In this document: positions 1 through 36,291 of the stretch, piece by piece | How positions within the stretch are numbered: position 1 is the first letter of the stretch | How the letters are laid out: each line of letters starts with the position of its first letter | Virus record (IMG/VR): IMGVR_UViG_3300032323_002377 | Location: 1 to 36,291 of that record | From: a virus | Direction: 5' to 3' (one strand) | DNA: 36,291 bases | Position numbers and translations under genes: made by a program | Notes under the pieces: model-generated | Databases searched by the model: none | Told to the model about the DNA's origin: nothing | What the model saw: only the letters and a program-made list of their open reading frames with translations

Positions 1-105
1 AAATGAACCTGTGGCTGAACCTGTTACCTCTCCTATTATTGATCCTGTAAAAGAACCAGTTAATATTTGAGGTGTACTAAATTGTTTACTATTAATTGTT
101 GCCAT
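1..105 (-). CDS. TGS-repeat fibre/structural protein, N-terminal 35 residues only
   Basis: Partial gene that runs off the left edge. Its ATG (105-103) overlaps the last base of the stop codon of the gene-15 homologue (TAATG), so it is translationally coupled to it. The 35 visible codons are open throughout and begin M-A-T-I-N-S-K-Q-F. They then show spaced T-G-S triplets (LTGSFTGS, EVTGSATGSF), the same low-complexity repeat seen in the fibre genes at 3068-5365 and 17598-18083. I infer a virion fibre or appendage protein. Its C-terminus, where function would be decided, lies outside the window. Confidence 0.7.
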   Translation of the reverse strand, partial: MATINSKQFSTPQILTGSFTGSIIGEVTGSATGSF

Positions 106-1352
106 TAGTCTCCGGAAGCAAATTTACCTATACCTACAACTTCATCACTTACAGATAATGAATATCCTAAAGATGAAGTATTTACTACTAATGTAGATAC
201 ACCAGCGGCTTCAGTAAATGAAGTAATAGCTGATTTTTCTACTAAATTACCATTACAAAAGAATGTAAAATTGTTTATATCAGGAGCTGGTAATCCTGAA
301 GGAGCAGTTGCCCATCCAACGTTAAATGTTACTGTAGTTGAATTTGTTACTGTTCCTGTTTTTTGGAAGTTAGAAGCCAAATATGTAAATATTGCCGGGT
401 CAACACTTCCCCCACTTGTATTACCACTTCCTACTACTATATTAGAATCTACGAAAGCAGCGTTTGTTGTTCTTGATTGTACTCTTGCCATATTAACTGG
501 TGTATTATCTGATTCTACTACTTCAAAAAATAAAGTAGTTTTGGTTTTATTATTAAATTTAGAAATTGCTGTTACATCTTTTTGTTGTACATCAGGTACA
601 ATATAACCATTTAATTTTACTTCAAAAGTACTTCTAACTATTCTTTCACTATTTTCTGCTAATTCAGTTTGAAACCCAAATGAATTAATTTTAGCTTGAA
701 ACTTAAAACGTTCAGGATTACCCCAATAAGCATCAGAAGCATATTCTATTGCCTCTACTATTTTATTTAATTGTTCTACATAATATGTAAATACTATAAA
801 TTGATAAGTAACAGTTACATAATCAGGAACAACAACAGCATAATATTGTCTTTCAGGAATATTATTATTTAAAGCATCAAAAGCATTATAAGCGTTTCGA
901 GTACTATATCGTTTTTGAAATATTCCATAGTGGTTAGGATTGTTAGCATCTAATTTATTTGCTACTGTTCTAACCTTTTCAATATTATTTCGTTTAAATA
1001 TAATTAAAGGAGCCATTAATGATCCTTTTAAATCTCTTAAATAACCGTCTTTTTGATATGATTTCCATTTTTCAGGAGAACCATATAATACAGGAACAGA
1101 TATTTTTTCACCATTTTGGTTAACTGTAGGTTTAATTACATTTTCTAAATAATAAAAAACCGCCTCATCAATATCTTGAATACCAACGGTATATGGTTTT
1201 ACAGTATCTCCTTTCCAAGATTGTTGTAATGCTCTATTTTTAGGGTTTAAAATAGCATCATTAGGATTTCCTTGAGTAACATCATAAGGTGTTACCAAAG
1301 AATTACTAATTTCTTTTTGTGTTTTAGGTATTGGTTTTCTATTTTTAGCCAT
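105..1352 (-). CDS. 15: T4 gp15-like tail sheath stabiliser / tail completion protein
   Basis: In T4, gp15 caps the contractile tail and joins it to the neck. Similarity to T4 gp15 shows as an early SVPVLYGSPEKWK stretch (T4 has VPITYASKEHF), a central YQFIVFTYYVEQLNKIVEAI (T4 YELSIFTRYEDDMFQIVEQI), and TFEVKLNGYIVP (T4 TFEVNGWMYP). The order 13-14-15 upstream supports the call. At 415 residues it is much longer than T4 gp15 (272). The extra ~140 C-terminal residues look like a small beta-rich appended domain (FTFFCNGNLVEKSAITSF). The gene overlaps the upstream gene by one base and the next one downstream by one base. Confidence 0.85.
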   Translation of the reverse strand: MAKNRKPIPKTQKEISNSLVTPYDVTQGNPNDAILNPKNRALQQSWKGDTVKPYTVGIQDIDEAVFYYLENVIKPTVNQNGEKISVPVLYGSPEKWKSYQKDGYLRDLKGSLMAPLIIFKRNNIEKVRTVANKLDANNPNHYGIFQKRYSTRNAYNAFDALNNNIPERQYYAVVVPDYVTVTYQFIVFTYYVEQLNKIVEAIEYASDAYWGNPERFKFQAKINSFGFQTELAENSERIVRSTFEVKLNGYIVPDVQQKDVTAISKFNNKTKTTLFFEVVESDNTPVNMARVQSRTTNAAFVDSNIVVGSGNTSGGSVDPAIFTYLASNFQKTGTVTNSTTVTFNVGWATAPSGLPAPDINNFTFFCNGNLVEKSAITSFTEAAGVSTLVVNTSSLGYSLSVSDEVVGIGKFASGD

Positions 1353-1873
1353 TACAATCTTTGTTTAATTATGTTAAGTCTGTCTGCTGGAACATAGTGA
1401 GCAGCACAAATTATTGATACACTATAACCGAATTCCTCTAATCCTGGATTTAATGGATTGTTTCCGTTATCATCATAATATGGATAATCAGGATGTTTAC
1501 CTACAAAATATTGATTAGAATTTGTATTATCAATTTCCCAATATCCTTCTTGATACATAATAAAATCTCCAACATCGGGAACAACATTAGCATCTACTAA
1601 GTCATCACGTAAAAATTTAAATGTAATAGGCCAACTAAATCCTACTTCATCATCTTGAATTGGAGAAGTTTGATCATTTCTTTCAATTAATGCATTTAAT
1701 AAAACAGGAGGATTAAATACTCTTCCACCAGACGCCTCACCGTACATATTTACTTTAGTTTCCGTTATATCACATTTATAAAACACTACCTCTTGGGAGA
1801 TGATATTCCCCATCAATTCACGATTGAGTGTTCTAAATAAACTTATATCACGGCTACCACCAAATAATGCCAT
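1352..1873 (-). CDS. 14: T4 gp14-like neck protein
   Basis: Neck (head-completion) protein that, with gp13, seals the filled head and offers the tail a docking surface. It shares a pattern with T4 gp14: an early strand (ISQEVVFYKCDITE; T4 SIQMRGVECYYVPRE) followed by VPDVGDFIMYQEGYWEID, matching T4 PKEGDLIYFPMDNSLFEIN. At 173 residues it is shorter than T4 gp14 (256) and seems to lack the C-terminal part. It lies between the 13 and 15 homologues with almost no spacer, in the same order as in T4. The homology is recalled rather than computed, but three neighbouring genes agree. Confidence 0.8.
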   Translation of the reverse strand: MALFGGSRDISLFRTLNRELMGNIISQEVVFYKCDITETKVNMYGEASGGRVFNPPVLLNALIERNDQTSPIQDDEVGFSWPITFKFLRDDLVDANVVPDVGDFIMYQEGYWEIDNTNSNQYFVGKHPDYPYYDDNGNNPLNPGLEEFGYSVSIICAAHYVPADRLNIIKQRL

Positions 1874-1874
1874 A

Positions 1875-3026
1875 TTATCCTATATAAATTGTCATTGGTA
1901 CTTGATTTAATTCAGCTTGACGAGCAGTTGATTCTGCTGATCTTCTTTCAAGTAATGATTGTTTTGATGTTTGATCAAAATAATCTCTTAATCTTGCAAT
2001 TAAAGCCTCTTTTTCTGCTGTTGCTTGAGTAACTAAACTATCACCATTTAATTGTACTTCAGCTCCAGGAATAGGTACAGTAGAATATTTGTTTCTAACT
2101 AAACCTAACATTTCTTTTGAAACAGCTAAAGCATATTCAAATATCCAACTTCTACCAATTGAATTAATTTGAGTATATATTGGATTGGCATAAGGTGCTT
2201 TACTTACATTAGTTACTTTACCTGGGGAAGGAGTTATAGTTGCACTATATCTGTCTTCATTTTTAATATAATTAAACCACAATTGTACTCCTTCATCACC
2301 TTTATCAGGAATTGGGAATATTCTTAATTTATTATTTGAAATAAGAAATGTATAATTAGATAATCTAATTTGATTACTCATTTCAATAGCTTGAACATTT
2401 GCTAAATCATAACTTAAAGGCAATAAAAGGAAATTAGTTGCAGGACCATAACCTGCTAAACCAGTTAATCCTACAGCACTCATAGCACCTGGTCCTAATC
2501 CTGCCCAAGGACTATACAATTCATTAATTGCTGGTGTTCCTGAAAAGAATATTTTTTTAATTTCAATTCCACCAGTAATATTTTGAGATGTTGCCCAAGC
2601 TCCTAAATCATAATCTTGTACACTAGATGTTAAATAAACCGAACCACTGTACCAATCTATATTACCTCCTGTACCTGCTTCAGAAGCATATTGTTGAGAT
2701 AATTTTATTATGGGACCTAAACTAGGGGTTATTAAAGCTTGATTTAATGATGATGCTGTTGGAGCTCCTTCAATAGATAAGTAATTATCTCTTAATTGAA
2801 ACGCATATAATTCATTTCCATAAATTGTAGTTGCTATTTCAAAAGCAGTATAAAAGGATCCTGATTGTAATTCTACATCAACAAGAGGATAACCTAAACG
2901 CAAAGCGCAAAATTTAGCTACTTTATCAGCGTCCTGTTGGAATTGATAGTCATTATCATAATATCCAAAAGGAGTATCGCCAGGGAAAAAAGTACTAGTA
3001 CCGGTCCAAATAGGAATGTTTGCCAT
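1875..3026 (-). CDS. 13: T4 gp13-like neck protein
   Basis: Neck protein at the portal-tail interface. The N-terminal KFCALRLGYPLVDVELQSG resembles T4 gp13 (ILRRLGAPIINVELT), including the helix before I/V-N/D-V-E-L. The C-terminal third matches T4 in W-x-x-x-Y-A-L-A-V-S-K-E-M-L-G, then PGAEVQLNGDSL (T4 PGGVTIDGQRL) and EKEALIARL (T4 EKEALREEL). At 383 residues it is longer than T4 gp13 (309), partly from a ~50-residue Gln/Ala-rich tail. A TATTTATA element lies 13 nt upstream of the ATG, so this gene probably opens the 13-14-15 unit. Confidence 0.85.
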   Translation of the reverse strand: MANIPIWTGTSTFFPGDTPFGYYDNDYQFQQDADKVAKFCALRLGYPLVDVELQSGSFYTAFEIATTIYGNELYAFQLRDNYLSIEGAPTASSLNQALITPSLGPIIKLSQQYASEAGTGGNIDWYSGSVYLTSSVQDYDLGAWATSQNITGGIEIKKIFFSGTPAINELYSPWAGLGPGAMSAVGLTGLAGYGPATNFLLLPLSYDLANVQAIEMSNQIRLSNYTFLISNNKLRIFPIPDKGDEGVQLWFNYIKNEDRYSATITPSPGKVTNVSKAPYANPIYTQINSIGRSWIFEYALAVSKEMLGLVRNKYSTVPIPGAEVQLNGDSLVTQATAEKEALIARLRDYFDQTSKQSLLERRSAESTARQAELNQVPMTIYIG

Positions 3027-3039
3027 AGTAATATTCCAT

Positions 3040-3047
3040 TATAAATA
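3040..3047 (-). promoter_or_regulatory. TATTTATA element upstream of gene 13
   Basis: Exact TATTTATA in coding sense (plus strand TATAAATA), 13 nt before the start codon, in the short gap after the fibre gene's stop. It is one of ten such sites; see findings for possible roles. Confidence 0.5.
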
Positions 3048-3067
3048 TTAAAATGGCTAAAAATGTT

Positions 3068-5365
3068 TTAGAATAATGAACTAGATCTCCATTGACCAGC
3101 CATCCAAACATACATAAATTGGTTACCACCAGAATTACCAAATACAAATTGTCCATCTGAACCACTAAATGTTGGTTGACCTGAGGATGTAGGACTTATT
3201 ATTGCTCCGGATGGATTAGTTACTGTTAAGTTTCCAATCATGGAACCTGTAAATGAACCAGTTAATGATCCTGAAACATTTCCTCTAAATGAACCTGTAA
3301 ATAATGATGCTGAAAAGGTATTAGTAATTATAGATCCTGAAAAGTATACACTTCCTCCACCTGGTTGGAAATTAATATTAGATCCTGTAAATAATAAATT
3401 TGCTGATGAGGATCCTACAGTTAATGTAGTTCCAGGAGTACCTTTAATAGTACCACTAAAATCATATATTAAATTCGCTGAACTAGATCCGTCTCCTAAG
3501 AAAATGTCATTTGAATTTTTACCAAAGTAAACATTACCACTAATAGCATTTATTAATAAGTTACCTAAATTATCTAATTTAATACTAGCTCCAGTAGTAG
3601 AAGAACTTCCGGTTAAAAATATACCTCCTTGGTTATTAACATTTAATATACTAGAGGTTATAAAAGGTACAGATGCTGATGTTACAGTTATTGTATTAGC
3701 ACTTATAGAAGAAGATAATGTTAAAGCATTAGCTATAATATTACCACTAGAAGTAATAGCACTAGCTGTAATAATACCTCCTTGTATTAAAGCATTACTA
3801 GCAGTATAAGCACTCATTACAATATTACTACCTGTAATATTTAAACGAGTTTGGTTAGAACCTAAAGTAATTCTAACATTTTTTCCAGATTCACCTCTAA
3901 TAGCACCGTCTACATCATAAACTATATCTGCAGAAGAAGTACCATCACCAATGTATATGTTGTTTTGATCTTTAGCTAAATAAATACTACCGCTTACTGA
4001 ATTTAAAGTTAAGTTACCTATTGGATCTACTGAAATTGAAGCTCCTCTATCAATATAACTTGAACTAAAGTTTTTACCATTAGCAGTAATTAATACTGTA
4101 GTAAAAGTTGAACCTGAACCTGATTGGAATAAGATTCCATCATATTGAGATCCTGTAAATGAAGAACTAACTACAAAGAAACTTTCACTAACACTAGAAG
4201 ATAGTAAACTAGCAGTTAATATAGTGTTGATTTTTGTACTTAAAATAGGGAATGCACTTACATTAACACTACCAGTATAATCTCTACCACCACCTAAATT
4301 TAATACAGTTACAAATCCGGCTCCAGATGATGAATCAAAAGTAATTATATTATATCTTGAACCAGTAAATGATGAACTAATAGTAAAATTAGGACTAACA
4401 AAACTAGAAGATAATAAACTAGCAGTTAGTATAGAGTTCATTTTTAAACTTAATAAAGTAAATGAACTTGTAGCTCCAGATCCTGTTGAAAAATAATAAT
4501 CAGGAGCTGAGTCTGATGGAAGAGTATCAGATGCTACAAAATTCCAAAATGCACTACCTGATGTAATTCTTACTGTATCTCCTGGAGTGTTACCCCACCC
4601 AATAGAAAATGAAGAAGTATTTACACTACCTGAGGCTCTTCTACCAATAGATTCGGTAACATAAGAACCAGTAGCAAAATAATAAATTCCTGATGAACTT
4701 GTATCAGGTGGTAAAGCTCCTGAGGCCGCAGCTATAAAAGTATAAGTTGTAGAACCAGATACAATTCTAAAAGCATCTCCTACTCTACTACCAATTCCTG
4801 GATTTAATGAGGAAGTATTTACACTACTTGTAGAAGGTAAACCGGGTGTTGAAGAAAAAATACTATTAAAGTATAAAGTAGCATTAGTATTTAAAGTTAA
4901 ATTACTACTTGTAATATCACTTGATTGAATTCTTGAAGCAGTAACTAATCCTACTGAAGCTGTTTGTATGCTAACTACAGGATCCGTAAATCTAACACTT
5001 GCTGTAATTGAACCACTTCTAATACTAGCAAAACTTGAACTAAAAGGACCAATTTTAACATCACTACCTGTAATATTAATTGAGCTACCAGATACAAATA
5101 CTCTAGTATCTTTTGAACCTAAAGTTACACCTACATTTAACCCATCAGCACCTTTTATAGCACCGTCAACATCATAAATTACATTAGCAGAATTAATTCC
5201 ATCACCAACGTAAATATCGTTCTTACCAGGACCAAATAATATATCTGATCCTGATAAGTTTAGTCTTCCTAGGTTATCTAAGGTAATTTGTGCTTCAACA
5301 GTGTTGCTACTACCTGTAAACAGGATAGAACTCTGGGATGGGTATATTCTTACGTCTTTAGTCAT
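3068..5365 (-). CDS. Ser/Gly-repeat tail fibre protein with triplicated module
   Basis: Large fibre-like protein (765 aa) dominated by S-G-S and T-G-S triplets and short beta strands, as in trimeric phage fibres. Three copies of a ~75-residue module (residues 27-104, 444-515, 594-665) share the core GDG-x-x-SA-x-x-x-YD with a following G-x-I-x-G. A second repeat family lies between them: V-N-T-S-S units near 182 and 248, and ILTASLLSSS units near 311 and 381. The C-terminus (GNSGGNQFMYVWMAGQWRSS) resembles ends I associate with marine phage fibres. The start abuts the stop of the 1346-residue spike gene upstream with a one-base gap. The function as receptor-binding or collar fibre is inferred from composition and position. 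Confidence 0.7.
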   Translation of the reverse strand: MTKDVRIYPSQSSILFTGSSNTVEAQITLDNLGRLNLSGSDILFGPGKNDIYVGDGINSANVIYDVDGAIKGADGLNVGVTLGSKDTRVFVSGSSINITGSDVKIGPFSSSFASIRSGSITASVRFTDPVVSIQTASVGLVTASRIQSSDITSSNLTLNTNATLYFNSIFSSTPGLPSTSSVNTSSLNPGIGSRVGDAFRIVSGSTTYTFIAAASGALPPDTSSSGIYYFATGSYVTESIGRRASGSVNTSSFSIGWGNTPGDTVRITSGSAFWNFVASDTLPSDSAPDYYFSTGSGATSSFTLLSLKMNSILTASLLSSSFVSPNFTISSSFTGSRYNIITFDSSSGAGFVTVLNLGGGRDYTGSVNVSAFPILSTKINTILTASLLSSSVSESFFVVSSSFTGSQYDGILFQSGSGSTFTTVLITANGKNFSSSYIDRGASISVDPIGNLTLNSVSGSIYLAKDQNNIYIGDGTSSADIVYDVDGAIRGESGKNVRITLGSNQTRLNITGSNIVMSAYTASNALIQGGIITASAITSSGNIIANALTLSSSISANTITVTSASVPFITSSILNVNNQGGIFLTGSSSTTGASIKLDNLGNLLINAISGNVYFGKNSNDIFLGDGSSSANLIYDFSGTIKGTPGTTLTVGSSSANLLFTGSNINFQPGGGSVYFSGSIITNTFSASLFTGSFRGNVSGSLTGSFTGSMIGNLTVTNPSGAIISPTSSGQPTFSGSDGQFVFGNSGGNQFMYVWMAGQWRSSSLF
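3371..3586 (-). repeat. Fibre module copy 3 (residues ~594-665)
   Basis: Third copy of the GDG..SA...YD module of the 765-residue fibre. It is the most divergent copy: YDFSGTIKG replaces YDVDGAI.G and the segment after it is shorter. Confidence 0.65.
3821..4036 (-). repeat. Fibre module copy 2 (residues ~444-515)
   Basis: Second copy: IYIGDGTSSADIVYDVDGAI, then a TLGS.QTR..ITGS segment also present in copy 1 (TLGSKDTR). Confidence 0.7.
5054..5287 (-). repeat. Fibre module copy 1 (residues ~27-104)
   Basis: First copy, near the N-terminus: IYVGDGINSANVIYDVDGAI followed by TLGSKDTR and SGS/TGS strands. Confidence 0.7.
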
Positions 5366-5366
5366 T

Positions 5367-8300
5367 TTAGAATATTCTTGTTCCTCTTAATCTGAATTTA
5401 GGGTCTATTAATGTCTGTGTATAACTTGATTTTAAACTAGTTCTTTCACCTTTTTCAAAATATCTCATGTTAAATGAGTTCATGTTTACTACAACTTTAT
5501 CTGTTTCATATGGCAAAATTAATCTGCTTGATACGTTAGATAAAGCTACATATCCACTGTTAAGACCATGTCCTAATCCTATTTGATAAACTCCTTGTCC
5601 TTCTAATTGATATACTTCATTAAAATTAGTTGGAGTAGAAGCTGGATCTAAACAGAAGTTACCTTGAACTGTTGCGTTATATCTTCTTGTTACTGGTTGG
5701 ATTTCTGTTCCATTTTTCAATACAAAGAAGAATAAACCACCTTGTTTTGGAGTTTGGCTATTAAATGTTTGGTTTAAAGTATGGAAATAATCAAAACTTA
5801 CCTCAAAACTAGCTGTTATATCTTCCCCTAGTGTTATCATTGCTTGTAACATAGGGTTTCTTGGTTCTTCATCATGGAAATTATAAAACTTATAGAATGA
5901 ATCTGTAGGTTCTTTAATAACATATCCTTTTCTATTAGTCCACATATCATATCCATATCTATTATTATCTTTAACATAAGATATGATTTCTCCATATAAG
6001 TTTGTTGATCCTGTGTGTAACCAAGAGGTACTACCTGTTGCATTCCATCTTGAAACTCTACTTAAAGCATCATTTTGAATAGTAGGAAGCAATGGTCTAA
6101 CTACAGGCATATCAGTGTATCCTAAAATATTTAAAGCAAAATAGTTAATAAATTCAAACTTATTATCTCTAATATCTAATAAAACTGGTGAGTTTTGGAA
6201 TTGAGATAAGTTTGTATTTAAATCTAAAGCAGCACCTCTAATACCTCTTAAAAGATTTCTATACGCTTTATATATAGTAACCCAAGGTGAAAATAAGAAG
6301 GTTTGCATGTTAGGATCTAATGGTCTTGGTAATCCATAATTCATACCAGCCATTAAATTATAAGAAAAATTATAAGTACTAAATAAGGAAACACCAGGAT
6401 TTCTAATAATCATACTGTGGATGATATTACTAGTAATAATTACAGGATAATTTGTTGGGAATCTACTTCCAGCTAAAGTATTATTAAATAATCCATTATT
6501 TGAGAAACCAGCATCATTAAATCCACCTATGTAATTATGACGTACAGTATAACCACTGCGTACATCAAAATTGAAAGGATATTGATCGGCACCACAGTTG
6601 TAGAATGAACATCCTTGTAATGGAGATAAGAAATTAAATTGGTTAGTTTCTCTTAATACAAATGCTCCTCTATATTCTGCGGAACCAGATGTGTATGTAG
6701 GGTATCTATCATTTAAGTTTTGGAAAGCAACGTTTTTAAATATAATTCTTTTATCAAAAGAAAAACCATCGTCTGTTCTTATACGACCTGTTTTCCATTC
6801 ATTAGTAGTGTATGAACCTGAAAAATTAACTGCTTTATTTACTTTAACAACAGTAGCTCCTTTATGAACGTGTCCATCTATAAATGGTCTATCTAAAGTT
6901 AAAATACTACCTGTTTTAGAGGTAATAGTATAATGTTGTTCTCCTGGTTTTGATAAATAACTACCTGATAATTCTGTGTTACGGGCTATACCATCAAAAG
7001 CTGTTCCCATATAATATGGATGATTTGATGTTCTTGTTACAATAACAATATGATCACCAACATTAAAATCAAAAGCATTATTAACTTGAACTTGATTTAA
7101 ACTTTGATTTCTAACAATAAAATTTCTAAATCTATTTATATTATTACTACCACCAGCATTAAACAAACCATTAGTTTCAATTCTAATAAATCGGAAATTT
7201 CTTGGTCCTACAAAATATTCTCTAACGGTATCGGGATTTACTCTGTATCTTCTATCAAAAGATTGAGTTAATGGAGTCCAGTTAAATGAATCATTACTTC
7301 CTGAGATTCTTACACCAAATGAACTTGAAAAGTTTTGAAGAGTTGAAAGAAGTGTTTCAACAAATCCAACTACACTAAAGCTTGTAGGAGTAGTTAAATC
7401 TATAATAACACTTCTAGATTGACCAGTACCTAAATCTAAGTCAGAAGCATAAATATCATCATTTAATACTAAATAACCCCAACCTGTAGATCCATTTTTT
7501 AAACTACCTGTGTTATTAATCCCATACATATAAGGGAATACCCCATTTGCTCTATGTTCAGGAGCTCCTATATTACTAAATGCTAAATTTAAATGATCTA
7601 AAGGATCAGTTACAACAGATGCTAATTTAATTACTTGATTATTTGTTGAATGAGGAAATTCAACTCCTGATTCATAAACAATAGTATTAGTATTAACACC
7701 TGTGATTGCTGTATTTAATGTAAGTTTTTGTGCTTTAGCATATACTATAAATCTTGTACATACAAAAGCATTATTGTTACTAGAAAACAATCCAACTCTA
7801 CCAGCCATAGCTCCACCACGGTTGGCTTCTTCAAAATACATTACATCATTTATGTATCCTCTATAGTAACCTCTAGTAAATTCAGTAGTATATTTTTTCA
7901 AACCAGTTAAAGATAAACTAGCAGAAATCATACTTACGTTTGCATTGTGATATTGGTTTTTAGGTCTTAACCACATTCTTGTACTACCAGAAGTTTCAGT
8001 AGCAAAATATGTTCTTCCAGGTCCCCATCCTCCTAAACCACCATCGGTATAGTCAAAATCATTTGTAGGATCGGCATGAAGACAAACCCCTAAAGCACCA
8101 TCACTTCTTACACCACCAGGTGTTCTTTCATTTGATATCCAAGCTTCTACTTTTACAGTATCTCTGTAAATATCTTTAACAAATAAATGACGGTATAAGT
8201 TTGTAGTAAATTGAGTTAAACCTATACCTGGTACTAATGTCCAGTCGTTAAAGAAACCTGATCTTGTTAAGTCGGTTTCCCATTCGGATAAAGTAGAACC

Positions 8301-9407
8301 AGATTGGAAATTATAATCTTTTAATAAATGATCGTAGCTGCTTACAGCAGTAATAGTTCTTGTTTGACCATTAATAACTACCCTATCACCTACTTGGTAA
8401 CGTTCTTCATCAACAATAATTTCAGTTGATGATGCTGTAGCTAATACTTTTCCTTCTAGACCATTAAATCTTTGAATATATAAAAATCTGCTACCAGTAT
8501 CAATGGCTGCTACTTGAAATACTTCATCTTGAGAAGACATTGAAACAGCTGAAGCTGATGATCTGAAGTTATTATCTGATCTAGAGCTTGATACACTTTC
8601 TTCACCAACAAAAATCCAGTCACCTGTTGCAAATCCTGTTGTTGAGTTTACTCTTAAGAATGTATCACCAACAGATGATGATTGAGTTAAAAATGTGTTT
8701 AATCTAACTTCAGGACCTTCAAATCGCATTTCTTGCATTGGAAAGTTATTAGCAACAATATTATTTATTAATAAATCATTACCTGTACCAAATGAAGAGG
8801 TATAGTGATTATCAAATATTACTGAGCTTCCTGATCCGCTTACTATAAAAGCTCCGTCTCTTAAAGTAATTGAGTTAGTAAATTTTAATGACCCACCATC
8901 TTTAACTACTAATGAACTTCCACTTTCTATTAAAATTTGGTAAGCAGAAGCAGTCATTGAACCTGAAAGTTCAATATTACCTGGTCTAAAGTGAACAAAT
9001 GCTCCGTTAAGTATTACACCTCCTCTTTTATCGGGAAAAGAAGCAGTGTTTGGAAATAAAGCTAAACTCCATGAGTTATAACTAGTATCAATAGAACAAC
9101 TAATGAAATAAGAAGATGAAGGGTCAGTACTACAAGTTACGTAGTTAATTTTTAATTCTTCATCTCTATCAGTATAGGTAAAAAAGGAACTGCTTGAAGG
9201 AAATCTAGAAATTGAACCTCTGTTAACAGGAATATTCATTGTACTTCCAGTCCAGGGTAATACGTTTGATGCAGAAATAAATGTTCTTAATCCCTGCAAA
9301 ATTACAGTATCACTTGCAGTAGGAACTATTCCTCCAATCCATGTTGAAGGAGCATTCCAACTTGCGGAACCAAAGAATGATGATGAAACGGAATATATGG
9401 TTGGCAT
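5367..9407 (-). CDS. Giant tail spike/fibre with G8-like and parallel beta-helix domains (paralogue 2)
   Basis: A 1346-residue multidomain protein. Residues ~16-40 show the G8 signature (SWNAPSTWIGGIVPTASDTV), followed by beta repeats rich in GS.L.(V)KDGGSL. Residues ~363-558 look like a concanavalin-type fold ending in GRVGLFSSNNNAFVCTRFIV. Residues ~660-765 resemble an F5/8 type C (discoidin) domain (ISGSNDSFNW, FRFIRIETNG). Residues ~782-865 (VGDHIVIV, YTITSKTGSILTLDRPF, HKGATVVKVNKAVNFSG) match the block before the right-handed helix of CEMIP/TMEM2-type proteins. Residues ~885-1080 have Asn-rich turns of a parallel beta-helix. The C-terminus is PKFRLRGTRIF. It is paralogous to the next gene upstream. 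Host-glycan binding or cleavage is inference; I identified no catalytic residues. Confidence 0.7.
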   Translation of the reverse strand: MPTIYSVSSSFFGSASWNAPSTWIGGIVPTASDTVILQGLRTFISASNVLPWTGSTMNIPVNRGSISRFPSSSSFFTYTDRDEELKINYVTCSTDPSSSYFISCSIDTSYNSWSLALFPNTASFPDKRGGVILNGAFVHFRPGNIELSGSMTASAYQILIESGSSLVVKDGGSLKFTNSITLRDGAFIVSGSGSSVIFDNHYTSSFGTGNDLLINNIVANNFPMQEMRFEGPEVRLNTFLTQSSSVGDTFLRVNSTTGFATGDWIFVGEESVSSSRSDNNFRSSASAVSMSSQDEVFQVAAIDTGSRFLYIQRFNGLEGKVLATASSTEIIVDEERYQVGDRVVINGQTRTITAVSSYDHLLKDYNFQSGSTLSEWETDLTRSGFFNDWTLVPGIGLTQFTTNLYRHLFVKDIYRDTVKVEAWISNERTPGGVRSDGALGVCLHADPTNDFDYTDGGLGGWGPGRTYFATETSGSTRMWLRPKNQYHNANVSMISASLSLTGLKKYTTEFTRGYYRGYINDVMYFEEANRGGAMAGRVGLFSSNNNAFVCTRFIVYAKAQKLTLNTAITGVNTNTIVYESGVEFPHSTNNQVIKLASVVTDPLDHLNLAFSNIGAPEHRANGVFPYMYGINNTGSLKNGSTGWGYLVLNDDIYASDLDLGTGQSRSVIIDLTTPTSFSVVGFVETLLSTLQNFSSSFGVRISGSNDSFNWTPLTQSFDRRYRVNPDTVREYFVGPRNFRFIRIETNGLFNAGGSNNINRFRNFIVRNQSLNQVQVNNAFDFNVGDHIVIVTRTSNHPYYMGTAFDGIARNTELSGSYLSKPGEQHYTITSKTGSILTLDRPFIDGHVHKGATVVKVNKAVNFSGSYTTNEWKTGRIRTDDGFSFDKRIIFKNVAFQNLNDRYPTYTSGSAEYRGAFVLRETNQFNFLSPLQGCSFYNCGADQYPFNFDVRSGYTVRHNYIGGFNDAGFSNNGLFNNTLAGSRFPTNYPVIITSNIIHSMIIRNPGVSLFSTYNFSYNLMAGMNYGLPRPLDPNMQTFLFSPWVTIYKAYRNLLRGIRGAALDLNTNLSQFQNSPVLLDIRDNKFEFINYFALNILGYTDMPVVRPLLPTIQNDALSRVSRWNATGSTSWLHTGSTNLYGEIISYVKDNNRYGYDMWTNRKGYVIKEPTDSFYKFYNFHDEEPRNPMLQAMITLGEDITASFEVSFDYFHTLNQTFNSQTPKQGGLFFFVLKNGTEIQPVTRRYNATVQGNFCLDPASTPTNFNEVYQLEGQGVYQIGLGHGLNSGYVALSNVSSRLILPYETDKVVVNMNSFNMRYFEKGERTSLKSSYTQTLIDPKFRLRGTRIF

Positions 9408-9421
9408 GATTTGCTATTTGT

Positions 9422-9429
9422 TATAAATA
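9422..9429 (-). promoter_or_regulatory. TATTTATA element upstream of spike paralogue 2
   Basis: Exact TATTTATA in coding sense, 14 nt before the ATG, in the 31-nt gap between the two spike genes. Confidence 0.5.
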
Positions 9430-9438
9430 TTAAACTTT

Positions 9439-12400
9439 TTAGAACATTCTTCCCCCTTTTAATCTAAATTTAGGAGTTGCAGATACTCTGTTTACAGCCG
9501 TCATAGGTTGGTTTTTATCAAACTTACGATATGTTACTTGGTTAAAGTTATTTTTAGTCATGTAACTTATTCCTTCTGATCCTGAGAATTCTGATGTTAT
9601 GTTTCTGAAAGCTACATATCCACTTAATGAAATTTGAGATACACCTATTTTAAATGCTGCTGGGCCTATTAATTGGAATGTTTTTTCGTATCGTTGTGGT
9701 TTAGTTGATTTTTGTAACCACTGCATAGGACCATCATATTCTGCTCCATTTCTAAAGGCATAAATTCCTAAAGCACCACTTCCACTATAAAAACTTTGGC
9801 TAAAATCAAATTGAGATACTTGGTTGTATGAATGATAATAATCAAATCCTATACTAAAACTAGCTGTTTCTTCACCTACCCAAAATTCTGCTTGATATAC
9901 ATTAGTGTGATGATTAAATGAACCTGTGTTTATAAAGTTATAAAATTTAACCCAATCGTTATTAGGTTCAGTAACAAGCCAACCTCTATGGTGTAACCAA
10001 ATATCCATACCCCATCTATTATAATCTTGAATCCATCCTCCAGGAACACCATGGTTACGTAATGTATCACTTGGGGTTTGTAAATGTCCAGAAGCACTAT
10101 ATCCAGTAAAAGTATTATGAGTTCCTGTTTTAGATAATAAATGACCTTTTAATGGAGTATCATAATCTCCCCAAGATGCAAACCAACCTGCTTTATTAAC
10201 TAGATTATTTTTTACATCCATTATAAGGTTTTTATTAAACGTGCCTGTATAATTGTAAAATCCTAAAGGAGAAGCTACTACTCTAAAAATTAAATTTCTA
10301 TTAACTCTAAAATAATTTAAAGCAGTAGTATAATCATTTGAGTTATATAAACCATATATATCTGCTCTTATCCAAGAATGCCATGCACCTACAATATTAT
10401 AACTATGATTAGTCCAATGACTTCTGTTTGATTGGTCATAAAATGCAACTAACATAGTACCACCAAAGAATATATTACCTGTGATTACAGATGGTGTATG
10501 GGTAGCGCTAGCCATTGTATTAGTTCCTCCTAAGAATAATAAACCGTTTCCATTTTGTTGAGATTGAATACCTGCAAAAGTTGCTACATTTTTTAAACCA
10601 GTAAATATGTTATGTCTTACAGCAAAACCACTACCATTAGCAACATTAAATGTATTTTGTCCTAAAGCTGTAGTGGTATTTCCTTGGGCAGCAGGAAATG
10701 AATTGTAAAATGAACATCCCTCAAAAGAAATAGTAAATCCATTAAAAGTACCTCTTCCTATAGAAAATACTCCTCTATCTAGATCAGCTTTGTAAGGATA
10801 AGCATTACTTTGATGTTGAAAAGCAGCATTTTTAAATTTAATAATACTTAAAAACCCAGCACTTTGTCCACCACTTTGTCCATTTTGGTTACCTCTTAAA
10901 TATATAGCACCTGTTTTCCATTCGGATCTTGAATAAGATCCAGATACGTTTACAGTTCTGTTTACTTTAAATACCCAATCTCCTTTTTCTAAATAACCAT
11001 AAGTATGTTCTCTATCTAAGAAAATATCATCACCAGATTTAGAAACAATTGTAAAATAATCTCTAAAAGATCCTGTTTGTGCTGGGTAATTTAAGAAAGT
11101 GGGGGTTGAATGAGATGAAGAATAAAAACCTAATAAACCATAATATTCCCAAGTACTTTGAACGGGTTCATCTCCGTTTTTACCCATAATCATAATTCTA
11201 TCTCCAACATTTAAGTCAGAAGCATTATTTACAGTAATACTAAAATCTTGAATATTTCTAGCATATATAGATCTAACATTTAATCTATTTGTTGGAGTAC
11301 CATTACGTAATACAGATCCACTTCCAAAATCTATTCTAATAAATCTTGATTGAGTTAATGGGAATGAATATCCTCTTAAAGTATGATAATCCATTTGGTA
11401 TCTTCCATCATTTGCTGATGATGTTAATAAAAACCATGTTTGACCATCTAAACTTCCAGATATTGAAATAATTGAAGAAGTTAAGATTGTTGAAGATGAA
11501 AAATGTTGTCCTACTCCACCAATACCATAAACTGACATTTGTTGATATTGAGGGTAATCACCATATGTTGCTACAAAATCATCAACAAATCCTACAGTAT
11601 TTAATGATTTAGTAGCTCCTAAATCTATAGTAAAGCTACGGTTTGGAAATAAGTTAGGATATACTGTAAAAGAACCGTTAGTATTATAAGTACCTTCATT
11701 TGAATTATTTAACAAATAATTTAATGATCTGTGGTTACTTGATGGTCCTGGGAAATCAAATGATCTTAATCCTCTGTTATTTATTCCATAAACATATGGA
11801 TAAGCATTATCACCGTCATATTCTGGGGAACCATTTAAATAAAATGCTAAATTTTTATGTCCTTTAATATTAGTAATAACAGATGCTAATTTAATAACTT
11901 GATCATTTGAGTTATGGGCAAATTCAACCCCAGTTTCTAAAAATGAATCTCCTATGTTAGCTACAACAGATGAGTCTAAAGTTATTTTAGCACATTTTCT
12001 ATATACTTTAAATCTAGTACAAGTAAATGAATCAGTAGATTCAGCAAATATACCTACTCTACCTCTTTGAACTTGTGTTTTAGCTATATTTTCATATACT
12101 AACGTATCATTAATATATCCTTTAAACATTCCTCTAGAATATTCTGCTGTTAATTTTTTCAAACCATCTAAAGGAAATGAAATAATTTCATTACTTCCAG
12201 ATGGATTTACTAATTGAGGAATATTAAATACATTATTTACTTGTATATTTTCATGACTACCTTTTATAGCTTTTATACTATTAATCCATTCATTATTAAA
12301 TCCAAGACTTGCTGTAGATAAAGTATGATTAAATGTATTATAATGTTGTCTTATATTAAAGAAATATCTATTAGTTCTAGGAACTACACCAAATATTGTT

Positions 12401-14076
12401 CTTTCATTTCTATATAAATTTGCAAATGATTGATCTTGTGTAAATAAACTTACTGCGGATGCTGATACGTTTGTTGGAATTCTTTGTCCACCTCCCCATT
12501 CATCTAAAAAATATCCTCTAGCATCTAAACCTTCAGACCAATCTAATGAAGGATCTGAGTGTAATGCTACACCATGCCATCCAAAATAGTTACGTGAGGA
12601 TGTTAAATCATTATTTATTTGGAAATTTGATACCCATGCCTCTACTTTAACTTCATCCAATATTAAATCTTTAACATAGGTGTGGTTAAATGCTGTATAA
12701 GAAAATCCTGATAAGTTAGATGAGGAAATTGCTCTTCTATCATTTCTACTAATATCTTTAACTAACCCAACTCCAGGATATATTGTCCAGTTATTAAAGA
12801 AAGCCGAACGAGTAGCATTTGTTTCCCAATCAGCTAATGTAGAACCTGATTGGAAATTATAGTCTCTTAATTCTAAATCAAAATCATAAGTTATATCGGT
12901 GATTGTTCTAACTTGGTTATTTAATACAACTCTATCACCAATTTTAAATCTTTGTTCATCAATTAAATATTCGGTTGCACTTTGGGATGCTAAAATTGTA
13001 CCCTCTAAACCGTTAAATCTTTGAACATATAAACGATTGCTTCCTGTATCAACAGATGCTACATAAAATACTTCATCTTCAGCATCTATTTTTGAAGACC
13101 AAGGATTACCATTAGGAGAAAATTGTGTGTCTTCTCTAACATAATTTATACTTTCAGTACCTACAAATATAGGATCTCCTTTTCTAAATTGAGAAGCATT
13201 ACTTACATTTAAATATGTATCATTTTTATTAGCAGCAGAAGATAGTCTTGTATTAGTTCTAACTTCATTTCCCTCCATAATAAATTTTTGCATATTGGAG
13301 TTCCATATATTAATAGCTGCTCCTACATCATCATTATTTGAAGGGTTTAAAGATGAAGAAAGATAATGGTTATTCCATAAAATAGAGGCATTATCTCTAA
13401 CATACATGTATCCATCATCTAAATAAAGAACATTTTGTAAAGCTAATGAAGCACTATCTTTAATTTCTAAAGTACCTCCTACATCCACAAATGTTCTAAA
13501 AATAGAGGCTGTTGCTGAACCTGTTAAAGCTACATATACATCTTTAAAGTGAACAAAATTACCAGGAGAATTAATACTACCTCCTTCAGAACTAGTTCTA
13601 TTTAATCTAAAAGATGAAGTATCAGGAAATATATCTCTACTCCATTTAAAATAATTAGTATCAATAGAACAAGAATATAATTCAAAACACCATGGCTGAC
13701 TAATATTTCCAAAATTTCTTTGGAAAGTACTAGATGAACCAGTATAATCAATTTTTACTTCATAGTTATTTGAAGTCCATGTATATATAGATCCACTTTG
13801 GGGAATACCACTAGCGGTTGGATTAAAAATATTTGAATATGTTGATAATAATAATGTTTTTTTATTACCTGCCCAGTATGTTAATTCATTTTGAACCCAG
13901 TTTAATCTATCGGGAGTTGAATCTTGGGAGGCGGTTTCAAATATGTGAAATCTTCCTAAACCTCTAATTACTGCTGTATCGCTAGCTGTTGGTACTACCC
14001 CTCCTATCCATGTGTTGGGATCATTCCAACTCATTGTTACTCCGTATGAACCTGATTTTGCAAATATAGTTGGCAT
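9439..14076 (-). CDS. Giant tail spike/fibre with G8-like and parallel beta-helix domains (paralogue 1)
   Basis: A 1545-residue paralogue of the following gene with the same domain order. It has an N-terminal G8-like signature (SWNDPNTWIGGVVPTASDT), a beta-repeat region, and a concanavalin-like region introduced by RDYNFQSGSTLADWET. A discoidin-like domain follows (ISGSLDGQTWFLLTSS, SRFIRIDFGSG), then a VGDRIMIMGKNGDEP...VSKSGDDIFLDR block and an Asn-rich parallel beta-helix. The end is SATPKFRLKGGRMF. Compared with its partner it carries insertions of roughly 200 residues, mainly in the concanavalin-like and discoidin-like regions. Both proteins start MPTI and share the C-terminal PKFRL(K/R)G-x-R-(M/I)-F, which may be a trimerisation or attachment tail. 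It was probably made by tandem duplication, with later divergence to different receptors (inference). Confidence 0.7.
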   Translation of the reverse strand: MPTIFAKSGSYGVTMSWNDPNTWIGGVVPTASDTAVIRGLGRFHIFETASQDSTPDRLNWVQNELTYWAGNKKTLLLSTYSNIFNPTASGIPQSGSIYTWTSNNYEVKIDYTGSSSTFQRNFGNISQPWCFELYSCSIDTNYFKWSRDIFPDTSSFRLNRTSSEGGSINSPGNFVHFKDVYVALTGSATASIFRTFVDVGGTLEIKDSASLALQNVLYLDDGYMYVRDNASILWNNHYLSSSLNPSNNDDVGAAINIWNSNMQKFIMEGNEVRTNTRLSSAANKNDTYLNVSNASQFRKGDPIFVGTESINYVREDTQFSPNGNPWSSKIDAEDEVFYVASVDTGSNRLYVQRFNGLEGTILASQSATEYLIDEQRFKIGDRVVLNNQVRTITDITYDFDLELRDYNFQSGSTLADWETNATRSAFFNNWTIYPGVGLVKDISRNDRRAISSSNLSGFSYTAFNHTYVKDLILDEVKVEAWVSNFQINNDLTSSRNYFGWHGVALHSDPSLDWSEGLDARGYFLDEWGGGQRIPTNVSASAVSLFTQDQSFANLYRNERTIFGVVPRTNRYFFNIRQHYNTFNHTLSTASLGFNNEWINSIKAIKGSHENIQVNNVFNIPQLVNPSGSNEIISFPLDGLKKLTAEYSRGMFKGYINDTLVYENIAKTQVQRGRVGIFAESTDSFTCTRFKVYRKCAKITLDSSVVANIGDSFLETGVEFAHNSNDQVIKLASVITNIKGHKNLAFYLNGSPEYDGDNAYPYVYGINNRGLRSFDFPGPSSNHRSLNYLLNNSNEGTYNTNGSFTVYPNLFPNRSFTIDLGATKSLNTVGFVDDFVATYGDYPQYQQMSVYGIGGVGQHFSSSTILTSSIISISGSLDGQTWFLLTSSANDGRYQMDYHTLRGYSFPLTQSRFIRIDFGSGSVLRNGTPTNRLNVRSIYARNIQDFSITVNNASDLNVGDRIMIMGKNGDEPVQSTWEYYGLLGFYSSSHSTPTFLNYPAQTGSFRDYFTIVSKSGDDIFLDREHTYGYLEKGDWVFKVNRTVNVSGSYSRSEWKTGAIYLRGNQNGQSGGQSAGFLSIIKFKNAAFQHQSNAYPYKADLDRGVFSIGRGTFNGFTISFEGCSFYNSFPAAQGNTTTALGQNTFNVANGSGFAVRHNIFTGLKNVATFAGIQSQQNGNGLLFLGGTNTMASATHTPSVITGNIFFGGTMLVAFYDQSNRSHWTNHSYNIVGAWHSWIRADIYGLYNSNDYTTALNYFRVNRNLIFRVVASPLGFYNYTGTFNKNLIMDVKNNLVNKAGWFASWGDYDTPLKGHLLSKTGTHNTFTGYSASGHLQTPSDTLRNHGVPGGWIQDYNRWGMDIWLHHRGWLVTEPNNDWVKFYNFINTGSFNHHTNVYQAEFWVGEETASFSIGFDYYHSYNQVSQFDFSQSFYSGSGALGIYAFRNGAEYDGPMQWLQKSTKPQRYEKTFQLIGPAAFKIGVSQISLSGYVAFRNITSEFSGSEGISYMTKNNFNQVTYRKFDKNQPMTAVNRVSATPKFRLKGGRMF

Positions 14077-14082
14077 ATCTTA

Positions 14083-14691
14083 TTATTGTATTGTTTGTAA
14101 CTTTTCGATGTCTTTACGTGTTGCTTGAACAAAATAGAAACAATCTATTATATCTTCACACATTAATTGTATTTTATTATTTTTTATTTCCTTAACATAA
14201 ATTGTTTGGAAATGTCCTATTGGAGTTAATTGTACTGTAATTGATGATTCATCAATCAACCAAGTCCAATCCTCAGGTAGTTCAATATAATCATCATGTA
14301 CTCTACCTCTATAATAAACAGCATGTTCTGGGCCTTCTAAAACACCATAAACTAATTTTTGTCCTGGTTTTGTTTGGTGATCTACTATAAATGATTTTTC
14401 AGTAGCAGCTAATACACCATTAATTATTACTGAACCAGAAACTCGTGCTGAACCTGTATAAGGGAAAGCGGCTGAACCTATACCTGTTAATTGGGAACCA
14501 TCTCCAAAATAGGTAATTGCTGATATTTCACCAGCAATATCAAGAGATTTTTGTGGTGCATTAGTACCAATACCAATATTTCCATTACTCGTCATATAAA
14601 GTAACGGAGTTACGCCGCGGGATACTGAAAAAGTATTTCCAGTAATATCCGCGGCGAATGAACCTGTTATGGAAGGTGAATATATTTTCAT
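14083..14691 (-). CDS. Short trimeric fibre protein with conserved C-terminal domain
   Basis: 202 residues. The first ~85 look like a standard fibre stalk: ITGSFAADITGNTFSVS, NGNIGIGTNAPQKSLDIAG (the common G-I-G-T-x-x-P-x-x-x-L-D-I-x-G repeat) and TYFGDGSQLTGIG. The C-terminal half (EKSFIVDHQTKPGQKLVYG, LEGPEHAVYYRGR) matches a domain I recognise from fibres of T4-like marine phages, where K-S-F-x-(I/V)-x-H-P-like and GPEH are conserved. It sits between the 960-residue structural gene and the giant spikes. A small distal fibre or a spike-associated fibre is likely. Confidence 0.7.
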   Translation of the reverse strand: MKIYSPSITGSFAADITGNTFSVSRGVTPLLYMTSNGNIGIGTNAPQKSLDIAGEISAITYFGDGSQLTGIGSAAFPYTGSARVSGSVIINGVLAATEKSFIVDHQTKPGQKLVYGVLEGPEHAVYYRGRVHDDYIELPEDWTWLIDESSITVQLTPIGHFQTIYVKEIKNNKIQLMCEDIIDCFYFVQATRKDIEKLQTIQ

Positions 14692-14699
14692 ATTTTATC

Positions 14700-17582
14700 T
14701 TATGCTTGTGCTTCAGCCCATTGTAATAAGAAGTCTGCAGTACATGTACTACCTTGAGTATTTGTGATTACGATTGCTAATACATCTGGACCATCTGGGA
14801 ATGTATATCTACCACCAATAATTGAATTGTTCATACCTTTTACTGGTGTTAAATCAAGTTCTGATTTAATTTGGGTAGAGGCGGGAGACGTTACACGGAA
14901 TAATAACTCACCATTAATAGGGGCGCTTGAAAATGATTGATTGTATTGTGAAAACGATGGTTGTGAAGTTGCAACGGAACCAATATTTGTTACTTGAGTG
15001 TTTGTATAAACGGTATTAGACGGAATATTGGTAGGATTTAACACGGCGTATACCTCACATTTTGTTGAAGTAGTAACCTCAAAACGTTTTAATAACAATT
15101 GAGATCTGTTAATTACCTCTCTATCACCTAAATCACCTGGGATTGTATTTGATACTGAGGGTGCTAATCTAAATAATAATACTGTAGATGTTGAGTTGGA
15201 TCCAATAGTTACACCTGTTCTTGAAAAGTTAAACTGGTAGCCACGGTCTTCATCAAATCCACCATCCATAATAACTGCTGAACCCCAGTGTGTTAAAGTA
15301 GGAGTAATATTTGTATCAAATACTTGAATAGATGAAGAAGCGGGATGGTTTACTGAAACTGAACCTGCAAATATTCTAGGAGATCCTGCAATATAAGGAC
15401 TGTAAACAGCGGGTCTTTGAATTCCAGTTAACAAACTACCTGATTTTCCTGTATAAGAAACTAATTCATTATATACTGTTGCTCCTTGAGTACTTGTAAT
15501 TACACAAGTTACAGGATTAGACACTGAAGCAGATGGGAAAGCATCAGGATCTATTATATCTAAACTTCCTGATAATCCTGAAGCTACTTTTAATCTTGAT
15601 AATGGACCATAGTTACCTACCTCGTAACGAGCAGGTAAGTTACCTGTTCTCATATAGGCTTCATCATTTACGTTATTGTTTCTAAAACGATGAACTGTTA
15701 TAAAATTACCATTTACTGCTCTTATCATAAAATCAGCAAATCCAGCACCATACCAAGAGTATTGAATACCAAACATTTGCATTTTAGATACATCAATTCT
15801 AAATCCAGAAGGACCATTTCCATCAATAGTATCATAATTAAATCTAGTTTGTGGTATTTTAAAATCTCTAACTAAAGCCATTTTTACACCAGCGGCTTGT
15901 CTTACACCACGATAAGCAGGTATAATAGTTAAAGAAGTATTAGAAGAAATACTAGTTACTCTATATCCCATACCTCTAATAACAACAGTATCTCCTACTC
16001 TAATTTGATCGTTAAAACGAGTACCTGAACCTGTAACAGCGTATGAATCTGGATTTGCAGTAACTGTTCCTACTGATTGGAAGGTTGAAGAACGTTTTAC
16101 AACATATAATGTTGTTCCGTCATATTCCCAAAATAATCCATTAGTATCATCATAAATACCTGTTCTAATTACAGCACCAGTCCAGTTTTTTAAGAATACA
16201 CGAGGTTGAAAACCTAATGAAGCTGTTGGATCTGTTGGAACTAATGAAGAAGATACATTAAATGTAAATTCATCTATTATAGTATTTACTATATGATCTC
16301 CATTGTAATTAGAAGAAGTAATATTAGATAAAGTAACAGTAGCACCTTGTTGTAATCCATGTTCAATATCTGTTACTACAGTAATTAATGAACTTGAAAT
16401 TGAACCCGAAACGGAAGCTGATGAATAAACAGCTGATATATCAAGGTTAGGGGCTAATAAAGTACCTGTACTAAATAAAATACCTTTACCTGATTGGTAA
16501 CGGAAATATCTTTTTGATTGACGTTTTGCTTCTAATCCATAGCAAGGAGTAAATGTACCTACTAATACACCACCATCAAAAGGTCTGTGGATAAAGAAGG
16601 AATCATTTCTTGCATATACTCTAATAGTAGCAGAAGATGTAGGTGTTAATACTTGTTGTTTTGCTGTGTAAGTAAAAGTAGTTCCATTAGGAACACTTTC
16701 AGCAAAATAGTTACCTTCATAACCTTGGTTACCTGCGGCGGTATCAAATACTAGTAATGGAGAACCAGGCATTAAACCATGAGGTGCTGCTGTGGTACAA
16801 GTAATTACTGATGGTGTTGAACCATTTGAAGTAAATGATGTTAAGGGTAAAGCTGACCCTGAAAAGAATCCTCCAGGACGAATATTTGTATAAGTAGTTA
16901 CAATTGAGCCTGCAGATATAGCACCTTTAGCCTCATATGTAAATGTTGTTGTGTTAGGAGTAGATAATACAGCAAATATACCTTCTGCTTTATCATTTAA
17001 TAAACCAAATACGGATACTGCGGAACCAATACTTAAACCATGTGAACCTGAGGTTACAACGGTTATTGTTGAGAATGTTGAACCACCAGAACTTGAAACT
17101 GATAAAGCTCCTAAGTCAGTACCTGGTAATTCGTATGCTGAAGGTACACCTGTATTTAGTCCTACTGATTGCCATTTGGTATTTTGAATACCATATTCAA
17201 AGTCAGCATCTATTAACGAATAAGGTTCAGAGACTCTCATTCTTTCAATAGCATCTGTTCCAAAATCCCAAGGTCTAAATTGTACCTCATCAACTTCTGT
17301 ATATATTCTTATATCATCATCTGGTTCAAAAGTTGAAGTATCTCTTGCTAATACTATAGTTGAAACTCCTTCTACATTATTAGGAAAAGTAGTAGTATCG
17401 TTTACATTATAAGTAACTGTAGCACCTGTTGAAGGATCAGAAAATAAATACAATGTAACTCCTCTAGTTACGTTTTGTATTAATAATAATTCGTGATTCC
17501 CTATTCTAAAGGGAACCTTAATATTTCCGGAATTTGAAGAACCTGGTGTGAAAAGGTATTCTGGTATAAGTTTTCTTGGCAT
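14700..17582 (-). CDS. Large virion structural protein (960 aa), conserved in marine T4-like phages
   Basis: 960 residues, mostly predicted beta. An early segment (RPWDFGTDAIERMRVSEPYS, then LIDADFEYGIQNTKWQ) is a motif I recall from structural proteins of T4-like marine phages. Two similar segments (GSHGLSIGSAVSVFG and APHGLMPGSPLLVF, plus IEHGLQQGATVTLSNI) indicate an internal repeat of a small beta domain of the form H-G-L-x-x-G-x-x-V. No enzymatic motif was seen. It lies at the head of the fibre/spike block, so baseplate-proximal wedge, long fibre or attachment protein are the main options. The exact role is unknown. Confidence 0.65.
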   Translation of the reverse strand: MPRKLIPEYLFTPGSSNSGNIKVPFRIGNHELLLIQNVTRGVTLYLFSDPSTGATVTYNVNDTTTFPNNVEGVSTIVLARDTSTFEPDDDIRIYTEVDEVQFRPWDFGTDAIERMRVSEPYSLIDADFEYGIQNTKWQSVGLNTGVPSAYELPGTDLGALSVSSSGGSTFSTITVVTSGSHGLSIGSAVSVFGLLNDKAEGIFAVLSTPNTTTFTYEAKGAISAGSIVTTYTNIRPGGFFSGSALPLTSFTSNGSTPSVITCTTAAPHGLMPGSPLLVFDTAAGNQGYEGNYFAESVPNGTTFTYTAKQQVLTPTSSATIRVYARNDSFFIHRPFDGGVLVGTFTPCYGLEAKRQSKRYFRYQSGKGILFSTGTLLAPNLDISAVYSSASVSGSISSSLITVVTDIEHGLQQGATVTLSNITSSNYNGDHIVNTIIDEFTFNVSSSLVPTDPTASLGFQPRVFLKNWTGAVIRTGIYDDTNGLFWEYDGTTLYVVKRSSTFQSVGTVTANPDSYAVTGSGTRFNDQIRVGDTVVIRGMGYRVTSISSNTSLTIIPAYRGVRQAAGVKMALVRDFKIPQTRFNYDTIDGNGPSGFRIDVSKMQMFGIQYSWYGAGFADFMIRAVNGNFITVHRFRNNNVNDEAYMRTGNLPARYEVGNYGPLSRLKVASGLSGSLDIIDPDAFPSASVSNPVTCVITSTQGATVYNELVSYTGKSGSLLTGIQRPAVYSPYIAGSPRIFAGSVSVNHPASSSIQVFDTNITPTLTHWGSAVIMDGGFDEDRGYQFNFSRTGVTIGSNSTSTVLLFRLAPSVSNTIPGDLGDREVINRSQLLLKRFEVTTSTKCEVYAVLNPTNIPSNTVYTNTQVTNIGSVATSQPSFSQYNQSFSSAPINGELLFRVTSPASTQIKSELDLTPVKGMNNSIIGGRYTFPDGPDVLAIVITNTQGSTCTADFLLQWAEAQA

Positions 17583-17588
17583 ATTGTT

Positions 17589-17596
17589 TATAAATA
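17589..17596 (-). promoter_or_regulatory. TATTTATA element upstream of the 960-aa gene
   Basis: Exact TATTTATA in coding sense, 6 nt before the ATG and one base after the preceding gene's TAA. Confidence 0.5.
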
Positions 17597-17597
17597 T

Positions 17598-18083
17598 TTA
17601 AAATCCAAACACAATTATAGCAGGGTTAAAATTTGACCCTGATGTTGATATATTAGAAAAATTGGGAATTGCTAAATTTGTACCTACTGAAAAGTAAGCA
17701 TATCCTGATTCTGGTTGAGGAAAGAATATCTTCATACTTGAAGAATCTAAAGGAACAATTTCTTGAGGTAACATTTGTCTTTTATTACCATCATAAGTTA
17801 CAACAACAGGATATTCAGTTTGTAAATTATGAGTAACAGTCCATATAGGTAAAGCAGTACCTTGAACGTGTAAATAACTACCTGTAAAAGATCCAGAAAT
17901 AAATACCTCTCCATCTAATTGGAAAGAACCAGTTACATTTAAAGAACCAGTTAAGGTATAAGAACCTGTAGATGGGAATGAACCTGGAGGACCTACAGGA
18001 CCTGGAGGACCCATTGGACCTGGTGTAGTTACTTCAATTACTGAAAGTATAGGTAGTTGTGGATCTACGTTATTATTTGCCAT
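17598..18083 (-). CDS. Collagen-like small fibre protein
   Basis: 161 residues. Residues ~22-36 form five G-x-y triplets (GPMGPPGPVGPPGSF), a short collagen-like trimerisation stretch. It is followed by TGS strands (TGSYTLTGSLNVTGSF) and a C-terminal domain with IWTVTHNLQTEYPVVVTYDG. The W-x-x-x-H-x-L-x-T-x-Y-P-V-V pattern resembles C-terminal knobs of phage fibres. It belongs to the fibre gene cluster, with a 2-nt gap to the upstream gene. A trimeric virion fibre is likely. The collagen stretch is too short to be stable alone and probably acts as a trimer nucleus. Confidence 0.65.
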   Translation of the reverse strand: MANNNVDPQLPILSVIEVTTPGPMGPPGPVGPPGSFPSTGSYTLTGSLNVTGSFQLDGEVFISGSFTGSYLHVQGTALPIWTVTHNLQTEYPVVVTYDGNKRQMLPQEIVPLDSSSMKIFFPQPESGYAYFSVGTNLAIPNFSNISTSGSNFNPAIIVFGF

Positions 18084-18085
18084 TT

Positions 18086-18469
18086 TTAATATCTTGTTAC
18101 TTCTTTACTTAAACGAACTGCACCTTGTAAAATTCTATAAGCATAACTACCTGAATATATTTCTAAATCATATACTCCTTGTCCAAAATTTAATAATGAA
18201 GAAGAGTAAGCTGATATAAAAATAGATATAGAGCCTGAAGTAGGTGGTTTAGAACTATCTGAACCGCTAAAATTTAAACCTGTTCCATCAGGTTGTAAGG
18301 AACTACTTAAAGTAATATATGCTGTTGCAGAATCTGCTGAAGGGCGGATTTGCATACGACCACTATATCCAGATAAGTCTATAGGATCTTCATTAGCATC
18401 TTTGTACCTTACTTCTAAGTCAAAAGTTGCTCCTTGTTCAATAAATAGGTTATAAATTCCAGCTGACAT
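18086..18469 (-). CDS. Small Ig-like virion/baseplate protein
   Basis: 127 residues with an all-beta pattern. It opens YNLFIEQGATFDLEVRYKD, then DLSGYSGRMQIRPSADS, and ends VYDLEIYSGSYAYRILQGAV. The 'QG-x-T-F...Y-x-D...DL-x-G-Y-x-x-x-M-Q-I-R' arrangement recurs in small structural proteins of T4-like marine phages and recalls the N-terminal Ig-like domain of baseplate upper proteins. No enzymatic residues or signal peptide. It is the first gene of the fibre block after phoH and has its own TATTTATA element. Attachment of the following fibre proteins is a reasonable guess, not shown. Confidence 0.6.
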   Translation of the reverse strand: MSAGIYNLFIEQGATFDLEVRYKDANEDPIDLSGYSGRMQIRPSADSATAYITLSSSLQPDGTGLNFSGSDSSKPPTSGSISIFISAYSSSLLNFGQGVYDLEIYSGSYAYRILQGAVRLSKEVTRY

Positions 18470-18486
18470 AATACGACGGTGCTGGT

Positions 18487-18494
18487 TATAAATA
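18487..18494 (-). promoter_or_regulatory. TATTTATA element upstream of the Ig-like gene
   Basis: Exact TATTTATA in coding sense, 17 nt before the ATG, in the 47-nt gap after phoH. Confidence 0.5.
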
Positions 18495-18516
18495 TGTAAA
18501 GGGAAACAAAATTGAA

Positions 18517-19206
18517 TTAATCTCTGTAGGTAGAGAATACTTTCAATATAGGTTCTACGATTTCATGTCTATGATTTTTTTCTAATGTAATTACTTTTAC
18601 TCTTGGTACTTCAATTTCTATTTTTAAAAAGAAATCAAAACCAGAATCTTTTTTATTTTTTAAATCACATTGAGACATATCACCACAAAATATCATTTTA
18701 GAATTTCTACCTAAACGACCAATCATCAATTCTGTTTGTTTCATTGATGCATTTTGTGCCTCATCAATTAAAACATAACAATTTGAGAATGTATTACCAC
18801 GTAAAAATCCAAAAGGAGCTACTAAAACCTGTCCTTCATTAACTAATTTTTCAGATTTTTCCTTACCTACTAATTCATGCATTATATTATAGATAGGGGC
18901 AGTTAAATAAGCTAATTTATCATCAACTCCTCCTGGTAAGTGTCCAATATCTTCACCAGCTGTTACATAAGGACGAGCAATTATAATTTTTTCTATTTCT
19001 CTTTTAAACAATTGATCTAAAGCTACTTGTAAGGCAGTTGCTGTTTTACCAGATCCTGCTTTACCTTTTAAAGCTATAATATCATGATTTAAAATGTCTT
19101 CTTTAGCTCTTTTTTGTTCTTCATTTAGAGTAATTCCGAATTTGATTGGGTTTTTTGGTATTCTTTTATTTTTAAATACCTCATCCTCGAAATGGTTTGA
19201 TGCCAT
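18517..19206 (-). CDS. phoH: PhoH-like P-loop ATPase
   Basis: 229 residues covering the PhoH core. Walker A is GKAGSGKT (48-55), preceded by the typical N-E-E-Q-K-x-A motif. The PhoH hallmark ARPYVTAGEDIGHLPG lies at 77-92, and Walker B is YVLIDEAQN (144-152), followed by a GRLGRNSKMIFCGD sensor-like segment. PhoH family members are cytoplasmic nucleotide hydrolases, linked to phosphate starvation in bacteria and common as auxiliary genes in marine phages; their substrate there (often suggested to be RNA) is unsettled. The gene follows the phosphatidylserine decarboxylase gene by 7 nt and is likely co-transcribed with it. No obvious pho box was seen. Confidence 0.92.
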   Translation of the reverse strand: MASNHFEDEVFKNKRIPKNPIKFGITLNEEQKRAKEDILNHDIIALKGKAGSGKTATALQVALDQLFKREIEKIIIARPYVTAGEDIGHLPGGVDDKLAYLTAPIYNIMHELVGKEKSEKLVNEGQVLVAPFGFLRGNTFSNCYVLIDEAQNASMKQTELMIGRLGRNSKMIFCGDMSQCDLKNKKDSGFDFFLKIEIEVPRVKVITLEKNHRHEIVEPILKVFSTYRD

Positions 19207-19213
19207 ATATTTT

Positions 19214-19933
19214 TTATTTAAAGTTGATTTTTACTAATTTGTCTAATCCTGCATTAACATGCATAGCGTCTTCAAGGCAAAGTTCAAAATCGAATCTATC
19301 ATCCAAAGGAAGTACTAGATCGACTTGACTTCCCCATCGTATCAAAGAAAATCTCTCATTTTGAGCAAAAATATCATTTTGTGAATTAGTGAAAGGAGCA
19401 ATTACATTTACATCCTCATCAGCAATTTGAACAAGATAATATTTGTAATTTAATGATGGAACATAAATCTGATTCCACATTCTTTCATTATATTTTAAAT
19501 ATTCCATATTAGCAGGATTAATCTTTTTATTTAAGATATCCTTTTCTACAGCCAACATTGGTTTATTTGTTGATTGTATTGCCTCTAGTGGTTTATATTT
19601 AAGTATACCTCCATAAGGTATGCGATTTATATGAACATCGTAGAACGACATGAATATACCAATGACTAATGAGGGGGTATTATATTCATCATCGCCTACG
19701 ACATCTTGTAATGTATAATTTAATCCTTTAATCTCAACTATAGATTCAGTAGGATCTTCAATAAACTTTTGATATAAAATAGTACCATCAGCTGGTGAAT
19801 AAAAATGCTCATGGTCTATAAAATTTGGTCTAATAGGGTCTCTAAAGAAAAATGTATTAGATAAATCACCTACAGGCATTTTTTGAAGTTGTTTAACTTC
19901 AGTACTTAACCATTCTTGTAATGTTTGTGCCAT
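19214..19933 (-). CDS. psd: Phosphatidylserine decarboxylase (pyruvoyl enzyme)
   Basis: Family members convert phosphatidylserine to phosphatidylethanolamine and make their own pyruvoyl cofactor by self-cleavage at a serine. The expected triad is visible: YSPADGTI with Asp49, FYDVHINRIPYGG with His101, and WGSQVDL with Ser202. The G-S pair and the following V-D-L-x-L-P fit family members whose cleavage motif is G-S rather than L-G-S-T. The substrate-site motif IKGLNYTLQDVVGD precedes them. The length (239 aa) is near that of short soluble family members, and I saw no membrane segment. The start overlaps the stop of the upstream enzyme gene by one base. A lipid-synthesis gene inside a phage capsid/tail cluster is unusual. 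The family call is strong; activity is inferred from intact residues. Confidence 0.88.
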   Translation of the reverse strand: MAQTLQEWLSTEVKQLQKMPVGDLSNTFFFRDPIRPNFIDHEHFYSPADGTILYQKFIEDPTESIVEIKGLNYTLQDVVGDDEYNTPSLVIGIFMSFYDVHINRIPYGGILKYKPLEAIQSTNKPMLAVEKDILNKKINPANMEYLKYNERMWNQIYVPSLNYKYYLVQIADEDVNVIAPFTNSQNDIFAQNERFSLIRWGSQVDLVLPLDDRFDFELCLEDAMHVNAGLDKLVKINFK

Positions 19934-20847
19934 TATAGTAAAGTTCTATTATGATCAACTCTATTTAAATGCATTACCATACAAGATAACATAGCACCTG
20001 ATTTCATGTATTCTGATAAATTGAAAATAACAGGTTCCATACCAGCATCAGAACAAATTTTTTCTAATGTTTTAAGTTTATGTACTTCACCTTCATAATA
20101 TTCATGTGATTTTTTTAATTCAGAAATATTAGAGGCACATAAAATCATGTTACCATATCTAACTGAATTAGTTAATCCACATAAAGCATCATCAACATTA
20201 ATATCGATAATTTCTGTTTCTTTTTCTATTAACGCGAGTTCCTCAGGATCAAATAACTCCGTGCATATTAATGTTTGTTCTTGATTTAACGCGAATATAG
20301 AACAGTCTAGATGATATAAATATTCATCTACCATAGCAACTTTAATAATATCCATGTTATATTGTTCTTCCATCCACTCATAAGTTTTAATGTTAGAACG
20401 AATACCATAACCACCAATATATTTGTTACCATAAAGATATTTCAAATCAGCTTCACCTTCCCATTTGTATGGGGAGATTGAAGTTTTATAACCCATTTGT
20501 TGAAAGAATTTTTCACCTACTAATTCTTCACCCTTACGAGGGTCAGAAGAAAAATTAGATAAAATAATGTGATTTTCGTTTTTAATATGGGGTAATTGAA
20601 TACCTAAGTTAGCTACATAAACCTGGTCTTGAAAATTACCTTCAGAAGGTAATAAATAAACTAAAGATCCACCAGCCATAAACTGATATAAATCCATAAA
20701 TTGTTTATAAGCTTTTGGTCTATTAACTGATAATTCCTCATCTGTTAGTTCCTGCATCCATATATTATTTGGGTCAGAAGTTGATAAGGTAAATGGAAAG
20801 TTCATTACATAACTTTGAATAGGTAACTGACTTGGGGTTTCTTTCAT
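19933..20847 (-). CDS. Arginine deiminase / amidinotransferase-fold enzyme (DDAH-like)
   Basis: 304 residues with the pentein (guanidino-group-modifying) signature. The N-terminal FQDQVYVANLGI with Asp74 corresponds to the family's P-D-x-V-F-x-x-N. WEGEADLKYLYGNKYIGGYG (129-148) corresponds to E-G-G-D and the G-R-x-x-x-G segment. Catalytic His179 lies in YLYHLDC, and the nucleophile Cys289 in MLSCMVMHLNR near the C-terminus. Known members act on arginine, methylated arginine, agmatine or glycine-arginine pairs; sequence alone does not tell which. It is the first gene after the capsid-gene terminator, has a TATTTATA element, and is coupled by TAATG to psd. The fold is confident, the substrate unknown. 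Confidence 0.8.
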   Translation of the reverse strand: MKETPSQLPIQSYVMNFPFTLSTSDPNNIWMQELTDEELSVNRPKAYKQFMDLYQFMAGGSLVYLLPSEGNFQDQVYVANLGIQLPHIKNENHIILSNFSSDPRKGEELVGEKFFQQMGYKTSISPYKWEGEADLKYLYGNKYIGGYGIRSNIKTYEWMEEQYNMDIIKVAMVDEYLYHLDCSIFALNQEQTLICTELFDPEELALIEKETEIIDINVDDALCGLTNSVRYGNMILCASNISELKKSHEYYEGEVHKLKTLEKICSDAGMEPVIFNLSEYMKSGAMLSCMVMHLNRVDHNRTLL

Positions 20848-20873
20848 AAAATTGTTTTTATAACTGTGTTTAC

Positions 20874-20881
20874 TATAAATA
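20874..20881 (-). promoter_or_regulatory. TATTTATA element upstream of the amidinotransferase-fold gene
   Basis: Exact TATTTATA in coding sense, 26 nt before the ATG and about 24 nt downstream of the capsid-gene terminator. This placement fits a fresh transcript for the enzyme cassette. Confidence 0.5.
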
Positions 20882-20905
20882 TATAGTAGGTACTTAGAAA
20901 TAAAG

Positions 20906-20929
20906 AGGGCCTAGAAAACTCTAGGCCCT
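20906..20929 (-). terminator. Intrinsic terminator after the major capsid gene
   Basis: A perfect 10-bp stem (AGGGCCTAGA / TCTAGGCCCT) with a 4-nt loop, followed in the coding direction by the T-rich CTTTATTT. It is the strongest GC stem in this AT-rich neighbourhood and lies 33 nt after the capsid stop codon. A-rich sequence on the other side may let it work in both directions. Confidence 0.8.
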
Positions 20930-20961
20930 TCTTTACTTGACTATATCCTTTCTATTTTAGA

Positions 20962-22626
20962 TTAGATAGTGTTCAAACCATGAACATAAATCTTACCGTA
21001 GAATTCAGGACGTAACATCTTCTTAGCGTAACGAGTCAATAAACCTTTACGTGGAGTGAAGGTATCAGGATCGTACACTAGAGGAGTCATAATCATTGGA
21101 ATATAAGGAGCAAATACAGCACCAGTTTCCAAGAATTGGCTACCTTTGTAACCTAACAAGATTACGTTTTCAGTCATGTAAGGGTTCTTGTAAACCTTGT
21201 AACGACCGTTTACGCTACCTACTTTCTGTACTCCGAAAGCATATTCCATTTGTTCAGCTTCACCGTTTGAAGTAGAAGCGAATCCAGGGATAGATTCTAA
21301 GATAGTAGCAACTGTAGGAGAAGTTACCATAAAGTTAGCACCTCCACGAAGAGTTAACTGGTGGATTTTGTTGCTTAACTTTTGGATCTTAGTTCCTAAA
21401 GTTTGGAACCACTGACCTTGAGTATTGTAGAAACCAGAAGCTAAAGTTGAAGGAGCAGCAGCACCAGGAGCAATCACGGTGTTGTTTACAGCTGACCAAT
21501 ATTCAGTACCAGCAGCAGCATCTTCAATTAACATGTCTAAGATTTCAAGATCAATTTCCATTGAAATATACTCACTCATGATGTTAGTTAATTCAGCTTC
21601 AGCATCGATGTTTTGGTAAGCAGCTAAGTCTTGAGCGAACTCAGGAGTCCATACAGCTTTCAATTTACGAGTTTTAGCAGTGATAGCTTGAGACTGCATT
21701 TTAACGTTGATCTCAGGGATAACGATAGTAGAAGCAGACTGAGCGTTTGGTACAGCGTAAGAAGAAGAATCTTCAAAATCACCTCTGTACTGATCAGAAG
21801 TTAACTTAGTGTAAGTTACAGTTGAGTTAGCAGAAGTTGCAGTACCGTTAGTTTCAGCAGTAGAAGCAGTAAAGAAGAAAGCAATAGTATTACCAGTGTA
21901 GTTGTAAGTAGTAAACTGAGGGAACAATTTAGCTACAGTAGCAGCTGAACCTGAAGTTAAAGTAAATCCTCTTGTAGAATCTGCATCAAAGAAAGGTAAT
22001 AAAGTAGTAGCAGTAGCAACTGTGAATTTCTTAATTGTACCAGCAGCGATAGAAGCTGATAAATCAGAATCAAAGTTTACTTCAGCCCAAGAAGCAGTAG
22101 CTACAGCAGCTGATACTACAGAAGAAGTAGTGTTAATAGAGTAAGTGAATTTGTTTGCAGGGTTGTATAAACCACCAGAAGCAGCAGGAGTAGCAAATGG
22201 GAATTGACCGCTTGGGTTTCTATCACCATATAAAGATCCACCTGTTCCAAAAGGAGTCTTAGTATTACCATATTGGAAATCTAAGAAGAATACAAGACCT
22301 GAAGGCATGTTCATAGGCTGAACTGAAACGAATTCTTTCGCTACGATAGTTCCGAATACCTTACGAACCAAAGGTAAAGCGATACCAGCCCAGTTTTCAC
22401 CTTGGGTACCGTTAGTGAAGTAAGAGTTAGTAGAGATAACGTTGTTTTCTGTTACTAACTGTTTAGCTTGGTTTTCTAACAAGATTGACATGTTATTCTT
22501 TTCAACCTCGCCCAAGCCCTCTAGTAAGCCTGTTTTAGTCCATTTGTTGGCTAATTTGGCTGCGTCGCTTTGCAAGCTCTTCCAAGATCCTGCAGCGCTT
22601 TCTAATAATTGTTGTACTTGTGACAT
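20962..22626 (-). CDS. 23: Major capsid protein (T4 gp23-like)
   Basis: Forms the hexameric shell lattice of the head. It aligns by eye with T4 gp23 along its length: NKWTKTGLLEGLGE (T4 NKWKPLLEGEGLPE), VQPMNMPSGLVF (T4 VQPMNSPTGQVF), then AQDLAAYQNIDAEAELTNIM (T4 AQDLRAVHGMDADAELSGIL), GRYKVYKNPY, LTRYAKK and a final KIYVHG. At 554 residues it is near T4 size (521). Cleavage by the prohead protease is expected near residue 60 (LVTE/N), the position matching T4's E65 site. The leader is A-rich with no Shine-Dalgarno. Codon choice differs from the neighbours (more AAG, TAC, TTC, AAC, CGT), as expected for very high expression. A terminator follows. Confidence 0.95.
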   Translation of the reverse strand: MSQVQQLLESAAGSWKSLQSDAAKLANKWTKTGLLEGLGEVEKNNMSILLENQAKQLVTENNVISTNSYFTNGTQGENWAGIALPLVRKVFGTIVAKEFVSVQPMNMPSGLVFFLDFQYGNTKTPFGTGGSLYGDRNPSGQFPFATPAASGGLYNPANKFTYSINTTSSVVSAAVATASWAEVNFDSDLSASIAAGTIKKFTVATATTLLPFFDADSTRGFTLTSGSAATVAKLFPQFTTYNYTGNTIAFFFTASTAETNGTATSANSTVTYTKLTSDQYRGDFEDSSSYAVPNAQSASTIVIPEINVKMQSQAITAKTRKLKAVWTPEFAQDLAAYQNIDAEAELTNIMSEYISMEIDLEILDMLIEDAAAGTEYWSAVNNTVIAPGAAAPSTLASGFYNTQGQWFQTLGTKIQKLSNKIHQLTLRGGANFMVTSPTVATILESIPGFASTSNGEAEQMEYAFGVQKVGSVNGRYKVYKNPYMTENVILLGYKGSQFLETGAVFAPYIPMIMTPLVYDPDTFTPRKGLLTRYAKKMLRPEFYGKIYVHGLNTI

Positions 22627-22656
22627 TGTGTTTTGTTTTTATTTTTTGTTTTTAAA

Positions 22657-23685
22657 TTATTTAATACCGGCTAATTTCTGCCATCTTGCAACCTGGTCGT
22701 TAGCTTCCATAATTGGTTTCTTTTCAGAAACACCAGCAGGTTTAGAAGCACCACCTCTAATTAACGATTCATTCATTGGCTTTTTAGCATTTGATGCTAC
22801 ACCTGTAGATAATGTTTCGTAAACTAATTTAGCTTCTTTAACGCTAGTGGCTTTGTCGAAAGCTTCTAACACTTTTACTTTTTGACTTTCGGTCAAGTTT
22901 TTAGCTTTGAAGATTTTGTTAGTGTAAAGTAATTTTGCATTTAAAAGATTAACTTCGTTTAATTCGGCTTTAACTGATTCTAAAGCAGCATAAGCTTCGT
23001 CAAGTTCTTTTTTCATTGCTTCCATTTCCATTTCCTTAGCTTCATCCATTTCTTTTTCTTCAGCCATAGGCATTTCCATGTCCATTTCTTCTTCACCACC
23101 CATTTCTTCTTCACCTTCTCCGCCTTCTATGTTACCTTCTAGTTCCCCAGAAGCTACCATATCAGCGATTACATCTTCGATGAATTTTTTAAGATCACCT
23201 TCATCCATGTTTTCAAGATCGATTTCCTCTTCTTCTTCACCTTCAGCTTCTTCACCTTCTTCTTCGCCTTCTTTTTCAGCTTCAGCTAAGTTTCCGCGTT
23301 CAGCACTGCCTACAGGATCGTTGATTGTACCTAATCTTTCATCCACATCTCCTTCTTCTAATTCATCTAATTCTCTTAGAAGTTCGTCAAGATCAACCTC
23401 ATCTACTTTTTCTTCAGCTTCATCCATGTCTTTTTTCATTTCGTCCATTTCTTTAGCTTCATCCATTTCGTAAGATTCATCAAGACCTTCTTCCATTTTT
23501 TCGTCCGCTTCTTTTAAGTCCATTTCCTCATCAACCTCGTCCATTTCAGCTATTTTAGCAGCTAATTTTTCACGAAGCATAGGAGTAAAAGCCTCTTCAA
23601 GAGCAGCCTTTGCATTGGCGATGGCTGTTTCCTTAACAGCTTTAGCATCGGCAATGGCTTCTTTTAGTAAGTCTCTGTTTGCCAT
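22657..23685 (-). CDS. 22: Prohead core scaffold protein (gp22-like, Glu-rich)
   Basis: 342 residues and extremely acidic: residues ~45-235 are dominated by Glu with Met, Asp, Lys and Leu, including runs such as EEGEEAEGEEEEE. It is predicted helical/coiled coil. Its position between the protease and the capsid gene is that of T4 gene 22, the scaffold that is digested during head maturation. Possible protease sites (L/I-x-E before A/G) include LLKE/A at residue 9, LEE/A at 31 and IME/A at 327. The C-terminus WQKLAGIK recurs in marine phage capsid-module proteins I know. A regulatory island lies upstream. Homology to T4 gp22 is by role and composition, not by clear alignment. Confidence 0.8.
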   Translation of the reverse strand: MANRDLLKEAIADAKAVKETAIANAKAALEEAFTPMLREKLAAKIAEMDEVDEEMDLKEADEKMEEGLDESYEMDEAKEMDEMKKDMDEAEEKVDEVDLDELLRELDELEEGDVDERLGTINDPVGSAERGNLAEAEKEGEEEGEEAEGEEEEEIDLENMDEGDLKKFIEDVIADMVASGELEGNIEGGEGEEEMGGEEEMDMEMPMAEEKEMDEAKEMEMEAMKKELDEAYAALESVKAELNEVNLLNAKLLYTNKIFKAKNLTESQKVKVLEAFDKATSVKEAKLVYETLSTGVASNAKKPMNESLIRGGASKPAGVSEKKPIMEANDQVARWQKLAGIK

Positions 23686-23722
23686 TTTTGTTTTTTGTCC
23701 TCAAATAATTTTTTGTTGGAAG

Positions 23723-23790
23723 TACGCTTATTATAGATTACTCGAAGCGTAATAGATATTTAAAATCTTAATGCGATATAGAGATCGCAT
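23723..23790 (-). promoter_or_regulatory. Candidate promoter/operator region for scaffold and capsid genes
   Basis: The 200-nt gap before the scaffold gene holds two perfect 7-bp inverted repeats. ATGCGAT/ATCGCAT (23771-23777 and 23784-23790) has a 6-nt loop, and TACGCTT/AAGCGTA (23723-23729 and 23745-23751) a 15-nt spacer. Inside the second, in coding sense, is TATAAT, a canonical -10 hexamer, about 46 nt before the ATG. ATTCGAAT at 23791-23798 is a further palindrome. Downstream, GAGGA sits 12 nt before the ATG in an otherwise A-rich leader. No convincing -35 was seen. Operator or attenuator roles are guesses. Confidence 0.45.
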
Positions 23791-23835
23791 ATTCGAATAT
23801 ACATATATGGGGATTCTTCAAAGTTGAAAAATGAA

Positions 23836-23857
23836 ACCCTCCTTTTTAGGGGAGGGT
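23836..23857 (-). terminator. Intrinsic terminator after the prohead protease gene
   Basis: A perfect 7-bp stem ACCCTCC/GGAGGGT with an 8-nt loop, followed in coding sense by TTCATTTTT. It lies ~30 nt after the protease stop codon. The interrupted T tract suggests partial rather than complete termination. Confidence 0.65.
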
Positions 23858-23885
23858 CGATCAAAGGATACTATCCTAAGAGGGG

Positions 23886-24488
23886 TTAAAATATTGGGCA
23901 GGTACCTTGCGAACAAAGTATTTCTGTAATAACAGAATTTACTCTTGAGTAATCTGTAGTTGGTTTTTCTAATCCTTCTTTAACCAATGTCATATATGAA
24001 CCTGGATTAGATGGGGTGCTTACAAAGTCCCAGCATAGTAATTCGAAATCATCTTGTACTTCTAATGTTTCACCAATTTGTTTTAATGAACCCATTCCAC
24101 GAGATGATACACCTACCATAACATTATTATCAATAAGTGCTTTTAAGATATTACCAGATACAGTAGGTAAAATTTCTAATTTACCCATTACTTTATCTCC
24201 GTCCCACCAAATTTCTCTAATAATATGAGATACGTTTTTTAAAGATATAATAGAGGATTCAGGGTGATCTAATTCACCTGTTGCTCTATTTTCTTTAACC
24301 ATTTGTTGATATTTATCAATTTCTCTTTCCCACAACTCTTTAGGATAATAACGGCCATTACCATTTTTTACCTCGGCTGTAGCTAAAATACCTTCAACTA
24401 AAGGATTACCTGATGGTGCTTTTAAACCCTCATGTAACTGTGTACGAGATACTGAAAATGGTATGGTTTCAATTAATACTTGTTTCAT
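23886..24488 (-). CDS. 21: Prohead core protease (T4 gp21-like, S77 family)
   Basis: Serine protease that assembles inside the prohead and cleaves capsid, scaffold and internal proteins after L/I-x-E. Recognisable features are GNGRYYPKELWEREI near residues 43-57, His75 in ATGELDHPESS, and Ser128/Ser129 in MVGVSSRGMGSL, matching T4 His85 and Ser140. DFVSTPSNPGSY near 154-165 is the usual D-x-V-x-x-P-x-x-P segment. At 200 residues it is close to T4 gp21 (212). Possible self-cleavage sites are QLHE/G (residue 20) and LVE/G (32). It is separated by one base from the upstream capsid-module gene and followed by a terminator. Confidence 0.93.
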   Translation of the reverse strand: MKQVLIETIPFSVSRTQLHEGLKAPSGNPLVEGILATAEVKNGNGRYYPKELWEREIDKYQQMVKENRATGELDHPESSIISLKNVSHIIREIWWDGDKVMGKLEILPTVSGNILKALIDNNVMVGVSSRGMGSLKQIGETLEVQDDFELLCWDFVSTPSNPGSYMTLVKEGLEKPTTDYSRVNSVITEILCSQGTCPIF

Positions 24489-24489
24489 A

Positions 24490-25329
24490 TTAATATTGGG
24501 TTAGATCATTATCTTCATCAATAACTTCTTGCTTTTTACTACCAGTTAATTTTTCATATAATTTGGAAGCTTTAGCTTTATATTTTTCTAACTCTTTAAT
24601 TTCTTTTTGAAGTGTTTTAACCATTTTAGGATCAATCATTTCTGCTAATTCTTCAGATTCAGCAATAGATAATTTTGATTGTCTTTTTTCAATAGCTTCA
24701 TCAATTGATTTAATTTTAGCTTCTAAAGCTAAAACTTCATTTGATTTTTCAATTTCTTTAATTTCAGAAGAAATATTAGGACGTTTAGCTTCACTCAACT
24801 CACCATATCCACTTGATTTAAATTTACCTTTAGGATCTTTAGGTTGTTCTTGTTGAGTATATCCAATTCCTTTAACACCAAAAGAAGCATTTTTGTGGTA
24901 ATAATTAACATCTTTAGCCATATTTTTAGCTACGATATCTTTTAATTCACCTACAGTTTTATCAGCGTTTTTAGGATCACCCATTTCAGCTAAATAACCC
25001 ATTAAAAATGATTGACCGTAAACGTTATCAATGTTTTTCTTATCTGTATAGTCAAAGTTTTTAGTTTCTAAATCAACTAATTCTTTTTCCATTTCTTTAT
25101 TATCTATCTTAACGTTAGCTTCAAAAATTTTAAACCAATTTTTCTTTTCAGCTAATTTAGTTTCTTCAGATAATACGCTTTTGCTTTTTAAAATATTAAC
25201 CGCAGTATTGTAATCGGTTAAGGGTGCAATAAATTCTGGGAATACACGACGTGCACTCTTTAAAAATTCATCTTTATTTCCTTTTCCCTCTTTAATTAAA
25301 AGGTATTGTTGTTGTAATGTTTTTTCCAT
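24490..25329 (-). CDS. Conserved marine-phage capsid-module protein, coiled-coil C-terminus
   Basis: 279 residues, highly charged. It begins QQYLLIKEGKGNKDEFLK, goes through NFDYTDKKNIDNVYGQSF, and reaches KNMAKDVNYYHKNASFGVKG. I recognise this arrangement (LIKEGKG..., NFDYxDKKNIDN, YxKNAxFGVKGIGY) as a widespread family next to protease and portal genes in T4-like marine phages, with no assigned function. Residues ~190-270 are a Glu/Lys-rich coiled coil. An IKE/G sequence at residue 14 fits the prohead-protease consensus, so N-terminal trimming is possible. A prohead core protein, filling the place of T4 gp67/gp68, is a reasonable inference. A TATTTATA element lies only 4 nt before the ATG. 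Confidence 0.65.
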   Translation of the reverse strand: MEKTLQQQYLLIKEGKGNKDEFLKSARRVFPEFIAPLTDYNTAVNILKSKSVLSEETKLAEKKNWFKIFEANVKIDNKEMEKELVDLETKNFDYTDKKNIDNVYGQSFLMGYLAEMGDPKNADKTVGELKDIVAKNMAKDVNYYHKNASFGVKGIGYTQQEQPKDPKGKFKSSGYGELSEAKRPNISSEIKEIEKSNEVLALEAKIKSIDEAIEKRQSKLSIAESEELAEMIDPKMVKTLQKEIKELEKYKAKASKLYEKLTGSKKQEVIDEDNDLTQY

Positions 25330-25333
25330 TTGT

Positions 25334-25341
25334 TATAAATA
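25334..25341 (-). promoter_or_regulatory. TATTTATA element between the 88-aa and 279-aa genes
   Basis: Exact TATTTATA in coding sense, directly after the preceding TAA and 4 nt before the next ATG. That is too close for a normal leader, so it bears on what the element does. Confidence 0.45.
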
Positions 25342-25608
25342 TTATGTAAAGAATAATACATTGTTACTAGTAGCATCTAAAGAAGCACTAGTTACAAATA
25401 TAGGATAATATCCTGGGGAGAAAAATAGGGATGATGCTGATACTGCTAATTCTCTATTAGTTGCATCTTTTAATCCTTTAAAATGTGCTACTGTTCCTTG
25501 GGGGGTAACAGATGTATTAGGACATACAATAAAACCAGCAAATGAGCCAGTTATAGATTGACCTTGAATTAAAGAGATTGCGGTTGCGTTTACTGGTATA
25601 CTTGCCAT
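25342..25608 (-). CDS. Small beta-rich capsid-module protein (88 aa)
   Basis: I do not recognise this family. It is hydrophobic-polar alternating and probably all beta, with ITGSFAGFIVCP, ELAVSASSLFFSPGYYPIFV and a C-terminal NVLFFT. It has only a few charged residues and no signal peptide. It sits between portal-proximal proteins and the protease, and its start is 2 nt from the upstream stop. Small beta proteins here are often head decoration or head-surface proteins; that is a guess from position. Confidence 0.55.
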   Translation of the reverse strand: MASIPVNATAISLIQGQSITGSFAGFIVCPNTSVTPQGTVAHFKGLKDATNRELAVSASSLFFSPGYYPIFVTSASLDATSNNVLFFT

Positions 25609-25609
25609 G

Positions 25610-26458
25610 TTATTCGGGTTGTTTAAAAAGTTCTATAATGTCGGTTAAATATTCTTCTGCTAAATCTGTACCATATACAACTCCAAAATTTGGTTTTTGA
25701 CTATATTGTTTAATAGTTTCTTTTTTAGCTTGTTGTAATAGTGGTACTAATTGATTTAATTGTCTTTCTAAAGTATCAAAAGCTTGAATCCTTTGTTGAA
25801 TCCATTCTTTTAATTGGGGGTTTGTGATATTTAAACTATCAATATTAAAATCAGCTTCCCATAATTGTTTTACTTCAACACCTTTAGCAGCTTTATTTAA
25901 TGCTTTTCTATTGACTAATTTATATTTAAAATCTTTTACGTAAACATTGTTTTTAATTCCTTCTTTACCAGATTTAAAAGCATATTTAGTTGCATAATTT
26001 TCACCTTCAGTACCGGAAGTAAAACTTGCACCTGTACCTGTAGCTGATACTTCATCTAATTGGCTTTTAATAGCTTCATATTGGTCGGGATAATATTTAC
26101 GTAAATAAGTTCTAAACCCGTTAAACGCTTCTCTAGTTTTAACTAAAGTTTCAATTACTTTTTTATCTGTTTTACCTTCAGGAGTAAGAGATAATGCTTT
26201 TAAAGCATCAACGGCTAAAAATAATCGTTGTAAGCTTTCTCCAAAAGAAGCTAATTTAATAATTCTATGACCAGTAGATCCAGTTTCTTTATCAATACTG
26301 TCTGTTTTAAAGTATGTTTTTAAATCACTAGAAAAAAAGTCATTTTCCATATCCACAGGACCATATTGTGTCTCTAACCTTTTAATTAAGGCAGGGTCAA
26401 CATCCTTTGGTTTAAGGGTTTCACTTCTTTCTTTTAATTTATACTTAAAATTATCCAT
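25610..26458 (-). CDS. Conserved capsid-module protein with SATGTGASFT motif
   Basis: 282 residues, mostly helical and charged. The centre (residues 134-161) reads LDEVSATGTGASFTSGTEG followed by ENYATKYAF. I know this motif from capsid-module proteins of many marine phages; its function is unassigned. LDE/V at 136 resembles a prohead-protease site, so the motif may mark a processed linker. The C-terminal part (QLNQLVPLLQQAKKETIKQY) is a likely amphipathic helix. The ATG lies inside the upstream gene (8-nt overlap), indicating coupling. A prohead core or portal-associated role is inferred. Confidence 0.6.
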   Translation of the reverse strand: MDNFKYKLKERSETLKPKDVDPALIKRLETQYGPVDMENDFFSSDLKTYFKTDSIDKETGSTGHRIIKLASFGESLQRLFLAVDALKALSLTPEGKTDKKVIETLVKTREAFNGFRTYLRKYYPDQYEAIKSQLDEVSATGTGASFTSGTEGENYATKYAFKSGKEGIKNNVYVKDFKYKLVNRKALNKAAKGVEVKQLWEADFNIDSLNITNPQLKEWIQQRIQAFDTLERQLNQLVPLLQQAKKETIKQYSQKPNFGVVYGTDLAEEYLTDIIELFKQPE

Positions 26459-27308
26459 GTATTTTTGTTAATTCTTCTAGTAATTCGTAATATTGTAAAA
26501 GATTAACCAAATCATCATTACCAATAGATGATATTTTACCTAATGGAGTGATAATATTATTTATTTCAACTAATTTAATTTTGGTTGCTTTATTTTCAAC
26601 CTTTTTTGTTAATACCGAAAGTTGGGATTTAATGTCTGATATTTTGGTATTATAGAATTCTTTTAATTTAGGAGTTGAATCAACTGAATTAATAAATTCT
26701 CTTAAAACTAATTTTTGATTATCGTTTAAATCAGCATATTTACCATTGAATTTTTCTAACATAACTTTATATGTTAAAATTCTAAGGTCTTTATCATATG
26801 ATTTAAATTCCTCAATAACACTATCTTCTACTTTTGATTTAGTTACATTTCTAGAAGTTAAGTGTTCTAATAAAGACATTTTATTATCAATAATCTGATC
26901 AGGTGTTGACAAATATTCGCTATTATATATCTCTATCAACGTATATAATGAAGCATAAGCTTTATAGTTAGGTAATTTTGTTTTAAAAAATTCTTCTAAG
27001 TTATAATGCTTTTGAATTTCCTGAATAAGGTTATATTTTTGTCTTTTTAAAGCTCCTCTGTTTAAATTTTTTGATGATTCAATAAGCGTATTAATAATAA
27101 TTTCTGCTTTACCTTCGGTTAAGTTTTTGTGTTTGGATAAAGTTTCATAAAGTTTATATTCTTTACCTAACTCTGTCTTTACAAAAAATTTCTTTAACAC
27201 TCCAGCAGCTTTAGAATCATTACCTGATAGTGTATCAGATGTGATTTGTCTTACTAAAAGCTCAAATAAAATGCCCGTATTCTTATATTTAGAATGTTTA
27301 ATATTCAT
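26451..27308 (-). CDS. Conserved portal-adjacent protein of marine T4-like phages
   Basis: 285 residues, Lys-rich and predominantly helical. The N-terminus HSKYKNTGILFELLVRQITS followed by DTL is a family hallmark I recall from genes next to the portal in T4-like marine phages; function unknown. No enzymatic motif or membrane segment. It directly follows the portal gene and overlaps the next gene by 8 nt. Its place in the order (portal, this, protease, scaffold, capsid) is that of the T4 prohead core genes 67 and 68, but I see no sequence similarity to those much smaller proteins. Confidence 0.6.
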   Translation of the reverse strand: MNIKHSKYKNTGILFELLVRQITSDTLSGNDSKAAGVLKKFFVKTELGKEYKLYETLSKHKNLTEGKAEIIINTLIESSKNLNRGALKRQKYNLIQEIQKHYNLEEFFKTKLPNYKAYASLYTLIEIYNSEYLSTPDQIIDNKMSLLEHLTSRNVTKSKVEDSVIEEFKSYDKDLRILTYKVMLEKFNGKYADLNDNQKLVLREFINSVDSTPKLKEFYNTKISDIKSQLSVLTKKVENKATKIKLVEINNIITPLGKISSIGNDDLVNLLQYYELLEELTKIHG

Positions 27309-27322
27309 TCTGTAGTTTTTGT

Positions 27323-27330
27323 TATAAATA
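27323..27330 (-). promoter_or_regulatory. TATTTATA element between portal and following gene
   Basis: Exact TATTTATA in coding sense, 14 nt before the ATG, in the 33-nt gap after the portal stop codon. Confidence 0.5.
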
Positions 27331-27341
27331 TATAAAGATTT

Positions 27342-29222
27342 TTATTCCTTTAAATTAGATTCATCTAATAATGATTCACCACCACTTTTCTTATTAAAGA
27401 TATTTACTTTTTGGAGTGATTCAATTAATGTTTTATTTTTTGCTTTAATTTCTAAAGCTAAAGGAGAAACATCTTTAACGGGTCTACCATATCCTTCTTG
27501 ATCGTCATTTTTCATTGCATCTCTACCTAATCTATCTTTACCAAAGGCATTATCTTGAGTATTAATATTAGATACTCTTTCTTTAGGACGACCCAAAGGT
27601 GACTTTTCATCATATCCATCAGGTACTGAGTTATCTTGGTATCTGCCTCTTCCATATAACGAAGCTAGATCATGAGGTGTACCATAAGATTTACCTGTTT
27701 CTAAAGGATCGTTTCCTTCTTCACCTATTTGATTATATCTGAAGGCACGTTTTTGGTCTTGAGCAATTAAATCTCTCATTTCCTCGTATTGGTCTTGGCT
27801 GAAATGGAATATATTTTCATAAATCCAATCTGATGAAATTAATTTAGTTTCCATCATTTGAGCAGCTAAGTCCATTTTTTCTTTCATTAATGCTACTCTT
27901 TCCTGATCATAAATAATTGAAGGTGTAGTTAATGATAATTCAAAATTAGTTAAATTTTCTGCTGTATAACCTTGAGTATATAAATGTACTAAAGCTATTT
28001 TATATAATTCTGATAGTATAATACGTTGAATTCTATCAATTGTACGAGCGAATCTAATATCTTCGGCAGCTAATGTTGCTTTACCTTGTAAATTTTCATC
28101 ATAACCCATAAATGCTTTAGGAACTCTTAAAGCAGCAAATAATTTGTCTCTTAAGTAAGTAACGTCTTCAATTGCAGTATAATTTAAACCTTGTAAATTT
28201 TCAATTTTGGTACTTTGATCATTTCCTCTAATAGGAATGTAAAAGTCCTCCATTAAATTCTGCATATTATATTTTTGATTATATTGACCTGTTTTTTCAT
28301 CCATTAATGGAGTACGTTTCATAGACGTAATTGTCTTTTGCATGAAACTTTCTACTTCATTTGGAGGAATAGAACCAACATTAATATAAAATATACGTCT
28401 ATCTGGTGAGCGGGAAATTCTATGAATTAACATAGCATCTTCCATCAATGCATATTGTTTGTATAATCTACGAGCAGGTTCAATATATGCTCTTCCATAA
28501 GGTAGATAGTTAACATCTGTCATTAAACGGAAATGTGCTATTTCATAGTTATCAAACATTACTCTATTTTGATCTCTTAAATTAGTAGCAACATCAGGAA
28601 CAGGATAATATCCAGAACTACCCCCATAAACACCTTCAGGTGAATATAAAAATCTTACAGCATTTGGTCTTTCCTTATCATAATTTTCTTGTCTTTCAAT
28701 ATGATAAGCGGTAATCGGAATTACATTGTAAACACCAAATTTTTCAGCAATTTCTAACTTTAAGAAAAAATCACCATACTTACACATTTGACGAATCCAA
28801 GACCATAAATTAAATTCAACGTTTAATACATCATAAAATAAATTATAAAGTACTTGTTGAATATCCTCGTCATTAGATCTAATCTGTAAAACCTCACCCA
28901 TTTCATTTCTTAATGTAGCTTCTTCAGCTATAATATCAAGAGCAGAAGCAATAATGGCATCGTTATCCATTACATCATAATCCGAGTATATAAATGTTCT
29001 TAAATATTGATAGTTAATGTTAACTTGTTGACCATATAAAGATGATGCCGCTGGTGAATAGATTCTATTGTATCTATCCATTAATGAATTTGTAGCTACA
29101 TCACCTGATCTTTGTATGCTATCAACGTCCAATACTTTTAATTGGTTTCCTCCTTGATTTCGAATGATTACATCAGTGGAAAACAATCGTTGTAGACGAG
29201 TAAATAAACTAGTATCTGCCAT
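27342..29222 (-). CDS. 20: Portal protein (T4 gp20-like)
   Basis: Forms the dodecameric DNA channel at the head vertex and docks the terminase. The family pattern is visible in FIYSDYDVMDNDAIIASALD (residues ~77-96), DIIAEEATLRNE, and FNLWSWIRQMCKYGDFFLKL. Further on come YMEDAMLIHRISRSPDRRIFY-like residues near 252-275 and LAAEDIRFARTIDRIQR. It is longer than T4 gp20 (626 versus 524). The extra length is mostly a polar C-terminal tail rich in Gly, Asp and Arg that ends LLDESNLKE, which contains an L-x-E/S. It follows the terminase by 18 nt, with a TATTTATA element in the gap. Confidence 0.93.
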   Translation of the reverse strand: MADTSLFTRLQRLFSTDVIIRNQGGNQLKVLDVDSIQRSGDVATNSLMDRYNRIYSPAASSLYGQQVNINYQYLRTFIYSDYDVMDNDAIIASALDIIAEEATLRNEMGEVLQIRSNDEDIQQVLYNLFYDVLNVEFNLWSWIRQMCKYGDFFLKLEIAEKFGVYNVIPITAYHIERQENYDKERPNAVRFLYSPEGVYGGSSGYYPVPDVATNLRDQNRVMFDNYEIAHFRLMTDVNYLPYGRAYIEPARRLYKQYALMEDAMLIHRISRSPDRRIFYINVGSIPPNEVESFMQKTITSMKRTPLMDEKTGQYNQKYNMQNLMEDFYIPIRGNDQSTKIENLQGLNYTAIEDVTYLRDKLFAALRVPKAFMGYDENLQGKATLAAEDIRFARTIDRIQRIILSELYKIALVHLYTQGYTAENLTNFELSLTTPSIIYDQERVALMKEKMDLAAQMMETKLISSDWIYENIFHFSQDQYEEMRDLIAQDQKRAFRYNQIGEEGNDPLETGKSYGTPHDLASLYGRGRYQDNSVPDGYDEKSPLGRPKERVSNINTQDNAFGKDRLGRDAMKNDDQEGYGRPVKDVSPLALEIKAKNKTLIESLQKVNIFNKKSGGESLLDESNLKE

Positions 29223-29232
29223 AGAAATATAT

Positions 29233-29240
29233 TATAAATA
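29233..29240 (-). promoter_or_regulatory. TATTTATA element between terminase and portal
   Basis: Exact TATTTATA in coding sense, immediately after the terminase TAA and 10 nt before the portal ATG. Confidence 0.5.
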
Positions 29241-30818
29241 TTATAAAAGCCAACTAATGTCTTCATTTCCATTACCTGTGTTAACAGAATAAGGATTAGG
29301 AACACTATTTCCTCTGTATGCTCCTGAAAAAGATGTGTTTCCTTTTGAGAAATTACTTAGGGTTGCTCTTGTTAAATCGTGAGATTGTTGTTGAAACTTT
29401 AATGATGTATCTCTTAAATACATTGCAATACCAAAAGGCATTACCAAGTCATCATTATAACCTGTTTGTGCTTCTGGTCTACCATTTTTCCATACAAAAA
29501 CTTTCATTTCTTCTAACAATCTTTTTGAACGAATAGTTACTGATCTATCACCAATATATTCTCTAAATTTATTAACAATTAGAGGACGAGTTCTTAGTGA
29601 AATTGTAAAACCAGGAGTAACATTATCACTATTTTCGTACTTGTGAAAATACGAATCAACTGTTAAATTATCACTCTTAGGTGAATAATAAGTATTTCTA
29701 TATCCTCTTTCTAAAACAGATTCAATAGCTGCCCAACCAATAGAAGCATTTTCTACTACTAATAATGCTTGGTTATATTCAGTAGCAACACCTACTAAAA
29801 AGTATCCAAACTCTTTAGGAGGCATTTGCCCTTTGTACTCTGCAACTTGTGTATTAGTTGCAATATCAATTACATGAAAAGTTGAGAAATCCTTACCATC
29901 ACCTCTAGCTACGTCTGCTACTACCATATAATCTCTTGTATAGTCTGCAGGTTCCCATACCCATAAATTTTGGTCGGCTCCTCTTCTTTCAATAGGTTCT
30001 TGAATTGTAGTTTCTTTAATAAAGTCTATCCATTCATTATAAAATACCACATCTCCTGATGTGCTAAAATCACAATCACATTCTTGTGCTGCTAATCTTG
30101 GATCACCTAATAATTCATCTTGACGTTTTCTCCATGACTCATCTCGTTCAGGATGTACATACCAAGGTAATTTAATAGGTAAAAAGTCATTATCTGCTGA
30201 CTCTGCTGCTACCCAAGTTTTATGAAACCAGTTACCAGTACCATAAGGAGTTGATAATACAATTGCACCACCACCAGTTGCTAATGTTTGTTGAGCAGAA
30301 GCCCAAATCTCACCTATTTGTTCAATGAATGCTGCCTCATCGACTATCAACAAAGATACGGCTTCTGAACGACCTGCATCACTTGATGCTGATGTTGCTT
30401 TAATTTGTGAACCGTTACTTAATCTTAATGTTAATTTGTTATGTTCTTCTGCTTGTATTTTTAACCATGAAGGTAAATTATCAAACATAAACTTAACTTT
30501 AGTTACCATGTTTTTAGCTGTTTCTTGCTTTGTAGCAATACAAAGTACGTTTTTGTCTTTATGAAACAGCATTAGCCATAAAGAATAACCAGCAGCTAAT
30601 GTTGATATACCTAACTGACGGGATTTTAATACAATTGAATAGGGATGGTCTTTCCAAAGATTTAATACTTTATCCTGGAAAGGATATAAATTGAATATTA
30701 CTCGACCTCTTTGTGGATGCTGAATATTACAATATTTTTTCATAAAGTGAGCAGGATCTTGCAAACACTTTATGTATTCTTGTTTAATGACTTCTTTTAT
30801 GTTTATAGGTTCACTCAT
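29241..30818 (-). CDS. 17: Terminase large subunit (T4 gp17-like)
   Basis: DNA-packaging motor with ATPase and headful nuclease. Walker A is SRQLGIST (66-73), Walker B LLIVDEAAF (156-164), and the coupling motif STPYGTGN (189-196). The RNase H-like nuclease residues are visible as Asp302 in VVADVARGDGKDFS, Glu356 in LLVVENASIG, and Asp456/457 in YNDDLVMPFG. The 525-residue length fits the family minus the T4 N-terminal extension. The ATG overlaps the stop of the upstream spanin-like gene (ATGA). No small terminase (gene 16) is recognisable next to it in the window. The polar C-terminal ~50 residues probably contact the portal. Confidence 0.95.
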   Translation of the reverse strand: MSEPINIKEVIKQEYIKCLQDPAHFMKKYCNIQHPQRGRVIFNLYPFQDKVLNLWKDHPYSIVLKSRQLGISTLAAGYSLWLMLFHKDKNVLCIATKQETAKNMVTKVKFMFDNLPSWLKIQAEEHNKLTLRLSNGSQIKATSASSDAGRSEAVSLLIVDEAAFIEQIGEIWASAQQTLATGGGAIVLSTPYGTGNWFHKTWVAAESADNDFLPIKLPWYVHPERDESWRKRQDELLGDPRLAAQECDCDFSTSGDVVFYNEWIDFIKETTIQEPIERRGADQNLWVWEPADYTRDYMVVADVARGDGKDFSTFHVIDIATNTQVAEYKGQMPPKEFGYFLVGVATEYNQALLVVENASIGWAAIESVLERGYRNTYYSPKSDNLTVDSYFHKYENSDNVTPGFTISLRTRPLIVNKFREYIGDRSVTIRSKRLLEEMKVFVWKNGRPEAQTGYNDDLVMPFGIAMYLRDTSLKFQQQSHDLTRATLSNFSKGNTSFSGAYRGNSVPNPYSVNTGNGNEDISWLL

Positions 30819-31222
30819 AAAAGGGCTAAAACAAAACCTACAGTACTTAAAGCTATAGCGGCAATCAATCCTCTAACTTTACTTTCTAAATCGTTTATTA
30901 ATTTAACTTTTTCTTCAATAATTCCGTCTTTTGCTTTAATGGTACCTTTTAAATCACCTATTTTACTTTCTAATACTACACGAGTAGTATCACAAACATA
31001 TAAAGCACTATCTTGAAGATGGATAATATTTCCCATTGTGGAAATAGAATCACGAGCAACTACTAATTCTTTTTTAAGATTATCTCTATCGGTTTTTACC
31101 AATAAAGCATTTTTTAAAGATTTAATAGGAACTATTACTGTTGAATCACTTAAACGCTGTTGTGAACTCGCTGATGATATCATCATCAGACATATTATTA
31201 ATGCGATTATGTTCTTGTTCAT
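30815..31222 (-). CDS. Secreted coiled-coil protein, candidate spanin partner
   Basis: 135 residues. The N-terminus is a signal-like hydrophobic stretch (IIALIICLMMISSASS, residues 5-20) with a plausible SPase I site before QQ. A long charged coiled coil occupies roughly 30-115 and the last ~19 residues (GLIAAIALSTVGFVLALL) form a membrane segment. The start lies inside the upstream gene, giving a 77-nt out-of-frame overlap like spanin gene pairs. There is a Cys at residue 11 but no good lipobox, so it is not a standard o-spanin. Signal plus C-terminal anchor also recalls single-protein spanins. Lysis is inferred from topology and overlap; a structural role is not excluded. Confidence 0.5.
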   Translation of the reverse strand: MNKNIIALIICLMMISSASSQQRLSDSTVIVPIKSLKNALLVKTDRDNLKKELVVARDSISTMGNIIHLQDSALYVCDTTRVVLESKIGDLKGTIKAKDGIIEEKVKLINDLESKVRGLIAAIALSTVGFVLALL

Positions 31223-31487
31223 ATTGTTTTTTATATTCGGCTGCTTTTTTAGCAGTACTTGCTAATTTAGCTTTATCTACTACAATTAAAGAGTCTAAAA
31301 CTTTTCTCGTTGAATCTAAAGAAGATATTAAAGTATCTTTTTTATTAATTTCAATTGCTAAAGAATCAATAGTTTTTTGATATTGTTTTTCTTTGTCAGA
31401 AGAATAACTTTGCTTATAATTAAATAACCCGTAAGCAATAAAGCCTAACAAACCAATTATAACCAATGACAATAAAAATTTTTTCAT
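31146..31487 (-). CDS. Rz-like inner-membrane spanin candidate
   Basis: 113 residues. It has one N-terminal membrane segment (FLLSLVIIGLLGFIAYGLF, 4-22) with Lys before it. The periplasmic part is coiled coil, from KQYQKTIDSLAIEINKKDTL through KAAEYKKQYEQEHNRI. It ends with a short acidic/hydrophobic tail (MSDDDIISEFTTAFK) of the kind seen at the end of Rz-like proteins in phages of Bacteroidetes. This topology, and an overlapping second exported coiled-coil gene, fit an i-spanin that helps fuse the membranes at lysis. No endolysin or holin is recognisable within the window, which weakens the lysis-cassette reading. Confidence 0.5.
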   Translation of the reverse strand: MKKFLLSLVIIGLLGFIAYGLFNYKQSYSSDKEKQYQKTIDSLAIEINKKDTLISSLDSTRKVLDSLIVVDKAKLASTAKKAAEYKKQYEQEHNRINNMSDDDIISEFTTAFK

Positions 31488-31488
31488 A

Positions 31489-31920
31489 TTATCCTACTAA
31501 TCCACCAGTATTAATTTCAACGTCTCTTTCTTTAAACGCTTTAACTAATTCAGGTTTCTTTATAAATTGTTTAAGGGCAGCCATTTTCTTATCACGGTCA
31601 GCTCCTTTTTCCATATCTTTAATTTTTTTAACTAAAGTTTTTAATTTGTCTTTAAAATCTTCAAATTGATCGTTTGATACTTTAAATTTAGAAGGAGCAC
31701 CTTTTACTTTTTCTTTAGCTAATTCAGCTTTAGTAGGTTCTCTATCTTCATCTTCTTCTTTTAATTGAACATCAATCCCTTGAGCGGTTAATTTCTTTAT
31801 ATCTGCTGGAGATGTGGTTTTAGCCATTACTACAGAACCTCCTTGAGGATCAACATCTACTTCTGATAAAATTTCTATAATTTCTTCGCGAATGAATTCT
31901 TTTAGTTCAGATTTTTTCAT
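31489..31920 (-). CDS. Charged protein with prohead-targeting-like N-terminus
   Basis: 143 residues, Lys/Glu-rich, family not known to me. The N-terminus KKSELKEFIREEIIEILSEV is an amphipathic helix ending L-S-E (residue 20). This resembles both T4 internal-protein leaders (short helix then I/L-x-E) and N-termini common in marine phage proteins. The rest is polar, with VKKIKDMEKGADRDKKMAAL likely helical, and no membrane segment. If cleaved at E20 it would be a ~123-residue packaged protein. It starts only 12 nt after the upstream kinase stop, with a TATTTATA element 3 nt before its ATG. An internal capsid protein is my inference. Confidence 0.5.
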   Translation of the reverse strand: MKKSELKEFIREEIIEILSEVDVDPQGGSVVMAKTTSPADIKKLTAQGIDVQLKEEDEDREPTKAELAKEKVKGAPSKFKVSNDQFEDFKDKLKTLVKKIKDMEKGADRDKKMAALKQFIKKPELVKAFKERDVEINTGGLVG

Positions 31921-31923
31921 GAT

Positions 31924-31931
31924 TATAAATA
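31924..31931 (-). promoter_or_regulatory. TATTTATA element before the 143-aa gene
   Basis: Exact TATTTATA in coding sense filling most of the 11-nt gap between a TAA and the next ATG, with only 3 nt to the start codon. This is the shortest spacing of the ten sites. Confidence 0.45.
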
Positions 31932-32462
31932 TTACCCAAAAATTGTTTCTTTAATCTTTGCAATACGTTCATCAGTTGTACCTGAAAGTTCAACAAGATG
32001 TTTGATTTTATGATTATTTCTATATATTAATAATTGAATTATACTATCAATTGTTTCTCTATATTTTTTATCAGTAGTTCTAACACCATTATCTTCTATT
32101 TCAACACCTTTAGGTGAAACATAAAACACGTAATCATATTCATTTACTAAATTACTAGCAGCATCACAAAATGCTTCAGCATCATTATAATTAATAGATT
32201 TAGCTGCTTTAGTAAATGCCATAACATCAATTACAGTTCTATCTGTAATAATATTTTCATTCATTAATTCAGCACAACGTTCAGCTAAAAATACAAATTG
32301 ACCTTTTAATGTAGAATCAGTATTCAAAGGAATACCTAAATCACGCAAATACTTTGAACGCTCTGTTGCAAAATTATAATTTGCAAATTCAGGCAATTCC
32401 TTTAATGCATTTACTAATGTAGTTTTACCTACACTCATTGTACCACATAATCCTATTTTCAT
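31932..32462 (-). CDS. P-loop kinase, NadR/AAA_28-like
   Basis: 176 residues. Walker A GTMSVGKT (7-14) lies at the very N-terminus. ATERSKYLRDLGIP follows, then an Asp-Arg-Thr (74-76, IITDRTVIDVMAF) typical of small-molecule kinases, and YDYVFYVSPKG as the strand before the lid. RTTDKKYRETIDSIIQLL fits the lid/arginine region. The overall pattern matches the AAA_28 group that includes the nicotinamide riboside kinase domain of NadR; some deoxynucleoside kinases look similar. The substrate (NAD precursor or nucleoside) cannot be settled here. There is a 2-nt gap after the upstream small gene. Confidence 0.7.
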   Translation of the reverse strand: MKIGLCGTMSVGKTTLVNALKELPEFANYNFATERSKYLRDLGIPLNTDSTLKGQFVFLAERCAELMNENIITDRTVIDVMAFTKAAKSINYNDAEAFCDAASNLVNEYDYVFYVSPKGVEIEDNGVRTTDKKYRETIDSIIQLLIYRNNHKIKHLVELSGTTDERIAKIKETIFG

Positions 32463-32464
32463 AA

Positions 32465-32707
32465 TTAACCAGCGTTTCTTGCATTTGTTATTGATGGATT
32501 TTTAAACCAAGGTAAACCCTCACGATTACGTCTTGCTTCTTTCCAACCATCTAAAGTATATTTTATACCATGAATATGATATTCTTTTTTACCTTCGGAA
32601 GTAATCAATGCTGGACCTTCCCAGTTATGTAATTTACCTTCCCAAACATAAGCAATAGTACCATCTGCTTTAGTTAGTTTTTTACTAGGTTCATATTTTG
32701 TACTCAT
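32465..32707 (-). CDS. Small MORN-like/GPA-repeat phage protein
   Basis: 80 residues. WEGKLHNWEGPALITSEGKK resembles the short G-K-L-H-x-x-(D/E)-G-P-A repeats found in small T4-like phage proteins of unknown function, related to MORN-type beta hairpins. The following EYHIHGIKYTLDGWKEARRN fits the companion half of such a repeat. Trp and Gly are frequent, with no Cys or membrane segment. It sits between the FAD oxidoreductase and the kinase. Function unknown. Confidence 0.6.
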   Translation of the reverse strand: MSTKYEPSKKLTKADGTIAYVWEGKLHNWEGPALITSEGKKEYHIHGIKYTLDGWKEARRNREGLPWFKNPSITNARNAG

Positions 32708-32743
32708 ACCATTAATATAATAAAAATATTTTGATTTTCCAAA

Positions 32744-34123
32744 TTATCTGAAATGGATCATATCACCATGAATATTATCCCATTCACATTCTTCAATTAA
32801 ATGTTCAACAGACAATATACCTTGTGCTCCTGAAACTGTAATACCACGTGCTGACAAAGCATCTCCTACAAAATGTACATTAGAAAATTTAGTTAAACTA
32901 AGATCTTTATAATTTACAAGTGGTTCAGGTGAAAGATATTTTACTTCAGGAATATACATACCCCAATCATCTCCAAGTGTTGGGAATACTTTTTTCATAT
33001 CCTCAATAAAATCTAAAATATAATAAGCATATTCACCAAATGCATCTTTAAATAATTGTAAAGCAAATAATTCTTGAGCTACTATTGGTGCTCCTTCAGA
33101 AGTAAAAGATGGATGTCTTTTTGTTTTTGGTGAGTAATATAAACCAGATATCGATTTACCATTACCAGCTTGATCTTTCCACTGACACATTTCAACAACA
33201 TTACGTGACCACTCAAATGGATTTTCAATACCATTAATTTCCATTAAGATACCAAAATTAGTCATATCATTTTTATATTTTGGATCTTTTTTAGCATGAC
33301 CATTGTAACTATGATCTCCATATGTTTCTTCTACAGCAACATAAGCAGCATTATTATTTGTACAGAATGAACGTAGTGAAACACCTTTATCTTCAAATTT
33401 ACGATATAATTTAAAGTCGTAACTAATATCAATTAGTTTTTGGAAATGTTTTTGTGGTGCTTCAAATCTAACTCCAATTTGAACTGATTTAGGTTCATCT
33501 GGGAGATTATATTTGTTGGCTAATTCTTGTGCAAAATCAATACCTGATTTACCTACACCAAAGATAAGTTCATCATATGAAATTCCTTTACCAACGGCTG
33601 TAATGGGGTCATGATAAAGAACCAAATTAATTTCAGTATTAATATCATGAACCTTATTTTCCCAAATAAAATTAACACCTTTAGATACTAAATAATCATA
33701 CCAATTTTTAGCAATTTCAGATAGATAATCTGTACCTACGTGCCATACTGGGAACAAACGTAAACCGAAATATGGTTTAATAAATTCAGGTTCCTCAACA
33801 GGATTTGAACATTGTACTTCTTCTGGTTTTGGATGGAAACGTTTAAAGTTAGTAATAACTTCATCCATTAAAGCCATTGCTTTTTTTTCACCAACATATT
33901 TAGATAGCTGACCTCCGATTGCTGTATGGTAAGTTAATTTACCATCAGACCAACCTCCAGCACCTAAAAAACCTGTCATTACTTCTTCAGGTTTTCTGTT
34001 GTAAGGGTCTTTACCCATATCAATAATGGTAATGTTTTCTCCAGGATAACCATTGTCTACTAATTTAGTAGCAGCATTTACACCTGCTACACCTGCTCCT
34101 ACAATTACGATTTTCTTTGTCAT
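32744..34123 (-). CDS. FAD-dependent oxidoreductase (COG2509-like)
   Basis: 459 residues. The N-terminal Rossmann motif is IVIVGAGVAGVNAA (5-18). GFLGAGGWSDGKL (51-63) matches the G-x-G-G-A-G-x-x-S-D-G-K-L motif of uncharacterised FAD dehydrogenases of the COG2509 type. ELIFGVGKSGIDFA is the second dinucleotide-related strand, and VHFVGDALSARGITVSGAQG near the C-terminus is the usual FAD-closing segment. No membrane or Cys-pair redox motif is obvious. It is the first gene after a strong terminator, and a TATTTATA element overlaps that terminator's T tract, suggesting separate expression. The substrate is unknown. A redox enzyme of this type is unexpected in a phage head region. Confidence 0.8.
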   Translation of the reverse strand: MTKKIVIVGAGVAGVNAATKLVDNGYPGENITIIDMGKDPYNRKPEEVMTGFLGAGGWSDGKLTYHTAIGGQLSKYVGEKKAMALMDEVITNFKRFHPKPEEVQCSNPVEEPEFIKPYFGLRLFPVWHVGTDYLSEIAKNWYDYLVSKGVNFIWENKVHDINTEINLVLYHDPITAVGKGISYDELIFGVGKSGIDFAQELANKYNLPDEPKSVQIGVRFEAPQKHFQKLIDISYDFKLYRKFEDKGVSLRSFCTNNNAAYVAVEETYGDHSYNGHAKKDPKYKNDMTNFGILMEINGIENPFEWSRNVVEMCQWKDQAGNGKSISGLYYSPKTKRHPSFTSEGAPIVAQELFALQLFKDAFGEYAYYILDFIEDMKKVFPTLGDDWGMYIPEVKYLSPEPLVNYKDLSLTKFSNVHFVGDALSARGITVSGAQGILSVEHLIEECEWDNIHGDMIHFR

Positions 34124-34139
34124 ATGTTTAACACGTTAA

Positions 34140-34147
34140 TATAAATA
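34140..34147 (-). promoter_or_regulatory. TATTTATA element before the FAD oxidoreductase gene
   Basis: Exact TATTTATA in coding sense, 16 nt before the ATG. Its first base is the last T of the upstream terminator's T tract, so termination and restart signals are fused. Confidence 0.5.
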
Positions 34148-34182
34148 AAAAAAGTGGCGTCTCCAAATTATGGTGACGCCAC
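34147..34182 (-). terminator. Strong intrinsic terminator after the internal-protein gene group
   Basis: In coding sense, GTGGCGTC pairs perfectly with GACGCCAC. The stem continues past one A-A mismatch with CC/GG around a 7-nt loop, and is followed by seven T. It lies in the 109-nt gap between the genes at 34233-34844 and 32744-34123. Confidence 0.88.
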
Positions 34183-34232
34183 AGCTGTCAATTTTTGTTT
34201 TTTAAGCGACGGGCTATGAATCCGTCTATAAA

Positions 34233-34844
34233 TTATGAATTAAATAATCCTGTAAAGAATTGTTTTAATTCACCTCCTTTAATTGCACTTAGAGCACTTT
34301 CTAAGGTAGCTAAAGATAAGTTTTTAGATTGTAATGCTTGTACTGCGGTTGCTCCTGAAGCAATTAAGAAGGTAGCTACAATAGCATGAAATATTCCGTT
34401 TGCTATTTTTTCAGCCATATCTTCTTCTTTTACAAACTTTTTAGTTATTGCTAGAATTGGAGCCATATATAAGTGATGTAATTCATCAGCAATATGTCCC
34501 AATTTATTCATCCATTGTTGATAAGAATCTTCATCTGTTGGTTTTTTACCCAACATTTTATTAATCATATTACCAGCTGCTTTACCAAATTTAGCAATTA
34601 ATCCCATAATAGCAGGTAATGCAATAGCAATACTTGCTACTGTAATTAATCCTTCATTTGTTGTTTTAGATGCTTTATCAAATTCTGTTTCTATTCCTTT
34701 AAGAATATCAGACATTTCATCTTTTACATCATCAACTACTGCTTGTTCTTTATCATCTAAGTTAATATCAACTTCCTGTAAGTTTTTTTCTAACTGTCCT
34801 TCGGATAAAAATTTTCTTAAATCAAATGTATCTGCGGATCTCAC
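34233..34844 (-). CDS. Putative internal virion protein with two membrane segments
   Basis: 203 residues. GTG start, overlapping the previous stop as GTGA, which argues for coupling and for this start. The N-terminus TFDLRKFLSEGQLEKN contains L-S-E/G (cleavage after residue 15 by the gp21 consensus), much like T4 internal-protein leaders. An acidic stretch (25-58) follows. Two hydrophobic segments (~66-85 and ~150-171) flank a polar loop containing ADELHHLYMAP. A packaged protein that could insert in the host membrane on DNA entry would fit, but this is inference. An unrecognised family. Confidence 0.55.
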   Translation of the reverse strand: MRSADTFDLRKFLSEGQLEKNLQEVDINLDDKEQAVVDDVKDEMSDILKGIETEFDKASKTTNEGLITVASIAIALPAIMGLIAKFGKAAGNMINKMLGKKPTDEDSYQQWMNKLGHIADELHHLYMAPILAITKKFVKEEDMAEKIANGIFHAIVATFLIASGATAVQALQSKNLSLATLESALSAIKGGELKQFFTGLFNS

Positions 34845-35110
34845 GATTTATTTATCTTTAATTTTAATGTTCCTGTACCTTTAATTACACGATGCCATTC
34901 GTGTCTTAATATACATATAGACATTTTAGGTTCCAAGTCCCAAGGTAATTCATTTTCAAATTGAAATTTCCAACCTTGTCCTGGATCTATGATCTCAACT
35001 AGTCTATCCTCATTATCTCTGTGCCACATTAATTCTATAGGATCAATATTATCATCAAATTCTCTGATGATATATTCTTCTGTAGATTCTATATCAATAT
35101 ATGGTTTCAT
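34841..35110 (-). CDS. Small WHRD/cupin-like phage protein (89 aa)
   Basis: 89 residues. The pattern ELMWHRDNEDRLVEI, GWKFQFENELPWDL, ICILRHEWHRVIKGTG recurs in small proteins of many phages. The H-x-D...GW-x-x-Q-x-(D/E)-x-x-LP...HR-(V/I)-IKG arrangement looks like a single small cupin-type beta barrel with two conserved His-Arg pairs. Function unknown to me; a metal site is possible because His residues sit at both strands. It overlaps its upstream neighbour as ATGA and the downstream gene as GTGA, so the three are one translational unit. Confidence 0.65.
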   Translation of the reverse strand: MKPYIDIESTEEYIIREFDDNIDPIELMWHRDNEDRLVEIIDPGQGWKFQFENELPWDLEPKMSICILRHEWHRVIKGTGTLKLKINKS

Positions 35111-35544
35111 TCTTCTTTACGTTCTTGCCAATCATAAGATATAGTATCTTTAACTATAGGACCACCTTTAGCCCATGTTCTGCAAGTACGAGCTGAATGG
35201 CACTTAAAGCTATGCATCCAACAATACCCTAATCTACCATCTTCATCTGATAAAGGTCCAGGCATACAATCTTCCATTCTTGGGGAAATATCAAATGCTG
35301 CACAATTAGCACATAAAGATTGTTTGGCAGCTTCAACTGTTGTATCCCAATGTTCTGCTAATTCTTTCCAATAATCTCCAGGTTCATCAACATTTAAAGG
35401 ACCATATTTAATATAATCGGCTTTAATAGCTGAATCTCTGTTTTTAGTGTTAAGTTCCAAATCTTGGGTTGGAAGAGGACAAGACATTGCTGCTTCAAAT
35501 AGCTTATTTTCAGCTAAATATTTTTTTAAATCAAAGTTATTCAT
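35107..35544 (-). CDS. Cys-rich protein with prohead-targeting-like N-terminus (possible Fe-S or Zn protein)
   Basis: 145 residues. The N-terminus MNNFDLKKYLAENKLFEA holds LAE/N (residue 12) and LFE/A (residue 17), the second a full match to the prohead-protease consensus. The centre has Cys78, Cys81, Cys93, Cys108, Cys115 and Cys121. The first four are spaced C-x2-C-x11-C-x14-C with G-Y before the fourth, reminiscent of high-potential iron-sulfur proteins (C-x2-C...C...G-W-C). The last two (FKCHSARTCRTW) could instead complete a zinc site. I recall similar Cys-rich proteins from marine phages, function unassigned. The start is one base after the preceding stop. Confidence 0.6.
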   Translation of the reverse strand: MNNFDLKKYLAENKLFEAAMSCPLPTQDLELNTKNRDSAIKADYIKYGPLNVDEPGDYWKELAEHWDTTVEAAKQSLCANCAAFDISPRMEDCMPGPLSDEDGRLGYCWMHSFKCHSARTCRTWAKGGPIVKDTISYDWQERKEE

Positions 35545-35545
35545 A

Positions 35546-36291
35546 TTACCAGAATCCTGAAAAGTTAGACTTTAAACCTAATAACTTGGCATATCTTGGT
35601 AAACGACAAGACCAATATGATGCTTTTGTTCTATCCTTTTTATTTTTACAATCATGTCTAGCAGCAAATGCTCTACGTGCTTCCGGATTGTTAATTTTAG
35701 CAGACATACCTGCTTGACCAAATGATACTTTTTTAATTTTACCACCAGGTGCTTTTACATAAACATAAAACTTTTTGGAACCGCCACGCATTGGTTTTCC
35801 AATTGGTGGATTTTTCTTTTTAGGTTTCTTTTTAGCTTCAAACATTAATTGGTCATCGATTTCTCTTTTAACATCAATATGAGCATCTCTTTCATTGGTA
35901 TATTCATTGTAGCTGCCTATACCATCTATTGATATTTTGTGTAATTTTTGACCTCTATCGTTTGTAGTATTACTTAAAACTTCAATATTGTATTTAAAAC
36001 CTTTGTATTCAAATGGAAATAATTCCTCTTCCTCCATTATAAAATCTAATGGAACTTTTTTACCTTCAAATATACCAAATTCACCTAAATCGGTTTCAGT
36101 TAGTATAGCTAAATCATCACCTGAAAAGTCTAATATCTCACGAACATATAATGCTCTTGCTTCAGCCCATAAATTAAAATAAGCTTGTGAACCAGCACGA
36201 TAAACATGTTCGGTAAGCGGTTTTTTATTGTCTATATGATATTTTAATCCCACAGACAATATCTCACGCGGAGCTAGATTTTCATTTAATA
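35546..36291 (-). CDS. DUF5872-like basic protein, 5' end outside the window
   Basis: The first in-window start candidate is TTG at 36259. However, the frame stays open to the edge and the ten extra codons (LNENLAPREI) read naturally into the rest, so I treat the gene as truncated. LNE/N there again resembles a prohead-protease site. The first half (LSVGLKYHIDNKKPLTEHVY) is a conserved phage N-domain I recall only vaguely. From about residue 145 of the TTG-started form the protein is very basic and has KKFYVYVKAPGGKIKKVSFG, KINNPEARRAFAARHDCKNK and SYWSCRLPRYAKLLGL, the DUF5872-type domain common in marine phages. DNA binding is plausible from charge; function unassigned. Confidence 0.65.
   Translation of the reverse strand, partial: LNENLAPREILSVGLKYHIDNKKPLTEHVYRAGSQAYFNLWAEARALYVREILDFSGDDLAILTETDLGEFGIFEGKKVPLDFIMEEEELFPFEYKGFKYNIEVLSNTTNDRGQKLHKISIDGIGSYNEYTNERDAHIDVKREIDDQLMFEAKKKPKKKNPPIGKPMRGGSKKFYVYVKAPGGKIKKVSFGQAGMSAKINNPEARRAFAARHDCKNKKDRTKASYWSCRLPRYAKLLGLKSNFSGFW

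Follow-up and report, generated by a model that had tools for sequence, protein, structure and literature searches.

Short bacterial phosphatidylserine decarboxylases (PSDs; PF02666; PRK05305, TIGR00164) have in common with the phage protein examined here the overall fold, the PADG, DVHxNR and GS motifs, and the self-cleavage site. The same overall fold (Z about 10) occurs in the arginine decarboxylase of Aspergillus oryzae (9jer, 9jf5) and in PsiD (8x4q, 8zia), both solved as amino-acid, not phospholipid, decarboxylases; thus, amino-acid decarboxylases with a PSD fold exist. These latter enzymes differ from the phage protein in being eukaryotic, longer, and without a known gene partner. Arginine dihydrolases of the ArgZ/AgrE type convert arginine to ornithine, two ammonia and CO2, and the cyanobacterial ArgZ and AgrE are the closest solved structures, by both sequence and fold, to the product of the gene that accompanies the phage decarboxylase. 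The known phage examples of pyruvoyl-dependent ornithine and arginine decarboxylases derive from AdoMetDC (PMC9992855, PMC10407285); these resemble the present protein as phage-borne pyruvoyl decarboxylases proposed for cationic amino acids, but they belong to another family, and the present one comes with an arginine-dihydrolase-like gene of its own. Literature searches turned up no paper describing a phage PSD that has an arginine-dihydrolase-like partner.

The decarboxylase gene and its neighbourhood

The window (the whole stretch of DNA analysed, a virus record of 36,291 bases) has nearly all of its longer genes on the minus strand, in the order terminase, portal, protease, gp23-type capsid, dihydrolase-like gene, decarboxylase, PhoH and tail genes. 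The decarboxylase gene (19214–19933, minus strand) is an uninterrupted reading frame for 239 aa, which is real and almost certainly specifies a functional protein. PF02666 (PS_Dcarbxylase) is its sole Pfam match (residues 27–229, E 8.2e-25, 88 bits against a cut-off of 22), with no homology to AdoMet_dc, and the protein falls within PHROG 12670, a family of “unknown function” (E 1e-44). The AF2 model has a mean pLDDT of 89.9 and a pTM of 0.90. The original prediction of a complete gene with Asp49, His101 and Gly201-Ser202 intact was borne out, and the minus strand, which it had not given, is added here. The codons for Asp49 of the PADG motif (19787–19789), His101 of YDVHINR (19631–19633) and Gly201-Ser202 of RWGSQVDL (19328–19333), all on the minus strand, specify residues that are invariant across 51 aligned relatives from phages and bacteria; the loss of Ser or His in relatives, which had been named as a refuting observation, was not seen there for H101 or S202. 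The Campylobacter and Bacteroides phage copies likewise keep D49, H101, G201 and S202, and the Bacteroides phage copies have Ser-Gln at Asp99-Val100. Because the catalytic residues are intact an active pyruvoyl-dependent decarboxylase is likely, and the proenzyme would probably cleave itself at the predicted site, Gly201-Ser202, to form the pyruvoyl group. The earlier view of a probably active enzyme thus stands as to decarboxylase activity; phosphatidylserine as the substrate is not supported.

Profile matches agreed with the predicted placement of the gene in a structural cluster, and identified TerL (29241–30818), portal (27342–29222), protease (23886–24488), the gp23-type major capsid protein (20962–22626; Pfam Gp23, E 7e-76) and a PhoH-like ATPase (18517–19206; Pfam PhoH, E 3e-56), all on the minus strand, the last lying 7 nt downstream of the decarboxylase. 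The gene had been described as next to the capsid gene; the dihydrolase-like gene (19933–20847) lies between the two, and a bidirectional terminator-like hairpin (20905–20930) separates the capsid gene from the pair. Upstream of the packaging genes, the minus strand of 32744–34123 encodes a 459-aa protein with the start of a nucleotide-binding oxidoreductase (Pyr_redox_2, E 1e-7; PHROG dehydrogenase).

The promoter-like motif TATTTATA (20874–20881, minus strand) is found 27 nt ahead of the start codon of the dihydrolase-like gene. There are 11 coding-strand copies in the window, 10 of which are intergenic and stand in short gaps before genes, 4–27 nt from the start codons (minus strand: 3040–3047, 9422–9429, 17589–17596, 18487–18494, 20874–20881, 25334–25341, 27323–27330, 29233–29240, 31924–31931 and 34140–34147); gaps of at least 12 nt hold 9 copies, compared with 0.2 expected from shuffles. 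The motif precedes head and tail genes as well as the dihydrolase-like / decarboxylase pair, and looks like the phage's own late promoter. Since the copy before the pair recurs in the gaps before other genes, the pair is probably transcribed together with the late genes, which makes the late expression presumed originally plausible. The exact motif ahead of the partner gene is kept in just 26 of 73 related loci. TATTTATA is the reverse complement of the T4 late promoter core, and some transcripts arising from it would be nearly leaderless. The T4 late promoter TATAAATA was rejected as a candidate, its single match on the coding strand being intragenic.

Comparison with canonical PSDs and PSD-fold enzymes

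The alignment comprised 53 members of the family and seven short canonical PSDs. The catalytic positions agree between the two groups; the family differs in having Asp172 in place of Gly, Asp174 in place of Val or Ile (Asp172-Glu-Asp174 codons, 19412–19420, minus strand), Gln203 in place of the Arg that follows the cleaved Ser (i.e., GSQ, not GSR), and His225 where the short PSDs have Arg or Lys. These changes, close to the catalytic motifs, remove positive charge and add negative charge, and a cationic amino acid would fit them better than a phosphate ester would. Short PSDs have an N-terminal membrane segment that the family lacks, the maximum KD19 value over the first 40 residues being 0.43 in 51 members compared with 1.2–2.2 in short PSDs. 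The best score against an NCBIfam PSD equivalog was 74.5 bits, where the cut-off is 183, and the protein fell far below the cut-off of every NCBIfam PSD model. In the tree the family formed a clade apart from the canonical PSDs sampled (support 91/90), with several joins on long branches and an unsure deep order. A tree had been suggested as the check for a recent host acquisition; recent capture of a host PSD was rejected because the family forms its own clade, albeit with long branches at the joins.

A Foldseek search with the decarboxylase model gave clear matches to E. coli PSD and to the tryptophan decarboxylase PsiD. With VIA-align, the model matched E. coli PSD with Z 12.6, the Aspergillus oryzae arginine decarboxylase with Z 10.2 (9jer) and, for the structure with arginine bound, Z 10.1 (9jf5), and PsiD with Z 10.2 (8x4q). 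E. coli PSD was the sole PDB sequence match (E 9e-7), and neither the Aspergillus enzyme nor PsiD showed a sequence match to the phage decarboxylase at E values up to 10. A PS synthase gene lies beside two of the canonical PSD genes that were fetched; the partner of the phage gene is arginine-dihydrolase-like.

The dihydrolase-like partner in viruses and bacteria

The partner gene (19933–20847, minus strand) encodes a 304-aa guanidino-group-modifying enzyme (GME) of the arginine dihydrolase (ArgZ/AgrE) type, as judged by NCBIfam, PDB sequence and Foldseek comparisons, and its stop codon overlaps the decarboxylase ATG by one base (TAATG). It matches the NCBIfam arginine dihydrolase with E 2e-21 (76 bits, under the cut-off of 450), and its PDB sequence relatives are ArgZ and AgrE only (profile E 4e-27). 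In a Foldseek search with the partner model (pLDDT 91.2), ArgZ (E 1.7e-21, TMq 0.80) and AgrE (E 1.9e-21) were far ahead of DDAH and the amidinotransferases. Residues N80, E130, H179 and C289 are invariant or near-invariant in the partner's family alignment, so that the Asn, the Glu/His motif residues and the Cys of ArgZ/AgrE are kept. Asn80 (VANLG; codon 20608–20610, minus strand) aligns with ArgZ Asn71 (FTANAG), the residue mutated in structure 6juz (N71S). Cys289 (codon 19981–19983, minus strand) is the predicted nucleophile, equated with ArgZ Cys264 by motif position, as the alignment ends before Cys289. Two further residues, R104 and R150, are invariant or near-invariant, and would occupy positions that hold the alpha-carboxylate in related enzymes. 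Unlike ArgZ/AgrE, the partner is a stand-alone domain lacking the ornithine cyclodeaminase domain.

Phage copies of the decarboxylase had been thought rare; 45 phage records in GenBank contain one, as do no fewer than 186 IMG/VR stretches. With the decarboxylase as query, 80 IMG/VR loci were retrieved; the dihydrolase-like gene lies just upstream in 77, the other 3 contigs ending first, and where the contig was long enough the order was usually capsid, dihydrolase-like gene, decarboxylase, PhoH. Conversely, the dihydrolase-like alignment as query retrieved 80 loci, and the decarboxylase was present in all of these, at identical spacing (mostly 3 nt) in 72; the two sets of 80 loci share contigs. 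When 50,697 phage records were searched by tblastn, 45 matched the decarboxylase and 47 the partner, and all 45 were among the 47. The 45 records comprise Campylobacter phages, with tens of kb between the two genes of a genome, and Bacteroides DAC/SJC phages, with the two genes side by side. The distance matrices of the decarboxylase and partner families agree (r 0.95; bacteria only, r 0.81). The Flavobacterium immuto phages, which are the nearest capsid relatives, gave no GME or PSD match by tblastn, and other genes fill their capsid–PhoH interval; absence of the pair from these phages indicates that it is cargo between the capsid and PhoH genes.

Two Campylobacter phage records (PV052266 and PV052264; loci L087, L088 and L089) have the genes of the pair and their neighbours broken into several small CDS, and a taxonomy line (Rountreeviridae) that misfits a T4-like genome. 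These oddities possibly represent sequencing errors and a wrong label. One Campylobacter phage record is annotated as similar to an entry in AF210249, presumably the bleomycin cluster.

Scanning bacterial and archaeal genomes gave 35 loci, of which 34 look cellular (44–58% identity over the best segment); the remaining one, L091, is a phage contig within a Flavobacteriales MAG and was set apart. The cellular loci come from Verrucomicrobiota, Actinomycetota, Latescibacterota, Gammaproteobacteria, a Sulfurimonas MAG and others. The dihydrolase-like gene directly follows the decarboxylase in 32 of the 34; one of the two unpaired loci (L124) is cut by a contig end, and the other (L094) has no partner nearby. 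In 28 of the 34 an exporter gene adjoins the pair or lies close to it (MATE in 24, ABC in 4), the MATE gene of L105 being at a distance of about 1.5 kb. This group of decarboxylase, dihydrolase-like and MATE or ABC exporter genes, seen in several phyla (L093, L096, L098, L101, L109 and others), is apparently undescribed. The Verrucomicrobiales loci tested have a PotD/PotF-type spermidine/putrescine-binding protein close by (E 1e-49 to 1e-56), and an ornithine cyclodeaminase-like gene lies near the pair in Saccharothrix tamanrassetensis (L151). Streptoalloteichus hindustanus holds two PSD-like copies in one genome (L103, L150).

At least one further PSD, with a far better Pfam score, is present outside the pair in 22 of 27 carrier genomes, and a second PSD was not seen in the other 5, mostly incomplete MAGs. 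Given the second, better-scoring PSD, the paired protein is a paralogue whose job is most likely a different one. Among 19 bacterial carriers, speA scored over the cut-off in 6 and nspC in 4, from which the pair as a simple substitute for arginine decarboxylase in bacteria was rejected as a general rule. Other polyamine genes are often present in bacterial carriers, so that in cells the exported product may have a different use.

Possible products of the pair

Constant pairing with an enzyme of an arginine-degrading type, in viruses and in bacteria, makes it more likely that the two enzymes produce an arginine-derived cation. We suggest that the decarboxylase would be a soluble pyruvoyl-dependent amino-acid decarboxylase with a PSD fold. 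The partner would break arginine down to ornithine with release of ammonia and CO2, and the ornithine would then be decarboxylated to putrescine by the PSD-like enzyme, this being the simplest route that uses both enzymes; the order may be reversed, via agmatine. Expressed late with the head and tail genes, the pair would enlarge the cationic amine pool of the infected cell, the most plausible use for which would be neutralisation of DNA charge while heads fill. A function other than synthesis of phosphatidylethanolamine (PE) is very likely, and the product is probably an arginine-derived cationic amine. For putrescine itself as that product we see roughly an even chance, and DNA packaging as its purpose is offered tentatively. 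The best explanation as a whole, a two-enzyme late module that converts arginine to putrescine or to another arginine-derived cation, has in our estimate an evenly balanced chance of being correct.

A genuine PSD, acting on host phosphatidylserine to form PE late in infection, is improbable. The PS_Dcarbxylase match (E 8e-25), the D, H and GS motifs held in common with short PSDs, and E. coli PSD as the closest solved structure (Z 12.6) are what this reading would lead one to see, but the constant partner is arginine-dihydrolase-like, whereas a PS synthase gene adjoins two of the fetched canonical PSDs. The separate canonical PSD owned by 22 of 27 bacterial carriers, the scores far under every NCBIfam PSD cut-off, the absent membrane segment, and Asp172, Asp174 and Gln203, which are special to the family, also speak against it. 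With this partner, the separate PSD in most carriers, the missing segment and the changed charges, the change in host membrane by PE synthesis that the original prediction proposed is not supported. It is unlikely that the decarboxylase acts first, converting arginine to agmatine, with the GME partner then forming putrescine from agmatine: the partner is nearest to the arginine dihydrolases and keeps R104 and R150, our presumed carboxylate-holding positions, whereas agmatine has no alpha-carboxylate. A PSD-fold arginine decarboxylase has nonetheless been solved with arginine bound (9jf5, Z 10.1), and agmatine deiminases are included in the list of GME enzymes (PMC11659421). The pair could also make some other small cationic product, e.g., by amidino transfer, which bacteria would export and phages would use otherwise. 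Exporters of differing families adjoin the bacterial pairs, the L151 pair has its ornithine cyclodeaminase-like neighbour, and the polyamine amidinotransferase HsvA is among the weaker fold matches of the partner; we nevertheless consider this product rather unlikely, as ArgZ/AgrE are far better matches than the amidinotransferases (E 2e-21 vs 6e-11) and the dihydrolase Asn is kept.

Several observations were counted against the arginine-to-putrescine (or related cation) module. E. coli PSD is both the best structural and the sole PDB sequence match, so that PSD activity is still conceivable; speA or nspC in several bacterial carriers indicates that the pair is not a plain replacement of the usual polyamine route; and the bacterial exporters fit any cationic metabolite. 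Large phage records holding the pair had no AdoMetDC (13 records) and no spermidine synthase or arginase (15 records), by which a larger polyamine pathway in these phages was rejected. The L094 locus without a partner, the 5 of 27 genomes without a second PSD, and the Ser-Gln of the Bacteroides phage copies were weighed likewise.

Two other roles were considered and rejected. Phage phiW-14 has a route for DNA hypermodification through ornithinyl-thymine; thymidylate-synthase-type enzymes turned up in just 5 of 15 records, both complete reference genomes lacking them, and bacteria share the pair. Participation in a known anti-phage defence was rejected, as neither protein had a PADLOC match.

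In its fullest form our proposal is a tentative one: that these PSD-annotated phage and bacterial enzymes may be ornithine (or arginine) decarboxylases working with the dihydrolase in an undescribed two-step route from arginine to putrescine, to which bacteria would add export, and of which the Bacteroidota and Campylobacter phages would retain just the enzyme pair, encoded within or close to the late block, as a supply for DNA packaging. Phage polyamine enzymes are already known from a different fold, and what is new here is the PSD-fold version with a dihydrolase partner. If the proposal is true, the PSD annotation on dozens of Campylobacter phage records misleads, the phage polyamine toolbox gains a further protein fold, and a bacterial gene group in several phyla gains a testable function. 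It would also allow a clean test of whether DNA packing depends on polyamines that the phages make themselves.
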